Assembly: GCF_900108055.1 (NCBI RefSeq)
Contig: NZ_FNWJ01000001.1
Location: forward strand, 496,001 to 560,000
Origin: Thermoleophilum album
Lineage (GTDB): Bacteria; Actinomycetota; Thermoleophilia; Solirubrobacterales; Thermoleophilaceae
Length of the DNA stretch: 64,000 bases
Reading direction: 5' to 3'
Of the stretch, positions 1 through 64,000 are shown piece by piece (within the stretch, counting starts at the first letter, position 1; every line of letters starts with the position of its first letter). The position numbers and the translations under genes are program-made. The notes beneath the pieces were generated by a model that saw only the letters and a list, made by a program, of their open reading frames with translations, had not been told where the DNA came from and ran no database searches.

Positions 1-440
1 ACCTACGGAGCGTGGCGACCGCGAACAGGTCGGCGGCGTACACGATCAACCAGATGCCGTCGGCGAGCGACGGATAGGGGACCCGCGCGGCGTCGGCGTA
101 CGCCGCCCAGTAAACGAGCCAACCGATTCCTGCGAGCGCAAGAGCGACCGCGAAGGACGCCCACGCGATGCGCTCGCGCGGCTCATAACGGACGCGCCAC
201 GCGATCAGCGTCGCCGCGCCGAAGTAGATCGCCAGCTGGATCGCGCGACGCGCCGGATCGAGAGCGTCCAGACCTAGCCCTGAGAGGAAGTGCAAGAGCC
301 AGAGCAGCGCGAGTGCGGCGAGCGCGAGCGCCCCGGGCGCCGCTCCACCCTCGATCCCGGAGAGCCCGCTCGTCAACCAGCTCGGTGCCCGTGCGACGAG
401 CGCGCCCCGTTTCTCTGTTTCGGCTGTTGAATGACCCACC
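1..440 (-). CDS. N-terminal part of a polytopic membrane protein (3' end outside window)
   Basis: Reading leftward from a possible GTG at 440, an uninterrupted frame runs off the window edge. It encodes alternating hydrophobic stretches (Ala/Leu-rich around 290-350, then segments near 170-240, 85-150 and 10-60) joined by Arg-rich loops. A PYPSLADGIW motif follows a membrane segment. From memory such a motif occurs in the multi-span N-terminal sensor regions of actinobacterial GGDEF/EAL or histidine-kinase proteins, but no catalytic domain is in view. The start codon is uncertain because no clear ribosome-binding site is visible. Confidence 0.55.
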
Positions 441-702
441 CGAGCGTCCCCGTCGGGCGGCGTCCCCGCAAACGCCGTACCGCCCTCAGAGCCGATGCGT
501 TCCCACTCTCAACATCGGCACCACACGCCTCTCTCCGAAGTTACGGCCGCCTACGTCTACCTTCCGCCGAGGCGCCCGCCCGTTCAGCGAGCGCTCAACA
601 CCCAGCTTCGCAGAGGTTGTGAGCTTCGTCACGCGCTCGAGCCAGCGACCGCGGCGCTCCTTAGACTCGCTCCCCACCGTCAGCTCCGCGCCGACGTCAC
701 CG

Positions 703-2334
703 ATGCGCTTCGACTACCCAACCGAAAGCTTCTCCGCCGAGGAGCGCCGCCTGCTCGAACCGTTCTTTACGAACCTCGACCGCCCCGTCTTCGGCCTGCG
801 CAACCTCCCGGAGACCGTCAAGGGCGCGCTGTTCGCTCGTTACTCGCGCTACCCGGGCACGCTGCGGCGCTTGTTTCTCGAGGAGTTCGTCGACGGTCTC
901 GACGTCGCTGCAGCGGCCCGTCTACCACTCGACGAGGGGGAGCGCGCACGCCGCCTTTACGAGCGCGTTTTCCTGGGCTACGGCGACGACTCGGTCGCTC
1001 AGCTGGGAGGCGCGCACATCGCCTGCGAGTGGGTGTCGAACGCCCTCACGAAGGTGCTGGAGCGGGGCCGCCTGGCCGCTTACCTAGAACAATCGACCCG
1101 CTACATCCCCTACGACCAGCCGATGCCGGACGGTCGCTTCCGCTACTGGCGCTGCCCGCAGCTCGGCGAGCCCTATGTGCGCACCATGGACCGCCTGTTC
1201 GAGCTCTACGGCGAGGCGCTCAGGCGCGCCGAGCACTGGGTCGCCGAGCGCTTCCCACGGCGCAGCGACGAGGACGAGCGGGCATGGCACCGAGCGGTAC
1301 GCGCCAAGGCGCTCGACTTGGTGCGCGGGCTGCTACCCGTAGCGTCGCTCTCGCACGTCGGCATCTTCGCCTCCGGTCAAGCTTACGAGCAGCTGCTGCT
1401 GCGGCTGTTTTCGAACCCCCTCCCGGAAGCTCAGCAGATCGGTGAGCTGCTGCTCGCCGAGCTGGAGTGCCTAATCCCGAGCTTCGTCGCGCGTGTGCGA
1501 CGAGCGGACCGCGGCGGCGTCTGGATCGACTACCTGCGCCGGCGCCGTGAGCAAGCCCGCAAGGCCGCCGAGCGTCTGGGAATTGCGGCCGGTCAGGAGC
1601 TCGACGAAGGCCCCTACGTGCGGCTCACGAACGCGCGCGGCAGCGAAGAGGAGGCGCTGGCGGCGCTGCTTTTCGAAGTCTGCGAGTTGCCGGAGCAGGA
1701 AATTCGCGCGGTCCTGCGCGGACTCGGCGAAAGCGACCGTGCAGCGCTCTGGGAGGAGCTGGTCGGCGAGCGACTGAACCGTCGACACCGGCCGGGTCGG
1801 GGGCTCGAAGCCCTTTCCTACCGCTTCGAGATCGTCTCCGACTACGGCGCTTTCCGCGACCTCCAGCGCCACCGCCTGCTCACCTGTCAGTGGCAGGCGC
1901 TGTCGCCGGCGCTCGGCGCCGAAGTGCCACCCGAGGCTGCCGCCGCAGGTATCGACGATCTCTTCGAGGAGGCGTTTGCGCTCTCGCGCGCGGAGTACGA
2001 GCGTGTAGCCGCCGAGGTCGCGCCGGAGCTTGCGCCCTACGCTCTCTGTCTCGCTTTCCGGATCCGCTACGTGCTCGATCTCAACGCTCGCGAGGCGATG
2101 CACCTGATCGAGCTCCGCTCGGGACGCGAAGGACACCCCTCGTACCGAGCCGTCGCGCTGGCGATGCTCGACGAAATCGCCCGCGTGCATCCCCACGTCG
2201 CTCGGGCGATGAAGCACGTCGACCGCTCAAGCGAACCCCGGCTCGAACGTCTCTTGGCCGAGATGCGCAGCGCCCGCAACTTCCCTCGCGGGGAGTTGTT
2301 GGAAGGGGCATCCACCCCAGTCGAGCGACGCTAA
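703..2334 (+). CDS. Tandem ThyX-like (FAD-dependent thymidylate synthase family) protein
   Basis: 543 aa, about twice the length of a single ThyX. ThyX makes dTMP from dUMP with FAD and methylene-THF. The N-terminal half holds GYGDDSVAQLGGAH and an RxR(X)7S signature written RGR...S (residues 121-131), followed by TRYIPYD. The C-terminal half holds RHR (389-391), then NAREAMHLIELRSGREGHP, which matches the conserved ThyX C-terminus. Each half therefore keeps only part of the canonical RHR(X)7S motif. The frame is open further upstream, but homology begins at ATG 703 and upstream residues are low complexity. Family assignment is firm; retention of thymidylate synthase activity is not. Confidence 0.8.
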   Translation: MRFDYPTESFSAEERRLLEPFFTNLDRPVFGLRNLPETVKGALFARYSRYPGTLRRLFLEEFVDGLDVAAAARLPLDEGERARRLYERVFLGYGDDSVAQLGGAHIACEWVSNALTKVLERGRLAAYLEQSTRYIPYDQPMPDGRFRYWRCPQLGEPYVRTMDRLFELYGEALRRAEHWVAERFPRRSDEDERAWHRAVRAKALDLVRGLLPVASLSHVGIFASGQAYEQLLLRLFSNPLPEAQQIGELLLAELECLIPSFVARVRRADRGGVWIDYLRRRREQARKAAERLGIAAGQELDEGPYVRLTNARGSEEEALAALLFEVCELPEQEIRAVLRGLGESDRAALWEELVGERLNRRHRPGRGLEALSYRFEIVSDYGAFRDLQRHRLLTCQWQALSPALGAEVPPEAAAAGIDDLFEEAFALSRAEYERVAAEVAPELAPYALCLAFRIRYVLDLNAREAMHLIELRSGREGHPSYRAVALAMLDEIARVHPHVARAMKHVDRSSEPRLERLLAEMRSARNFPRGELLEGASTPVERR

Positions 2335-2346
2335 GGAGGATGCCCC

Positions 2347-3153
2347 ATGAAGCACCGTAGCAAGGCATTGGTGCTGTTTACGACGGTCCTACTGGCGCTC
2401 GGCGCCGTGCTCGCGAGCGCGGCGCTCGCGGCGAAGATCGTTGGCACCAACGGCGACGACACTCTCAACGGCACGCCCAAGCGCGACCGCATCTCGGCGC
2501 TTGCTGGCAACGACAAGGCCTATGGCCGCGCCGGCAACGACCTCCTGCTGGGCGCGGCCGGCGACGACTTGCTGGTCGGCGGCGCCGGACGCGATGCCAT
2601 CTTCGGCGGGAGCGGTAACGACCGGATCTTCGGCGACGCCCAGGTCTCGGCGGCACGCCACCTGCCGCGTGCCCTCGGCAAGCGACTGCCGCGGGGCGAC
2701 CGCTTGCACGGCGGTAGCGGCAACGATGAGCTGTACGGTGGCGCCTTCCGCGACGTGATGTCCGGCGGCAAGGGCGACGACGTCCAGTACGGGGGCCAGG
2801 GTGACGACTTGATTTACGCCAACCAGGGCCGCGACCGCTCGTTCGGTGGTCCGGGCAACGACGTCCTCTGGGCGTTGGCACGAGCGGACGTCACGGCACC
2901 CGGTGATCCGGAGGGCGACGAGCTCGACGGCGGCGCGGGCAACGACACCTTCCGCGTGCGCGACGGCGAGGTCGACAAGATCACCTGCGGACCGGGGTTC
3001 GACCGCGTCTACGCCGACCAGTACGACGTCATCACCGACGCCACCGAAGCCGACCCGACCGGGTCTTGCGAGCTCGTCCAGCGCAAGGACGCGAAGGGCT
3101 CGAGCGACAGCGCCGAGCAGCGTCAGCAGGCGCAGCCCGAGGATCGTTCCTGA
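2347..3153 (+). CDS. Secreted calcium-binding RTX (hemolysin-type) repeat protein
   Basis: 268 aa. A signal peptide (residues 1-29, basic start, hydrophobic core, ending ASAALAA) precedes at least eight nonapeptide repeats of the GGxGxDxxx/GNDxLxG type (about residues 33-205). These form calcium-filled parallel beta-rolls in exported proteins. The tail has two Cys (CGPGFD and GSCE), possibly a disulfide, and a charged Gln/Ser-rich end. No protease or lipase domain is attached. It starts 12 bp after the ThyX-like gene with an AAGGAGG ribosome site. An extracellular structural or adhesive role is inferred. Confidence 0.8.
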   Translation: MKHRSKALVLFTTVLLALGAVLASAALAAKIVGTNGDDTLNGTPKRDRISALAGNDKAYGRAGNDLLLGAAGDDLLVGGAGRDAIFGGSGNDRIFGDAQVSAARHLPRALGKRLPRGDRLHGGSGNDELYGGAFRDVMSGGKGDDVQYGGQGDDLIYANQGRDRSFGGPGNDVLWALARADVTAPGDPEGDELDGGAGNDTFRVRDGEVDKITCGPGFDRVYADQYDVITDATEADPTGSCELVQRKDAKGSSDSAEQRQQAQPEDRS

Positions 3154-3367
3154 TCTCGGCTCGGTGGGCGCTTACGCTCGCGCGGTGTAGTCGCGAGTGC
3201 GTCCCCGTGAGCGTGACAGCGGGGCCGGGCGCGTGCGCCCGGCCCCGCTCGTTGCGCTAGCTTCGCGAGCGTTGAGTGACCGCCACGCAAAGAGCGCGCC
3301 CCCGCGCCCGCGGGATGACCGCTTGCCGACAGGAACGCGGCCCGGCGGCGATCGCCGCGCCGAAGCA

Positions 3368-4039
3368 ATGGATGGGATCGAAGTCGCTCCTTCGATCCTC
3401 TCGGCCGACTTCGCTCGCCTAGCCGACCAGCTGGAGCCGCTGCTAGCGGCAGGCGTTCGTGTTGTCCACCTCGACGTGATGGACGGTCACTTCGTTCCAC
3501 CGATCACCTTCGGGCCACTGATCGTCGCGGCGCTGCGAGAGCAAGTCCACGGGGCCGGCGCGTGCCTTGACGTGCACTTGATGGTCGAGCGCCCGGAGCG
3601 CCATCTGGAGGCGTTCGCCGAGTCGGGCGCTGACTCGGTGACCATCCATCTCGAGGCAACCCCACACCCGCACTACGCGCTGACGGCGGCACGGCGCCTC
3701 GGTTTGCGTGCGGGAGTGGCGCTGAACCCGGGAACACCCGCCGGAGCGGTCGCCGAGCTCGGCGACGCGCTCGACCACGTGCTTTGCATGACGGTCGACC
3801 CGGGGTGGGCTGGCCAGCGCTTCATCGAGCGAAGCCCGGAGAAGGTCGCGCGCCTCCGCGAGCTGCTGCCGAGCGACGTGCCGATCCAGGTGGACGGCGG
3901 CATCGACGTCGCCACGGCGGTCGCCTGTCGCCGTGCGGGTGCCCAGCTATTCGTGGCAGCGTCGGCGATCTTCCAAGCCGGCGACGCGGTCGCCGCTTGG
4001 CGGGAGCTCACGCGGGCGGTGCGCGCGCCCGCTGCCTAG
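3368..4039 (+). CDS. rpe: Ribulose-phosphate 3-epimerase
   Basis: 223 aa, the normal length for Rpe, which interconverts ribulose-5-P and xylulose-5-P in the pentose phosphate pathway. Visible signatures are APSILSADF at the N-terminus, VVHLDVMDGHFVP (metal-binding His and Asp), VHLMVERP, CMTVDPGWAGQ and the phosphate-binding VDGGI motif. The frame is open upstream to 3197, but the protein family begins near ATG 3368. Its last 4 bases overlap the convergent membrane-protein gene. rpiB, another enzyme of the pathway, lies 3.5 kb downstream. Confidence 0.93.
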   Translation: MDGIEVAPSILSADFARLADQLEPLLAAGVRVVHLDVMDGHFVPPITFGPLIVAALREQVHGAGACLDVHLMVERPERHLEAFAESGADSVTIHLEATPHPHYALTAARRLGLRAGVALNPGTPAGAVAELGDALDHVLCMTVDPGWAGQRFIERSPEKVARLRELLPSDVPIQVDGGIDVATAVACRRAGAQLFVAASAIFQAGDAVAAWRELTRAVRAPAA

Positions 4040-4785
4040 CGTGTCGTCGAGGGCGGCGGCCAGGGCTCGGCGCGACCGCTCGCCCACGCTGGTCCCCGTC
4101 CCCCTGGCCAACGATCGGCAAAGAGCAGGGCAAGCGCTACTAGCCAGAAGACCTGGAGAATCTGCGGGCCACCGCCGAGGGGAATGACGTGCAGGGCGCC
4201 GACGAACACACCCACGAAGCCGACGAAGCGCGAAACGAGCCCTGCTCGCATCGCCGTCACGCTGGCGAAGACGATCGACGCCGCCGTCAGCAGCGTGCCC
4301 ACCAGCGCGAGCGCCAACGGCAACTGGCTGATCCCCTTGATCAGCTCCTCTGCCCGCCGCTCGCCCGCGGCACCACGGGTGGGTGAACCTTGCGCGAAGT
4401 CACGGGCTACGTCGAGCACCGCCAGCTGTCGCCAAACCGTGCCGACCACAAGCAGCGCCGTGGCCAACGCCAGGAGCCAGAGCGCCCAGCGCGGAACCGA
4501 GGGCGTGCGCGCGGCCGCGGCCGCCAGCAAATAGGCGACGGCGCCGGCGAGCCCGACGATCGCGAGCGCCTGAAACGCTGTGGAGACCAGAATTTCCGTG
4601 CGCGCCGCGTGGTAGTTGAGCAAGCGCAAGTGGTCGGACTCGGCCCGGCTTAGGTCGGCGACAACGATCGCGATCAACGCTCCCGCCGTCGACACCGCTC
4701 CCAGCACTGCCGCCCCGGCCGCCAGCGGCGCGAGCCGTCGCTCGCGTTGGAGCGAGGCTGCGGTGGCGCTGTGCGACTCGCTCAT
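4036..4785 (-). CDS. Hypothetical polytopic membrane protein (DUF4386-like)
   Basis: 249 aa with about six hydrophobic segments (near residues 20-45, 70-90, 100-118, 155-178, 187-205, 212-228). Spacing and the segment LSRAESDHLRLLNYHAARTE recall small DUF4386-type integral membrane proteins; this is a weak family guess. It is cotranscribed with the preceding 71-aa gene, whose stop overlaps this start by 4 bp, and it converges on rpe. Function is unknown. Confidence 0.7.
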   Translation of the reverse strand: MSESHSATAASLQRERRLAPLAAGAAVLGAVSTAGALIAIVVADLSRAESDHLRLLNYHAARTEILVSTAFQALAIVGLAGAVAYLLAAAAARTPSVPRWALWLLALATALLVVGTVWRQLAVLDVARDFAQGSPTRGAAGERRAEELIKGISQLPLALALVGTLLTAASIVFASVTAMRAGLVSRFVGFVGVFVGALHVIPLGGGPQILQVFWLVALALLFADRWPGGRGPAWASGRAEPWPPPSTTR

Positions 4786-4997
4786 GCGGGGCTCTGGCGC
4801 GCTCGCCGGCGCGGTCGCAGCGGCGTTACCTTAGGGTCGTCGAGCGGCTGCGGTGGGTAGTACTCGACGTCCTCGGGTTCGGCGAGTCGGGAGATCTTCT
4901 CGCCGACCCACAGGAGCGCGTCGAGCAACGGCGCGGCGAGCCCGATCAGCTGCTCGAAGCGTTGGCGTCGCCGTCTCTGCTCAGGAGTCAGATACAT
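4782..4997 (-). CDS. Small hypothetical protein
   Basis: 71 aa, soluble and strongly charged. It starts MYLTPEQRRRRQRF, has a central amphipathic helix (FEQLIGLAAPLLDALLWVGE), an acidic-tyrosine stretch (EPEDVEYYPPQP) and an Arg-rich C-terminus. The ATGA overlap with the downstream membrane-protein gene implies translational coupling. It is divergent from the 91-aa gene at 5068. No family is recognised. Confidence 0.6.
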   Translation of the reverse strand: MYLTPEQRRRRQRFEQLIGLAAPLLDALLWVGEKISRLAEPEDVEYYPPQPLDDPKVTPLRPRRRARQSPA

Positions 4998-5067
4998 GCG
5001 CGGATCTCGTCGCTGGAGCGACCGAGCGACGATTGGTCAAGAGAGTACCGGCTACTAGGATCGAGTC

Positions 5068-5343
5068 GTGGCCAGCGAAGATCCCTTCGGACTGTTCGGC
5101 GACCCCGAAGAGCTGAGGCGGCGGATGGCAGAGTTCGCCGAGCAGCTGCAGGGCGCGCAGCGCGTCGCCTGGGCCGACAACGCGATTCGACTAGCCGTCG
5201 AGATGACCGTGGCGGCGCTCGCCCGGATCAACGTGCAGGGCACGCCTGAGCAGCAGACCGAGCAGCTGGCAGCGGCGATACGCCGGCTGTTTCCCGAAGC
5301 CGTGATTCTCGTGCGGGAAGCGCGCGAGGGCTTCGGCACCTGA
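5068..5343 (+). CDS. Small hypothetical protein
   Basis: 91 aa from a GTG start. It is predicted all-helical and acidic, beginning with the short motif DPFGLFGDPEELRRRM and then two amphipathic helices. No Cys, signal peptide or membrane segment is present. The pattern is that of a small helical bundle or adaptor, but no family is recognised. Only about 70 bp separates it from the divergent gene pair at 4036-4997. Confidence 0.6.
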   Translation: MASEDPFGLFGDPEELRRRMAEFAEQLQGAQRVAWADNAIRLAVEMTVAALARINVQGTPEQQTEQLAAAIRRLFPEAVILVREAREGFGT

Positions 5344-5676
5344 GCGCCTGCGCGTTTGCGCCTAGCGCCGTGTCGGCGTCTGCATCTGCGCCTCGCGCGT
5401 CGCGTCGGTGCTGCGCCTGCTAGCGACGTCGCTTGGCCTTGTTGGCTGCCGCCGGCTGCCTGGGGGGAGAGAAAGTGAGGTATCGGCCCTTGACGGGGTA
5501 ACCGCTACAAGAGACGCCCCGCCCGCAGCGGACCACCCCGCAGCGTAACCCGCCCCCAGCGGACCCCACCCGGAGTGCTTCCCCCGACAAAATGACGTGC
5601 ATCCGAGAGCTCGCATACGATTTCGCCTACGCGATCTCGAGAGCCTGGGACCGAGCGCCGATGAGGGGTTAGCAGG
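5344..5676. other. Intergenic region, no confident gene
   Basis: About 330 bp. The middle (5520-5575) has an imperfect repeat of CAGCGGACC / CAGCGTAACC units. A 60-codon frame on the minus strand (5420-5602) ends in a basic tail (RYLTFSPPR...NKAKRRR) that looks protein-like, but its first half is low complexity and no ribosome-binding site is visible. I see no riboswitch or tRNA. Confidence 0.4.
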
Positions 5677-5886
5677 ATGCCGTTCTGGAGGTGTGAGCGC
5701 TGCGGTGAGCGCGTCTACAGCGCGACGCCGCGCCCCCGTAAGCGCGAGTGCCCAGCGTGCGGGCACACCCTTCCTGAGCTGAGCGAAGACGACCCGCCGA
5801 GCCGCGACTTCGACGGCAACGGCAGCGACCCGAGCGGTAGCGACCCCGCCGAGGGACCGGTGGTCGGCCCAGAGCTCGGGCGCTAG
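5677..5886 (+). CDS. Small zinc-ribbon protein
   Basis: 69 aa. Two CxxC knuckles (CERCGE at 6-11 and CPACGH at 28-33) separated by about 18 residues form a classic zinc ribbon. The C-terminal half is acidic and Gly/Ser/Asp-rich, so probably disordered. ATG 5677 sits behind a weak AGCAGG ribosome site. Such small proteins act as nucleic-acid-binding or assembly factors; no specific role can be assigned. Its last 4 bases overlap the convergent flippase-like gene. Confidence 0.65.
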   Translation: MPFWRCERCGERVYSATPRPRKRECPACGHTLPELSEDDPPSRDFDGNGSDPSGSDPAEGPVVGPELGR

Positions 5887-6977
5887 CCCACGAACGGGGC
5901 CGGTCCGGGCTCGTCGCCCCGCGTCGACGTCGTGGGTGCCGGCTCACCACGTGCGCGATCGGCGCGGCCCTGCTCGACCACGTCGCGGAAGCTCCGGAAG
6001 CGGAAGATCCGGACGACCGCGAACAGCCCGAGTACGAACGTCAAGGTCGCGACGGCGAGTTGTTGGCCGACTGAGTAGGCGGTCACCACCGGCGCCGAAG
6101 CGGTGTCTTTGAACACCGTCACGAGCAGCGCCTGCTGAACCCCGGCCCCCTGCGGGGTAAAGGGAACTGCTGCAGAGACAGCGTTCACTCCCAGCACCAG
6201 CAAGACGTTGCGCACCGAACCGCCGATCCCGAAGGCCTCGAGCAAAAACCAGAAAGCGGCGCACCTGAACAGCCAACCCAACGCTTGGACGGCGTAGACG
6301 CGACGCAAGAAGGCTCGCCGATCGCGCAAGATCGAGAGTCCCCGTCTGATCTCGCCCCAGAAGTGCGCGACGCGCGCGGAGAGCACCGCGATCACTACGA
6401 AAACGGCGATCAACAGAACGGTCAGGAGCAGGAGCGCCTCGCGCGGGTGCGAAGCGAGCCAGGAGAGATCGAAGGCGTTCAAGCGCGCGAAGTCCGGCGG
6501 CCGCGGAAACACCCCTTGGCTGAACGCGAAGAGCAAGACCAGGAGGCCGACCGTGACGTCGAAAACGGCTTCCACCAGGAAACTCGACGCGACCGCCGGG
6601 TAAGTCGCTCCGGGCACCGCGATACGCGTCAGAAAGAGGCGCACTACATCACCCCCGCGAGCCGGAAAAACAGCGTTGAAGCCGTAGCCGGCGATGTACG
6701 CCCCCCACACCCTCCGGAAGCGAATCGGCGCCTGCGGGTAGGCGTAGCCAAGGATGTTGTAGGAGGCCCGCGCCCGCAAGGTCAGGTAGATGGTGAAGGC
6801 CACAAGCGCCACCAGCAGGTCGACGAGATCGACGCTGGCCAGACGCGCGAAGAATTGGTCAAGGGCGTCGAAGAAGGCGCGGAAGGAGTCCCCGAGAGCG
6901 GCCGCCGGCAGCCACCCTACGGCCGGCGCGGCGAGCCAGCAGTGGCCGCGCCCACGGACCGCCTCAGCTCGCGCCAA
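5883..6977 (-). CDS. Flippase-like / UPF0104 (LPG-synthase transmembrane) family membrane protein
   Basis: About 364 aa with 7-8 membrane helices. Family features are the YAYPQAPIRFRRVWGAYIAGYGFNA loop, FPARGGDVVRLFL, and PFTPQGAGVQQ before the last helices; together they mark the lysylphosphatidylglycerol-synthase TM / flippase-like family. Members move or modify lipid-linked substrates in the cytoplasmic membrane; the substrate here is unknown. The likely start is TTG 6977, inside the last codons of the upstream peroxiredoxin gene; the start is uncertain. The C-terminus is charged and cytoplasmic. Confidence 0.75.
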   Translation of the reverse strand: MARAEAVRGRGHCWLAAPAVGWLPAAALGDSFRAFFDALDQFFARLASVDLVDLLVALVAFTIYLTLRARASYNILGYAYPQAPIRFRRVWGAYIAGYGFNAVFPARGGDVVRLFLTRIAVPGATYPAVASSFLVEAVFDVTVGLLVLLFAFSQGVFPRPPDFARLNAFDLSWLASHPREALLLLTVLLIAVFVVIAVLSARVAHFWGEIRRGLSILRDRRAFLRRVYAVQALGWLFRCAAFWFLLEAFGIGGSVRNVLLVLGVNAVSAAVPFTPQGAGVQQALLVTVFKDTASAPVVTAYSVGQQLAVATLTFVLGLFAVVRIFRFRSFRDVVEQGRADRARGEPAPTTSTRGDEPGPAPFVG

Positions 6978-7446
6978 GGAGCTCGAGCACGCGCTGATCG
7001 TGCTCAGCCGGACGCACCTTGCGCAGCACGTGCTCGACACGACCATCGGGACCGATGATGAAGGTCGAGCGCTCGACACCGAAGCTCGTCCGGCCGTACA
7101 TCTTTTTCTCGACCCACACTCCGTAGCGTTCGGCGACCTCGTGGTCGGGATCGGCGAGCAAGGTGAAGGGTAGGTCGTGCTTCGCGGCGAAGCTCGCCAG
7201 TCGCGAGGGCGGATCGGGCGAGACCCCTAGGACCACGACACCCGCCTCGCGATAACGGTCGTAGTTGTCGCGCACCCCGCATGCCTGAGTCGTGCAGCCG
7301 GGAGTGTGCGCGCGCGGATAGAAATAGAGGACCACGCGTTGACCGCGAAAGTCACTCAGGCGTACCGGCTCGCCCCGGTGATCGAGCAGCTCGAAGTCCG
7401 GCGCCGTGTCCCCCGGCTTCGGTCCTTGTGTATCTGGCGTCGTCAT
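6964..7446 (-). CDS. bcp: Thioredoxin-dependent peroxiredoxin (BCP/PrxQ type)
   Basis: 160 aa. It reduces hydroperoxides using thioredoxin. Visible are PGDTAPDFELLDHRGEPV, the active-site region YPRAHTPGCTTQACGVRD with peroxidatic Cys in the PGCT motif and a second Cys five residues on (PrxQ resolving pattern), GVSPDPP, and the C-terminal GPDGRVEHVLRKV. The proline-threonine context PxxxTPGC is intact. ATG 7446 matches the usual N-terminus. It is divergent from rpiB with a 66-bp gap and overlaps the following flippase-like gene. Confidence 0.92.
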   Translation of the reverse strand: MTTPDTQGPKPGDTAPDFELLDHRGEPVRLSDFRGQRVVLYFYPRAHTPGCTTQACGVRDNYDRYREAGVVVLGVSPDPPSRLASFAAKHDLPFTLLADPDHEVAERYGVWVEKKMYGRTSFGVERSTFIIGPDGRVEHVLRKVRPAEHDQRVLELLGAS

Positions 7447-7512
7447 TGCTCGTCGACCGCTCGCAGCTCGCCCGACGCAGGCGCGTCGATCGCGCGAGGC
7501 TAGCATCGCGGC

Positions 7513-7989
7513 GTGCGTTTCTCGATCTCTGCCGACGAGCGAACAGGTATCGCGGATCTCCTGGAGAGCGAGCTGCGTGCTCGCGGTCACGAGGTGATCG
7601 TGCACGGTGCGCTCGACGAGCGCGAGCGCCCGGACTGGGCCTACGCGAGCGAAGCGGTCGCCCGCGACGTCGCGGAAGGTCGCGCTGACCAGGGAATCGT
7701 CTGCTGCTGGACCGGCACCGGCGCGTCGATCGCCGCCAACAAGGTCGCCGGCGTGCGCGCCGCTCTCTGCTTCGACGCCGAAACCGCACGCGGTGCCCGC
7801 CGCTGGAACGACGCCAACGTCCTGGCCCTGTCGCTGCGCTCAACCAGCGAAGCCGAGCTGCGGGAGATCCTCGACGCTTGGCTCGAGAGCGAGCCGAGCG
7901 AGGACCCGGTCGACCGCGAGAACATCGAGCACTTGCGAGCGATCGAGCGCTCCGCGCTACGCACCGCGCAAGGCGAGGTCGCAAGCTAG
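7513..7989 (+). CDS. rpiB: Ribose-5-phosphate isomerase B family (RpiB/LacA/LacB)
   Basis: 158 aa from GTG 7513. It interconverts ribose-5-P and ribulose-5-P. It shows the RpiB core CCWTGTGASIAANKVAG (Cys64/65 at the position of the catalytic Cys, followed by the phosphate-binding GTGAS loop), VRAALC, and WNDANVLALS. The N-terminus has SISADERTG instead of the more usual ADHAG, typical of the shorter WTGTG subfamily. With rpe it supplies two isomerisation steps of the pentose phosphate pathway in this window. Confidence 0.85.
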   Translation: MRFSISADERTGIADLLESELRARGHEVIVHGALDERERPDWAYASEAVARDVAEGRADQGIVCCWTGTGASIAANKVAGVRAALCFDAETARGARRWNDANVLALSLRSTSEAELREILDAWLESEPSEDPVDRENIEHLRAIERSALRTAQGEVAS

Positions 7990-7999
7990 CGGCCTCGCC

Positions 8000-8665
8000 T
8001 CAGCGGACGGTGAATGAGCGGCTGCGCTTCGACGCGCGGTTGGCGGCGAAGTCCTGAGCGACCACCGCAACCTTGTACTGACCCGGCCGCAAGCCCTTGA
8101 AAACGAGCTTTGCGGAGCCTGGTCCCAGCGTCTTGATCGTCGACCGGGCGCTCCGCCCAGAAAGCTGGACCTTCGCCCGCACCTTCTCGGAGAAGCGCAC
8201 CGTTACGCTCACCGAGCCCTTCGCTGGACGGACCGAGAGGCTCGTAATGCGCGGCGGCGTGCGGTCGGTGTCGGCGTTGCCGACGACCACCCGCGCACGC
8301 ATTTCGCGCGGGTGGACTTGGCAGATGTAGCGGTAGACGCCGGGCGTAGTGAAGGTGCGGCGGAAGGTTCCGCTGGTGACGATCCGGGAGCGGAAGGGAA
8401 CCGGGGCGAGCTCCTCGGCGGCGACGTTGTGGGGGCTGCGACCGACCCACCGCCACTCCACGGTGTCGCCCGGCGCGACGCGTACCTCGGTGGGCTGGAA
8501 GAAGTTGTCGCCAACCGTGACCGTGCGAGTCTCGCCAGCCAGTGCGAGCCCGGCCGACGCGAAGAGAACGAGACCAGCGCCACCTCCGAGCGCGACCAGC
8601 TTGGTGCGCGGACGCCAACGTCGGTTGCGCTGCGAAACCTTTGCGCGGAAGTCGGTGGGGTTCAT
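8000..8665 (-). CDS. Exported cupredoxin (plastocyanin-like) with C-terminal beta domain
   Basis: 221 aa from ATG 8665. An Arg-rich N-terminus and hydrophobic segment (residues about 25-43) form a signal or anchor. The cupredoxin domain (about 45-125) has the type-1 copper ligands in order: HN after GRSP, then C and H in YICQVHPREM, with the axial Met. A second domain (about 130-221, TPPRITSLSVRP...) resembles an Ig-like/bacterial surface fold. An electron-transfer or copper-handling role outside the membrane is inferred. The reading frame extends upstream to 8710, but 8665 is preferred. Confidence 0.8.
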   Translation of the reverse strand: MNPTDFRAKVSQRNRRWRPRTKLVALGGGAGLVLFASAGLALAGETRTVTVGDNFFQPTEVRVAPGDTVEWRWVGRSPHNVAAEELAPVPFRSRIVTSGTFRRTFTTPGVYRYICQVHPREMRARVVVGNADTDRTPPRITSLSVRPAKGSVSVTVRFSEKVRAKVQLSGRSARSTIKTLGPGSAKLVFKGLRPGQYKVAVVAQDFAANRASKRSRSFTVR

Positions 8666-8852
8666 GTGACCAGCGTAAACGCTGCCTGCTTTCGCCGGGT
8701 TCAGTTCCAAAGAGACTTGGCAGCAGCGCTGATCGCGCGTAACTTTGCCCCAGCCTCAGGGGTCGCGGGCTCGCCGATCAGCGGCGACAGGATGCGGCCG
8801 CAGTCACATCCGAGAGCGATCGGCACAAGCCACGAGCAGAAACGGAGGAGCA

Positions 8853-9305
8853 ATGCCGACCAGTTCCACGAAAAAAAGCAACAGCGCAGCGAAGGGCAAG
8901 AACGCGCTCAAGAGCAACGGATCACTCGACCGCCTGACGGAGTCGCTAGAAGCGGCACAGGCGGCATTGCGCGACCTGCGCAAGGAGGTCAGCAAAGGAA
9001 CCCGGGAGTTGCTCAAAGACCTCGACGCCGCGCTGCGCAACGCTCGCAAGAACTTGACCAGCGCGCGCAGGACCGTCCTCAAAGACCTGCAGGAGATACA
9101 GAAGGCAGCCACCGGCAGCGCCCGCCGGTCCGCAAGCTCTGCGCGGCGCACAAGCACATCGAAGACGAGCCGCACTGCCGCTAAGAAGAGCAGCTCGAGC
9201 CAGTCCCGTGCGCGCACCAAGCGCTCCGCTGCCAGTGGCACGGCGCGGACCAGCGGCCGCGGCGCCTCCGCCACGGGCGGCGCGGGCAGTTCCTCTGGCT
9301 CCTAG
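8853..9305 (+). CDS. Histone H1-like basic protein
   Basis: 150 aa. A Lys/Ser-rich N-terminus, a central helix likely to form a coiled coil (residues about 25-90, SLDRLTESLEAAQAALRDL...), and a long Ser/Arg/Lys/Ala-rich disordered tail (about 90-150) with AAKK and TKRSA repeats resembling eukaryotic H1 tails. The start ATG 8853 follows a strong GGAGGAG site. DNA binding or nucleoid compaction is inferred from composition only. It stands alone, divergent from the cupredoxin gene. Confidence 0.7.
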   Translation: MPTSSTKKSNSAAKGKNALKSNGSLDRLTESLEAAQAALRDLRKEVSKGTRELLKDLDAALRNARKNLTSARRTVLKDLQEIQKAATGSARRSASSARRTSTSKTSRTAAKKSSSSQSRARTKRSAASGTARTSGRGASATGGAGSSSGS

Positions 9306-9423
9306 AGCCGGGGCGCGCGAACAACGCGACTTCCCTTACACAAACCCCGCCCACGTCGTCGCCGCAAGGGAACTCGGCGTCCGCGACCTGAGCCCTGACG
9401 GCGGTTAGGATTGCGCGTCCGCG

Positions 9424-10497
9424 ATGCCGCTTAAGAACGTCGTTCGCACGAGGGAGGAGGCGGCGGCACTTGACCTGCCACCGCTTGTCGTGCTCGAACC
9501 GCTCGAGCGGTTCCTCGATCAGCACGGTCTCGGCAGTGGGCAACTTTCGGCACGCCCGATCGGTGAGGGCCACTCGAACGTCACCTACCTGCTCGAACGG
9601 GGAGGCGAGCGCTTCGTGCTGCGGCGCCCTCCTCGCCCACCCCTGCCTCCGAGCGCGCACGACGTGCTCCGCGAAGCGCGGCTGTTACGAGCACTCGAAG
9701 GCACACCGGTGCGCGTGCCGCGGGTGCTAGCCGTATGCGAGGACGAATCGGTCCTCGGCGTGCCCTTCTACGTGATGAACTTCGTCGAGGGGACGGTGGT
9801 CACGAGCGAACTGCCGCCAGCGCTCGACGTCCCCGAGCAGCGCCGACGACTCGGTGAGCAACTGATCGACGCGCTGGTCGAGATCCATCAGGTCGATTGG
9901 CGCGCGGTCGGGCTCGAAGGCTTTGCCAAGCCGACCGGTTATCTCGAGCGCCAGCTTCGTCGCTTCACTGCTCTCTGGGAGCACAACAAAACGCGCGAGC
10001 TGCCGGTCGTTGTGGAAGTCGGCCGTTGGCTCGCTGCGAACATGCCGGAGACCCCCCGGACGACGATCGTGCACGGCGACTACCGACTCGGCAACGTGAT
10101 GGTCGCCAACAACCCACCGGCACGGATCATTGCGATCTTCGACTGGGAGATGTCGACGCTGGGCGATCCACTCGCCGACCTCGGCTACCTCACCATCACC
10201 TGGTCGGAACCGGGCGACCCCGAGACGATGTTCAGCGCGCTATCGGCAATCACGCGTCGCGAGGGTTTTCCGTCGCGCCGCGAACTCGTCGAGCGCTATG
10301 CAGCGAAGACAGGCACCGATGTCGGCGATCTGCGCTGGTACCAGGCGCTTGCCCTGTGGAAGGCGGCAGTGTTCATGGAGGGCAACTACAAGCGCCTACT
10401 GGCCGGCACCACCGACGACCCCTTCCTGCGGATGTTCGATCGCGGCGTGCCGCAGCTCGCGGAAGCCGCTCTCGAGTTGACGCGTCAACACGCCTGA
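9424..10497 (+). CDS. APH/ACAD10-type phosphotransferase family protein
   Basis: 357 aa. It has an aminoglycoside-phosphotransferase/choline-kinase fold: GEGHSNVTYLLERGGERFVLRRPP (nucleotide loop), the catalytic motif IVHGDYRLGN and metal-binding IFDWEMSTLGDPLADLGY. The HGDYRLGN-WExxxxGDP pattern matches the kinase part of ACAD10/ACAD11, which phosphorylate 4-hydroxy acyl-CoAs during fatty-acid breakdown. The next gene, 3 bp downstream, encodes a HAD protein like the other N-terminal part of ACAD10. An acyl-CoA kinase role is therefore plausible but inferred. Confidence 0.82.
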   Translation: MPLKNVVRTREEAAALDLPPLVVLEPLERFLDQHGLGSGQLSARPIGEGHSNVTYLLERGGERFVLRRPPRPPLPPSAHDVLREARLLRALEGTPVRVPRVLAVCEDESVLGVPFYVMNFVEGTVVTSELPPALDVPEQRRRLGEQLIDALVEIHQVDWRAVGLEGFAKPTGYLERQLRRFTALWEHNKTRELPVVVEVGRWLAANMPETPRTTIVHGDYRLGNVMVANNPPARIIAIFDWEMSTLGDPLADLGYLTITWSEPGDPETMFSALSAITRREGFPSRRELVERYAAKTGTDVGDLRWYQALALWKAAVFMEGNYKRLLAGTTDDPFLRMFDRGVPQLAEAALELTRQHA

Positions 10498-10500
10498 GCG

Positions 10501-11184
10501 ATGTCCGTCCCCACTCCGAGCAGCGCACAGTTCAAACTGCCGGACGACACCGACGCTCGCCCGACCGCGTTGCTCGTCGACTTCGGCGGAGTCCTGACAA
10601 CCAACGTCTTCGAGTCCTTTCGGGCCTTCTGCCGAGCGGAGGGACTGGATCCGGACGCCGTCAAGAAAACGTTCCGGGAACGACCCGAAGCGCTCGAACT
10701 TCTGCGTCGATTGGAGGTCGGTGAACTCGAGGAGGAGGAGTTCGCCGAGCGCTTCGGACCAATCATCGGCGTCCATCAGACGCGCGGCCTGGTCGACCGC
10801 CTGTTCGCAGGCATGAAGCCCGACGAGGCGATGATCGCAGCGGTCGAACGCGCCCGCGCAAACGGCATCAAGACGGGCCTTATTTCGAACTCCTGGGGAC
10901 GGGGCCGCTACGACCGCGAACTGCTGCCGAAGCTTTTCGACGCGGTCGTGATCTCCGGGGAAGTGGGGCTGCACAAACCGCAACCGGAGATCTACGAGCT
11001 GGCCGCCGAGCGCATCCAGGAGCCCTGCGAGCGTTGCGTGTTCGTCGACGACCTGCGCGAGAACTGCGCGGGTGCCGAAGCGGTTGGCATGACCGCGATC
11101 CTCCACCGCGGCCCTGACTCGACTTTGCCGCAGCTCGAGCAGCTGTTTGGCGTGAGGCTGCGCGCCACTAACGGGCAGCGGTGA
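10501..11184 (+). CDS. HAD-superfamily hydrolase (ACAD10 N-terminal-like)
   Basis: 227 aa. HAD motifs: motif I as LLVDFGGVLTTN, where the usual second Asp is replaced by Gly as in the epoxide-hydrolase/ACAD10 HAD subgroup; motif II ISNSW; Lys in GLHKPQPEIY; and FVDDLRENCAGAEAVGM. It starts 3 bp after the phosphotransferase gene, so the two are almost certainly cotranscribed. In animals HAD and kinase domains are fused in ACAD10, which supports cooperation. The C-terminus overlaps the convergent EamA gene by 17 bp. Confidence 0.8.
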   Translation: MSVPTPSSAQFKLPDDTDARPTALLVDFGGVLTTNVFESFRAFCRAEGLDPDAVKKTFRERPEALELLRRLEVGELEEEEFAERFGPIIGVHQTRGLVDRLFAGMKPDEAMIAAVERARANGIKTGLISNSWGRGRYDRELLPKLFDAVVISGEVGLHKPQPEIYELAAERIQEPCERCVFVDDLRENCAGAEAVGMTAILHRGPDSTLPQLEQLFGVRLRATNGQR

Positions 11185-12013
11185 CCAGCGCAACGCCTGC
11201 GAGCGTCGCCACGACACCCACGAACTGGGCACGCCGCAGACGTTCGGCCAGAAAGAAACGGGCGAGTAAGACAACCACCACCGGATAGAGCGAGGCGAGC
11301 GCCGCGCCAAGGCTCAACAGACCGATGCGCGAGGCGGTCGCGTAGAGCAGGTTCGCCGAGGTATCCAAGAACCCGATCAGGATTAGAGGGGCGAGCGTCC
11401 GAACGTCGCCCGACGGCAGTGACGGGCGAGCGACCACCATTGCCACGGTGAGGATCGTCACCCCGGTCACTCGGTTGGCCGCGAGCGCCCAAGATGGCGA
11501 GCGGTCGGCGGCGCCATCCATCGCAACAAAAAACAGCCCGAAGCCGAGCGCGGCAAGCAACGCGTAGGGAACACCGGGCGCCAGGCTCGCCGCACTACCG
11601 CGCTGGTCGCGTTCTAGCGAGGCGAGCGCTGCGCCCACCAGCACCGCCAAGACGCCGACCAGCTGGAGCGCCCCCGGGTGCTCGCCCCGGGCGATGCCGA
11701 CCGCTACTGGGAGCGCCGCACCGGCCGCGGAGAGGGGCGCGACGAGCGACATCGCGCCGACTGCGAGCCCGCGGTAGAAAGCGGCAAGGCCGCCGATCCC
11801 TGCGACCGACGAGAGCGCGGCGAAGGCGAGGTCGTCAGTGGGTGGCCGCGGTGGACTGGTCACGACCAGCACGAGTGCGCTCAGCAGCAGTCCCACGGCC
11901 TGGGATACCCAGAGGACGACGAGCACCCTCGTGCGCCGCGCCGCCAGCCCAGCGATGAAATCAGAGACGCCCCAGGAGACGCCGCTGATAGCGGCGAGCG
12001 CGAGCGCGGTCAC
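11168..12013 (-). CDS. EamA/DMT-family transporter
   Basis: 281 aa with ten predicted transmembrane helices in two EamA repeats (about residues 1-135 and 145-281), starting ALAAISGVSWGVSDFIAGLAAR. The second repeat ends RRAQFVGVVATLAGVALV, typical of drug/metabolite exporters. The substrate cannot be read from sequence. It converges with the HAD gene; the downstream neighbours on the same strand are separate functions. Confidence 0.85.
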   Translation of the reverse strand: MTALALAAISGVSWGVSDFIAGLAARRTRVLVVLWVSQAVGLLLSALVLVVTSPPRPPTDDLAFAALSSVAGIGGLAAFYRGLAVGAMSLVAPLSAAGAALPVAVGIARGEHPGALQLVGVLAVLVGAALASLERDQRGSAASLAPGVPYALLAALGFGLFFVAMDGAADRSPSWALAANRVTGVTILTVAMVVARPSLPSGDVRTLAPLILIGFLDTSANLLYATASRIGLLSLGAALASLYPVVVVLLARFFLAERLRRAQFVGVVATLAGVALVTAAR

Positions 12014-12044
12014 AGGTAGCGGTTACGACTTAGCGGGCGCGTGG

Positions 12045-12578
12045 TTACCTCTTCCACTTCACCGAGCAGCCGACCGGCTCCGTTTCTTGCCGGTCGGGAA
12101 GGCGCCCGGCGAGCAGTGCGTCGAGTGCTTCGCGCAGCCACGACGCCCGCTGCGAGGGCTCCTGGTAGTCGGCGTCCGGAGCCCCTCGATAGACGAGCTT
12201 GCGCGCGCCATCGAAGACGAACACGTCGGGAGTTGTCTTGGCGCCGAAAGCCCGTGCGACTTCTTGACTTTCGTCGCGCAAATACGGGGCCGGCCAGCCC
12301 CCTTCGCGAGCGACACGCTCCTTCATCGCTGAGAACGAATCGTCCGGGTAGCGATCAGCGTCGTTCGGGTTCACGAAGAAAAAGGCGACGCCGCGATCTT
12401 GGTAGTCACGGACTACGTCGAGCAGCCGATCGTGCCAAGCGAGCGCGTACGGACAGTGGTTACAGGTGAACACCACCACGGTCGCCGACGATCCCGCCTC
12501 CTCGGGCAGCGTGTGGATGCGGTCGTCGGTATCAGGCAGCGAGAAACTCGGCATCGGATCACCGATCGCGAGACTCAT
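12045..12578 (-). CDS. Thioredoxin-fold redoxin (AhpC/TSA-like)
   Basis: 177 aa. The N-terminus (GDPMPSFSLPDTDDR) is that of the AhpC/TSA/redoxin family. The active site is FTCNHCPYALAWHDRL, a CxxC pair at residues about 39-42 in a thioredoxin fold. Then come TPDVFVFD (cis-Pro loop) and YRGAPDADYQ. This is the thioredoxin-family subgroup seen in many bacteria with a CNHCPY motif; the physiological substrate is unknown. It forms an operon with the two genes before it by 4-bp overlap. Confidence 0.82.
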   Translation of the reverse strand: MSLAIGDPMPSFSLPDTDDRIHTLPEEAGSSATVVVFTCNHCPYALAWHDRLLDVVRDYQDRGVAFFFVNPNDADRYPDDSFSAMKERVAREGGWPAPYLRDESQEVARAFGAKTTPDVFVFDGARKLVYRGAPDADYQEPSQRASWLREALDALLAGRLPDRQETEPVGCSVKWKR

Positions 12579-12946
12579 TGGCCAGGCACCTCCTTATCGA
12601 GTTCGCCGTTTCGCCCCAGCGCTGCCGCTACAAACGCGCGCAGCTGGTCGCGATCCGGAAGTGGCGAGGGGCGACCATCAGGAAGCCGATAAAGGCGGCA
12701 GGTAAGTCGATAGGGAGCGTTCGCTGGTTGGAATTCGCGCCCGTCGATCCGAATCGTTGGCGAGCCTGCAAAGCGCTCGCGTTGCGCCTGCTCTTCGCTC
12801 TCGACCTGCCGCAAGACGACGGTGCTTTCGAAGTCCAGGCCCAGCTCCTCCACTATGCCCCGCAACATCTCGAGCACTCGAGGCGTCGAGGGGCAGCCCT
12901 CCCACCACAACACCTCGATCTTCGGCTGTTGCTGACGTTCGCTCAC
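12575..12946 (-). CDS. Small thioredoxin-like protein
   Basis: 123 aa. It starts KIEVLWWEGCPSTPRVLEML with a single Cys where a redox pair would be, and has the conserved GSPTIRIDGREFQPAN, matching small thioredoxin-fold proteins related to the alkylmercury-lyase/DF thioredoxin family. A second Cys lies in LTCRLYR. Four-bp overlaps link it to the DEAD-box gene upstream and the redoxin downstream, so the three are one operon. Thiol chemistry is inferred; the partner is unknown. Confidence 0.75.
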   Translation of the reverse strand: MSERQQQPKIEVLWWEGCPSTPRVLEMLRGIVEELGLDFESTVVLRQVESEEQAQRERFAGSPTIRIDGREFQPANAPYRLTCRLYRLPDGRPSPLPDRDQLRAFVAAALGRNGELDKEVPGQ

Positions 12947-14496
12947 GGCAGCACCTCGGCACGCGAGCGCGTCCGCCCGAGGCGCTTGCCGCTGACCGCG
13001 CGGGCAAGCTCACGCGCGCGCTCCGCCGGGACCTCGCAGAGGCTGAAGAGCTCGAGAACCCGCACCCGCCGCACGTCCTCGTGCTCGATCGCGCCGCCAT
13101 TGACGACGAGCGCCAGCACGTCCTTCGGCTCGACCCCATGGGCACGACCGCCGCGCAGCAAAAGGCGCGCGTAGGACCCGCCCTCTGGGCGCCGCGGCTT
13201 GGTATGGCGAGGGCGGCGCCGGCGCCTAGCGGGCCGCTCGGCGCGCTGGTCGACCTCTAAGCCCGCCCGCCAGGCGGAACGTTCTTGCGCCGGCCGGCCG
13301 GTGCGCCGTTCGGCCCGCTCGTCAGCGGGCCGTTGCGCCGGCTGGTCGGTCCGCTGATCCGCCCGCTGCTTTTGGCCCTCACCACCGTCCCAAGGTTGCA
13401 AGCGCACACCCGCGTGCCGTTCGATCGCCTCGACTTCCCTCTGTTCTCGGGGTGTGACGAGCGTGATCGCGCGCCCGCGTTCGCCGGCTCGCCCGGTGCG
13501 GCCGATGCGGTGCACGTAGACGTCGGGCGAATTCGGAATGTCGTAGTTGATCACGTGGCTCACACCGGTTATGTCGAGGCCTCGTGCTGCCACATCGGTC
13601 GCCACCAGCAAGCGCTCACGGCCCGCCTTGAAAGCGATCATCACGCCGTCGCGAGCCCCTTGGGACATGTCGCCATGCAGTGTCTTTACGCGCACTCCGG
13701 CGTCAGCCAGGCGGCGTGCCAAGCGATCGACACCGACCTTGGTGCGCACGAACACGATCGCCTGGCGAGGACGCTCCCTTGTCAGCACCCGCACCAACGC
13801 ATCCGGCTTGTCGCGCTCGTCGACGTCGAGGCGGAACTGCTGCACGCTGTCGACCGCCAGCGTTGGCGCCGGCACCGAGATCTCGACCGGCTCAATCATG
13901 AAATCTTCCGCCAGGCGACGGATCGCGGGGGGAATTGTCGCCGAGAACAAGGCGGTCTGACGACCCTGCGGAGCGCGCTTGAGAATCGCCCGCACCTCGT
14001 CGAGGAAGCCGAGATCGAGCATTTCGTCGGCTTCGTCGAGCACCACGAAGCGGGCGTCGCTGAGCAGCAGGTGGTGGCGGCGGATCATGTCGAGCACACG
14101 GCCGACGGTGCCCACGACGATCTGCGCCCGGCCCGCTAGACGCGCCGCCTGCTCGCGTACCGGTACACCACCGAAGAGCGCGACGACCTCGACGCCCCGC
14201 ACCTCACCGTAGGCACGCAGCGCCTGCGTTACCTGGATGCAGAGCTCGCGGGTCGGCGTCAGCACCAACCCCTGGACTGCGTCATCGGTGGGATCTACGT
14301 ACTGAATCATTGGCAGTCCAAAGGCTGCTGTCTTACCGGTGCCGGTCTGCGCCTGCCCGATCACGTCGCGGCCGGCCAAAAGTGCCGGGATTGCGCGCTC
14401 CTGAATCGGCGTCGGCGCCCCGTAGCCGAGGCGCTCCAACGCCGCGACGATGCTCGGTTCGAGACCGAGATCGGCAAATCTCCTGACGTCGCCCAT
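12943..14496 (-). CDS. DEAD-box ATP-dependent RNA helicase
   Basis: 517 aa from ATG 14496. All DEAD-box motifs are present: Q motif PTPIQ (about 29-33), Walker A AQTGTGKT, PTREL, DEAD, SAT, the RecA2 motifs IVFVRTK, VATDVAARGLD, and HRIGRTGR. A low-complexity Gln/Arg/Glu-rich linker (about 375-430) follows, then a C-terminal domain (SYARLLLRGGRAHGVEPKDVL) resembling the DbpA/CsdA RNA-binding domain. Its role would be rRNA or mRNA remodelling. It leads a three-gene operon with thiol proteins and is divergent from the PfkB kinase. Confidence 0.92.
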   Translation of the reverse strand: MGDVRRFADLGLEPSIVAALERLGYGAPTPIQERAIPALLAGRDVIGQAQTGTGKTAAFGLPMIQYVDPTDDAVQGLVLTPTRELCIQVTQALRAYGEVRGVEVVALFGGVPVREQAARLAGRAQIVVGTVGRVLDMIRRHHLLLSDARFVVLDEADEMLDLGFLDEVRAILKRAPQGRQTALFSATIPPAIRRLAEDFMIEPVEISVPAPTLAVDSVQQFRLDVDERDKPDALVRVLTRERPRQAIVFVRTKVGVDRLARRLADAGVRVKTLHGDMSQGARDGVMIAFKAGRERLLVATDVAARGLDITGVSHVINYDIPNSPDVYVHRIGRTGRAGERGRAITLVTPREQREVEAIERHAGVRLQPWDGGEGQKQRADQRTDQPAQRPADERAERRTGRPAQERSAWRAGLEVDQRAERPARRRRRPRHTKPRRPEGGSYARLLLRGGRAHGVEPKDVLALVVNGGAIEHEDVRRVRVLELFSLCEVPAERARELARAVSGKRLGRTRSRAEVLP

Positions 14497-14616
14497 CCGG
14501 TCGCGGAGGTTATTCGGCAAGCAGCGCCCAGCGACAATGCCGCCCAGCAGCGCGCAGCGACAGTGCCTTGCCAGCGCTTGCACACCGCCACGCACCCGCG
14601 GTTAGGCTTCCCGCGC

Positions 14617-15552
14617 ATGGCCCTGACGGTCGTTGGATCTGTCGCCTTCGACTCCGTACGCACGCCTTTCGGCGAGCGCGAACGCATGCTGGGCGGCTCG
14701 GCCACTCACTTTTCGCTGGCGGCCAGCTTCTTTTGCGAGGTGAACCTCGTCGGGGTCGTCGGCGAGGATTTCGACGAGCGCTACGAACGGCAGCTCACCG
14801 AGCGCGGCATCGACACCCAGGATCTGCAGCGCATCGCTGGCGGTAAGACGTTCTTCTGGAGAGGCCACTACGACTTCGCCCTCAACACCGCACACACCGA
14901 CACGACCGAGCTGAACGTCTTCGCTGACTTCGACCCGCAACTCGGCGAGCGCTCACGGAATGCGGAGATCGTCTTCCTCGCGAACATCCAGCCGCAGCTG
15001 CAACGGCGTGTGCGGGCTCAGTGTCGGCGGGCGCGCCTGGCCGCGCTCGACTCGATGAACCTGTGGATCGACAGCGAGCGCGAGGAGTTGCTACGCGCGA
15101 TCAGCGAGGTTGACGTCGTGTTTATGAACGACGCCGAGCTGCGCATGCTCACGCGACAGCCGAACCTGGTGCGTGCTGCCCGCGAGTTGATGGCCCGCGG
15201 CCCCCGCGCGGTCGTCGCGAAGCTCGGCGAGTACGGCGCCTCGCTGTACACACCGGAGGGCTTCTTCTCGCTACCGGCGTATCCGCTTGAGAGCGTCGTC
15301 GACCCGACCGGCGCGGGCGACTCCTTCGCGGGTGGCTTCCTCGGTTACCTCGCAGGCCTCGGCGAGGCCGACATCGACGAATCGGTTCTGCGACGGGCGA
15401 TGACCTATGGCTCGGTGATGGCCTCGTTCAACGTCGAACGTTTCGGCTGCGAGCGGGTGCTCGAACTGACGCGCGCCGAGATCGACGAACGCTTCGAGGA
15501 GTTCAGACGCATGACCGCGATCGAGGCGCTGCCGGCGGGCGAGCGCGCTTGA
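14617..15552 (+). CDS. PfkB-family carbohydrate kinase
   Basis: 311 aa. It has the ribokinase fold: an N-terminal GSVAFDSVRTPFG, GGSATHFSLAA (sugar-binding GG), and the ATP/anion-hole signature DPTGAGDSFAGG with the catalytic Asp. The best-fit subgroup is the actinobacterial sugar kinases lacking a DUF tag; the substrate (sugar or nucleoside) is not identifiable. ATG 14617 fits the family start. Genes downstream run in the same direction up to gltA. Confidence 0.88.
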   Translation: MALTVVGSVAFDSVRTPFGERERMLGGSATHFSLAASFFCEVNLVGVVGEDFDERYERQLTERGIDTQDLQRIAGGKTFFWRGHYDFALNTAHTDTTELNVFADFDPQLGERSRNAEIVFLANIQPQLQRRVRAQCRRARLAALDSMNLWIDSEREELLRAISEVDVVFMNDAELRMLTRQPNLVRAARELMARGPRAVVAKLGEYGASLYTPEGFFSLPAYPLESVVDPTGAGDSFAGGFLGYLAGLGEADIDESVLRRAMTYGSVMASFNVERFGCERVLELTRAEIDERFEEFRRMTAIEALPAGERA

Positions 15553-15605
15553 CCCTCTCCCGCTAGGGGCTCGGCAAGCGCGAGCGCAGCGGCTAACCTC
15601 GGGTC

Positions 15606-15908
15606 GTGGACTGGGGTTTCCTGTGGCTCGCGTTCTTCGTCAAGCTGCCGATGCTCTCGCTGCTGGCGGTGGTCTGGTGGGCCCTGCGCAAGTCGCCTCC
15701 CGTAGCGCACGCTGGAGACGACCCGGAAGGCGGAATCCGTCCGCGCGCAGACGAACGCCCGCGCCGCCCTGGCCCCTGGCCCGCGCGCAGAGGTCCGCAC
15801 GGCGGCAACGCTGTCACGGTGCCCGCGCGACGGAGCTCCCTGCGGGCGTCGCCGCGCCGTCGGCCGCACCGCTCGAGACGAGACCGGCCAACCCCCAGGA
15901 TCGGCTAG
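15606..15908 (+). CDS. Small single-pass membrane protein
   Basis: 100 aa from GTG 15606. An N-terminal hydrophobic helix (WGFLWLAFFVKLPMLSLLAV, residues about 3-25) is followed by a very Arg/Pro-rich tail that may be an overrun of a shorter protein. The membrane start looks genuine, the tail less so. It lies 14 bp before another small membrane protein and near gltA. No family is recognised. Confidence 0.45.
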   Translation: MDWGFLWLAFFVKLPMLSLLAVVWWALRKSPPVAHAGDDPEGGIRPRADERPRRPGPWPARRGPHGGNAVTVPARRSSLRASPRRRPHRSRRDRPTPRIG

Positions 15909-15921
15909 ATTCGAGGCGCTG

Positions 15922-16155
15922 ATGGAGCTCTTCTACGTCCTCGGCGGAGCGTTTGCGGCGTGGGCGGTGGTGATCGCCGCGATCGGCATCAATCGACCGA
16001 GCTTCCCGTCGTCGACCGGGGCTCAGCGCCTGGTGATCGCAGCCAGCGTGCTGCTTGCCGTCGCGGCCCTGGCGAGCGTCGTCTACGCCAGCAGCACACG
16101 TGAGCAAGACGGCGACCAAGCACATGGCGCCGTCCACACCGTGCAAGCGAGTTAG
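15922..16155 (+). CDS. Small two-helix membrane protein
   Basis: 77 aa with two hydrophobic helices (about residues 3-24 and 35-57) separated by a short loop (NRPSFPSSTGAQR) and a hydrophilic C-terminus. It starts 14 bp after the previous small membrane-protein gene and ends 30 bp before citrate synthase, so the three may share a transcript. Function is unknown. Confidence 0.6.
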   Translation: MELFYVLGGAFAAWAVVIAAIGINRPSFPSSTGAQRLVIAASVLLAVAALASVVYASSTREQDGDQAHGAVHTVQAS

Positions 16156-16184
16156 GGAATTCTCAGGAAAGGGCGCGAAGAGAG

Positions 16185-17588
16185 ATGCCTGACGCACCGA
16201 TGCAGGTCGTCGACAGCGGTAGCGCCACGGCGGCACCGCGCGATTCGCTGACAGTCATCGACAACCGCACCGGCCGCAGCTATGAGCTACCGATCACGGA
16301 CGGCACGATCCGTGCCCGCGATCTGCGACAGATCAAGGTCGACGAGGACGACTTCGGCTTGATGAGCTACGACCCGGCTTTCGACAACACCGCGTCGTGT
16401 CGCAGCTCGATCACTTACATCGACGGGGAACGCGGGATCCTCGAGTACCGCGGCTACCCGATCGAGCAGCTTTGTCAACGCTCCACCTACCTCGAGGTTG
16501 CGTACCTGCTGATTTACGGCGAACTGCCGACGCGCGAGCAGCTCGACCAGTGGGTTTACGAGGTCACCCACCACACCTTCGTGCACGAGAACATCAAGGC
16601 CTTTATGCAGGGCTACCGCTATGACGCCCACCCGATGGGCATGCTGCTCGGATGCGTAGGTGCCCTTTCGACCTTCTATCCCGAAGCGAAGCGCATCGAC
16701 GACCCGCAAGAGCGTCACATGGCGGCGGTGCGCTTGATCGCGAAGATGCCCACGCTCGCGGCCTTTGCCTACCGCCACAACATGGGGTTGCCCTACGTCT
16801 ATCCCGACAACGACCTCTCCTACCCGGGCAACTTCCTCTCGATGATGTTCAAGATGACCGAGCTCAAGTATCGGCCCGACCCACGGCTCGAGCGGGCGCT
16901 CGACGTGCTGTGGATCCTGCACGCCGATCACGAGCAGAACTGCTCTACGAACGCTGTCCGCAGTGTTGGTTCCTCGCGGGTCGATCCCTACTCGGCCATT
17001 GCAGCCGGCGTCGCGGCGTTGTACGGGCCGCTGCATGGCGGTGCCAACGAGCAGGTCGTGAGGATGCTCGAGGAGATCGGATCGGTCGAGAACATCCCCG
17101 ACTTCCTAGCCGCGGTTAAGCGTCGCGAGCGGCGCCTGATGGGCTTCGGCCACCGCATCTACAAGAACTACGATCCGCGCGCTCGCATTATCAAGGAGCA
17201 CGCCTACGAGGTCTTCGAAGTCACGGGCAAGAACCCGAAGATCGACATCGCGGTAGAGCTGGAAAAGCGGGCGCTCGAGGACGAGTACTTCGTCTCGCGC
17301 AAGCTCTACCCGAACGTCGATTTCTACTCCGGGTTGATTTACGAGGCGTTGAACCTGCCTAAGGAGATGTTCACGGTGATGTTCGCGATCCCCCGTACCT
17401 CCGGATGGATCGCGCAGTGGCTGGAGATGCTTAAGGACCCGGATACACGGATCGCCCGCCCCCGCCAGATCTACACCGGCGCACGCAACCGCGATTACGT
17501 CCCGATCGAGCAGCGCGAGCAACTGGTCGAGACGCCGACCGGCGCCGAGGGTTTCACCAACGCAGTCAACCCCGAGCGCCAGCGCTGA
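16185..17588 (+). CDS. gltA: Citrate synthase
   Basis: 467 aa, a type II citrate synthase that condenses oxaloacetate and acetyl-CoA at the head of the TCA cycle. Catalytic regions are visible: HADHEQNCSTNAVR, GPLHGGANEQVV (active-site His), MGFGHRIYKNYDPRA (second His and the R), and the Asp in YPNVDFYSG. The N-terminal beta domain (ITDGTIRARDLRQI) is that of the hexameric Gram-negative/actinobacterial type. It is followed at about 80 bp by a strong hairpin. With the fused 2-oxoglutarate dehydrogenase it indicates an oxidative TCA cycle. Confidence 0.96.
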   Translation: MPDAPMQVVDSGSATAAPRDSLTVIDNRTGRSYELPITDGTIRARDLRQIKVDEDDFGLMSYDPAFDNTASCRSSITYIDGERGILEYRGYPIEQLCQRSTYLEVAYLLIYGELPTREQLDQWVYEVTHHTFVHENIKAFMQGYRYDAHPMGMLLGCVGALSTFYPEAKRIDDPQERHMAAVRLIAKMPTLAAFAYRHNMGLPYVYPDNDLSYPGNFLSMMFKMTELKYRPDPRLERALDVLWILHADHEQNCSTNAVRSVGSSRVDPYSAIAAGVAALYGPLHGGANEQVVRMLEEIGSVENIPDFLAAVKRRERRLMGFGHRIYKNYDPRARIIKEHAYEVFEVTGKNPKIDIAVELEKRALEDEYFVSRKLYPNVDFYSGLIYEALNLPKEMFTVMFAIPRTSGWIAQWLEMLKDPDTRIARPRQIYTGARNRDYVPIEQREQLVETPTGAEGFTNAVNPERQR

Positions 17589-17668
17589 TCGTGCGCGAAA
17601 CCGGCCAGCAGCGGAGCCGCGCCGAGCGGCGGTAATCGCTTCTTCGCGACTGCGAACGCTCGAAGAAC

Positions 17669-17704
17669 GCGTTGCGGCCGGCGCCCAGGCGCCGGCCGCA
17701 ACGC
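17669..17704 (+). terminator. Perfect 17-bp stem hairpin downstream of gltA
   Basis: Left arm 17669-17685 and right arm 17688-17704 are exact inverse complements with a 2-base CA loop. No T-run follows on either strand, so it may act as a bidirectional structural terminator between gltA and the convergent gene at 17762. Confidence 0.6.
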
Positions 17705-17761
17705 TGATCCGAAGCCGCTCTTGCCGGTCCCGCCTCCGGACTCGAGCGCAGTTCGGTCTTG

Positions 17762-18103
17762 CTAGGCGGCGACTACTACACCGCCGGTACCCCCGTCTGA
17801 GCCGCTGTTCGATCCACCGCTGCTGGGCGCGGTCGGTGATGCGGATGCACAGGGCGCGAGCGCCGGTGAGCGCTCCGCGGCCCTCGCTGTACCGACGCCG
17901 CCGCCGATCGCCATCTGCTCGCCACGCAGGAAAGCGGGCGGCGTCGGATCGCCCGAATTGGTGACAACGTACCCGCCTCGCCAGGAATTTTCAGCCTCGT
18001 TACAGGTCACGGCGGACGCCCCCGCCAGCGATGCGAGCATGATCGCGAGTGCGCTCCCCGCCAGAGCAGCCGCCCTCCTACCTCGTATCTGTCGCACTCC
18101 CAC
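17762..18103 (-). CDS. Secreted small Gly/Ser-rich protein
   Basis: About 113 aa from GTG 18103, which follows a GGAG site. Signal peptide: RQIRGRRAAALAGSALAIM then LASLAGASA. The mature part begins VTCNEAENSWRGGYVVTNSGD and ends in a Gly/Ser/Asp-rich low-complexity tail. One Cys is near the mature N-terminus and another near position 95. Exported; function unknown. It converges with gltA across a strong hairpin. Confidence 0.5.
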   Translation of the reverse strand: MGVRQIRGRRAAALAGSALAIMLASLAGASAVTCNEAENSWRGGYVVTNSGDPTPPAFLRGEQMAIGGGVGTARAAERSPALAPCASASPTAPSSGGSNSGSDGGTGGVVVAA

Positions 18104-18299
18104 CTTGCTCCGTTCTCGTCGTGTGCGGCGACGGCGGTCTCGTGGTCTGCCCGCACTACTCGCGCCGCCACTGCTTCCGCCTCCGTTTTCGAAGAACGGC
18201 AAAGACGCCGTCAACCGCGAGCCGCAGCGACTGTTCTCGACGGATGTCCGAGTCGCGGCAAGCCTGCCCACGCAGCGAGTTAGCTTTGTCCACACAGCC

Positions 18300-18665
18300 G
18301 TGCGACCGGTCGTGTTGACGGTTCGAGAGGGTCCCCGGGCTCACCGTGAGCGCACCGACTCGCGGGAAGCGGCACTCGAGCGACTGGGTGCGCTGCTCGA
18401 GCCGGTCGTCGAGCGCGCGCGGGCCGCCCAGCGGCCACGCCTGCTTGGCCGCCTGACGCGCGAAATTCCGGCCAAAGAGATCGTCTACGCGCGCTTCGAG
18501 CTCCGTGGAGCGGGTCGACCGTGCGGCGTCGACGTCCGCGCAGACGGAAGCGTCGTCCCCTTCAGCGGCCGCTGGCGGCGCCGGCCACTGAGCGCACCGA
18601 CGACGCCGAAAGGCGCGATTCGCGCGTTGTCTGCGCACCTCTCCGAAGAGCCGTTTAGCACGTAG
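18300..18665 (+). CDS. Hypothetical protein upstream of metF
   Basis: About 121 aa from GTG 18300 (a second GTG at 18312 is possible). Soluble, Arg-rich, with a helix (EAALERLGALLEPVVERARAA) and a beta-like segment (EIVYARFELRG...CGVDVRADGSVV). Coding-type third-position bias is visible. It ends 40 bp before metF and could be cotranscribed with it. No family is recognised. Confidence 0.5.
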   Translation: MRPVVLTVREGPRAHRERTDSREAALERLGALLEPVVERARAAQRPRLLGRLTREIPAKEIVYARFELRGAGRPCGVDVRADGSVVPFSGRWRRRPLSAPTTPKGAIRALSAHLSEEPFST

Positions 18666-18705
18666 CTAGGCGCCGTAGGGCGGAGCGGCGAATAGTCTCT
18701 CGGCG

Positions 18706-19602
18706 ATGCGAATCGATCAGATCCTGCGGGAACGGCGGCCGGTTTTCTCGTTCGAGTTCTTCCCGCCGCGCACCGACGAGGGGCAACGCCAGCTCGAGGA
18801 GACGATCGCCGTACTCAGAGACGACCGCCCGGATTTCGTTTCGGTGACGTACGGCGCCGGCGGCTCCACACGCGAGCGGACGGTCGAGGTCACCAAGTGG
18901 ATGAAACAAGACCTCGGTATCGAGGCCATGGCGCACCTCTCCTGCGTCGGTGAGCCGGTCTCGCGACTGCGGGAAATCCTCGATGAGCTGCAGGCCGCGG
19001 GAATCGAGAACATCCTGGCGTTGCGTGGCGATCCCCCACGCGGCGAAAGCGAATGGCGACCGCACCCCCAGGGTCTCCGTTACTCGGTCGAACTGATACG
19101 ACTGATCACCTCGAACTACGACTTCTGCGTCGGGGCGGCCTGCTTCCCTGAGGTTCATCCCGAAGCCGAAAGCCTCGAAGAGGACTTGCGCTATGCGCGT
19201 CAGAAGGTCGAGGCCGGCGCAAGCTTCCTGATCACGCAGCTGTTTTTCGACAACGCCCTCTACTTCGATTTCGTCGACGAAGCGCGCGCACACGGCATCG
19301 ACGTGCCGATCATCCCCGGCATCATGCCGATCACCAACTACAAGCAGATCAAGACGATCACCGGCATGTGCGGGGCGTCGATCCCGCGGTCGTTGGAGCG
19401 CGAACTGCGGGCGCGTGCCGACGATCCCGACTCGGTGCTGGAACTCGGCGTCGCCTACGCCACCTTGCAGTGCTCGGACTTGCTCGCGCGTGGCGCCCCG
19501 GGCATCCACTTCTACACGCTCAACCGCTCGACGGCGACGCGCGCGATTCTCGCCGCACTGCGCGCGGCGCACCCCTGGACGCGTGCGGGAAGCGTGGTGT
19601 AG
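18706..19602 (+). CDS. metF: 5,10-methylenetetrahydrofolate reductase
   Basis: 298 aa, the usual length of bacterial MetF, which reduces methylene-THF to methyl-THF with FAD for methionine synthesis. Signatures: FSFEFFPPRTDEG (with the catalytic Glu), VSVTYGAGGS, HLSCVG, ALRGDPP, GAACFPEVHPEA, KVEAGASFLITQLFFD, and the C-terminal HFYTLNRS. ATG 18706 fits the family start. No S-box or cobalamin riboswitch is visible in the 40-bp leader. Confidence 0.96.
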   Translation: MRIDQILRERRPVFSFEFFPPRTDEGQRQLEETIAVLRDDRPDFVSVTYGAGGSTRERTVEVTKWMKQDLGIEAMAHLSCVGEPVSRLREILDELQAAGIENILALRGDPPRGESEWRPHPQGLRYSVELIRLITSNYDFCVGAACFPEVHPEAESLEEDLRYARQKVEAGASFLITQLFFDNALYFDFVDEARAHGIDVPIIPGIMPITNYKQIKTITGMCGASIPRSLERELRARADDPDSVLELGVAYATLQCSDLLARGAPGIHFYTLNRSTATRAILAALRAAHPWTRAGSVV

Positions 19603-19612
19603 GCGGCGGTCG

Positions 19613-19856
19613 TTTGCGCGCCGCCGCACAGGATCAAGAGTGGCTGCTGGGGCCAGACGTCTTGGTCGCGCCAGTCGTCGTTGAGGGTGCCCGCTCCCGC
19701 GACGTTTACTTCCCGCGCGGATGCTGGCGTGATCCCCGCTCTGGGCGTGCTTACCGCGGTCCGCGGACCGTTAGGGTCGCGGCGCCGCTCGGCCACCTGC
19801 CGTTCTTCTTCCGCTGCGGCACGCGGCCTTTCCGCGTGCCGCCAGCAACGCCCTGA
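19613..19856 (+). pseudogene. C-terminal remnant of a glycoside hydrolase family 31 enzyme
   Basis: A frame of about 80 codons encodes LLGPDVLVAPVVVEGARSR, then VYFPRGCWRDPRSGRAYRGP and PLGHLPFFFRCGTRP. This matches the conserved C-terminal beta region of GH31 alpha-glucosidases (GPDLLVAPV...GxW.D..TG..Y.G....V.APL..IP.F.R.G). The catalytic barrel that should precede it is absent; metF ends only about 10 bp upstream in another frame. No start or ribosome site is convincing, so this is read as a decayed gene fragment. Confidence 0.65.
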
Positions 19857-19866
19857 GCGCGGCCTA

Positions 19867-20889
19867 CTAATGGGCGCGTGCGCCAGTCGTTGCGGCGGCG
19901 CTCCAGACGTGCTGGCCGTCACGCTCGCTGACCTGCGCCTCACCACGAACCTCGAGGTAGCGCAGGTAGCACAGCGTTTCCGAAAGTCCCCAACTGATCG
20001 CGTACTCATCGCGCGGCTCGCGCCCGAGCAGATGGGGAACGATCTCGAACGGCGTGAGCTCGCGCTCCGCGATCGCGGCCCGCACACGCGCGATGCGCTC
20101 GTGCACCTCGCGCCGGTTGGCCTCGATCAAGGCTCGAGCGTCGCGGAAGGGGCGGCCATGTCCGGGCAAAACGAGACCGATCGGCAGCGGCTCCACGACG
20201 TCAAGGCTGCGCAGGAACTCACCGGCCGGATCGGGTGTGTAGCCGTAGTCGTAGTACAGCGAGACGCGCCCCAGGAGATGATCGCCCGAGATCAAAAGCT
20301 CGCGCTCGGGCTGGTGCAGAACGACGTGAGAGGGCGCGTGGCCGGGGGTTTCGTAGACACGCCATCGGCCCAAATCGGTCTCGACCTCGACGCCGTTCAC
20401 GAGTTCACGGTCGGGCAGTACGACGCGGGCGACACCCAGACCTTGACCGCGCCGCCGCTCCTCATAGGCGCGCAGCAGTTGCTCGGGCACGCCACTCTGC
20501 CGGGCAACCTCGAGGCGCAGGCGGAAGGCGCGGTCGGGAGCGGCTGCTGCCTTCGTGACGTGTCCATGGTTCGGGTGCATCCACAGTTCGCAGCCGGCGC
20601 GCTCGACGATCGGGCCGGCCAGCCCGTAGTGGTCGGAGTGGGCGTGGGTGCACACCACGAGGCGCACGTGTTCGATCCGCAGGCGCGCCTGCTCGAAGGC
20701 GAGCTCGAGCTGCCGCAGGGCGCCAGCCTCGTACATGCCGGTGTCGACCAACACGACGCCGTCACCGGCGGCGATCGCCCAGGCGTTGCAATGGGGCACG
20801 CCGGGCCACGGAAGCGGTAACCGCAGCCGCCAGAGCCCCGGAAGCACGCGATCTGCTCGAGCTATCGTTCGCCGTCGCTCAACGCTCAT
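19867..20889 (-). CDS. MBL-fold metallo-hydrolase
   Basis: 340 aa. The metallo-beta-lactamase core is complete: motif 1 VDTG, motif 2 THAHSDH (HxHxDH zinc ligands), the later His in TPGHAPSHVV, the Asp in SGDHLLG, and His in PGHGRPF. The C-terminal winged-helix-like region (ELTPFEIVPHLL) is typical of the glyoxalase II/LACTB2-like MBL branch. The substrate is unknown. It runs toward the GH31 remnant and starts just downstream of the fused 2-oxoglutarate dehydrogenase gene. Confidence 0.88.
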   Translation of the reverse strand: MSVERRRTIARADRVLPGLWRLRLPLPWPGVPHCNAWAIAAGDGVVLVDTGMYEAGALRQLELAFEQARLRIEHVRLVVCTHAHSDHYGLAGPIVERAGCELWMHPNHGHVTKAAAAPDRAFRLRLEVARQSGVPEQLLRAYEERRRGQGLGVARVVLPDRELVNGVEVETDLGRWRVYETPGHAPSHVVLHQPERELLISGDHLLGRVSLYYDYGYTPDPAGEFLRSLDVVEPLPIGLVLPGHGRPFRDARALIEANRREVHERIARVRAAIAERELTPFEIVPHLLGREPRDEYAISWGLSETLCYLRYLEVRGEAQVSERDGQHVWSAAATTGARAH

Positions 20890-20961
20890 TGGAAGCCCCC
20901 ATTGCCGCCTTCTCCGATCGCTCCGCGGAACTCCTACGGCGGCAGCCGGCCCCGTGGGCTT

Positions 20962-23900
20962 TCAGAGAACCGGCCGCTGCGCCGAGATGTCCGGCTCGAG
21001 CGTGTCTTGCTCGAGATCGAGCGCCACCCGCACGATCCGCGCCTGCTCACGCCGATGCGCAACCGCGTAACCCTCGCCGGGAGCGGCGCGCAGCTGACGT
21101 CCGACGTAGTCGTAGGAGAGGTGCTCGGGCAGGATTTTCGCCATCCGCCTACGCACGTAACCACGCGCGCCCATGTTGCGTGGCTCCTCCTGCACCCAGA
21201 CGACGCGCTCGAGGTTCGGATAGCTCGCCATCAGCTCGGCGATCTCGCGCTCCGGGAAGGGGTAGAGGAGCTCTATCCGAGCAACCGCGATGTGGTCGCA
21301 CGCTAGTCGGCTCTCGTGACCCTGGATCTCGTAGTAGATCTTGCCCGAGCAAAGGACCAGCTTGCGGATGCGGTCCCGCGCGATCGGGTGTTGCTCGTCC
21401 GGCTGGGTACCTGGAGGCGCCACCAGCGGATCCTCGATCACCCTTTGGAAGGAACCCTCGGCGAGCTCGTCGACGGTCGATACGCACTGGGGGTGGCGGA
21501 GCAGGCTCTTCGGCGTCAGCACTATCAACGGCCGCACCACGGAGGTCAAAGCCTGCCGCCGCAGGAGATGGAAGTACTGCGCTGGGGTGGTGCAGTTGGC
21601 GACCCGAATGTTGCCTTCAGCTGCGAGTTGCAGAAAACGCTCTGGGCGAGCGCTCGAGTGCTCGGGCCCGGCGCCCTCGTATCCGTGCGGCAAGAGCAAC
21701 GTCAGGCGCGAAGTTTGCCCCCACTTGGCGAGACCGGAGACGATGAACTGGTCGACGATCACTTGGGCAGCGTTGACGAAATCGCCGAACTGCGCCTCCC
21801 ACAGGACCAGGGCATCCTGCGCCTGCACGCTGTAGCCGTATTCGAAGCCGAGGCAGGCGGCCTCCGAGAGCGGGCTGTTGTGCAGCTCCATCGGCGCGTG
21901 CGCGAGGCTGAGATTCTGTATCGGCACCCAGCGCTCGCCGGTGCGTGCGTCGTAGAGGGCGAGATGGCGCTGGCTAAAGGTGCCGCGGACGGTGTCCTGA
22001 CCGGTTAGGCGCACCGGGATACCAAGCGCCAGAAGCGAAGCGAAAGCGAGCGCCTCCGCGTGCGCCCAGTCGACCTTTCCGTCCGGCTGCTCGAACGCTT
22101 GTCGTCGCCGCTCCAAGAACGGCCGCAGCTTGCGGTGCACCTCGAATCCCTCCGGGACGCGCACGAGCTCGTCGTTGAGCTGCTGCAAGAGTTCACGGTC
22201 GACCGAGGTGCGGGGCTCTCGACTCATCGTCTGGTCGAGCTCGTCGCTAGCTTCGCACTTCGCCTCTTGCTCGCCACTCACCGCCGCCTGGCGTCGCAGC
22301 TCCTCGTGCTCGGCGGCGATCGCGTCGAGCGCCTGCTGGAAGATCGACTCGGCCTCGTCCTGCGCGATCACGCCCTCCCGCTGCAAGCGTTCGGCGTAGA
22401 TCTTCCGCACCGGCGGGTGCTTGCGGATCCGCTCGTACATCGTCGGCTGGGTGTAGGCGGGCTCGTCGGTCTCGTTGTGGCCGTGACGCCGATAGCCGAC
22501 GACATCGATCAGTACATCCCGTCCGAAGCGCGCGCGGTAGGCGAAGGCCAGGCGCACCGCAGCAATGCAGGCCTCGACATCGTCGGCATTGACATGGATC
22601 ACGGGAATATCGAAGCCCTTCGCGAGGTCCGAGGCGTAGCGCGTCGAGCGGCCCTCATCGGGTTCGGTGGTAAAGCCCAACTGGTTGTTCGCGATCAGGT
22701 GAACTGTGCCACCCGTCGTGTAGCCGTCGAGACCGGAGAGGTTGAGCGTCTCGGCAACGATCCCTTGCGCCGGGAAGGCGGCGTCGCCATGAATCAGCAC
22801 GGGAACCACGGCCGTCGGGTCGCGCTTCAGTCGCGGTCCGCTGCGGTCACTCTGGTCGGCGCGCGCACGGCCCTCGACCACCGGGTCGACGAACTCGAGG
22901 TGGCTGGGGTTCGGGGACAGCGTCACCGTCAGCTCTTTGCCCGACGCGGTCCGCCGTACCCCGGAGGCGCCGTAGTGATATTTGACGTCGCCGGTGCCAC
23001 CCTCCGGCGCGGCGGTGTCGATGTCGGGCGTCCGTTCGGCTTCGAACTCCGCGATGATCTCCCGGTAAGGGCGACCGACAACGTGCGCCAGAACGTTCAG
23101 GCGCCCCCGATGCGCCATCCCGAGCACGACCTCGCGGGCGCCGTTCTGAGCCGCCAGCTCGATCGTCTCGTCGAGCATCGGCACGAGCATGTCGAGACCC
23201 TCGATCGAGAACTGCTTTTGCCCGAGGAACGTGCGGCGCAGGTACTGCTCGAGCGCCTCGACCTGCGATAGGCGCTCCAACAGCCGGCGCTTCTGTTCGG
23301 CCGGCAGCGGTTTGCGGAAACGGCCCGACTCGATCGCTTGCCGCAACCAAACGCGCTGGCCGTGATCGGAGATGTGCTCGATCTCGTAGGCGATCGTTCC
23401 GCAGTAGGTCTCGCGGAGATGGGGGAGGGCTTCGGCAAACGTCTCGCCCGGTACCGCGACGCGCAGGATCCGCGCCGGAATCTGCTCCATCAGCTCAGGC
23501 GTGAGGTTCACGGTCGCCGGATCGAGCGCCGGGTCGCCGACCGGTTCCGAGCCGAGCGGATCGAGTCGCGCCGCCAAGTGCCCGTGCATGCGGTGCGCCT
23601 TGACGACCGAGGTGGCTGCCTGCACCGCCTGCATCAGCGCCTCGTCGGGAATCTCTGGCGCCGCGGGTTTAACCGCTGCCGGCACCGGTTCATCGGCGGT
23701 AACCGCCGCCTCGCGCTCGGTTGCCTGGTCCGGCAGCTCGATGCCGAGGTCCGCCGCGACCCGCTCGTAGAAGCCGTCCTTACCCTGCAGGAGCTCGTCG
23801 ATGCGGGCCAGGAAGGAGCCCGACTCCGCACCCTGGATGACACGGTGGTCGTAGGTCGAGGTCAGCGTCATCACCTTGCTGACGCCGAGCTCGCGCAGGC

Positions 23901-25407
23901 GGTCGGGGGGAATCTTGCGAAGCCCAGGCGGGTAGCCGATGGCGCCCGCCGCAACGATCGTGCCTTGACCCTCCATCAGGCGGGGAACCGAGGCCACGGT
24001 GCCGATCCCGCCGGGGTTGGTGAGCGTGATGTTGGCGCCCTGGTAAGCGTCGGGCGTGAGGGTGCCGTCGCGCGCACCTGCGACCAGTTCGTCGTAGCGC
24101 TGACGGAAGGTCGCGAAGTCGAGCTCACTGGCCTCGTGAATGACGGGCACGAGCAGTGAGCGAGCCCCGTCGCGTCGTTCGACGTCGACCGCGATGCCGA
24201 GACTGATCGTCCTTGGCACCAAACGCACCGGCTTGCCCTCGCGCTCGGCGTAGGAATGGGCCATCACCGGCCAGTCGCGAGCGGCCTGCACGATCGCCCA
24301 CGCAATCAGATGGGTGAAGGAGAGGCGGGCACCAGCGGCCTTGAACTGTCGGCGGCGGCGATCGAGCTCGTCGACCTCGAGCGTCCGGAAGCTGGTTGCT
24401 GTAGGTATTGAGCGGCTGCGCTCCATGTAGCGGGCGAGCGTGGCCGCCGGCCCCCGCAGCGGCACCTCCTCGACTTGGCCGGAAGTGGTCGCCGGTGCAG
24501 CAGCCACACCAGCCCCGGTCGCTTTTTGAGACGCCGGCGCGCGGGAGGACTGCCGGTCCGTGCCGCCGCCGTTCGTCGCCGCCGCACGCAGCACGTCGTC
24601 CTTCGTGATCCTGCCCCGCGGGCCACTTCCAACGACCTCGGCGAGGTTCACCCCGTGAACTTGCGCGGCGCGCCGCGCCACCGGGGTCGCACACACCGCA
24701 GCGTCGTCGGCCGCCGGTCCCTGCCGAGCGGGTGCGGTCGCGGCGGTCGATCCGTCTCCCCCGGCAGCCTCGGAGACCCCCGCAGGGGCCGCTGAGATCC
24801 GGCACAACACCGCCCCGACCGGCACCGTATCGTCGGGTCCGACGAGGATCTCCGTGACGACGCCATCAGCCGGCGCGGGAACTTCGGCGTCGACCTTGTC
24901 GGTCGAGATCTCGACCAGCGGCTGGCCTTTCGTGACCCGCTCGCCGACCGCGACGCGCCACTCGACGACCGTGCCCTCCTGTACCGATTCGCCCATTTGC
25001 GGCAACGTGACGTCGATCAGCGCTGCTTCCGCGCGCCGCTCGCCGCCGTCGCGGTCGCTGCCGCTTTCTCGATCGCTGCCGCGGTCGCGGTCGCTGCCGC
25101 CGCCTTCGCTGCCTCGCTCGGCCGGCGGCGCCGGTGACGTCGCGGCTGCCGCCTCCTCGACCGCGATCTCACCGAGCACGGCGCCCACCGGAACGGTCTC
25201 GTCGGGCCCCACCGCGACGCGGACAAGAACACCTGACGCCGGCGCGGGAACTTCGGCGTCGACCTTGTCGGTCGAGATCTCGACCAGCGGCTCGCCTTCT
25301 TCGACGCGCTCCCCGACCTGCTTGCGCCAGCCGATGACCGTACCCTCCGAGACCGACTCCCCCATTTGGGGCATCTCGATCGCGACGGTCGCGGCGGGTG
25401 CGGACAT
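20962..25407 (-). CDS. kgd: Fused E2-E1 2-oxoglutarate dehydrogenase with two lipoyl domains
   Basis: 1481 aa. Order: lipoyl domain 1 (about 7-83, Lys48 in STDKVDAE), Glu/Asp/Ser-rich linker, lipoyl domain 2 (about 129-205, Lys171), linker, E3-binding PSBD (about 238-275, TPVARRAAQVHGVNL), E2 succinyltransferase (about 310-550, catalytic DHRVIQG with His521), then a full thiamine-dependent E1 (about 590-1481: MAHRGRLNVLAH, HGDAAFPAQG, NNQLGFTT). It decarboxylates 2-oxoglutarate to succinyl-CoA. Mycobacterial/corynebacterial homologues keep E2-E1 but lack lipoyl and PSBD parts, so this protein appears self-sufficient apart from E3. Start ATG 25407 is chosen by homology. Confidence 0.93.
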   Translation of the reverse strand: MSAPAATVAIEMPQMGESVSEGTVIGWRKQVGERVEEGEPLVEISTDKVDAEVPAPASGVLVRVAVGPDETVPVGAVLGEIAVEEAAAATSPAPPAERGSEGGGSDRDRGSDRESGSDRDGGERRAEAALIDVTLPQMGESVQEGTVVEWRVAVGERVTKGQPLVEISTDKVDAEVPAPADGVVTEILVGPDDTVPVGAVLCRISAAPAGVSEAAGGDGSTAATAPARQGPAADDAAVCATPVARRAAQVHGVNLAEVVGSGPRGRITKDDVLRAAATNGGGTDRQSSRAPASQKATGAGVAAAPATTSGQVEEVPLRGPAATLARYMERSRSIPTATSFRTLEVDELDRRRRQFKAAGARLSFTHLIAWAIVQAARDWPVMAHSYAEREGKPVRLVPRTISLGIAVDVERRDGARSLLVPVIHEASELDFATFRQRYDELVAGARDGTLTPDAYQGANITLTNPGGIGTVASVPRLMEGQGTIVAAGAIGYPPGLRKIPPDRLRELGVSKVMTLTSTYDHRVIQGAESGSFLARIDELLQGKDGFYERVAADLGIELPDQATEREAAVTADEPVPAAVKPAAPEIPDEALMQAVQAATSVVKAHRMHGHLAARLDPLGSEPVGDPALDPATVNLTPELMEQIPARILRVAVPGETFAEALPHLRETYCGTIAYEIEHISDHGQRVWLRQAIESGRFRKPLPAEQKRRLLERLSQVEALEQYLRRTFLGQKQFSIEGLDMLVPMLDETIELAAQNGAREVVLGMAHRGRLNVLAHVVGRPYREIIAEFEAERTPDIDTAAPEGGTGDVKYHYGASGVRRTASGKELTVTLSPNPSHLEFVDPVVEGRARADQSDRSGPRLKRDPTAVVPVLIHGDAAFPAQGIVAETLNLSGLDGYTTGGTVHLIANNQLGFTTEPDEGRSTRYASDLAKGFDIPVIHVNADDVEACIAAVRLAFAYRARFGRDVLIDVVGYRRHGHNETDEPAYTQPTMYERIRKHPPVRKIYAERLQREGVIAQDEAESIFQQALDAIAAEHEELRRQAAVSGEQEAKCEASDELDQTMSREPRTSVDRELLQQLNDELVRVPEGFEVHRKLRPFLERRRQAFEQPDGKVDWAHAEALAFASLLALGIPVRLTGQDTVRGTFSQRHLALYDARTGERWVPIQNLSLAHAPMELHNSPLSEAACLGFEYGYSVQAQDALVLWEAQFGDFVNAAQVIVDQFIVSGLAKWGQTSRLTLLLPHGYEGAGPEHSSARPERFLQLAAEGNIRVANCTTPAQYFHLLRRQALTSVVRPLIVLTPKSLLRHPQCVSTVDELAEGSFQRVIEDPLVAPPGTQPDEQHPIARDRIRKLVLCSGKIYYEIQGHESRLACDHIAVARIELLYPFPEREIAELMASYPNLERVVWVQEEPRNMGARGYVRRRMAKILPEHLSYDYVGRQLRAAPGEGYAVAHRREQARIVRVALDLEQDTLEPDISAQRPVL

Positions 25408-25479
25408 CCGTCCTTCAACTGTACCGTCCGACACCAACTTGTGATTTCGGCCACAGGAGCGGCAGCCGAGGAGGGGCAA

Positions 25480-27057
25480 TTGGAGGAGAGCGGCGCCAAC
25501 GAGCGTTGGTGGGGCTGGGCTACACCCTCACCCGCACCACCGATCGCCGACGACGTTCGTAGGGCTATCAGGGAGCGGCTCGGCTTCGGCGCAGACTGGG
25601 TGGAAGACCCGGTGCCGCCCGAGCGCGCGACGATCGCACCTTCCCGCGTTGCGATCCCGCGAGCTCTGGCCGAGCTCTTGAGCGACGACCCGCGCGACCG
25701 CGCCCTTCACACCTACGGTCAGTCCTACCGGGACCTGGTGCGCTCGTTGCGCGGTTCCTTCGAGACCGCACCCGACCTCGTCGCACGACCGCGCACGGAG
25801 AGCGACGTTGAGCGCCTGCTCGCCTGGTGCAGCGAGGAGCGGCTGGCAGCGATTCCGTTTGGTGGCGGTACGAGCGTGGTTGGCGGGGTCGAGCCGCGTG
25901 TCGAGGGCGACTACCGGGGTGTGGTCACGATCGACCTTTCCCGCCTTGCGCGCGTCCGCGCGGTCGACCGCGAGTCGCTCGCCGCCTGCATCGAGGCCGG
26001 CGCCACCGGACCCAAGCTCGAGCAGCAGCTCCGCGCGCACGGGCTCACCCTGCGCTTCTACCCGCAGTCGTTCGAGCGCTCCACCCTCGGCGGGTGGCTG
26101 GCGACGCGCGCGGCTGGTCACTTCGCAACCTTCCAGCAGCACATCGACGAGCTCGTGGAGTCGATCACTGCGGTCACGCCAGCAGGGCTTTGGCAGAGCC
26201 GCCGGCTTCCCGGCTCGGGAGCGGGACCGAGCCCCGATCGCTGGCTGCTTGGTTCGGAGGGAACGCTCGGCGTGATCACCCATGCTTGGCTGCGGGTGCG
26301 CCCGCGACCGCGCTACCGAGCGCGCGCTTCGGTCGCCTTCGGCGACCTTCACGCCGCCGCCTCAGCGGTGCGCTCGCTTTTGCGAGCGGAGCTCGAGCCG
26401 GCGAACCTGCGTGCACTCGACGCTGACGAGGCTTACGTGACGGGCGCGCTTGACGAGCGCCGAGCGTTGCTCGTGATCGGGCTCGAGTCGGCGGTCGAGC
26501 AGCAAGAAGGGGAGCTTGAGCAGATCTTGGACGTCTGTCGGGCAAGCGGCGGAGAGATCGTCGACCGTGGCGCCCAGAGCGGCAGTGCGGAGGGCGTTTG
26601 GCGTTCGGCATTCACCGCCGCTCCCTACCTCCGCGACCTCCTGGTACGCGCAGGGGTGCTTTGTGAGACGTTCGAGACGGCGATCACCTGGGAGCGGTTC
26701 GGCGAGTTCGTCGAGCGCGTGCGCCAGACGACCCGCCGGGCCGTCGAAGAAGTCTGCGGCGCCGGCCTTGTGTCCTGCCGGATCACGCACTTCTACCCCG
26801 ACGGCTGCGCGCCTTACTTCACCGTCCTCGCGCCGGCTCGGCAGGGCGACGAGTTGCGTCAATGGGACGAAATCAAGGTCGCGGCGTCAGAGGCCATCCT
26901 GGCGGCTGGCGGCACGATCACTCATCACCATGCCGTCGGACGCGACCACCGCGAGTGGTACCGCCGCCAGCGTCCCGTCCCCTTCGCCACCGCCCTGGCT
27001 GCCGCCAAGGCGAGCATCGACCCAGCCGGTATCATGAACCCCGGCGCTCTGCTGTAG
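25480..27057 (+). CDS. FAD-linked oxidase, alkyl-DHAP-synthase-like
   Basis: 525 aa. Start TTG 25480 follows a GAGGAGGGG site and gives an N-terminus ERWWGWATPS like alkyldihydroxyacetonephosphate synthases (GTG 25441 is an alternative). FAD domain (PCMH type): RPRTESDVERLLAWC, PFGGGTSVVGGVEP, YPQSFERSTLGGWLATRAAG, and GSEGTLGVIT. The C-terminal cap has HFYPDGCAPYFT and the family motif HHHAVGRDH. It may build an ether-lipid precursor or act as a D-hydroxyacid oxidase. It is divergent from the dehydrogenase gene with a 72-bp gap. Confidence 0.85.
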   Translation: MEESGANERWWGWATPSPAPPIADDVRRAIRERLGFGADWVEDPVPPERATIAPSRVAIPRALAELLSDDPRDRALHTYGQSYRDLVRSLRGSFETAPDLVARPRTESDVERLLAWCSEERLAAIPFGGGTSVVGGVEPRVEGDYRGVVTIDLSRLARVRAVDRESLAACIEAGATGPKLEQQLRAHGLTLRFYPQSFERSTLGGWLATRAAGHFATFQQHIDELVESITAVTPAGLWQSRRLPGSGAGPSPDRWLLGSEGTLGVITHAWLRVRPRPRYRARASVAFGDLHAAASAVRSLLRAELEPANLRALDADEAYVTGALDERRALLVIGLESAVEQQEGELEQILDVCRASGGEIVDRGAQSGSAEGVWRSAFTAAPYLRDLLVRAGVLCETFETAITWERFGEFVERVRQTTRRAVEEVCGAGLVSCRITHFYPDGCAPYFTVLAPARQGDELRQWDEIKVAASEAILAAGGTITHHHAVGRDHREWYRRQRPVPFATALAAAKASIDPAGIMNPGALL

Positions 27058-27119
27058 CAGCGCTCCGCTAGGCCGCGGCGACCGTTTGCCTACACGCGTG
27101 GCCGGGTCCGCGACGCGAC

Positions 27120-28352
27120 CTACAGGAGCGGCGCGGTGCGCAGGGCGAGCGAGGTTCCGAGCGCTCGCTCGGCTCGTGCGAGCTGCGGTGCAAGGCGGGT
27201 GATTCCGATCGTCCCGGCATCGGCACCGCTGGTACCAACCGAGCCTGCGTGCACACCAACCGTCACGAGGATCCCAACCGCCGCGCCATTCGGCGTGATC
27301 ACCCCGCTTCCCGAATCACCGGGTAGCGCAACCCCGACCGCGAAGACGTGATCGGGGTCCGCGGTCGACGGCGCCACAGCCGACCGTGCGGGCACCGTTT
27401 GACCGAGCAATAACCCCTGGCCGAACCAGTGCAGCAGCTGCGGATTGCTAGCGCGCGTTGTGTAGATGCCGGTCGGCCCGCCGAAGTGACAGACCTGGGG
27501 GCTGGCCGTCACACCTGGGTCCAGGCGAATCAGCGAGAAGTCGTAGGGGTCCTGGAGAATCGCGTAGGCGAACTCGCCGATCCGTCGACCGCTGGCATCG
27601 CGTGCAGCGGGTCCCTGTCCAGGCGCCCAGGTGCGCTCCCCGGCGTCACTCGCGAACGGCCCCTCACCGAGGATGCAGTGGCCAGCGGTGGCGATGTAGT
27701 TACGTCCGTCGCCACCGCCGAAGAGGAACGCAAGCGTGCACTGGCCGACGTCCGAGCGCACCACCGCGCCAGGCCGAACCCCCGGGCAGGAACCGGTACC
27801 AATGGGGGTCGCGGAGGTCGTCTGGCGGTCGCCTCCGGTCTGCCCGCCGCTACCACCGCTCTGCCCGCCGCTGCCGCCGCTACCACCACCGCTCTGCCCG
27901 CCGCGCGAACCGCCACCTTGCGAGGGCTGCCCGCCACGACCGCCGTCGCTCGGCGTACGGCAGGAGGGAGCGGAACGAGGGGCCGAACGGTCGCGGCGCG
28001 CGGATGCCGCACGCGCCTTGCGGGCGCTGCGAGCGCGCCGGCAGCTGCTCGAACGGGCGGTAGCAGCGCTGTACTTACGGCCGCCGCCTTTTCGGCCCGC
28101 CCGCCTCACGCGGGTGCTTCGGCAGCTTGCCGAGGCGCGCCGTTGCGTAGCGCTCTTGCCGCTCTTGGCCGACCCTTTGCCGGCGACGGCCGCGCGCACC
28201 GCCTGGTCGCGGGAGGAGCCCGCCCGCGCGCCGTCCGACGCGAAACCACTGAAACCGAGCGCCGCCAGCGCGATCGCGATGATCATCAGCACGGTGCCGC
28301 TCGCTGGCGCGAAACGACGGTTACGACCACCTCCGAGAAGTCGGCGTCGCAT
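27120..28352 (-). CDS. Secreted trypsin-like (chymotrypsin-fold) serine protease
   Basis: 410 aa. Signal/anchor at residues about 17-43, then an Arg/Ser-rich and Gly/Ser/Gln-rich low-complexity linker to about residue 180. The protease domain follows: IATAGHCILG (His), YDFSLIRLDPG (Asp), LPGDSGSGVIT (Ser), completing the triad. Two Cys pairs (CPGVRPG/C in QCTLAF; HC/VCHF) may form disulfides. The long basic linker is unusual and may bind a polyanionic surface. Extracellular proteolysis is inferred. Confidence 0.87.
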   Translation of the reverse strand: MRRRLLGGGRNRRFAPASGTVLMIIAIALAALGFSGFASDGARAGSSRDQAVRAAVAGKGSAKSGKSATQRRASASCRSTRVRRAGRKGGGRKYSAATARSSSCRRARSARKARAASARRDRSAPRSAPSCRTPSDGGRGGQPSQGGGSRGGQSGGGSGGSGGQSGGSGGQTGGDRQTTSATPIGTGSCPGVRPGAVVRSDVGQCTLAFLFGGGDGRNYIATAGHCILGEGPFASDAGERTWAPGQGPAARDASGRRIGEFAYAILQDPYDFSLIRLDPGVTASPQVCHFGGPTGIYTTRASNPQLLHWFGQGLLLGQTVPARSAVAPSTADPDHVFAVGVALPGDSGSGVITPNGAAVGILVTVGVHAGSVGTSGADAGTIGITRLAPQLARAERALGTSLALRTAPLL

Positions 28353-28454
28353 CCCCTGCCCTCCGTTGTCCGGGCGGAACTCCCGCAGCTCCGCCGTCGA
28401 CGCGTTTGATCGTAGCGGCCTGCGCTCCGGCGTGCGCAGCCTCCTGGGCTGCCA

Positions 28455-29252
28455 CTAACGCTTGTGCGTTTGGGCGCTGGCGATCCGCTGGGCGATCTCG
28501 CGCGACCCGAGCCGCCGCTGGATCGAGGCGACGAGCGTCGGTGCGACCGAGGCGATGCGTGCTCCGGCCCGCATCGGCAGCGGCGCGACATCGATCTCGG
28601 CTTTGCCTCGCTCGATGCCTGAAACAACCGCCCGCGCGACGTCTTCGGGCGAGCGGGTACCGACACCGGGGGGTAGGCGCACACCGGTCTCCGCGAACAT
28701 CCCCGCCTCGCGGACAAAGCCCGGGAAGATCGCGGTTACGCCGACGCCGGTGCCGTGCAGATCCTCGCGCAGCCCGAGCGCGAAGCCGCGCAGCCCGAAC
28801 TTCGTGGCCGAGTAGAGCGCGCTAGCGGGCGGCGCCACCTTCCCGGCGAGCGACGACATGAAAACCAGATGGCCGCGTCCGCGCTCGACCATCCCGGGAA
28901 GCAGCAACCGCGTCAGCATGATCGGTGCGCGCAGGTTGACGCTGAGCGCGCGATCGATTTGCTCGCCGGTGAAGTCGAGCAGCGGACCGCTGGCCGGCAG
29001 TGCGGCATTGGCAACCAGCACGTCAACCGGCCCGGCCTCGCGCGCCAGACGCTCGACTTCGCTTGGCTGCTCGAGGTCGGCGGGGATCACTTCGCTCGGA
29101 CCCTCAAGCGAGCGCGCGAGCCGCTCGAGCTGTTCACGACGACGACCGCTCAGCACCAAGTGCCCGTTGCGGCGGGAGAGCTCCCTAGCGATCGCGGCGC
29201 CCAGACCGCCGGTGGCACCGGTTAGGAGTATGCGCGCGCCATCGATCTTCAT
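28455..29252 (-). CDS. Short-chain dehydrogenase/reductase
   Basis: 265 aa. Rossmann dinucleotide motif LLTGATGGLGAAIAREL (residues about 9-25), NAALPASGP (Asn of the NNAG-like motif), catalytic Ser in MSSLAGKV and YSATKFG (YxxxK). The C-terminus is Arg-rich. The pattern is that of classical SDRs acting on fatty-acyl or general carbonyl substrates; the cofactor is probably NADP because an Arg follows beta-2 (SGRRREQ). It lies alone between the protease gene and tRNA-Asp. Confidence 0.9.
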   Translation of the reverse strand: MKIDGARILLTGATGGLGAAIARELSRRNGHLVLSGRRREQLERLARSLEGPSEVIPADLEQPSEVERLAREAGPVDVLVANAALPASGPLLDFTGEQIDRALSVNLRAPIMLTRLLLPGMVERGRGHLVFMSSLAGKVAPPASALYSATKFGLRGFALGLREDLHGTGVGVTAIFPGFVREAGMFAETGVRLPPGVGTRSPEDVARAVVSGIERGKAEIDVAPLPMRAGARIASVAPTLVASIQRRLGSREIAQRIASAQTHKR

Positions 29253-29312
29253 CGGCCAACACGGGACCCAACGCTCTGCGCACTAGCGCCCGAGCTCTCG
29301 GGAAGCGCAGGA

Positions 29313-29386
<74 letters not shown>

Positions 29387-29458
29387 TAGGCGGTGCCCGA
29401 GGATAGCGCCGCCCAGGCCACCCCGCTCGCTCGCGCGCGGCGCGCCGCCCCGCTCACC

Positions 29459-29546
29459 GTCGCGCGGCGCTGCCCTGGCCTTCGCTCGGCGCTGTCCCGC
29501 CTTTCGCGCGGCGCTGCCCAGCCGTTCGCGCGGCGCTGCCCTCGCC
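29459..29546. repeat. Four imperfect tandem copies of a ~22-bp GC-rich unit
   Basis: Units of the form TCGCGCGGCGCTGCCC plus 6-8 variable bases are repeated four times, ending at the stop of the membrane-protein gene at 29547. No coding potential is evident. It may act as a terminator region or be a slippage product next to tRNA-Asp. Confidence 0.6.
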
Positions 29547-30983
29547 CTAGGCGTTCGCTTGCGAAAGCAACCAAAGCGCGAGGCTAGTGAAGAACACCAT
29601 CACCGCGAGCATCCAGTACTGCGACCTGAGCGCTTCGCGGGGACCGCGGAAGAGGGCGAGCGCGCGGTCGTGCGCCAGAACCAGCCCGGCGACGTGCCCG
29701 ACGACGACGAAGCCCACTTGGAGGTACCAGAGCGTCGCCGACCCGATGAGGTTGTAGTCGACCTGCCAATGGGCGGTGCCGAACAAGTCGCTGCCGCGTC
29801 CGAGCGGGTCGGATGCGAGATAACCGAGCGCCTGGCCCTGAAAGGCCAAAAGCGAGAAGTAGTGGGCGGCGACGTAGGCAAAGGCGATCGGCACGAGCGA
29901 CGGCACGAACAGCTCCGCGAGGCGGCGTGTCCCGCCACCACCCGCGCCGCCAGTGGCTGCCCGAACACCCGCGATACCCAGTCGGAAAAGTCCCCAGACG
30001 AGCAAGATGCAAAAGACCAGCCCGAGCGCCGAGGCGACCTGAGTGCCTAGCGCGGGCGACGCTCCGAGCCCTTCGAAAGCGCGGGAGATGCTCGGCGCAA
30101 GCGACGCCCAGAGCTCCGACTCGGCGCCGCCGTCGAAGGTCACCGAACCGATCATCGTCGCCACGAACGGAACGAGGCCGGGAGACGGCCGCAGCGCCGC
30201 AAGTCCAGCAAGCGGTGGCCGCAAAAGGATTCGCCGACCGCGCCGCTCGAAGGGCGCGATACTCGCCAGCAACCCGAAGTAGACGCCAAAGGCATCGGCC
30301 TTGCGGCTCCAAGGTTCGACGCCGAAGAGAGCCATCCCGACCAACGCCCAGCCGCTGTAGACGAGGGCGGCGAGCGCCACCGTGCGCGGCTCGGAGCCGT
30401 TGGCGTTGACGAGTTCGAGCGCCACGAAGGCAATGAAGCCAACCAGCGCCGGCCACACGCCCAGGCGCTCGGGGTATCCACCTAGCAGCGGGCGGAACCC
30501 CAACTTACGGGCAACTCCACCGAGCGCACGACCGAGCGCCCGCCAAGGACTCACCAGTCGATAGACATCTCCGAGCGCGACCGAGACGAAGGGCAGTCCA
30601 ACCCAAAACACAACGAAGACAAGTGTTGGTGCAAGGTTGTCGGTCGGCACCTGCGCACCCTCGAGGCCCGCGTACACGGTGAGCGCCAGGAGCCCCACCG
30701 AGAGCACTCCGGCGAGGGCCTCCAAAGCCGGCGCGGTAAGGACCCGCGCAAGCGCCGGCGGTAGCTCGCGACGGGGCTCGTAACCCTCGAGCAACGGCCG
30801 GCTCCAGAGGGTGCCGAGCGCGACGAACGAGACCACGAGCACCAGGCAGGCAGCCCACGCGAACAGCCAAGCCGGGATCGGGAGGTCGCCGCGCACGACG
30901 ATCCCGTGCGCGGCGACCGGCTGCGGAAACCAGAGGCTGGCGGCAAGCGCGCCAGCAGTGAGGAGCCCGACGGTTCGTCTCAT
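29547..30983 (-). CDS. Polytopic membrane protein of the fenitrothion-hydrolase-annotated family
   Basis: 478 aa. A cleavable signal-like N-terminus ends in PVAAHGIVVRGD, exposing a His near the mature N-terminus. About 11-12 hydrophobic helices follow (e.g. LFAWAACLVLVVSFVALG, LAYVAAHYFSLL-type, MLAVMVFFTSLALWLL). From memory similar proteins in this group are labelled fenitrothion hydrolase by homology, which says little about the natural role. Its ATG overlaps the stop of the cupredoxin-like gene by 4 bp, suggesting a membrane complex with a metal-binding partner. Function is unknown. Confidence 0.65.
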   Translation of the reverse strand: MRRTVGLLTAGALAASLWFPQPVAAHGIVVRGDLPIPAWLFAWAACLVLVVSFVALGTLWSRPLLEGYEPRRELPPALARVLTAPALEALAGVLSVGLLALTVYAGLEGAQVPTDNLAPTLVFVVFWVGLPFVSVALGDVYRLVSPWRALGRALGGVARKLGFRPLLGGYPERLGVWPALVGFIAFVALELVNANGSEPRTVALAALVYSGWALVGMALFGVEPWSRKADAFGVYFGLLASIAPFERRGRRILLRPPLAGLAALRPSPGLVPFVATMIGSVTFDGGAESELWASLAPSISRAFEGLGASPALGTQVASALGLVFCILLVWGLFRLGIAGVRAATGGAGGGGTRRLAELFVPSLVPIAFAYVAAHYFSLLAFQGQALGYLASDPLGRGSDLFGTAHWQVDYNLIGSATLWYLQVGFVVVGHVAGLVLAHDRALALFRGPREALRSQYWMLAVMVFFTSLALWLLSQANA

Positions 30984-31474
30984 CGTGGCCGCACTTCCAA
31001 GCGCGCCAAGCGTTGGTCAGTGGTGTGCGACTCGAGCTCGAACGACCCCTCGATCGACGCCTCGAAACGGAACACCGCGGGTTCGCCGGGCGCGGCATCG
31101 CGTTCCAGATCGAAGCCGTGCAGGTGCAACTTCTCGGGCTGGTCGGAGCGCACCTCGATCAGCACCTGATCGCCCTTCGAAACCTCGATCCGGCGCGGGC
31201 CCGCGACCACTGCGTGATCGCGCAGGGTCAGCAGGAAACGGCGCGGCGCGGCCAGCGAACGGCCTGCCGGTCGCGGCGCGGCGGTCCCGGAACGGGGCTC
31301 TCCGGCGCGCGCCTCGCTGGTAGCAGCGGGCGCTCGGCTGAGGGCCGTCTTGGAAGCGGTCGTCGTGGAGCTCGACCGCTGGCCGTCGCCGCCGGGACGC
31401 AAAACCAGGTAGCCCACGACCACAACAACGACACCAGCGATCACGACAAGCAGACGTGCGTTGCGATCGAGCAC
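30980..31474 (-). CDS. Membrane-anchored cupredoxin-like protein
   Basis: 164 aa. N-terminal anchor (residues about 8-25, very Val-rich), a Ser/Thr/Ala-rich linker to about 75, then a cupredoxin-fold domain (FLLTLRDHAVVAGPRRIEVSKGDQ... HLHGFDLERDAAPGEP...). It has His pairs but no Cys, so it is unlikely to hold type-1 copper. The same fold occurs in EfeO-like and similar periplasmic domains. Overlap with the downstream membrane-protein gene implies the two act together. Confidence 0.65.
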   Translation of the reverse strand: MLDRNARLLVVIAGVVVVVVGYLVLRPGGDGQRSSSTTTASKTALSRAPAATSEARAGEPRSGTAAPRPAGRSLAAPRRFLLTLRDHAVVAGPRRIEVSKGDQVLIEVRSDQPEKLHLHGFDLERDAAPGEPAVFRFEASIEGSFELESHTTDQRLARLEVRPR

Positions 31475-31521
31475 GAAAGTTCCTCCTTCGGTCGGCGCCG
31501 CCGGCGGCGACGCGCTCTCCT

Positions 31522-32130
31522 TCAGCGGTCGATTAACCGAGGGAGGAGCGAAGGCGGTGCTCTAGACGCGACGCTGCCGATCAGCCGAGCCTGCGCAGGT
31601 CGCCGAGCGCGGCTCCACGAGGGAGTGAACGAGGGCACTCTCGGAAGCGCTCTGCGTACCGCTCGACGAAGCTCGTCGACGACTGCCGCAACGGCCTGAG
31701 CGGCCTGCTCTTGGCCGCGCTCGAGCGCGACGATCACCCGCGCGAGTAGACAAGCCGCGGGCACCACGACAAGGAGGCCGCGGTCGAAAACCACGGTTAG
31801 CGGATCGCTGCCGCTCAAGATCGCTTCTGCTAATTCCTGCGCGAGATGGCCGGCGACCAAGAAGACCGCTAGACGCGCGAGCGACAAGCGCGCGAGGCGC
31901 GCTTGGCGTTCGTCGGCTCCGCTTATCAGAAGCGCCGCCCCAGCGACGATCGCCCCGCCCACCAGCACTTCCAGTAACGCGAAGTAGTGGTGCGCGTCGG
32001 CGGGCGCCGGCAGCCCGGCTCCAATCAGTGGAGCTAACGCGTAACGCGCCTGGTGTAGGACGAGGAGCGCAGCGGCGAACAGCGCGAAGCTGCGAACAGC
32101 GATCGACCGCCGCGCGACACCCTGGATCAC
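31522..32130 (-). CDS. Hypothetical membrane protein
   Basis: 202 aa with four hydrophobic segments (about residues 14-32, 48-68, 83-103, 117-133), an outward loop PAPADAHHYF, and an Arg-rich cytoplasmic tail. It ends 47 bp before the cupredoxin-like gene, so it may belong to the same transcript. No family is recognised. Confidence 0.6.
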   Translation of the reverse strand: MIQGVARRSIAVRSFALFAAALLVLHQARYALAPLIGAGLPAPADAHHYFALLEVLVGGAIVAGAALLISGADERQARLARLSLARLAVFLVAGHLAQELAEAILSGSDPLTVVFDRGLLVVVPAACLLARVIVALERGQEQAAQAVAAVVDELRRAVRRALPRVPSFTPSWSRARRPAQARLIGSVASRAPPSLLPRLIDR

Positions 32131-32194
32131 AAGGCGGAGTATGCCAACTCGAAGTCCGGGCCCAGGGGACCCGATAGCCGCTAGCTACCTGGCA

Positions 32195-33001
32195 TCAGCT
32201 GCCGACCGCACGGAGCCGTGCCGGGCGGGGCACGTCGCTGGCAGCTGAGGGGCGCTGGTCGCCGGTCGCATGCGCCTGGTCGCCCGGCGCCTCGGCCGCC
32301 AGCGGCTCCCGTGGCCGCGGGTCGAAGCGGTAGCCGATCCCGAAGTGGGTGTGGATGTATTCGTAGTCGGGGGAGACCGACTCGAGCTTCCTGCGCAACT
32401 TGCGCACGAATACATCTACGGAGCGGTCACCGTGCGCCATCGTGTAGCCCCACACCGCGCGGTAGATGTCTTCGCGCTGGAGAACGCGGCCGCGGGACTT
32501 CGCCAGCACTTCGAGTAGTTCGTACTCGCGCCGCGTCAGATCTGCGCTGCGGCCGTGCGCGAAGGCCTGGTACTGCTCGGGGCGAATCTCGAGCTCGCCA
32601 GCGCGGATCGTCTCCTCCTCACGACGGCCGAGCAGACGCAGCCGCCCGCGCAGCGCGGCTTCGACGCGCGCGACTACCTCTTCTGGATGGCACGGCTTGG
32701 TTATCCAATCGTCGGCACCGAGCCGCAGTCCGCGCACGCGTTGAGCGACCGTCGAGCGCTCTGTGCAGACCAGCACCGCCATCGCCGGCACTTCCTCGGC
32801 GACGCGCTCGAGCCATTCCCAGGCAGCCGGCCCGAACAGCGCGACGTCGACGACCAGCGCGTTGACGCGCGCGGCCGCGAACTCGTCGAGGCGCGGCGGC
32901 GCCTCGAAGCGGCGGCAGCGCCAGCCGAGCGCTTCCGCGCGCTTGAGCAGAACCTGTACGAACCCGGTGTCGGTATCGAGCACCGCCAGCGTGACGGCCA
33001 T
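32195..33001 (-). CDS. OmpR/PhoB-family response regulator
   Basis: 268 aa from ATG 33001. The receiver domain has the acidic pocket LDTD (9-11), phospho-acceptor Asp52 in VVDVALF, Thr/Ser region VCTERS and Lys102 in ITKPCH. A winged-helix DNA-binding domain follows (about 135-235; LTRREYELLEVLAKSRGRV, and RSVDVFVRKLRRKLE). It is divergent from pstS across a 159-bp region with a PHO box, so control of phosphate uptake is likely. No histidine kinase gene is adjacent. The C-terminal 35 residues are disordered. Confidence 0.88.
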   Translation of the reverse strand: MAVTLAVLDTDTGFVQVLLKRAEALGWRCRRFEAPPRLDEFAAARVNALVVDVALFGPAAWEWLERVAEEVPAMAVLVCTERSTVAQRVRGLRLGADDWITKPCHPEEVVARVEAALRGRLRLLGRREEETIRAGELEIRPEQYQAFAHGRSADLTRREYELLEVLAKSRGRVLQREDIYRAVWGYTMAHGDRSVDVFVRKLRRKLESVSPDYEYIHTHFGIGYRFDPRPREPLAAEAPGDQAHATGDQRPSAASDVPRPARLRAVGS

Positions 33002-33054
33002 TACTGCGAGCGTACCCCAGCCGCGTGATCGGGGCCCGCGCGTGGGCACGAGGA

Positions 33055-33076
33055 GTTCACACGTCGTTCACAACCT
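33055..33076 (+). promoter_or_regulatory. PHO box (two 11-bp direct repeats)
   Basis: GTTCAC at 33055-33060 and again at 33066-33071 recur with an 11-bp period, each followed by a less conserved 5-bp tail. This matches the direct-repeat PhoP box known in Streptomyces. It lies about 85 bp upstream of the pstS start and 54 bp from the divergent response-regulator start, so it could serve both. Confidence 0.7.
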
Positions 33077-33159
33077 CGCCACAGCCCGGTAACAGGCTTC
33101 CGCTCAGTCCCTGTGAATCTCGCCGGCCAGACCGCGCAAGCGAGAGAAGGAGATCGGAA

Positions 33160-34095
33160 GTGCGAAAGATCCGCTTAGCGAGCTTCTCGATGGCCGTGAT
33201 CGCGGTTTCGGGACTGGCCGCTTGCGGTGGCTCGGGAGGTGGCTCGAAGGGCCTCTCGGGCACCATCCGCATCGACGGTTCGAGCACCGTCGCCCCCCTC
33301 AGCGAGGCCGCCGCCGACGAGTTTCAGAAGGAGCATCCCGGCGTGCGCGTAACCGTCGGCACGTCCGGTACCGGCGGCGGATTCGAGAAGTTCTGTCGCG
33401 GCGAGATCGACATCTCGGATGCGTCGCGGCGAATCGAGCCTGACGAAGAGGCGCTCTGCCGCAAGAACGGTGTCGCGTGGGCGGAAGTGCAAGTCGCCAA
33501 CGACGGCATTGCGGTTGTCACCGCCAAGAACAACGACTTCCTGAGCTGCCTGACGGTCGCCGAGCTGCGCAAGATCTGGGACCAGGGCTCCAAGGTCAAG
33601 ACCTGGAACCAGGTGCGCCCGAGCTTCCCGAACCGTCCGATCGAGTTGTACGGACCGGGCACGGACTCCGGCACCTTCGACTTCTTCACCGAGAAGATCA
33701 ACGGCGAGGAAGGGCGCAGCCGCACCGACTACAACGCCAGCGAGGACGACAACGTCCTCGTCCAGGGCGTCTCGGGTAACCCCAACTCCCTCGGTTACTT
33801 CGGGCTCTCCTACTACGAGCAGAATCAGGACAAGTTGAAGCTCGTGAAGATCGACGCCGGCAACGGCTGCGTCGCACCGAGCAAGGAGACGGTCCAGAAC
33901 GGCACCTACAAGCCGCTCTCGCGTCCGCTCTTTATCTACCCGAGCCGCAAGGCGCTCAAGCGCCGCGAGGTGCGCGAGTTCGTGCGCTTCTACATCGACA
34001 ACGAGGCGAAGCTGACCAAGCGCGCGCTCTTCGTCGACCTAACGGACGCGCAACAGCGCCGCGCGCGTCAGGAAGTCGAGCGACTGGCCCGCTGA
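33160..34095 (+). CDS. pstS: Phosphate ABC transporter substrate-binding lipoprotein PstS
   Basis: 311 aa from GTG 33160. Signal peptide with lipobox LAAC (lipidated Cys22), then Gly/Ser linker. PstS phosphate-binding motifs: RIDGSSTVAPLSEAAADEF, GTSGTGGGFEKFCRGEIDISDASR, PGTDSGTFDFF and GYFGLSYY. It captures phosphate at the outer membrane face and hands it to PstCA. It heads the pst operon; 9 bp after its stop comes pstC behind a GGAGGAAC site. Confidence 0.95.
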   Translation: MRKIRLASFSMAVIAVSGLAACGGSGGGSKGLSGTIRIDGSSTVAPLSEAAADEFQKEHPGVRVTVGTSGTGGGFEKFCRGEIDISDASRRIEPDEEALCRKNGVAWAEVQVANDGIAVVTAKNNDFLSCLTVAELRKIWDQGSKVKTWNQVRPSFPNRPIELYGPGTDSGTFDFFTEKINGEEGRSRTDYNASEDDNVLVQGVSGNPNSLGYFGLSYYEQNQDKLKLVKIDAGNGCVAPSKETVQNGTYKPLSRPLFIYPSRKALKRREVREFVRFYIDNEAKLTKRALFVDLTDAQQRRARQEVERLAR

Positions 34096-34104
34096 GGAGG
34101 AACG

Positions 34105-35070
34105 CTGCCGACCTCTGATTCGAGCAACGTCGGAGCGATCGTCGCCCCGAGACGCCCGGTCGGGCGTCTCGGGGCGCGGCGCGTTCGCTGGAGCGAGCGC
34201 TTTGCGTTCGCCGCCCTAGCGACGTGTGCGGTGCTCTCGGTCGCAACCACGGTGGGGATCGTGGTGGCGTTGCTGATTCCCACGATCGAGTTCTTCCAAA
34301 CGGTCGACCTTTTCGACTTTCTCACGGGCACCAAGTGGTCGCCGCTCTTCGCCGACGCACACTTCGGTGTGTTGCCGCTCGTCAGCGGGACACTGTTGAC
34401 AACTTTTTGGGCCCTCTGCATTTGCATCCCGTTCGGGCTCGGCGCAGCGATCTACCTGAGCGAGTACGCGCCCGAGCGGGCCCGCCGCATCCTTAAGCCA
34501 ATCCTCGAGGTGCTGGCGGGTATCCCGACGGTCGTTTACGGCTTCTTTGCGCTCGTCTTCGTGACCCCGCTGCTGCAGAAGATCTGGTTCTTGCCGGGTA
34601 ATCCACCCTCGACCTTCAACGCGCTCTCGGCGGGTCTTGTGATGGGCGTGATGATCTTGCCAACGGTCGCGTCGATCTCTGAAGACGCGATGTCGGCAGT
34701 GCCGCGCGGGCTTCGTGAGGGCGCCTTCGCCCTTGGCGCGACGCGGCTACAAGTGGCTACCCGAGTGGTGGTGCCAGCGGCCCTCTCGGGCATCGTCGCG
34801 AGCTTCGTGCTCGGCATCTCGCGGGCCGTCGGGGAGACCATGATCGTGCTGATCGCGGCCGGCAACCAACCCAACCTCACGATCGATCCGACCAAGCCGG
34901 TCCAGACGATGACCGCGTTCATCGCAGCGGCCGGCATCGGCGACCAGCCGACCGGCAGCATCGGCTACAAGACGATCTTCGCCGTCGGCACCACGCTGTT
35001 CGTGATGACCTTCCTCATGAACCTCGTGAGCGCGCGCCTGGTGCGCCGCTTCCGGGAGGCGTACGAGTGA
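34105..35070 (+). CDS. pstC: Phosphate ABC transporter permease PstC (probable CTG start)
   Basis: 321 aa if started at CTG 34105, 4 bp after a perfect GAGGAGGAAC site. The frame has no ATG, GTG or TTG until GTG 34231, which would remove the cytoplasmic N-terminus and half of the first membrane helix ([19 protein letters not shown]). Six helices follow with the permease EAA-type loop [28 protein letters not shown]. This supports the non-AUG start. Its end overlaps pstA by 4 bp. Confidence 0.9.
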
Positions 35071-35978
35071 ACGCCGCCGACACGATCGCGGTGCGCGAAG
35101 CGGTCGTTACGCGCCTGCGCGAAGGGCGTTCGCAGCGTTTGCGTTGGCGAGAACGCGCGTTCGCGGCGCTTCTGTTCGCAAGCTTGGCGATCGGCATCGT
35201 GAGCCTCGTGACGCTGCTCGTGACGATGGTCGTTCGCGGCGCTGATCGCCTCGATCTGCGACTCGTCCAGAACTTTCCCTCGAGCACGCCCTCGCTTGCC
35301 GGCGCGCAGTCGGCGATCCTCGGCACGATCTGGATCATCTCGATCGTCGCCCTCACGGTCGTGCCGATCGGTGTCGGGGCGGCCATCTACCTCGAGGAGT
35401 ACGCCGACCGCAACCGCTGGTGGAACCGCCTGATCGAATTGAACATCCAGAACCTGGCGGCGGTTCCTTCGATCGTTTACGGCATCCTCGGCCTCGCTTT
35501 TTTCGTGCGCGGGCCACTGGGACTGGGCCCGACGGTGCTGGCCGCAGCACTAACGCTCTCTTTGCTGGTGCTCCCGATCGTCACGATCGCCGGCCGCGAG
35601 GCGATTCGATCGGTTCCGAACTCGATCCGGGAGGCCTCGTTCGCGCTCGGCGCTACGAAGTGGCAAACGATCAGGCGCCAGGTGCTGCCGGCCGCCATTC
35701 CCGGGATCGCCACCGGCTCGATACTCGCGCTCTCCCGCGCGATCGGAGAGGCCGCGCCGCTCACCCTGCTGGGCGCCCTGACGTTCGTGCAGTTCAACCC
35801 AAGCGGCCCACTCAGTCCCTTTACCGCCCTGCCGATCCAGATCTTCGCCTGGATTTCGCGGCCGCAAGAGGAGTTCCGGATGCTTGCCGCCGCCGCGATC
35901 GTCGTGTTGCTAGCGATACTGCTGGCGATGAACGCCTTCGCGATCTGGATCCGCGACCGCTACCGCCACCGCTGGTGA
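35067..35978 (+). CDS. pstA: Phosphate ABC transporter permease PstA
   Basis: 303 aa, six transmembrane helices with the permease motif [31 protein letters not shown] and [13 protein letters not shown] 35067 overlaps the pstC stop (GTGA). A 35-residue basic cytoplasmic N-terminus precedes TM1. It pairs with PstC to form the membrane pore. Confidence 0.95.
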
Positions 35979-36002
35979 CCGAACCGGACTGGAGACCGCG
36001 AA

Positions 36003-36929
<927 letters not shown>

Positions 36930-36934
36930 GCGGC

Positions 36935-37645
36935 ATGCCCGAGCGCGCACGCAAACACTTCCAGGAGGAACTCGCCGAGCTCGAGCAGCAAACGCTGGGC
37001 GCGCTCGACATGGTTGTGGGTCAGCTCGACAACGCCATGGAGTCGCTGATCCGCCACGACGTCGAACTGGCGAACCTCGTGGTCGCCGATGACGATCGGC
37101 TCGATGGCCGCTACTTGGAGGTTCATCAAGGGGTGCTCGGCTTGATCGCGCGCCAGGCACCGGTCGCCGGCGATCTACGCCTGGCCGCCGCGCTCCTCCA
37201 CGTCATCCGCCACGCCGAGCGGATGGGCGACCACTGCGTGAACATCGCGAAGCTCGTGCCCCTCGACGATCCCCAGCCACGCACCGACGAGGTGCTGCTG
37301 GAGAAACTCGCGCGAATGGGGGAGCACGCACGCCTGCAGGTCGTCCAAGCGCGCCGCTCGTTCGCCGAGCGCGACATGCGGATGGCGGTCGACCTCGTAC
37401 GTCTCGACGACCAGATCGACATCCTTAACCGCGAGTGTTTCGATCGCGTGGTCGAGATCAGCGACGATCAAGAACTGCGCGAGTGGGGTATGCACATGAT
37501 GCTCGCCGCGCGCAATATCGAGCGGATTGGTGATTACGCCGTAGACGTGGGCGAACAGACGGCCTTCGTGGTGACCGGCCTCTTCCGCGAGTTCCAGGAC
37601 GCCTCGCACCCCGAACTGACGCCCCGGGTCGAGCCGACCGCCTGA
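36935..37645 (+). CDS. phoU: Phosphate signalling protein PhoU
   Basis: 236 aa made of two three-helix PhoU repeats. Both metal-binding acidic motifs are visible (DDDRLDGRYLEVHQG in the first; LDDQIDILNRECF in the second) along with RHAERMGDHCVNIAKL and RNIERIGDYAVDVGEQ. It dampens Pho signalling and links PstB to the sensor kinase. It starts 5 bp after pstB. Its last 188 bp overlap the convergent gene at 37458. Confidence 0.95.
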   Translation: MPERARKHFQEELAELEQQTLGALDMVVGQLDNAMESLIRHDVELANLVVADDDRLDGRYLEVHQGVLGLIARQAPVAGDLRLAAALLHVIRHAERMGDHCVNIAKLVPLDDPQPRTDEVLLEKLARMGEHARLQVVQARRSFAERDMRMAVDLVRLDDQIDILNRECFDRVVEISDDQELREWGMHMMLAARNIERIGDYAVDVGEQTAFVVTGLFREFQDASHPELTPRVEPTA

Positions 37646-39176
37646 TTAGCCACTCGCCGGAGCCCAAGACAACCGGCGCGCCGAGACCCTTCGAGCACTT
37701 CGCGGGCTCCCGTACTCCGTACGTGGCACGCACGGAGCGAGGCTGGAATGGCCCGCGGTAGAGGGTGTACTCGACATTGCTCAGTGGTCTCTCAAGTGCC
37801 GCGATTGGGAGTTCGAGCAGGTATGCGGCGTGGGGCTGAAAGGGGCGCTCCACAGCGAGTCGCCGAGAAGCAACGAGAGCGCGCGCGGCGGCGAGTGGAT
37901 CGCTCCGTTCAAGGAGGCGGCGTAGTGAGCCATCGCTCTCACAGCGCGCGACATGAGCCACCTGCGCGAGGGCGCCGCCGAGCTCGCGCTCTGCCGCCAG
38001 CCGCGCGCGCACGCGATCGGCGTCGCTGACACACGAGGCAACCGACAAAACGGCAACCGACGAGATCGCGGCGAAGCGCGCGCCTGGCTCGTTAAACAGT
38101 CCGACCACCAGCGACCAACCGATCGCCGCTAGCGCCGCCACCAGCGGCAGCGCGGGCGCGTAGTAACGAGCGTTGCCGGAGAAACCGAATGCGGTGCTGA
38201 GTGCGACCGCAGCAATCCAGGCAACGACGAGCGTCGCCAGCGTGACCTGGCGTCGGATGGACGATTCGTCGCGTAGATGGCAGTCCCGACAGTGACCGGC
38301 ACCGCCGGCGCGCAACTTTCGCCAGGCGAGGCCGATTACAGTCACGGCACAGCCGACTAGAGCTGCGGGCCCGAACAGCTCCGCCGCCCCTCGCAGCGAA
38401 TGGAGCACAGGGTGCTCGGCGGCGGAAGCGGCCCATGGTGGTCGCGAAGCGGCCTGCCGGAAGGCACCGAGGGGATCGCCCGAGCCGAGCCACTCCGGCA
38501 CCGTCCAAGCGGCGGCCGCGACCGCGCACAGCACGATCCCGATTCGCGGCCGCGAAAGGACCACAGCGCACGCGAGGAGCACGGGCAGCGCCTCTGGGCG
38601 GAGGAGAGCGAGCAGGAAGAGGCTCGCCGTCGCCACGGCTGGACGGTTGACGAGCAGGGCGAGTGCCGCTGTCGCAGCCAAGAAAGCCGCCGGCAGGACC
38701 TCGTTGCCGGCCGCGAAGTAGCGCAGCCAATCGCCGGAGCCGACGAGCACCAAGGGCGCGAGTACCGCAGCCGCTAGGACACGCCGGTCGCCTGGGAATA
38801 GTCGAGCTGCGTAGCTCGCGGTAAGCGCACGGGTCGGCGGACCCGACCGCGAGGGCGTGGCCAGTTGCAGGGCGAGGAGCCCTACTACGAACAACCCGAG
38901 CAGCGCGTGGAAGCGGACAAGCAACACCCATGCGGCGGCGGGGACGCTGTCATCGAACACGCGCAGCGGCGAGAGGAGAGCCAAGATGAATGCCGGCAGC
39001 GGCTTCCAAGACGGTCCGCCCCTGGTGTCCAGTGTGCCGTGCGCGAGCTCGCGTCCCCAGACAGCCCATGACCACGGGTCATACGTAGGCTGAGGACTCA
39101 GCCATGCCGCGCTCGCTAGCGCGCCCGCTAGGGCGAGCGCGATCGTCACAGCGAGCGCGCGCCGGCGCACCCTCAA
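37458..39176 (-). CDS. Polytopic membrane protein, GT-C mannosyltransferase-like
   Basis: 572 aa with about 9-10 membrane helices and a short first loop (PQPTYDPWSWAVWGRELAHG) resembling the acidic catalytic loop of GT-C glycosyltransferases; this is an inference. The conserved part ends near VLGSGEWLIR; the last ~60 residues are an Arg/Pro-rich stretch translated antisense to phoU, as though the original stop was lost. Two CxxC Cys (CRDCHLRD) sit in a loop. Its ATG overlaps the stop of the phosphoesterase gene. Confidence 0.6.
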   Translation of the reverse strand: MRVRRRALAVTIALALAGALASAAWLSPQPTYDPWSWAVWGRELAHGTLDTRGGPSWKPLPAFILALLSPLRVFDDSVPAAAWVLLVRFHALLGLFVVGLLALQLATPSRSGPPTRALTASYAARLFPGDRRVLAAAVLAPLVLVGSGDWLRYFAAGNEVLPAAFLAATAALALLVNRPAVATASLFLLALLRPEALPVLLACAVVLSRPRIGIVLCAVAAAAWTVPEWLGSGDPLGAFRQAASRPPWAASAAEHPVLHSLRGAAELFGPAALVGCAVTVIGLAWRKLRAGGAGHCRDCHLRDESSIRRQVTLATLVVAWIAAVALSTAFGFSGNARYYAPALPLVAALAAIGWSLVVGLFNEPGARFAAISSVAVLSVASCVSDADRVRARLAAERELGGALAQVAHVARCESDGSLRRLLERSDPLAAARALVASRRLAVERPFQPHAAYLLELPIAALERPLSNVEYTLYRGPFQPRSVRATYGVREPAKCSKGLGAPVVLGSGEWLIRRSARPGASVRGARRPGTRGRGRSPRRPSVRPRLRRNHQSARYCARRASCAYPTRAVLDRR

Positions 39177-40015
39177 CCGAGGATTCGCTCTTGATCCTCA
39201 GCGGTGCCAGGTAGAAGCCACTCGAAGCCTTCACGTGGGGCGCCGAGCGGCAAGTCCGCTGCCACCGGGGCGGCGTGTCGCCGCGGAAACGAGCCGAGCG
39301 CTTGCGATTCCGCACCGGGCACCCGTAGCTCCACCTGCACGTTGTCCGGCTCCACCTTGATGAGGTTGTAAGCCGGGTGCGGGAAAGCCCGCGTGCGCAG
39401 CGATGCCGCGGTCCCCGAGTGCACGACGAGCATCTCGCCCAAACGCCACGCATACGGAACGTGGCGATGGCCCCCGAGCACTAGGTCGACGCCGTGCGCC
39501 GATAGCAGCGCGAGTACGTCGCCTGCGTCCGCCACTTGGTTGCGCTCGCGACCCGTTCCGGGGATCGGCAGCAGGTGGTGGTGACAGACGAACACGCGCA
39601 GGTCGGCGGCTTCGTCGAGCGCTGCCGCCAGTGGCGCGTAGTGCTCGCGGCCAATCTCTCCCTCGTCGACGTCCGGCTTGCTCGAATCGACGCCGACTAC
39701 GGTCACCTGTTCGCCGTCGAGCTCCAGCCGTTTCGTCACCTCCCGGGGGCCCAGCAACCGCTCCCAGTGCAAGTAGCCGACGTGACGGGCGTCGTGATTG
39801 CCGGGCACGGCGACCACCTCCAAGCCGTCCAGCCGGCCGAGCGCCGTGCGCACCAACTCGTACTGGTCGGGGTAGCCCTCGTCGGTGAGATCACCGGCGA
39901 TCACCACCAGATCGGGGCGCAGAGCCGCGATCTCGCCGAGCGCAAGCTCCAGCAGTCGCGGCTCGTGACGGGCGCCGCCTACGTGCAGATCGGAGAGTTG
40001 GGCGATCAGGATCAC
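39173..40015 (-). CDS. Calcineurin-like metallophosphoesterase
   Basis: 280 aa. All metal-binding motifs are visible: QLSDLHVGG (D, H), AGDLTDEGYPDQY, VPGNHDARH, VCHHHLLPIP, and GGHRHVPYAW. This pattern fits the Icc/CpdA-type 3',5'-cyclic nucleotide phosphodiesterase branch, but substrates of these enzymes vary widely. It is in the middle of a three-gene operon with 4-bp overlaps on both sides (PHP phosphatase upstream, membrane protein downstream). Confidence 0.87.
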   Translation of the reverse strand: MILIAQLSDLHVGGARHEPRLLELALGEIAALRPDLVVIAGDLTDEGYPDQYELVRTALGRLDGLEVVAVPGNHDARHVGYLHWERLLGPREVTKRLELDGEQVTVVGVDSSKPDVDEGEIGREHYAPLAAALDEAADLRVFVCHHHLLPIPGTGRERNQVADAGDVLALLSAHGVDLVLGGHRHVPYAWRLGEMLVVHSGTAASLRTRAFPHPAYNLIKVEPDNVQVELRVPGAESQALGSFPRRHAAPVAADLPLGAPREGFEWLLPGTAEDQERILG

Positions 40016-41052
40016 GCGGCCCCGCGCCTGAGCCTACTCGCGATACGCAGCTCCGCCAGGACCCGCGCCGTGCGCAACCGCTCGACGCGTACGTCGGGCG
40101 GCCGGGCGGTGCGCGCGGCGCGGGCAACCGGCGGCGATCCAGAAAAGGGTCGACCCGCCCGGCTCGGCGGGGAGGGGAGGCCGGGCGGGCACGGACGCAC
40201 GTTTGGCGCGTCCGCTCCGGCAAGACGCCACGGGGTCTCGTTGACGAGACGCCGGACGTGCCGCGGTGCGAAGCCGTGGGCAAGGAGTGCGGCGCTGGCG
40301 GCCGAGAGCGCTGGAGGGCGCGTCGGTCCGTGTGCATCCGACGCGACCAGATGGGCAAGTCGCCGCTCCACCAAGTCGAGGGCGCGGCGCTCGGCGATCG
40401 CACCGTGACGCCCGATCAAGGACAGCGCGTTGACCTGCACGAGCGCCCCCCGCCGCACCAGCTCGATCAAGCGTCGCTCGCCAGCCGGCAGCGGTTCGGC
40501 GAGCTCGGGGTGCGCGAGGATCGGCCGGTAGCCGCGGCGCAAAAGCGCCTCGCAGGCACTCGCGAAGGCTGCGTCGAGGCCGTCGAAGGGCGTCTCGACG
40601 AGCAGGAAGCGCGAGTTCGCAACACGCCCCGCGTCTGCCCTCCCACCTAACGCAACCAGTTCCAGGAGTCGGGGGTCCAAGCGCAGCGCAAGATCCGCTG
40701 CGACCTCTGCCCCGGCCAGAATTGTTAGGTCGACCTGTGCTCGCCGCAGCTCACTGCGGAAAGCGACGACCGCACGCAGGATCTGCCGTGGATCGTGGAC
40801 GTGGTCGCGCCGCAGATGCGGTGTACAAACCACCGCCGCGGCACCGTCGGCACGCGCGGCGCGCGCCAGCGCCAAGGCTTCACGGACCGAAGCGGGGCCG
40901 TCGTCGATCGCGGGCAACAGGTGGAAGTGCAAGTCAACACGGCCGGCAATCACCCCATGCTCGCTTAAGGTTTCGTCAAACCGACCGCTTGCCTCTTCCC
41001 AATCAGTCTTGGTTGGCGCCCTCGGCTCACTCGTAGCGTTGGTCGGAAACAT
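40012..41052 (-). CDS. PHP-family phosphatase (CpsB/YwqE-like)
   Basis: About 346 aa from ATG 41052; a later GTG (40953) is also possible. The PHP domain has VDLHFHLLPAIDDGP (metal-binding HxH and DDG), CTPHLRRDHVHDP, ILAHPELAEP and SDAHGPTRPP. CpsB-type proteins dephosphorylate tyrosine kinases that control capsule or exopolysaccharide export, so a role in polysaccharide control is plausible with the neighbouring GT-C-like membrane protein. The final ~70 residues are Arg/Pro-rich. No kinase or export gene is in the window. Confidence 0.75.
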   Translation of the reverse strand: MFPTNATSEPRAPTKTDWEEASGRFDETLSEHGVIAGRVDLHFHLLPAIDDGPASVREALALARAARADGAAAVVCTPHLRRDHVHDPRQILRAVVAFRSELRRAQVDLTILAGAEVAADLALRLDPRLLELVALGGRADAGRVANSRFLLVETPFDGLDAAFASACEALLRRGYRPILAHPELAEPLPAGERRLIELVRRGALVQVNALSLIGRHGAIAERRALDLVERRLAHLVASDAHGPTRPPALSAASAALLAHGFAPRHVRRLVNETPWRLAGADAPNVRPCPPGLPSPPSRAGRPFSGSPPVARAARTARPPDVRVERLRTARVLAELRIASRLRRGAA

Positions 41053-41322
41053 CAGCGCGAACGATCGGCGGCGACCGCACGGCCCCCGTGAAGATTGCGT
41101 CAAGCAGTCGTTGCGATCGCGTTAACGGGACGCCGCTGGCGAATCGGCTCTCCGCGCTTCTCAGATAGAGGGAGAGAGACGGCGTCGCCGTCGGCGCCGG
41201 GCGCGCGGATGCAGAAAACGGCCGGCACGAAGGCGAGCTACCGCGGTTCCGTTAACGCGCTTTTCACTTTTGGGCACCAGGGTCTTAACGCGTCGAGGCC
41301 AAGGCGCAGCGACGCTCGGCGC

Positions 41323-41568
41323 ATGGAAACCAGCGAAAAGCTTTGGGCACTCCTCGCCGCCGGGATCACCGTGACGGGGACGCTCCTGATCGGTAACGCC
41401 GCGTTCTTCGTCGGGCTCGGCGTGGCGCTCGCGGGAACGCACACGCTGCGCGCCCTACGCGGCGCTCCGCTCAGCGGCCCACGCGGCGGATTCCGGCTTC
41501 CGAAACCATCTCCTCGAGCGCCCGCAGCCCGTAGGCTTCGACCGGGCCGAGCGCTCCCGACCCGCTGA
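41323..41568 (+). CDS. Small membrane protein
   Basis: 81 aa from ATG 41323. It carries two closely spaced hydrophobic helices (LWALLAAGITVTGTLLIG and FFVGLGVALAG). The C-terminal part overlaps the 3' end of the convergent saccharopine-dehydrogenase-like gene by about 98 bp and is Arg/Pro-rich, so the true end may be shorter. Function is unknown. Confidence 0.45.
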   Translation: METSEKLWALLAAGITVTGTLLIGNAAFFVGLGVALAGTHTLRALRGAPLSGPRGGFRLPKPSPRAPAARRLRPGRALPTR

Positions 41569-42583
41569 CCGCCCCCTCCTGAGCGCGCGCGCCCGCGATC
41601 GCCAGTATGCGGGCGGTGAAGTCGTAGGCGTTGTCGCCCGCGAGCTCCACGTAAGCGAGCTCGCGTCCCGTCCGGTCGTAGGCGATCGCGACGATCCGCG
41701 ACCCTACTCGCGCGCGGACGGCGTCCGATGGTCCCTGGCCGGATGCGTGGATCCGCTCCGAAAGCGCCTGCGTGACGCGCTTCGTGCCAGGCACTAGACG
41801 CGCAAGCGACGCCAAGGCCGACACCACCTACATCGGGCGCGAGAGCGCCGCGAACCAACCGAGGTAAACGTTGACCTGCTCGAGTTGTGGGAACGAGCGC
41901 GGCAGCGCGTAGTGCTCGCTACCACCGACCGAGACCGCCTTGCGAGCACCCTTGCTCGTGCGGAACGTCCGCACACGCCGTGCCGCCCGCTCGCTGCGGA
42001 TACCGCCGTCTCGGAAGGCGAACGATGGTTCACCGATGACGCCGACCAGGGAAGCGCGGGTGCCACCGCTCATAGCCGAGGGCGACGGTGGCCCATCGAC
42101 GAAGTAGCCGATGTCGACGCGGGCGGCGTCCTCGCCCGCTTCCTCGACAGCGAGCGCCGCCGCCAAGTTGCCGGGGACGTAGTCGTAGCCCATCGCCGTC
42201 ATCAGGGCCGCGCCGGCAGCTTGCGCACGCGGCCCGTACTCCTCGAAGACTGCGCGCATGAAGGGAGGCTCACCGGTCGAGTCGAGGTATGTACAGGGCG
42301 CCGCGACCGCAGCCTCGAGCGCCGCGTAGCCGTAGCGCTGGAAGGGACCGACGGTAGTGATAAGCACGTCTCCGCGCTCGACCAAGCGCCGTACCGATGG
42401 TGGATCGGCCGCGTCGGCGATCGCGATCTCGAGGTCGTCGCGACCGAGCTCGTCCCGCAGCCGCTCCAGGCGATCACGGCTACGCCCAGCTAGCACCGGC
42501 GCGACCCCGCGCGCGACGAGCTCGCGCGCGGTCAACGCGCCGGTAAAACCGCTGGCACCGAACAGCACTACTCGGCCGGCCAT
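41471..42583 (-). pseudogene. Saccharopine-dehydrogenase-family oxidoreductase with in-frame TAG
   Basis: A single frame runs from ATG 42583 to the stop at 41471, interrupted only by TAG at 41830-41828. The N-terminal part (239 residues) has VVLFGASGFTGALTARELV (Rossmann GxSGFxG), TVGPFQRYG, CTYLDSTGEP, MGYDYVPGNLAAALAV. The part after the TAG has YDFTARILAIAG, and GALGPVEAYGLRALEE near the end. Together they give about 370 codons, the normal length for trans-acting enoyl-reductase-like/saccharopine dehydrogenase proteins. A CAG to TAG change explains it. Readthrough, mutation or a sequencing error are all possible. Confidence 0.75.
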
Positions 42584-42602
42584 CGCGCGCAGCCTAACCG
42601 AG

Positions 42603-43121
42603 CTAGGCGGCCCGCTCACGTTGACCGGCGGCGAGTTTGCGCAGCAGTGCCGCGAGCTCCGATGCCTGCTGCTCGTCCAGCGCTGCGCCCAAGTGCTCGC
42701 GCACGGTGCGGTCGTGGAGCGGGCGCATCCGTTGGTAGATCCGGCGACCTTCGGCGGTTAGCAGCACGTGATAACCGCGTCGATCCTTCGGACAGCGGCG
42801 GCGCTCGACAAGCCCGGCCTGCTCGAGCCTGTCGAGGAGCCGCGTGAGCCCGCTCTTCGAGAGGTTTACGTGTTCGACGAGCTCGCGCGGTCGCAGCGAT
42901 CCTTCCGGGGCCCGAGCGAGCGCCTGTAACACCTCGTACCAGCCGAGCGGTGGCAGTGACGCGCCGGCGAACGCTCGCTCGAGCGCGCAAACGACGGCCG
43001 CATGCGCGCTCGCCAGAGCGCTCCAGGCAGCCCGATGTGCGGGCCCCGCGGCCTGGCTTGCACGAGCCGAGGGCTTGTCCTCGCGCTTCGGTCCGGCCCT
43101 TCTGCTTGCCACGTCTGTCAC
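42603..43121 (-). CDS. MarR-family transcriptional regulator
   Basis: About 172 aa from GTG 43121 (GTG 43112 also possible). The winged HTH is clear: LPPLGWYEVLQALARAPEGS, then LRPRELVEHVNLSKSGLTRLLDRLEQAGLVERRRCPKDRRGYHVLLTAEG with the recognition helix SKSGLTRLLDRL. The N-terminus is Arg/Ala-rich. It is divergent from yceI with an inverted repeat in between, which is a likely operator. Likely ligands are phenolic or oxidative signals (family knowledge). Confidence 0.85.
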   Translation of the reverse strand: MTDVASRRAGPKREDKPSARASQAAGPAHRAAWSALASAHAAVVCALERAFAGASLPPLGWYEVLQALARAPEGSLRPRELVEHVNLSKSGLTRLLDRLEQAGLVERRRCPKDRRGYHVLLTAEGRRIYQRMRPLHDRTVREHLGAALDEQQASELAALLRKLAAGQRERAA

Positions 43122-43149
43122 GACCTCAGTGTAAGGGTGCCGGCGTATT

Positions 43150-43209
43150 AGTTGCCTGAGCAACAGTTGTGCTGCTACCTTTCGTCGCGACGGTCGTTGC
43201 ACCTACAAC
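43150..43209 (+). promoter_or_regulatory. Two GTTGC-type inverted repeats between marR-like gene and yceI
   Basis: GTTGC-CTGA-GCAAC at 43151-43164 is a perfect inverted repeat with a 4-bp loop. A second, looser GTTG...CAAC lies at 43196-43209. Such TTGC/GCAA half-sites are bound by several MarR-type regulators, and the position between divergent genes fits autoregulation. Confidence 0.55.
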
Positions 43210-43255
43210 TGATGCGCCCGCAACAACAGCAGGCGCGGATAGGAAGGAGGTAGCG

Positions 43256-43807
43256 ATGAGCACACCGACGAAGGTTGCTGTCGAACCGGGTACCTACAAG
43301 ATCGATCCGGTCCACTCCCAGGTCGCCTTCGAGATCGAGCACCTAGGAATCGCCACCTTCCGTGGCCGGTTCCGCTCCTTCGACGGCTTGCTTCGTTTCG
43401 GCGAAGACGGCCGCCTGGAAGCCGCCGAGGGAGAGATCGATGTCCGCAGCGTCGACGTGCAAGACGAGATGCTGTCGCAGCACCTTTTGAGCGACGAGTT
43501 CTTCGCTGCCGAGAAGTTCCCGACCGCGCGCTTCCGCAGCACCGCGATTGAACCCGTAGGTGACGATCGCTACCGGGTTCGTGGCGACTTCGAGCTCAAG
43601 GGCCGCACCAACGAGGTGGTGCTCGATGCGCGCGTTAAGGGCGTGGCCCGCGATCTCCAGGGCAAGCTGCGGGTGAGCGTGGCTGCCGAGGGCCAGATCG
43701 ACCGCCACGCGTGGGGGATCGACTGGGACCACACGCTCGAGGGCGGGGTCAAGGTGATCGGCGACAAGGTCCGGCTGCTGATCGAGATCGAGGCGCAACG
43801 GCAGTGA
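43256..43807 (+). CDS. YceI-family lipocalin-like protein
   Basis: 183 aa from ATG 43256 behind AGGAAGGAGG. Matches YceI: KIDPVHSQVAFEIEHLGIATFRGRF, VDVQDEMLSQHLLSDEFF, PTARFRSTAIEPV, FELKGRTNEVVLDARV and DRHAWGIDWDHTLEGG. These bind isoprenoids in a beta-barrel and occur in stress or redox clusters. No signal peptide is seen, so it is cytoplasmic. The next gene overlaps by 4 bp and may share its control by MarR. Confidence 0.9.
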   Translation: MSTPTKVAVEPGTYKIDPVHSQVAFEIEHLGIATFRGRFRSFDGLLRFGEDGRLEAAEGEIDVRSVDVQDEMLSQHLLSDEFFAAEKFPTARFRSTAIEPVGDDRYRVRGDFELKGRTNEVVLDARVKGVARDLQGKLRVSVAAEGQIDRHAWGIDWDHTLEGGVKVIGDKVRLLIEIEAQRQ

Positions 43808-44454
43808 GCGACTCGACGGCACGCGCTACCCGCGAGCTTGACGCAGCGGCTGCTCGACCCGTCGAGCAGCCGCTGCGGGTGCTCGTGCTGGTTGGAAGCC
43901 TGCGACGCGATTCCTACAACCGCCGCCTCGCCCGCGCGTTCAGCGAGGAAGCGCCGCAGGGCCTGGAGCTCGTCGAGTGGCCGCGCCTCGCCGAGCTTCC
44001 CCACTACAACGAGGATCTCGAGGACGATCCACCGCTCGCCGCTGTGCAGTTGAGGCGCGCGGTGGCTGCGGCCGACGCACTCCTTCTGATCACCCCCGAG
44101 TACAACGCCGGGCCGTCGAGCGCGATCAAGAACGCGGTCGATTGGGCGTCGCGACCACCCGGGCGCGCCCCGATCGCCGGCAAACCCGCGGCCGTGGCCG
44201 GTGCCAGCGTGTCGTCGTTCGGCGCGTTGTGGGCCCAGCAGCAGCTGCGGCGGGCGCTGCTGATCGCCGGCGCACGGCCACTGGAGCGGGAGTTGCCGGT
44301 CGCACGCGTCGACCAACGGTTCGCGGGCAACCGCCTGCGCGACGCCGGGCTCCGGCAAGAGCTACGCGCGCTACTCGAGGAGCTCGCGACCGCTGCCTGC
44401 AGCCAGCTAACGACACCGCAAGCGACTGCGGCTGCGCGCGGAAGCACGAGCTGA
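43804..44454 (+). CDS. NADPH-dependent FMN reductase
   Basis: 216 aa from GTG 43804 (GTGA overlap with yceI). Flavodoxin-like fold: VLVLVGSLRRDSYNRRLARAF (FMN phosphate loop GSLRxxSxN), PEYNAGPSSAIKNAVDWAS (conserved PEYNxxxxxxLKNAxDW), and KPAAVAGASVSSFGALWAQ. It reduces FMN or quinones with NADPH. Sharing an operon with yceI under a MarR regulator suggests quinone or oxidant stress handling. Confidence 0.88.
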   Translation: MSDSTARATRELDAAAARPVEQPLRVLVLVGSLRRDSYNRRLARAFSEEAPQGLELVEWPRLAELPHYNEDLEDDPPLAAVQLRRAVAAADALLLITPEYNAGPSSAIKNAVDWASRPPGRAPIAGKPAAVAGASVSSFGALWAQQQLRRALLIAGARPLERELPVARVDQRFAGNRLRDAGLRQELRALLEELATAACSQLTTPQATAAARGSTS

Positions 44455-44580
44455 CCGTAATCCGAGCGCCGGAGGTCAGGCGCGGCGCCTGACGACGCCC
44501 GGCCACGGCCCCTGACGACGCCCGCTTGCAGTGTTAGCTTAGGTGCGCCCGTCGAATGGGCACGGTTGAAAGGAGGATCC

Positions 44581-45408
44581 TTGGAGACTCCCCCAGCGAG
44601 TGGCTCCATTCAAGACCCGGCGGGCGATCGGGGTGTTTCCTCCCCTCAGGCATCGGAGCCTGGCGCTGTGCATCAGCAAGCCCCAGCCCCGCCGCCCCCA
44701 CCTGCCGCACCGCCACCGCCTGTTGCCACCGAGCGCCTGCCCGCGGCACGCATCGAGTAGTTCCCGCTGCTCGATCGCGAGGCCCGGAGACGCCACGAGA
44801 CCGACGTCCAACTTTCTTTCGCGATGTATCTGGTGCTCGGCTTTTTGACGCTCGGCATTTACTCGATCTACGTGCACTACAAGTTGATCGCCAGGCAGCG
44901 CGACCACTTCCGCAGGATGTTGCGGTTCTGCGACGACCTTTTGCGGGTAATCGAGGAGCGCGCCGAAATCACCGGGCAAAGCGAAGCGCTGGCCGCCGAG
45001 ATCGCCGAGGTTCGTTCTCTCAAGGAGCGCTTCGACGAAGTTCATCGCAAGCGCCAGCGCAGCCCTGGGCTCTGGATCGTGTTGAGCATCCTCAGCTTCG
45101 GCTTGCTGTTCTTCTACGTTCTCTACTTCCTCAACGACGACCTGGTGGAGCATCAGCAGATCGAGGCCGAGTATCTCGAGCGGGCGTCGCTGCTTCTCAA
45201 CAAGCTCGGTGTCGGGAGGCACCCGGTGATCGTCGAACAGGTGGTTCCCGACCGCAGCTTCCCGCTCTACCTGATCCTGACGATCGTCACGCTCGGTCTG
45301 TTCGAGTTGTACTGGGCGTACGCGCGCATCAAAGACGGCAACGAGCACTTCAACGAACACGCGCGCTTCGAGGATCAGCTGCTGTCCCTGATCCGCGCCT
45401 ACGCGTAG
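44581..45408 (+). pseudogene. Polytopic membrane protein (DUF4234-like) with in-frame TAG
   Basis: TTG 44581 follows AAAGGAGG at ideal spacing and opens a Pro-rich cytosolic N-terminus (APAPPPPPAAPPPP). TAG at 44758-44760 interrupts the same frame, which continues without change through a helix-rich protein (MYLVLGFLTLGIYSIYVHY..., a coiled coil ERAEITGQSEALAAEI..., another helix pair, LILTIVTLGLFELYWAYA). The downstream part alone lacks a ribosome site. Pro-rich start plus TLGIYxxYxHYK matches DUF4234 membrane proteins. The amber codon could be CAG to TAG or a sequencing error. Confidence 0.65.
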
Positions 45409-45445
45409 GCGGGCGCCGGCGTCGGACGCGGTCTGCTCAGGAGCG

Positions 45446-46516
45446 GTGGAGCACATCCGCGGTCGACAGATCGAGCGGGACAGGCTTCCGCCGCCTCCCG
45501 ATCACGCTGCCGGCTGGAAGCTCGACCCCCGCGATCGGCGCTACCTCCGTTACTGGGACGGTCGCTCTTGGACGGATGCGGTAGCGCCAGCGGCACCGGG
45601 CGGCGCGGCGGTGGCGGCGCCGCCCGGCTGGTACGGGGATCCTGCGAACGCCTCGCTGCAGCGCTTATGGGATGGTCAAAGGTGGACCGACCAAACGCGT
45701 CCGGCGGCTACGCAGCGACGGGGACCGCCGCCCCCCAGTGAGCACCCTTTCGAGGGTCCCGACTGGCCGGCGTGGAGCGGACCTCTGGCGTTCATAGCCG
45801 CTGCGATCGGTGGCTTGCTCGCGGCCTTGCCGCTGATCTTGAGCAAGGAGCGAGATCCCGTCTGGTGGATCGGCTCGACGTTCGGGCAAGAACTTCTGTT
45901 CGTGTTGTTAGCGCTGGCGGTCGCCGCCCGCAGCGCTCGGCCACGGCCGTGGCACTTCGGCCTCGCCGGAACCACACCGCGCCAGCTCGCGACGTGGCTG
46001 GCGGTGGCAGTTGGCGGCTACAGCGTGTTCATCTTGCCGGCATTGTTGGCGAGCGGGGAGACCGACCGCCGCGAGGTGTTGCCGGAACTCGCCGGCCGCA
46101 GCGACGCTGCGGTGCTCTGGCTGTTGGCCGCGTTGATCGTCGTGACCGCGCCGATCACCGAGGAGTTCTTCTTCCGCGGCTTCTTCTACCGGGCTTTACG
46201 CAACCAACTCGAGTTCGCGCCCGCCGTGCTCGCGAACGGACTGGTCTTTGGGCTCGCTCACCTACCGAGCGAACCGGGCGCCTTCGTCCCGCTGACGCTC
46301 TTCGGCGCGCTGCTGTGCATTGTTTACGAGCGGACGGGCTCGCTTCTTCCCGCGATCACCATCCATTCGCTCAACAACACGATCGTGCTCGCCTTCCCCG
46401 CGCATCTGCCAGTCCAAGCCCTCACCCTCGGCTTGCCGGTGATCTTGGGTTCGCTGGTGCTCAGCCTGACGCTGCGCGACACCCCGATGCGCGAGCGCGA
46501 CCGCAGTTACGGATAA
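45446..46516 (+). CDS. CPBP (CAAX-like) intramembrane protease with DUF2510 motifs
   Basis: 356 aa. The N-terminus has two DUF2510 units (AGWKLDPRDRRYLRYWDGRSW and PGWYGDPANASLQRLWDGQRW), typical of Actinomycetota. Then 7-8 membrane helices with the Abi/CPBP catalytic motifs ITEEFFFRGFFYRAL, GLVFGLAHLP and HSLNNTIVLAF. CPBP proteins cleave prenylated or other peptides; substrates here are unknown. GTG 45446 follows the broken membrane-protein gene by 37 bp. Confidence 0.87.
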   Translation: MEHIRGRQIERDRLPPPPDHAAGWKLDPRDRRYLRYWDGRSWTDAVAPAAPGGAAVAAPPGWYGDPANASLQRLWDGQRWTDQTRPAATQRRGPPPPSEHPFEGPDWPAWSGPLAFIAAAIGGLLAALPLILSKERDPVWWIGSTFGQELLFVLLALAVAARSARPRPWHFGLAGTTPRQLATWLAVAVGGYSVFILPALLASGETDRREVLPELAGRSDAAVLWLLAALIVVTAPITEEFFFRGFFYRALRNQLEFAPAVLANGLVFGLAHLPSEPGAFVPLTLFGALLCIVYERTGSLLPAITIHSLNNTIVLAFPAHLPVQALTLGLPVILGSLVLSLTLRDTPMRERDRSYG

Positions 46517-46594
46517 GGGTCGGCCTGTCCGGCCGCCCCTCCACACTCGGTCGTAGCTACGCCGCCCCCGGGACGACGTTCCCGAGGATGACGC

Positions 46595-46850
46595 TCAGCG
46601 CGCGCCACGCAGCTTGAAATCGTTGGACTGCCGCTTACTGGGCGGCGTGATCAAGAGGCGCTCGACCGCCTCGATCGACTCAGAAGGGCCGATCAAGAGC
46701 AGGCGGTCATGAGGCTGCAAGGGCTCGCGTTGTGACGGGCGGTAGCGCCAGCGCGATCCGCGACCAATCGCCAATACCCTCATCCCGGTGCGTTTCTCGA
46801 GGCGCAGCTCTTCGAGGGTCGCGCCGCACGCAGAGCGATCAGGCGCATGC
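46595..46850 (-). pseudogene. Fragment of a TrkA-C (RCK C-terminal) domain protein
   Basis: Leftward from about 46850, the frame gives CGATLEELRLEKRTGMRVLAIGRG, then WRYRPSQREPLQPHDRLLLIGP and ends 46595. This is a recognisable RCK_C/TrkA-C domain (VLAIxRG...P...L..GD.LLLIG) as found on potassium-channel regulators. The upstream part changes frame and is not recognisable. A further frame (46860-46985) on the same strand looks partly coding but stops at a TAG. The piece lies just before the mobile-element junction and is read as a truncated gene. Confidence 0.6.
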
Positions 46851-47037
46851 TGTGTGCAGCGATCTACCCCTGCTCGACGCCGGAGCCGTCGAGCTCGCTC
46901 GCAGCGACGACGGCCGCGGCGAACTGAGCCGAAAGATCAGCCCAGTCAGTCCCAGCGAGGGCCGCGGTCGGGGGATTGCTCGATCACGCGCTGGCCTTGA
47001 GTGCAGATCAGCTCAGGGCCTTTCTATCCCACCGTAA

Positions 47038-47081
47038 TGGGCGGCGCCGGACTCGAACCGGCGACCTCCTGCTTGTAAGGC
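47038..47081 (-). repeat. attL: 44-bp core identical to the 3' half of tRNA-Val
   Basis: The 44 bases are identical to 54831-54874, from the discriminator base of tRNA-Val through its anticodon region, and diverge immediately on both sides. The copy lacks the 5' half of the tRNA and cannot fold as a tRNA. Confidence 0.9.
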
Positions 47082-47102
47082 CCATCCGGGGGTTTCCGGC
47101 TC

Positions 47103-48368
47103 TCACCGTCTGTTGCTTTTTGCAGGGAAAATGCGGGCGGCGGTTTCCCGCTGTTGCCGTTTTGGCAAGCGTGATGCTTGCCAAACGCTTGCCAGTTCGA
47201 GGGTGCGGTAGGCGTCCTCGAGGGCTCGCCGGCGCTGCTCGCGCTGCTGGTGGGTGCGCAGCTCGTGGGTGTAGATCGCGAGGGTCACGGTGGGGGTTGC
47301 GTGCCCCAAGTGCCAGGCCACCTGGTCGGGTCCGAGCCCTTGGGCGATGAGCAGGGTTGCGCAGGTGTGGCGCAGCGAGTGGGGCGTTGGTGGGGGCCCC
47401 TGGCGCGCGCCGAGCACCTCGGGGAAGGCGGGGCGGCCGTCCACCAGCTTTGCGGCTTTGAGGGCGCGGTTGAACGCGCGACGGATGTTCGCGCTGTCGA
47501 GCGGTGCGCCTGTTTCGGCCACAAACACATAGTCGTCGGGTTGCGACCAACCTGACTGGGCGCGGAGCTCAAGTAGCCGCTTTGCGAGGGCGCGTGTTAG
47601 TGGCACGACGCGCCGGGACGCCGGGGTTTTGAGGGGCCGCTCCCGCCCGTGCTTGTCGAGCTGGCGCTCGATCCTGCAGGTCGCGGCGGCCGGGTCGGTG
47701 AGGTCGAGGTCCCGCCAGCGGAGCGCCCGCGCTTCCCCGAGCCGCGCACCGGTCACGGCGAGCAGCTCGAACAGGCACCGCCAGCGGGGGGTGTCGCACG
47801 CCTCGAGTAGCGCGCTGAGCTCTTCGGGTGTGAGCGCGCGGCGGCGCGCCTGGGTGTGGGGCGCTGGGCGCTCCGCCCGCTCAAGCAGCAGCGCAGGGTT
47901 CTCGCCCCGCCACCCGCGGCGCCTCTGAGCCCACCGGAAGCTGTTGCGGGCAGCGGCGACGGCTTTCGCGATGGTGCTGTCGGCGTAGCCGGCGCGGCGC
48001 AACTCGGAGACGCGGCGCGCCAGGTCCTCGGGGGTTAGGTGGTCGAGCCTGCGGCGGCGCAAATCACCGAGGAGGCGCGCCCCCACCTTGTAGGCCTCGA
48101 GCGTGGATTCGCGGACCGCCGCCTGTTTTTCGGCAAGCCAGTTGTCGCACGCCTCGCCGAGGGTGAGCGGCACCCTCGGCCGCGGCAGCTCGCCGCGGGC
48201 GCGGAACCCCCGCAGCTCGTCCCGCAGCTTGCGCGCGTCCGTGAGCCTGGGGCCCGCGGTGCGGAACCGTTGCCTGCCGTCGGCGTCCCGCACCACCACC
48301 TCGTACACGGGGCCGGTGCGCGTTTCACGCACCCACACGCCGGGTTCGACTCGCCGCCTGCGCGCCAC
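47103..48368 (-). CDS. int: Tyrosine recombinase (phage-type integrase)
   Basis: 421 aa from GTG 48368. N-terminal SAM-like arm/core-binding region (about 75-170; LTLGEACDNWLAEKQAAV), then the catalytic domain with the tetrad: Arg in TGARLGEARALRW, His-x-x-Arg in PHSLRHTCATLL, His in HLGHATPTVTLAIYTH and Tyr nucleophile in IYTH. It recombines attP with the tRNA-Val core. Its 3' end lies 22 bp from the attL core and contains arm-type repeats. Confidence 0.93.
   Translation of the reverse strand: MARRRRVEPGVWVRETRTGPVYEVVVRDADGRQRFRTAGPRLTDARKLRDELRGFRARGELPRPRVPLTLGEACDNWLAEKQAAVRESTLEAYKVGARLLGDLRRRRLDHLTPEDLARRVSELRRAGYADSTIAKAVAAARNSFRWAQRRRGWRGENPALLLERAERPAPHTQARRRALTPEELSALLEACDTPRWRCLFELLAVTGARLGEARALRWRDLDLTDPAAATCRIERQLDKHGRERPLKTPASRRVVPLTRALAKRLLELRAQSGWSQPDDYVFVAETGAPLDSANIRRAFNRALKAAKLVDGRPAFPEVLGARQGPPPTPHSLRHTCATLLIAQGLGPDQVAWHLGHATPTVTLAIYTHELRTHQQREQRRRALEDAYRTLELASVWQASRLPKRQQRETAARIFPAKSNRR
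47163..47194. repeat. Left arm-type integrase sites
   Basis: GCTTGCCA occurs at 47176-47183 and 47187-47194, with an inverted GGCAAGC at 47164-47170, all within 125 bp of the attL core. The 21-bp block 47174-47194 recurs with one mismatch near attR (54738-54758). This is the expected layout of arm-type binding sites. Confidence 0.6.
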
Positions 48369-48379
48369 CGCGCCACACC

Positions 48380-48655
48380 CTACGGGGCGTTTCGCTCCCC
48401 AGCAAGCCAGCGGTCGACCTCGCTGCGGCGGACGCGCCGTTTGCCGTTTGGGGTGTGTTGGACGGTGCGCAGCTCCCCGCGGTTCGCAGCATCCACAAGG
48501 CGGTGGTAGCTCACCTTGGCGTACCGGGCGGCGTCCCGCATCGTGAGCCACTCGTCCCGCTCCATCCGCCGCTCGATACGCTCGTAGACGCGGTCGGCGA
48601 CAAGCTCGGCGATGGCTTCCGCGAGCGGTTGGAGGGGGCCGAGGTTGCCGTTCAC
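48380..48655 (-). CDS. Excisionase-like helix-turn-helix protein
   Basis: 91 aa from GTG 48655. The C-terminal half is a MerR-like/HTH_17 excisionase fold: EWLTMRDAARYAKVSYHRLVDAANRGELRTVQ followed by GKRRVRRSEVDRWLAGE. Helical N-terminus (LAEAIAELVADRVYERIERRM). It ends 11 bp before the integrase start, as for a recombination directionality factor. Its start overlaps the preceding gene by 4 bp. Confidence 0.82.
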   Translation of the reverse strand: MNGNLGPLQPLAEAIAELVADRVYERIERRMERDEWLTMRDAARYAKVSYHRLVDAANRGELRTVQHTPNGKRRVRRSEVDRWLAGERNAP

Positions 48656-48966
48656 TGCTCCCTCTCCTTGAGGCGCTGTTTGAGGGTTGTGAGCGCCGTG
48701 TGGGCGTGTTGGGCGTGGCGGGTGGCTTTTCGGGCGAGGGTGAGCGCCCCACCTTCCAGGGGGTGGGTGCGGTCGAGCAGCGCGAGCCACCCCGCGAGGT
48801 CTGCGGCCTCCTCGAGCGCCTCGTCGAGAAGCGCGGTTGCGGGGCGCTGCAGGTTCCGGTTGCGGTAGGTGGCCTCCCCGGCGTTGAGGCGCGCGGCCGC
48901 GTGGCGGGCGAGCTCGCCGCGCGCACCGAGCCGCCCAAGGTGGCGGCGCCACCTCAACCCCACCAC
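48652..48966 (-). CDS. Hypothetical element protein
   Basis: 104 aa, helical and Arg/Leu/Ala-rich (RHLGRLGARGELARHAAARL; LDEALEEAADLAGWLALLDR). Four-bp overlap with the excisionase gene and 13-bp overlap with the next upstream gene indicate a tight operon. No family is recognised; a DNA-binding or regulatory role cannot be shown. Confidence 0.5.
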   Translation of the reverse strand: MVGLRWRRHLGRLGARGELARHAAARLNAGEATYRNRNLQRPATALLDEALEEAADLAGWLALLDRTHPLEGGALTLARKATRHAQHAHTALTTLKQRLKEREQ

Positions 48967-49163
48967 CCCCCTTTGAGGGTGCGGGCCGCAACAGCGAGCC
49001 TGAGCGCCTCAGGCGCCCACTCGGGCAGCAGGTCGCTCGCGAACCTGTCGGGGAGTTGGGCGAGCTCCCTGCGCCAGGCCCGCTCGATCGGTGCGCGGTC
49101 GCGCGGGTTGGGCCACAGGTGGCGCAGCGTTTCTGCGAGCGGGTCGGGCAGCTGGCCGTTCAC
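48954..49163 (-). CDS. Small element protein
   Basis: 69 aa from GTG 49163 (GTGA overlap with the replication-protein stop). Its start VNGQLPDPLAETLRHL resembles the excisionase start VNGNLGPLQPLAEAI. The rest is Trp/Arg/Pro-rich (WAPEALRLAVAARTLKGG). Function unknown. Confidence 0.45.
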   Translation of the reverse strand: MNGQLPDPLAETLRHLWPNPRDRAPIERAWRRELAQLPDRFASDLLPEWAPEALRLAVAARTLKGGWWG

Positions 49164-51304
49164 AAGCCACCACCCCCCCGGGTGTCGTCCCGGGACGACG
49201 CTCGCTCGGTCGCGTGGGCGCAGTAGCGGCAGCCCGGCCGGTAGCCGTTGTCGGGCCGGTCGGGGTCGACGTGCGCGGGGCACGCGCGTTTTGTTCCGCT
49301 GCCAGCGTTGTCGCCAGCAGGGGGTGATAAGCCACCGTTCGCAAGATGATCATCAGTGATGTATAGGGGGTGATCATCTTGCGGGGATCCCTTTTCTGAA
49401 GCCGAATTCGCAAGATGATCATCTTGTGGGGCGTTGTCGGGCAGTTCCCACTCCCACCTACCCCGCCCGCGGTTTCCCTGCGAGAGGCGCTTCCTTCTGA
49501 TGCCAAGCCCGGCCGCTGCGCGCCTTAAGGTCATCTCGCTGATCCCCTCCTCCCGGGCCTCCGCGAGGATGTCTCTCACCGCCACGGGCCCGTCGCTGAG
49601 CACCTCCCGGAGGAACGCTTCCGCCCTCTCGCGCGCGCCCGCCTCGCCGTGACCATCCGCGTCAAGCAGGTCCGCTGCCGAGACCGCAACCTCGCCCTCG
49701 ATGACGGTGCGAGCCGCGAGCACCCCGTCGACCCTCACCGGCTCTATGCGCATCGCGAGGCCCGGAGCGAGCCACGACAGGTTGGACTTAGCGTGAGCCA
49801 GTACACGGCGGTCGCTGTCGAGATCGTCGGGGTCTCGAGCGAGCAGCAGCACGCTGCGGGCGGCGGCGGGCATCCCGATCGACCCACCGACTCTGTAGAG
49901 CGGGTGGTTTCCGTGCATCTGCGTCTTGTTCAGGTGGGCGACAACAACCACGGCGCAGGCGGTTGCCTCGGCGATCCGTGCGAGCGGGCCGAGCGCCTGC
50001 CTGACGGACTGGTCGCGCCAGGAGTGCACCCGCTCGTCGAGGTGGGCGCTCAACGGGTCTATCACCACTAGCTGCGCGCCGTTTGCCCGAGCCTGCTCCT
50101 CGAGGAGGGGGGCGTCACTGGGCAGAGCGAGCCGATCGTCGCTGTCGCCTTCGCGCACCCTGATGACGTGCACTAGTTCGAGGTGCGCACCCGCCGCCTC
50201 GAGCCGGGGCCGGATCACCGCTGCTGCGTGATCCTCTCCCGAGACGAGCAGCACCGCCCCACCCTGCTGGGTTACCTGGGCGGCGAGCCAGCAGGTGAGC
50301 ATTGACTTTCCGGCCCCAGGGTCGCCTACCAGCAGTGTTAGCGCGCCGAAAGGCACGCGCGGCTCCCAGAGCCACCGCACAGGCTGCGGCTTGATACTCG
50401 CGGCGCTCACGGTCTCCACCCGCCGCCGGGGCGCGCCTTGCCCGCCCGGCGCCTGCCCCGCGGGCTCGTAGCGGGAGGCGCTCTCCGCGACCTTCCGCAC
50501 CTCCGCCTCCGGGAGCGGCGGGTCGCACCGCTCCGCGTTCAGTGTGAGCAGCACCTCCTCGAGCTCGGCGGGGCTGTAGCCGCGGCCGCGGAGAGCGCAG
50601 GCCTCGCGGAACAGGCGGTCGTTGCGCTCACCCACACACCACCGCGCACCGCGCGAGCCAGTGGGGTGTGCCGGCTTGTGGCGATGCGCCACCGCCTCAA
50701 GCAGCCACCCGGGCGGCTGCGCAACCTCGGCGAGACGCAGCCAGCGGTAGCGGCGCCCGCCCACCACCGACGGGGGGACGACGACGTACCCGCCCTCGCC
50801 GCGCACATCAACACCCGGGAAAACCTGGGTCCTGCAGCGCACCTCGACGCCCTCGGGGAGGCGGAAGTAGAGGTGGCGCCCGCCCGACGGCGTCGCGACC
50901 GTCACCGTCGCGGGGAGCGGACCGTGCTCGCGCTCGAGCCGCTCGAGCGTCCCCAGCCCCTCCTCCCCGTCGATGTCGAGCACCCACAGGCCCGAGGCGC
51001 TCCCGGTCCGCAACCCCAGGTTCAGGGGGAGCGTGTCGCCGCTCTCGCTCACCCCCCACCACTCGGCGATGCGAGTGGTGTCGCTGGTGGCGTCCTTGAA
51101 GCCGCGGGGCGTTGCGGGCTCCTTCCTGTCCTTGGCGCACGGAAACACCGGGAGGCCGAGCCGCGCGAGGCGGCACGCCGCGCCGTAGGTGCGGGTGTAG
51201 TGGGCGAGCGCCTCGGGGATCGCGAGCGTAGAATCCCCCGCGGAGAGGGTTGTTTTTGCGCCCCCGCTCGCAAGGGCGGGGGCGCTCCTGTTTACGCAGC
51301 GCAC
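49160..51304 (-). CDS. Prim-Pol / AAA (RepA-like) replication protein
   Basis: 714 aa from GTG 51304, which follows AGGAGGG at 6-bp spacing. N-terminal bifunctional primase-polymerase (about 10-215): LDIDGEEG (catalytic DxD), SGGRHLYF, PGVDVRGEGGYVVVPPS. An AAA/RecA-like domain (about 285-520) follows with Walker A LLVGDPGAGKS and Walker B QLVVIDPLSAH. The C-terminus has a winged-helix segment (ISEMTLRRAAAGLGIRRKRL), then direct DDHLAN repeats and a CxxC zinc knuckle (GCRYC). It probably initiates replication of the element after excision. Confidence 0.88.
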   Translation of the reverse strand: MRCVNRSAPALASGGAKTTLSAGDSTLAIPEALAHYTRTYGAACRLARLGLPVFPCAKDRKEPATPRGFKDATSDTTRIAEWWGVSESGDTLPLNLGLRTGSASGLWVLDIDGEEGLGTLERLEREHGPLPATVTVATPSGGRHLYFRLPEGVEVRCRTQVFPGVDVRGEGGYVVVPPSVVGGRRYRWLRLAEVAQPPGWLLEAVAHRHKPAHPTGSRGARWCVGERNDRLFREACALRGRGYSPAELEEVLLTLNAERCDPPLPEAEVRKVAESASRYEPAGQAPGGQGAPRRRVETVSAASIKPQPVRWLWEPRVPFGALTLLVGDPGAGKSMLTCWLAAQVTQQGGAVLLVSGEDHAAAVIRPRLEAAGAHLELVHVIRVREGDSDDRLALPSDAPLLEEQARANGAQLVVIDPLSAHLDERVHSWRDQSVRQALGPLARIAEATACAVVVVAHLNKTQMHGNHPLYRVGGSIGMPAAARSVLLLARDPDDLDSDRRVLAHAKSNLSWLAPGLAMRIEPVRVDGVLAARTVIEGEVAVSAADLLDADGHGEAGARERAEAFLREVLSDGPVAVRDILAEAREEGISEMTLRRAAAGLGIRRKRLSQGNRGRGRWEWELPDNAPQDDHLANSASEKGSPQDDHPLYITDDHLANGGLSPPAGDNAGSGTKRACPAHVDPDRPDNGYRPGCRYCAHATERASSRDDTRGGGGL
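49338..49426. repeat. Iteron-like palindromes in the replication gene
   Basis: TTCGCAAGATGATCATC recurs exactly at 49338-49354 and 49408-49424; the second copy lies in a perfect 16-bp palindrome CAAGATGATCATCTTG (49411-49426). A third copy in inverse sense is at 49371-49382. The repeats encode the DDHLAN stretches of the protein, yet palindromy and spacing suggest a DNA role such as replication origin or autoregulatory operator. Confidence 0.55.
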
Positions 51305-52182
51305 ATTTGCCCTCCTGTGTGTCGTGTTGCGCGCCCCCACGGGTCGGGGACGCGCCCAACGAGCGCCCACACACCGGTGTGTGGGCGCAGGCCCAGCGTT
51401 AGGCCGGGCTCGAAAGACGCTCTAATGAACTCGCCGCAAACAACAGGGCGAGACGCACAACACACAACACGCTGCGGCCACCGGCCGCCCCGGCAACCCC
51501 AGCGGCGGCGGCCACCACAAGATGGGTCGTCAGCGTCGGGGTCGCCGCCCGGCCCAGCCCGGCACGCGCCACGCCTAGCCGCGCGACGGGCACGCTGGCG
51601 GGGGCGGCGTGCGCGGCGCGCCACCAGGCAAAGCGTCCGCCCCTTGGGTTTCGCGAAGGCGCGCCTCGGCGACACTGGGGCCGCGACCCGCACCCTCTCA
51701 CACACTCGCCCCGCCTCATCCCCCAAAGCTGCGCGCGCGGCACTCTCGCTCACGACCCTGTGCCGCAGCAGACGCCGGAGCGCGCGCAGCCGGTAGCCCA
51801 CCTCCTGCGCCCGCAGCGCACACTCCCGCTCCTCCCAGTCGAGCTCCGTCAGGTCGAGGTGATCCCACGCGACCGGGTCCATCTGGGTTATTGGGTGGGT
51901 GATCTCTGCGAGCAGGGATGCGAGCTCCCACTCGAGAGCGTCCAGTAGCCGGAGCGCCACCCCGCGGTCACGCAACCGCCAACCCCAGGATCCCGGACGC
52001 GGCGCGGCGTCAAGAGCGCGCACTCGGCGGCGCAGCCGCTCGAGGTGTCTACCCGGCAGGCTGCGGCGGCGACCGGGGCGTGCACGCGCCAGCAACCCCG
52101 GCCTGTGGGGCCAGCCGCTGGGCGCACGCTCGGCGCGATGCGGCCGTGTCGCAGCTACGTGTTCTGTGTGTGCTTGACGCAC
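51292..52182 (-). CDS. Hypothetical element protein, frame partly uncertain
   Basis: About 296 aa from GTG 52182 (the frame is open further upstream). The middle (about 51720-52000) shows coding-type third-position bias and protein-like segments (ALEWELASLLAEITHP; TELDWEERECALRAQEVGY). The last third is Arg-rich and overlaps a better hydrophobic frame at 51399-51743, so the gene may really end near 51720 or be frameshifted. It runs up to the replication-protein start. No family recognised. Confidence 0.35.
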   Translation of the reverse strand: MRQAHTEHVAATRPHRAERAPSGWPHRPGLLARARPGRRRSLPGRHLERLRRRVRALDAAPRPGSWGWRLRDRGVALRLLDALEWELASLLAEITHPITQMDPVAWDHLDLTELDWEERECALRAQEVGYRLRALRRLLRHRVVSESAARAALGDEAGRVCERVRVAAPVSPRRAFAKPKGRTLCLVARRARRPRQRARRAARRGACRAGPGGDPDADDPSCGGRRRWGCRGGRWPQRVVCCASRPVVCGEFIRASFEPGLTLGLRPHTGVWALVGRVPDPWGRATRHTGGQMCAA

Positions 52183-52354
52183 CGAGGCAAGGATGCGCCC
52201 CCTTGCGGACGGAAAGAAAAATCTCGGAGCTACACCGCACAAAAGCGCTTGGGGGCCGCAGCCCGCTAAGGGCGGCGACCCCCGCAGCACACACAGAACA
52301 CATCCAACGGTACCGCGCTTACCAGACGTAAGTGCGGACCCCGGGTTCAGGGGC

Positions 52355-52915
52355 TCAGCGCGGGGGGCGCTGCACCAGAAGCGCGAGCGCGAACAGTGTT
52401 CTCGCTTCCTCGTCGGTAAGCGAGCCCACAGCCCGCAGGGCGAGCTCCGCGCTGCGCACAAGCTCGAGCACCTCGCCGCGGTTAAACATCTTGACGTGGT
52501 CGTAGTCCGCGGCCTCCCGCTCTTTGCGGAGCGTGCTGAAACGCTTCGCGAGGTCTCGCACCGTTGCGTTGCGGGCAAGGGTTGCGCGCGCCAGATGGCC
52601 AAGCTGTTTCGCGCGCGGGTCGTGAAGCGTCGGGGCGCCCCTGCCGGATGCGGCACGCAGCGCCCGATCGAGCGCCGCGTGATCGATCTGTCGGCGCAGC
52701 ACAGAGAGATCGCCGGGCGCCAGGTGCGCGAGCGACGCACCCGCCAGCCGCTCGGTCAAAGCGTGGAATACCGCGTAGTAGGCGGCCGAGACTGCGCGAC
52801 GCAGCCCGACTTGAGGGGGTCTGCCGCGACCCGCTGCGCTCGGCACTAAGTCCCGCGCGTGTCCGAGCAGCTTTTGGGGCGAAAAGCCGGGAGCTACCGA
52901 ATAGCCGCTAGCCAC
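52355..52915 (-). CDS. HEPN-like domain protein (possible toxin/RNase)
   Basis: 186 aa, all-helical. LRRAVSAAYYAVFHALTERLAG is the typical first HEPN helix (AYYAVFH). Later KREREAADYDHVKMFNRGEV and LELVRSAELALR fit the C-terminal helices. An R-(x)3-H at RRQIDH could be part of an RNase-type motif but is not the full Rx4-6H. HEPN proteins in mobile elements are often toxins, defence nucleases or adaptors. It follows a 109-aa gene by 19 bp, suggesting a two-gene module. Confidence 0.65.
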   Translation of the reverse strand: MASGYSVAPGFSPQKLLGHARDLVPSAAGRGRPPQVGLRRAVSAAYYAVFHALTERLAGASLAHLAPGDLSVLRRQIDHAALDRALRAASGRGAPTLHDPRAKQLGHLARATLARNATVRDLAKRFSTLRKEREAADYDHVKMFNRGEVLELVRSAELALRAVGSLTDEEARTLFALALLVQRPPR

Positions 52916-52934
52916 ACCCGTGGGTTATCGGCAG

Positions 52935-53264
52935 CTACTCGAGGTCAGCGGGGTCGATGTGCTCGGGACGGAACCGCACGAAAGTGTCCTCCACCCCCAG
53001 CACGTCCCAGCCACCGACCCGATCCAGCGCCTCATCAACGGCGTCCTCGATCGCCCGCAAACACTCGTCGGGCCAGGTGCCCTCAGGTTCAGGCGGGTCG
53101 TTGAGGGTCACCTCGACCAGCAGGTTCGGCTCCCCGTCGAGGGTCCACCAAAGATCGAACGCAACACCCTTCACCTCGACGTGGCCGCACTCGGCCGCGG
53201 CCCGCTCAACGGCCTCGCGGACCTGCGCTTGCACCTCCTCGCGTGTCGCAGCTGTCGCAGGCAT
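52935..53264 (-). CDS. Conserved-looking partner of the HEPN gene
   Basis: 109 aa, acidic alpha/beta. Helical N-terminus (TREEVQAQVREAVERAAAE), beta strands with FDLWWTLDGEPNLLVEV, a helix CLRAIEDAVDEALDRV, and acidic C-terminus RFRPEHIDPADLE. The acidic character next to a basic HEPN protein fits an antitoxin-like or regulatory partner. The pair lies downstream of a leftward terminator, so it likely has its own promoter in 53270-53500. Confidence 0.5.
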   Translation of the reverse strand: MPATAATREEVQAQVREAVERAAAECGHVEVKGVAFDLWWTLDGEPNLLVEVTLNDPPEPEGTWPDECLRAIEDAVDEALDRVGGWDVLGVEDTFVRFRPEHIDPADLE

Positions 53265-53500
53265 TGGCTCGAAGCGGGGCGTGTGGCTCCCGCCTTCATC
53301 TCAGCAGATCGGCGGCGCACAAGCAATCGTTAGCGCCGCGCAGACGCTATGAGCTCAACCCCCGCCACAAGGGCGCCGCCGCGACCACCCGCGGCCCGTG
53401 GCCCCGGGTTCGCCGACGCCACGCGACGCGGCGCTCGAAAGAGCCCGTTGGAAACGCCTGTGATGGGCTTCCGAGAAAAGGGGGGTTATCCGCCCGCGGA

Positions 53501-53518
53501 AAAGGCCGTGAAACGGCC
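53501..53518 (-). terminator. Rho-independent-like terminator (leftward)
   Basis: GGCCGT-GAA-ACGGCC (53504-53518) is a perfect 6-bp stem; read on the minus strand it is followed by TTTTCC. It lies 17 bp beyond the stop of the frameshifted gene at 53536, separating it from the HEPN pair. Confidence 0.6.
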
Positions 53519-53535
53519 GTGACACGCCGCTTTGG

Positions 53536-53752
53536 CTAGTCGCGCACAAGACGCCCCCGCTTGTCCACCTCGAACCCCGCCTTGCGCATCACGTCCACCG
53601 CCACCTTGTGGATCGTGCGCGCCTGCCGCCGCAGATCCCACCCGAGGCGCGCGCGCTTTCTCGTCCACCCAGTCGGCGTGCTCGATAACCAGCCGCATCA
53701 ACCGGTACACCTCGGCGCGCGCCACCGGGTCGCTAGGCGGCTCGCCCACCAC
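53536..53752 (-). pseudogene. Small element gene with frameshift in a GC run
   Basis: From GTG 53752 the frame reads PSDPVARAEVYRLMRLVIEH, then DWVDEKARA. At a run of five GC units (53647-53656) the frame must gain two bases to continue as RLGWDLRRQARTIHKVAVDV and MRKAGFEVDKRGRLVRD before the stop at 53536. Six GC units would restore one ~73-aa helical protein. Sequencing error, real mutation or slippage cannot be separated here. It follows the HTH gene with overlap. Confidence 0.55.
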
Positions 53753-54146
53753 CGCCTCGCTCCCGCCGCTGTGGGAGCGGCACCACCTCACCGACAAGGT
53801 CCGCCAGCTCGTCCCGGGACGAATCCCCGCCCAACCCGAGGTCGACCGCCAGCTTCATTGCGCGAACATCCCCGGCTCTCGCCGCGCGCGACACAAGCAA
53901 CCGAAGCTCCCCAGGCTCAAGCTCGCCCTGTGGCACAAACCGGCCCTCTAGAGCCCGCAGCTCGAGCGCCGCAGCCAGCCGCCCACACACAGAAAGCGCC
54001 GCCCACTCGCCGCGGCCACGCTCAACCCACCGCCGCACAGTCTCATAACTCACCCCACACTCCCGCGCCAAATCCCGCAGCGACGCGCCACCCAAAGCGA
54101 GCGCCAACACCCTGTCCGTCAACCGGTCTGTGCGACCCTCGGGCAC
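53733..54146 (-). CDS. HTH protein of the phage terminase-small-subunit type
   Basis: About 137 aa from GTG 54146 (open upstream to 54203). N-terminal HTH: RVLALALGGASLRDLARECGVSYETVRRWVERG, as in Hin/terminase-small-like DNA-binding domains. The rest is helical (LELRALEGRFVPQGELEPGEL; AMKLAVDLGLGGDSSRDELA). It could bind DNA for regulation or packaging; no large terminase is present, so packaging would need a helper. Assignment is by HTH pattern only. Confidence 0.55.
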   Translation of the reverse strand: MPEGRTDRLTDRVLALALGGASLRDLARECGVSYETVRRWVERGRGEWAALSVCGRLAAALELRALEGRFVPQGELEPGELRLLVSRAARAGDVRAMKLAVDLGLGGDSSRDELADLVGEVVPLPQRRERGGGGRAA

Positions 54147-54366
54147 CCCCCAAGCATCACCACCCCCGCGGACGTTGTGTGTGTTCCCGCCGGCGCGCGC
54201 CACAAGGGGCCGGCGCGCTGGGCTCGCGAGCGCTCAAAAAACCGGGGGCTTCGGCGACGTTCGCAACGCTCACGCGCGCGCGTTACAGCTTCTCGAAATT
54301 CTCGATATTGGGCGGGGGCGAGCCCACCCAAGGGGCCCGCCCCCGCGCTACCGCCCCGCGGTGACC

Positions 54367-54717
54367 CTAGCCGGCCTCGACCGTGGCGCTCTCGAGGTCC
54401 CCGTTTTGGGTGGCGAGCCGCTCCGCGAGCTCGACGAGCGCCCCCGAGCACGCCTCGGCGGTCTCGGTGGTGGGGGCGCCCACCCGCTCAAGCTCACAGC
54501 GCACCTCCCGCACCGCGTCGAACGGGTCGCCCGCCACCGCCGCCAGCTCGAGGCGGTGGTGCTCCTCGAGGTAGCCCTGGTTTGAGCCCTGGACCCACTT
54601 GGCCTCGGCGGCGTAGCGGCCACCGAGGCGGCGAACCCTCACCTCCACCGTCTCGAACCCCTGGCCGGGGAGACCGTAGCTGCCGCCCGTGCCCTCAGCG
54701 ATCAGCTCTTCGCCCAT
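54367..54717 (-). CDS. Hypothetical element protein
   Basis: 116 aa, acidic. Beta-rich N-terminus (SYGLPGQGFETVEVRVRRLGG, YAAEAKWVQGS), then a helix with GDPFDAVREVRCELERVGAP and TAEACSGALVELAERLATQNGD. This is the first gene of the leftward element operon, 14 bp inside the right arm-site block. No family recognised. Confidence 0.5.
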   Translation of the reverse strand: MGEELIAEGTGGSYGLPGQGFETVEVRVRRLGGRYAAEAKWVQGSNQGYLEEHHRLELAAVAGDPFDAVREVRCELERVGAPTTETAEACSGALVELAERLATQNGDLESATVEAG

Positions 54718-54737
54718 GTTGTGCCCTCCGCGTGTTC

Positions 54738-54758
54738 ATGCTTGCCATACGCTTGCCA
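54738..54758. repeat. Right arm-type integrase site
   Basis: ATGCTTGCCATACGCTTGCCA matches 47174-47194 at 20 of 21 positions. It lies 73 bp from the attR core, and the two GCTTGCCA half-sites have the same 11-bp spacing as on the left. Confidence 0.6.
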
Positions 54759-54830
54759 AACGTCCTTCTCGGGTTCGGCAGGCGTCGGAGGGCCGCGACA
54801 CAACCCCGCTGTTTGCAGGGGTTTTGCGAG

Positions 54831-54903
<73 letters not shown>

Positions 54904-54975
54904 TTGTCGCGCGAGCCTAGCGGCCCTGAGCCCGCTCCTGACCTCTGGGCCTTGGCGCAAGTCGAGCCCCCTACG

Positions 54976-55329
54976 ATGCTCGGCGTGGACCGGCCGCTCT
55001 TCTGGCGTGCACTCCTTACGCAAGGCCTACTGGTGGGTCTGCTCTTCGGCACGCTCGCGGCACTGCCGCTGCCGCACGGCTTCTTCGAACGCTGGGGGTT
55101 CCTGGTCGGGCCGGTCGCCTGGGCGGCGTGTGCGCTCGTCAGCGCGCGCCTGTTGCGGCTGCCGCTGGCGTTCGTGCTGTTCTGCGCGCTGGCCGGCGGG
55201 GTCGCGGGCGTCCTTGTCCTGCTCGCGGCCTCGCACCTGGCGGGGATGGTTGCGGCGTTGCTCGTCTTCGCCGCTTCCTGCTCAGGGTACGGGACGCTAC
55301 GCGAAAGCGAGGGCGGCTCGGCCCGGTAG
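54976..55329 (+). CDS. Small polytopic membrane protein
   Basis: About 117 aa from ATG 54976 (GTG 54985 possible). Four hydrophobic helices (LLTQGLLVGLLFGTLAALPL; GFLVGPVAWAACALVSARLL; LAFVLFCALAGGVAGVLVLL; LAGMVAALLVFAASCSG). It lies between tRNA-Val and the riboswitch-controlled terC. No family recognised. Confidence 0.6.
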   Translation: MLGVDRPLFWRALLTQGLLVGLLFGTLAALPLPHGFFERWGFLVGPVAWAACALVSARLLRLPLAFVLFCALAGGVAGVLVLLAASHLAGMVAALLVFAASCSGYGTLRESEGGSAR

Positions 55330-55340
55330 ACTCCCCGCCA

Positions 55341-55445
55341 GCTCGAAGGGAAGTATCCCCAACGGGTGGCGTACGTCAGGACGGTCGCCACGCAGTGGAC
55401 GGCCCGGCGCCACCGGCCCGAGCGGCGGGAGAAACCTTCTCCGGT
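55341..55445 (+). ncRNA. Probable yybP-ykoY (manganese) riboswitch
   Basis: The leader of terC begins GAAGGGAAGTA (55345-55355) and ends GGGAGAAACCTTC (55427-55439); GAAGG pairs with CCTTC to close P1. A helix GTGGCG/CGCCAC (55366-55371/55386-55391) encloses TACGTCAGGAC. These match the GGGGAGUA and GxxARACCUU elements of the yybP-ykoY family, which senses Mn2+ and often precedes TerC genes. One base of GGGGAGUA differs. Confidence 0.65.
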
Positions 55446-55472
55446 TGACAGATCGACCAGAGGAGGTTTTCC

Positions 55473-56456
55473 GTGCAGCTCTTCATCGCCGCCAGCGAGT
55501 CGACCACCAAGATCGGTACCGATCTCGACGTCGGCCCGGGGGCGTGGGCGATCCTGGGGGCGATCGTCGTCGCGATGATCGTCGTCGACTTCGCGATCTT
55601 CGGGCGCGGTCGGCGCGAGGTCTCGCTACGCGAGGCGGTGATTTGGTCGATCGGATGGCTGTTGCTGGCGATCGGCTTCACCGGCGTGCTCGCCGCCTGG
55701 GAAGGCTCATCGGCCGCCAGCGAGTACCTCGCCGGCTACCTGGTCGAGCGCTCACTTTCGCTCGACAACATCTTCGTCTTCGCGGTCATCTTCAGCTACT
55801 TCTCAGTGCCGCTGGCAGTGCAACCGCGAGTGCTCGCCTGGGGTATCGCCCTGGCGCTGGTGCTGCGCCTCGTGTTCATCGTCCTTGGTGCGGCGCTGCT
55901 AAGCGCGCTGCACCTGACGTTCTACGCCTTCGGGCTGCTCCTTCTCTACACGGCGTGGAAACTCTTCACGCACAAGGAGGCCGAGGTCCATCCTGAGTCC
56001 AACCCCGTACTCAAACTCGTGCGCCGCCGCGTGCCGATGACCAAGGACTACCGCGGCCATCGCGTGCTGGTACGCGAGCAGGGCAGGCTGATGGCGACGC
56101 CGTTGGTGGCGGTGTTCGTGGTGATCGCAACCACCGACATCGTCTTCGCTATCGACTCCATCCCGGCGATCTTCGCGATCACCACCGAACCATTCGTGGT
56201 CTTCGCCGCCAACGCCTTTGCGCTGCTCGGCATGCGCGCCCTGTACTTCGCGGTCGCCGGCCTCATGGACCGCTTCGCCTACCTCTCACAGGGGCTCGCG
56301 GTGATCCTTGCCTTCATCGCCGTGAAGATGCTGCTCGTCGACCTCTGGCACCCGCCGATCTGGCTGTCGCTCGCCGTGATCTGCGGGGTGCTCGCGGCGA
56401 CCGCATGGATATCCCTGAAATTCGGACCGAAGCCCGCCGAGAAAGTCGAGGCTTAG
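55473..56456 (+). CDS. TerC-family metal (manganese) transporter
   Basis: 327 aa from GTG 55473 behind AGAGGAGG. Nine or so helices with the TerC metal-site motifs VERSLSLDNIFVFAVIF and TTDIVFAIDSIPAIFAITTEPF, plus acidic pairs in the membrane. Family members Alx/TerC export Mn2+ or protect secreted metalloproteins. The upstream riboswitch supports Mn control. This is the larger Alx/TerC type without other ter genes, so tellurite resistance is not implied. Confidence 0.88.
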   Translation: MQLFIAASESTTKIGTDLDVGPGAWAILGAIVVAMIVVDFAIFGRGRREVSLREAVIWSIGWLLLAIGFTGVLAAWEGSSAASEYLAGYLVERSLSLDNIFVFAVIFSYFSVPLAVQPRVLAWGIALALVLRLVFIVLGAALLSALHLTFYAFGLLLLYTAWKLFTHKEAEVHPESNPVLKLVRRRVPMTKDYRGHRVLVREQGRLMATPLVAVFVVIATTDIVFAIDSIPAIFAITTEPFVVFAANAFALLGMRALYFAVAGLMDRFAYLSQGLAVILAFIAVKMLLVDLWHPPIWLSLAVICGVLAATAWISLKFGPKPAEKVEA

Positions 56457-56629
56457 CAGGCGCCATCGCTCGTGCTGTTCGGCGATCAGAAATAGGAGAG
56501 ATCTACGAAGTCCCTAGAGCCGAGTGTTCATGCGGTCTTCGGACCTCAGCTTCAGCCGCCCCACACACGTGCCTACCGGGATCTTGCACACGGCAGCTGA
56601 CGCCATCAGGATGAGGTAAGCCAAGGTGA

Positions 56630-56848
56630 TCAGTCGAGTTCGAGCTGCTCGACCTCGAAGGGGATCTCGTCGTGCGATAGGACGACCGTGGCCTGCACCT
56701 CGGTGACGTCATGGATGTTCGGGTGGACCGAGTAGTCGCCGTCGCGGGTGAAGTGGTTGAGCGCCTTGGCGAGCCGGTTATTCACCGCTTCAACGTCCTC
56801 TTCGGCGACCTTGTGCCGCTCACGGCGCGATGGATCCAGTAGCGCCAT
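56630..56848 (-). CDS. Small hypothetical protein
   Basis: 72 aa, acidic, with DVEAVNNRLAKALNHFTRDGDYSVHP then VTEVQATVVLSHDEIPFEVEQLELD. It has good coding bias but no recognised family. It may belong to an accessory region (56.5-62.9 kb). ATG 56848 has no clear ribosome site. Confidence 0.45.
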   Translation of the reverse strand: MALLDPSRRERHKVAEEDVEAVNNRLAKALNHFTRDGDYSVHPNIHDVTEVQATVVLSHDEIPFEVEQLELD

Positions 56849-57028
56849 GAGGCTGCAGTAGCTCTTGCCGGGTGATATCGGGCGCCCCGGCCGCGATCTT
56901 GAGTGCCGAAGCGCGCCGACCGCCGCGTCGGTCGCCTTCGGTCGACCCGGCCCGCTCGCAGCGCGAACACCTCCCGAGCGGATCGACGACGCGTCGCCGG
57001 ACCGCTCTCAACGGGTCGGGACTCGCGG

Positions 57029-57655
57029 CTACTTGTCCCGCGGCGGCTTGACGAAGACGCTGTAGTGCCCGAGCAGCCGTCCGAGCCGGCGCTCGAACTC
57101 AAGGCCGGCGCTCTCGCCCCGGCGCCGCAGCGCCGCCGGGCTGATCCAGTGCGGATCGCCGAACAGCTCTCCGACCACCAGCCGGCCGCCGGGTCGCAGG
57201 ACCCGCGCCAGCTCGTCCATGGCCGCCTGCTGGTCGGGCACCTCGCCGAGCACCGCCACCAGGTAGGCGGCGTCGAAGCTGCCGTCCGGGTACGGGAGGC
57301 TGCGCGCGTCGCCCTGGGTGGGCGTGATGTTCGAAAGGCCGCGGGCCTGAGCCCGGCGCATGGTGTGGTCGAGCATCTGCGGCTGCAGGTCGAAGATGTC
57401 GACCTGCCCGTCCGGACCCACCCACTCGGCCATGTCGAGTGTGTAGTAGCCGGTGCCGGGGCCGACCTCGAGCACTCGCTCGCCGGGCTGCGGCCTGAGC
57501 GCTTCGCGCAGGCGACCGCGCGTGATGAACGGATGCGGGAGCTGGACCCAGAAGCGCTGTCCGTAGGGGCAGGCCGAGGGGTTCTTGCGCCACCACAGCG
57601 CGCCGCCGAGCACGCCGGCGGCGGCGGCGGTGAGAACGTATGAGCGTCGAGTCAT
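57029..57655 (-). CDS. Class I SAM-dependent methyltransferase
   Basis: 208 aa. N-terminal hydrophobic segment (YVLTAAAAGVLGGALWW) suggests a membrane anchor. SAM-binding motif I ERVLEVGPGTGYYTLDMAEWV, acidic motif II in VDIFDLQPQ, DARSLPYPDGSFDAAYL and RVLRPGGRLVV. Related to UbiE-type methyltransferases; substrate unknown. It is divergent from arsR across a likely operator, so it may be part of the metal-response unit. Confidence 0.85.
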   Translation of the reverse strand: MTRRSYVLTAAAAGVLGGALWWRKNPSACPYGQRFWVQLPHPFITRGRLREALRPQPGERVLEVGPGTGYYTLDMAEWVGPDGQVDIFDLQPQMLDHTMRRAQARGLSNITPTQGDARSLPYPDGSFDAAYLVAVLGEVPDQQAAMDELARVLRPGGRLVVGELFGDPHWISPAALRRRGESAGLEFERRLGRLLGHYSVFVKPPRDK

Positions 57656-57677
57656 GTCTAAAGCATTACCAGACGCT

Positions 57678-57699
57678 CATATTCGTGTACAGTCATATG
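57678..57699 (+). promoter_or_regulatory. Probable ArsR operator
   Basis: CATAT...CATATG with flanking TCGTGTACAGT forms an imperfect palindrome between the divergent methyltransferase and arsR starts. ArsR/SmtB operators are commonly AT-rich inverted repeats of this type; here it is one of the few AT-rich stretches in the region. Confidence 0.45.
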
Positions 57700-57750
57700 T
57701 GATGAGTTTTTCCACGGAGGTTCGGTGATGAGTTTTTCCACGGAGGTTCG
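57699..57750 (+). repeat. 26-bp perfect tandem duplication over the arsR start
   Basis: GTGATGAGTTTTTCCACGGA plus GGTTCG is repeated exactly twice. The first copy starts a mini-ORF (MSFSTEVR then TGA) and its GGAGG serves as ribosome site for the second copy, which carries the real start. Confidence 0.85.
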
Positions 57751-58062
57751 CGCCGTGTTCCTGCACGGCCTGGCCGACCCGTCGCGGCTGGCGCTGGTCG
57801 AGCAGCTGGCCGACGGCAGCCGGCGTGTCTCAGACCTGGTCGACGCCACCGGGCTGACCCAGTCCAACGTGTCGCGGCATCTGTCGTGTCTGTGGGACTG
57901 CGGCCTGGTAGAGCGCGAGCGCCACGGCCGCGAGATCCACTACCGTCTCGTCGACGGCCTGGACGCGGTGCTCAGCGCCGTCGACAGCGTGCTCGAGCGG
58001 ACCGCCGACCGGATCATGGCCTGCCCGCGCTACGGCGCGCTGGCCGCTCGGCGGGAGGCCGC

Positions 58063-58066
<4 letters not shown>
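57728..58066 (+). CDS. ArsR/SmtB-family metal-sensing repressor
   Basis: 112 aa from ATG 57728 (in the second repeat copy). Winged HTH: HGLADPSRLALVEQLADG, SRRVSDLVDATGLTQSNVSRHLSCLWDCGLVERERHGREIHYRLVDG. Cys in LSCLWDC and MACPRY could bind soft metals such as Cd, Zn or As. It overlaps the P-type ATPase start by 4 bp (ATGA), so it presumably represses a metal-efflux operon including itself. Confidence 0.9.
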
Positions 58067-60003
<1,937 letters not shown>

Positions 60004-60014
60004 GTCTCAGACGG

Positions 60015-61289
60015 TCAGAACGGCATGTCGTCGAGGTCGTCGACGTCGACCTCAGCGGCGTCCTTGCCGGGCTGGTCCTCGCGGTGGTCTTCGGTCTCGC
60101 CGGGCAGCTCGGGCGGCACGACCGGCGGCTCCTCGGGTTCCGCCGGATCGTCGGCGACGGCATCGGGGCTGAGCGCCAACGGCACGGCGGGCCCGATGCC
60201 GAGTGCGACTGCCTTGGTGCCGAACGGCCGGTCCAGGCCGAGCTCGTGGCGCAGGTTCGCCAGCGAGCTGGCGTACCCGGTGCCGTCGTCTTCGATGATC
60301 TGGTCGCGGTGCGGGACGCCGCGCGGCCGGCTGTCGGGCAGCCACTCCTCCCGCCAGCAGACCATGAGCCATTCGATGAGCAGCGCGGCGTTCGCGCGCA
60401 GCTGCTGGTTGTCGCGACCACGGCGCTTGGGACGCAGCGCGTGATCGTCGGCGCCGGAACGCCAACGCACGCGCCAGTGATGATGGACGCGCTCGTAGCG
60501 GTGGTGGGAATGACGCAGCGCGAGGTACGTCGGCGTGTCGCGCCACAGCGGAACCAGCATCCGCCAGGACACGTTGCAGCCGATGCTCTGGCGCGTCTCG
60601 CAGCCGGCCGTGATCGGCTGCAGGCACTGCACGTACAGCCGCGGGCCACGGTTGCCGCCGGCGGTGCGCGTGAACGAGATGAACCGGGTCGGAGAGCCGC
60701 AGTGCTTGTAGCGGACCACGCCGTGCCGGTCGTGCGTGTCGCAGTCCTCCATCTCGCGCTCGGGCCGCACGTTCGACGCCCGCCACGGGAACACCGACGC
60801 GACACCCAACCGGGTGTTGTGCTCAAAGGCCGGCGACACCGAGTAGCCGCGATCGCCGACGACCGCGCGCGGCAGCACGCCGGTGTTCTTGGTCGCCGCG
60901 TCGAGCAGCTCCGGGTACGTGTAGTACTCCTGCGTCGACGCGGACGTGACCCGGACGGCGACCGGGGCGCCGATGAAGTGGTCGATCGCCTTGGCGTTGT
61001 AGAAGCCGACCCAGAACCGCTTGACCTTGTTGCCGCGGACGTAGGCGCGCACGCCGGCGGTCGCGTCGAGCACCGCGTACCAGCAGCCGCCAACGCGGAC
61101 GCGCAAGAGCGGGTCGAGCAGGCGGTGCGGCGGCCCCTCGTAGCGGCGCAGGGTCCGGATCACCCATACCGGATTGAAGATGTGGGCGTGGGTCTTGAAT
61201 TTCGTCGCGTCCTGCAGCCACTCAGGAGCGTGGCGGTCGAGGGCCAATGTTCGAGTCTCTTCCGGGGCGGTCGCGGTGGCGGCGAACAT
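60015..61289 (-). CDS. Transposase-like (DDE-type) protein
   Basis: About 424 aa from ATG 61289. It has WYAVLDATAGVRAYVRG, TGVLPRAVVGDRGYSVSPAF (D-RGY as in DDE nucleases), YKHCGSPTRFISF (part of a zinc knuckle), and ANAALLIEWLMVCWREEWLP with a late Glu. The C-terminal ~50 residues are Pro/Asp/Glu-rich. Similar proteins are annotated as transposases in actinobacteria, but I see no terminal inverted repeats or target duplications here. It runs toward the ATPase gene with only 12 bp between. Confidence 0.6.
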   Translation of the reverse strand: MFAATATAPEETRTLALDRHAPEWLQDATKFKTHAHIFNPVWVIRTLRRYEGPPHRLLDPLLRVRVGGCWYAVLDATAGVRAYVRGNKVKRFWVGFYNAKAIDHFIGAPVAVRVTSASTQEYYTYPELLDAATKNTGVLPRAVVGDRGYSVSPAFEHNTRLGVASVFPWRASNVRPEREMEDCDTHDRHGVVRYKHCGSPTRFISFTRTAGGNRGPRLYVQCLQPITAGCETRQSIGCNVSWRMLVPLWRDTPTYLALRHSHHRYERVHHHWRVRWRSGADDHALRPKRRGRDNQQLRANAALLIEWLMVCWREEWLPDSRPRGVPHRDQIIEDDGTGYASSLANLRHELGLDRPFGTKAVALGIGPAVPLALSPDAVADDPAEPEEPPVVPPELPGETEDHREDQPGKDAAEVDVDDLDDMPF

Positions 61290-61433
61290 ACGTTCGCATA
61301 CGTTGTCAGACCGGGCAGACGGACGCAAACGCCCGTTTCCGGCTGACGAGGGTGACAGCCCGCGCCGCGCGAGGGCTTCTCAGGGTGTAGCTATAGGCCC
61401 GCCCGTCCCGCGTGGACATCGCACCGGGCTGCG

Positions 61434-62492
61434 TTGTGTCCTGCGGCCGCGCAAGTCTCGCTCTCGTTGCCTCCGTTCACCGCCACTCACACCCCGCGCC
61501 AGCTGCTCGAGATCGTGCGGGCGGTCTCGTTGCACGCCGACGCTGATGCTCCGACGTCGGTCACCACGCGCGCGTGGAACGAGCACCGCGCGCCCGCCGG
61601 CTTTCCGGATGCACCGCAAGCGTTCTCCATGACCAAACGCCTTGGCGTCTCGTGGGCGCAGCTGCTGCGTGCCGCCCACGCGCCGCCCGACGACGCGCTC
61701 CGTCAGCTACGCAACTTCCAGGCCGACAAAGGGCGCAAGGGGCTCACGCTCGCCGGCGTCTTCATCGCGCTGCGGCAGGCCGCACATCGCCTCGGTCAGA
61801 CCAGTGTCAACCGCACCGATTACGTCCGCGCGCGTGATCTGATACTCGCCCCGAGCGCCAGGACCAGGCATGCGGCGACCGCGGCGCGTGCGATACCCGC
61901 GCTGACCGCGATCGACGATCTGCTGAAGCGCCATGGTCTGAGCTGGGAGCAGGGACTCGAGCGCGCCGGATTGGAGCCGCCCGAACGCATCGTCCGAAGC
62001 GGCCTCTCACTCGAGGAGGCGGTGCGTGCGTTCGTAGAGGACACCGGCCGGCTGCCACGTTCACGACGGCAGATCTTCGACTGGGCCGACCACCGTGGTG
62101 TTGCGCTTCGACGCATCGACCGCTTCACGGAGGAGTTTCAGCGGGCGACCACGACGGTCCTGGCACAGCGGGAGCTCGACGGCCTGCCGCCGGTCGAGGT
62201 CGCGGACGCCGGCCTCCGGTTCGAGTCAGCCGCCGACGGGAGTATCGGGCCGCAGAAGGTTCGCCACCGCTGGACGCGCGAGACGCTGATCGCGGGCATG
62301 GCCCTCGCCATCCGGGAGCTTGGTCCCGGCCGGCAGCTCGACCAGCGCTCCCTCAAGCAGGTCGCCGCCGACCGTCGCGATCTGCCGATCCCGTCGTACT
62401 CGGTCGTCTACCGCCATTTGCAGAAGCACCCGGACGACACCTGGGATCAGTGGCGACGCGAAGCCGAAGCACTCTCGCGGGCAAGCGCCTGA
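61434..62492 (+). CDS. Repeat-containing putative DNA-binding protein
   Basis: 352 aa from TTG 61434. It shows reiterated units of the type (L/M)xKRxGxSWxQxLxxAxxxPP (LGVSWAQLLRAAHAPPDDAL; HGLSWEQGLERAGLEPPERI; and a final DDTWDQWRREAEALSRASA) alternating with PRSRRQIFDWA-like segments. This resembles the homing-endonuclease-associated repeat fold, but no HNH or GIY-YIG nuclease is seen. It is divergent from the transposase-like gene. Function unknown; DNA binding inferred. Confidence 0.55.
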   Translation: MCPAAAQVSLSLPPFTATHTPRQLLEIVRAVSLHADADAPTSVTTRAWNEHRAPAGFPDAPQAFSMTKRLGVSWAQLLRAAHAPPDDALRQLRNFQADKGRKGLTLAGVFIALRQAAHRLGQTSVNRTDYVRARDLILAPSARTRHAATAARAIPALTAIDDLLKRHGLSWEQGLERAGLEPPERIVRSGLSLEEAVRAFVEDTGRLPRSRRQIFDWADHRGVALRRIDRFTEEFQRATTTVLAQRELDGLPPVEVADAGLRFESAADGSIGPQKVRHRWTRETLIAGMALAIRELGPGRQLDQRSLKQVAADRRDLPIPSYSVVYRHLQKHPDDTWDQWRREAEALSRASA

Positions 62493-62644
62493 CGCCACGC
62501 CCACGACGCGCATCGCCCAGGCCGTCCCCCTGAAGTGACCGTGCCGCGGTCACTTTTTCCGACGTCCGCGCGGTCACCGCCAGCTATCCGGCGCGATCGC
62601 CCGCGAAGACTGGCAATCGCGCCGACCTGCCGCACGGTCAGACC

Positions 62645-62872
62645 ATGAACGGCCCGACCGCTCTCGTCGTCGACGGGTACGGCTACTACCACCCCGAGTG
62701 CTGCCTGACATCCGAGACTGGCGACTCGCCCGTCGCGATGTACGACGACGACCTGGCGCACATCAGCGGAGACATCAGCTGCGAGGGGTGCATGCAGACC
62801 CTCAACGGCCACCTGACCGACTACGCCGAGCTTGCGGCCCTCAATCTGGCTCCCGGCCCCGGACGGCCGTAG
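62645..62872 (+). CDS. Small Cys-rich protein, probable metal binder
   Basis: 75 aa from ATG 62645. HPECCLTSETGD and ISCEGCMQTL provide two Cys pairs that could hold a zinc or iron. The rest is hydrophilic (LVVDGYGYYHPE; NGHLTDYAELAALNLAP). No family is recognised. It is the last gene before a strong terminator. Confidence 0.5.
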   Translation: MNGPTALVVDGYGYYHPECCLTSETGDSPVAMYDDDLAHISGDISCEGCMQTLNGHLTDYAELAALNLAPGPGRP

Positions 62873-63021
62873 AGCTCGCCGGCGCCCGTGCCATCCGGCT
62901 GACGTGATGACGTGTCGCCCGCCTGAGCGCTGCGCCAATCTCGCATAAACACTGCGATTTTCGGCTCGGTGTGTGGGAGGGCTTCCCCACGGCCTCGATG
63001 GAGGCCGTTACCTGCCACGAG

Positions 63022-63046
63022 AAAGGCCCGCGTTTGCGGGCCTTTT
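63022..63046. terminator. Strong rho-independent terminator
   Basis: AAAGGCCCGC (63022-63031), GTTT loop, GCGGGCCTTT (63036-63045), then one more T. T-runs exist on both strands, so it is bidirectional: it ends the 62645 gene rightward and transcripts from tRNA-Glu/Lys leftward. Confidence 0.85.
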
Positions 63047-63083
63047 CCGGTACTTCGTAGAACTGTTCGTAGAACTGTCCAAA

Positions 63084-63157
63084 TAGGGGCGACGGGATTC
63101 GAACCCGCGACCTCCGGCTTGAAAGGCCGGCGTCCTAGGCCTCTGGACCACGCCCCC
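63084..63157 (-). tRNA. tRNA-Glu(TTC)
   Basis: Minus-strand cloverleaf: acceptor GGGGGCG with CGCCCCT (G-U at the end), D-loop GTCCAGAGGCC, anticodon loop CTTTCAA giving TTC, T-loop GGTTCGAATCC. Precedes tRNA-Lys in the leftward direction. Confidence 0.93.
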
Positions 63158-63199
63158 GCGGCGCGCCAAGTCTAGGGGCCACGAGCGGTCGACCGCGAG

Positions 63200-63272
63200 T
63201 GGGCCGCCTGGGACTCGAACCCAGAACCACCGGGTTAAAAGCCCGTTGCTCTACCAATTGAGCTAGCGGCCC
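63200..63272 (-). tRNA. tRNA-Lys(TTT)
   Basis: Minus-strand cloverleaf: acceptor GGGCCGC with GCGGCCC, D-loop AGCTCAATTGGTAGAGC, anticodon loop CTTTTAA giving TTT, T-loop GGTTCGAGTCC, discriminator A. Part of a two-tRNA cluster with tRNA-Glu. Confidence 0.96.
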
Positions 63273-63281
63273 GCGCCGATG

Positions 63282-63659
63282 CTAGACGGAAGCGCGGTCG
63301 CCCCGCGCACGCCAGCGTTCACCGGCCGCGCGCACAGCACCGTTTCCGTGCCCCGAGTCGGGCGCATCGAGCACGGCGTCGATCAGACCGGGAAAGCGCG
63401 CCTCCAGATCTTCGAGGCGCAGCGAGACCAAGCGCCTCCGCCCGTCGGGCCGTGTCCACACCACACCCGCCTCCCGGAGAACGCGCAGGTGGTGCGAGAG
63501 GGTCGCCTTCGAGAGACCGAGATCGAACGCACCGCACGGCAACTCGCCGCCATCGCTGCGCAGCTCGCGAACGATCGCGAGCCGCGCCGGATCGCTCAAC
63601 GCGTGCAACACACTCGCCAACTCGATCCCGGCGCGCGGCGGGTGGTGCGGCTCTCTCAT
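63282..63659 (-). CDS. ArsR-type winged-helix regulator
   Basis: 125 aa from ATG 63659. HTH and wing: LSDPARLAIVRELRSDGG, CGAFDLGLSKATLSHHLRVLREAGVVWTRPDGRRRLVSLR. One Cys only (ELPCGAF) and no metal-site pair, so it may respond to something other than metal. It lies just upstream of tRNA-Lys and downstream of purH. Target unknown. Confidence 0.85.
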   Translation of the reverse strand: MREPHHPPRAGIELASVLHALSDPARLAIVRELRSDGGELPCGAFDLGLSKATLSHHLRVLREAGVVWTRPDGRRRLVSLRLEDLEARFPGLIDAVLDAPDSGHGNGAVRAAGERWRARGDRASV

Positions 63660-63783
63660 CGACGAGCCTCCCCGAACATGCGCCACCGATCCTAGCCCCG
63701 CCGCCGCGCAGCCCGACACAGCTGGCCCACGCACGGCACCCGATCGCGGCGGCAACAGCCAGCGACTGAGGTCGGTCAGTGCT

Positions 63784-64000
63784 TCAGTGCTTGAAGTGAC
63801 GGCGCTGCGTGAAAACCATGGGCACGCCCCGTCGGTCGCACGCCGCGATCACCTCGGGGTCGCGCTGCGAGCCACCCGGCTGGATGATCGCGCTCACCCC
63901 CGCCTCCATCGCCAGCTCGGGTCCGTCGGGGAAGGGGAAGAAGGCGTCGGACGCCATTACCGCGCCGGCCACGTCGAGCCCCGCGATGCGGGCCTTCTCG
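63784..64000 (-). CDS. purH: Bifunctional purine biosynthesis protein PurH, C-terminus (5' part outside window)
   Basis: At least 71 aa at the right edge: [54 protein letters not shown]. These are the conserved C-terminal AICAR transformylase/IMP cyclohydrolase motifs (SDAFFPF, IIQPGGS, RHFKH). It carries out the last two steps of IMP synthesis. The gene continues beyond base 64000. Confidence 0.95.

Follow-up and report, generated by a model that had tools for sequence, protein, structure and literature searches.

We consider it probable that an ordinary saccharopine-dehydrogenase-like oxidoreductase gene of Thermoleophilum album, located on the reverse strand of the window (the whole 64,000-nucleotide stretch of DNA analyzed here), has lost its function through a single recent nonsense mutation. 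The case for this reading is made by a single TAG in an otherwise intact frame, by CAG at the same codon in close orthologues, and by an intact, collinear orthologue in a same-genus genome, G002. The ancestral gene would have encoded glutamine (CAG) at codon 252, and this codon would have become TAG by a C-to-T transition in the coding strand. Ribosomes would then stop at codon 252 through the action of RF1, giving a predicted product of 251 residues that keeps the NADP-binding domain and lacks the last third of the protein, a loss that probably renders it inactive. The lesion would be recent, either an allele at strain level or a pseudogene of very recent origin.

An interrupted saccharopine-dehydrogenase-like gene

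The frame runs from 42583 to 41471 (-) and contains one in-frame TAG, at 41830-41828, which is codon 252 of 370. Translation and alignment revealed no second stop and no frameshift ahead of the final TGA at 41473-41471. The N-terminal part of the gene, comprised of 251 codons and ending at the TAG (41828..42583), is defined by translation, Pfam, and its identity to G002, while the conserved remainder (41471..41827) is made up of 118 codons followed by TGA. Read through the stop, the protein would be 370 aa long, as compared to 369 aa for the intact G002 orthologue. A sequence-only reading of this DNA had described the frame, both of its stops, its C-terminal motifs, and a total length matching that of intact relatives, and translation bears out each of these points.

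The family assignment comes from the N-terminal part. Pfam places Sacchrp_dh_NADP (PF03435) at residues 5-127, with 42.5 bits against a cut-off of 25.1, and the gene thus resembles other saccharopine-dehydrogenase-like proteins in having an NADP-binding domain above the Pfam cut-off, while differing from them in being truncated. The saccharopine-dehydrogenase-like label has been applied to, for example, the mycobacterial enoyl reductase Rv2953 (PMC3089613). No NCBIfam family scored above its cut-off for the window fragment or for its orthologue in G002, and a PDB sequence search with the G002 orthologue matched two chains, both over N-terminal stretches only (E of 8e-4 and 8e-3). AlphaFold2, run on a two-row alignment of the window protein (Q substituted for the TAG) and the homologue L006, returned a model with a mean pLDDT of 48.7, too poor to locate codon 252 in the structure or to serve for a fold search.

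Codon 252 among homologues and the genomic neighborhood

The identity of codon 252 in related genes speaks to the origin of the stop. In an alignment of 29 sequences, this gene and 28 other homologues, Gln encoded by CAG occupies the TAG column in 21 of the 28, and the seven remaining rows, which are more distant, have other sense codons and residues. None of the 28 has a stop there. TAG flags raised on the G043 and G045 homologues were rejected as interior stops, as they are the terminal stops of those genes. The intact G002 orthologue (C1:145366-146472) is 74% identical, has no stop, and carries CAG at this codon. Since close orthologues encode Gln by CAG and no aligned homologue has a stop, a single C-to-T step confined to this genome is the simplest account of the TAG. 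The sequence-only reading had proposed such a CAG to TAG transition, and had asked whether homologues have Gln or Arg at the site or are naturally split there. The 21 Gln residues support the transition, natural splitting is seen in none of the aligned homologues, and Arg occurs in L006, a 45% identical protein that came from a separate scan and lies outside the set of 28.

The same alignment bears on whether the gene now works in two pieces, with ribosomes reinitiating at the GTG that follows the TAG to translate the last 118 codons separately, and the two fragments together forming the enzyme. GTG GTG does lie directly 3' of the TAG and opens a 118-aa frame. However, inspection by eye shows nothing resembling a Shine-Dalgarno sequence at the usual spacing upstream of this GTG, Pfam matches no domain in the 118-aa C-terminal fragment alone, and no aligned homologue is interrupted at this point. 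We find such a split hard to credit.

Gene order around the G002 orthologue is collinear with that in the window. In both genomes a MarR-type regulator (42603..43202 (-) in the window, matching Pfam MarR_2) lies directly upstream, and a CpsB/CapC-type gene (40012..41103 (-), assigned by Pfam and intact) and a metallophosphoesterase gene lie downstream. The oxidoreductase gene is not universal in the genus and family, with matches at E below 1e-80 in 14 of 31 genomes, own included. Among the 12 of these 31 genomes that are at least 90% complete, it is found in ten, again counting its own, and thus it is not lightly lost. This counts against a nonsense allele.

Constraint on either side of the stop

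Codon scoring of the 118 aa beyond the TAG gives a coding-like result, and the differences of this segment from G002 are third-position-biased. Identity to G002 is 194 of 251 residues before the TAG and 79 of 117 after it. Together, the codon score, the identity, and the third-position bias indicate a coding signal beyond chance in the downstream segment. Of the columns in which at least 85% of 20 close orthologues agree, our gene deviates at 13 of 118 before the TAG and 7 of 36 after it, as compared to 9 of 118 and 6 of 36 for G002, and so there is no visible sign of long decay. The dN/dS against G002 is 0.17 before the TAG and 0.40 after. dN/dS is higher in the C-terminal part in six of the seven other pairs computed as well, and in four of the five pairs that do not involve this gene. 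The weaker downstream identity and raised dN/dS thus look less telling, being offset by the same C-terminal trend in most other pairs. A lack of decay is just as compatible with a base error or with retained function.

Reading of TAG in this genome

Retained function could be achieved by translational readthrough, in which an amino acid is inserted at TAG at a rate sufficient to yield full-length enzyme. In pyrrolysine and other amber recoding, an in-frame TAG lies within an otherwise conserved gene, and in this respect our gene is alike. The resemblance ends there: no PylS was found above cut-off (the best match scored 28.6 bits, far below the cut-off of 178.15), none of the 46 tRNA genes found with the Rfam model, all of them covered by ARAGORN, has a CUA anticodon in this 95.56% complete genome, and TAG is a normal terminator. 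Of 140 genes sampled in 224 kb, 42 terminate in TAG, this gene's own TAG counting among the 42; the sample required a third-position bias of at least 0.5, and matches below this were dropped. The RF1 family (TIGR00019) is present above cut-off, and the two Gln tRNAs have the anticodons CTG and TTG. With no CUA tRNA, no PylS above cut-off, RF1 present, and TAG in common use as a terminator, amber codon reassignment or pyrrolysine insertion in this genome is without support. ARAGORN also calls a second tRNA-Leu (gag) at L056:7831-7920, outside the 46 Rfam matches, which may be spurious or may represent a divergent copy.

Readthrough of this one stop at a useful rate is likewise improbable. In its favor, the segment after the TAG still resembles coding sequence, and in-frame stops in bacterial genes are described as a widespread phenomenon, short-lived for the most part and illustrated by a CAG/TAG example (Belinky et al. 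2021, PMC7918605). Against it stand the tRNA, PylS, RF1, and terminator results, and the lack of TAG at this site in any orthologue; conservation downstream of a recent mutation is, moreover, uninformative on readthrough. A broader version, in which the TAG is tolerated through useful readthrough or two-fragment assembly and serves as a short-term dial that lowers enzyme level, would be a long shot.

Survey for similar lesions and assembly quality

The main rival to a nonsense mutation is a consensus base error in the assembly, such that the organism has CAG and an intact gene. We surveyed 224 kb of the T. album genome (G000) against 240 kb of G002 for in-frame stops only, using ORFs of at least 100 aa, matches above 120 bits, and a minimum third-position bias of 0.45. 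Flank identity flagged an interior stop in seven of the 162 G002-to-G000 matches that passed these filters, and the TAG at codon 252 is the only clear interior nonsense change. On re-examination of third-position bias, five of the six other flagged matches each resemble a start-site extension or the end of a gene. The sixth, a short match at G000 C1 500900-501340 (window 4900-5340), is ambiguous, as its TAG lies at an alignment gap and not at a substitution.

With one clear lesion in 162 matches, there is no indication that the assembly is rich in errors or that gene decay is widespread. This result cuts both ways for a base error. A rare, isolated error would look just like what we see, a gene that is conserved apart from one lesion, with no second clear case in 162 matches over 224 kb. 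Yet the sampled 224 kb show no sign of an error-rich consensus, and the 2.2 Mb assembly is highly contiguous, with contigs of 1.26 and 0.90 Mb among its five, 95.56% completeness, and 0.62% contamination. A DNA-damage artefact would be expected to leave more than one C-to-T stop. We regard a base error as possible, though rather unlikely, and favor the nonsense mutation. Recent pseudogenization, readthrough, and a sequencing or damage artefact had been offered as the options for this gene; the first fits best, a base error could be at work, and readthrough lacks support.

The nonsense mutation, if real, is a kind of lesion that is already known. It resembles single-nonsense pseudogenes and transient in-frame stops (PMC7918605) in that one substitution has produced TAG from a sense codon (CAG in our gene) while the rest of the gene looks constrained. 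It differs from the stops on which Belinky et al. focus, which are common to at least two genomes (PMC7918605), in being found in one genome only. Any bacterial genome can be expected to contain single nonsense alleles and isolated consensus errors, and this case matters little in itself. The useful result is negative, as TAG recoding and a cluster of such lesions are both without support in this genome.

The region beyond the interrupted gene

A second gene 3 kb away had been said, with no coordinates given, to carry the same kind of interruption. We could not reproduce this, finding no other clear interior-stop case where the window is collinear with G002. The best candidate, in the non-collinear part, is a DUF4234 gene (44824-45408 (+), identified by Pfam) with a TAG at 45406-45408. 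This TAG was rejected as a premature stop, because the only relative found in the 41 genomes searched (in G015, 28% identity) ends at the matching place. The DNA that follows is covered, in another frame, by the next gene (45446-46516), which has DUF2510 and CAAX-protease domains. The DUF4234 TAG looks like a natural terminator, and the earlier claim may have referred to a different gene.

Further along the window lies a 7.8 kb integrated element (47038-54874), whose two ends carry the same 44-bp segment of a tRNA-Val gene as an exact repeat. A local comparison found no G002 match for window positions of about 44500-54900, a stretch larger than the repeat-bounded element. One copy of the repeat (47038-47081) lies beside a phage-integrase gene (47103-48938 (-)) and the other (54831-54874) lies inside the tRNA-Val gene (54830-54903). 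The element also carries a primase/polymerase-AAA gene (49160-51370 (-)).
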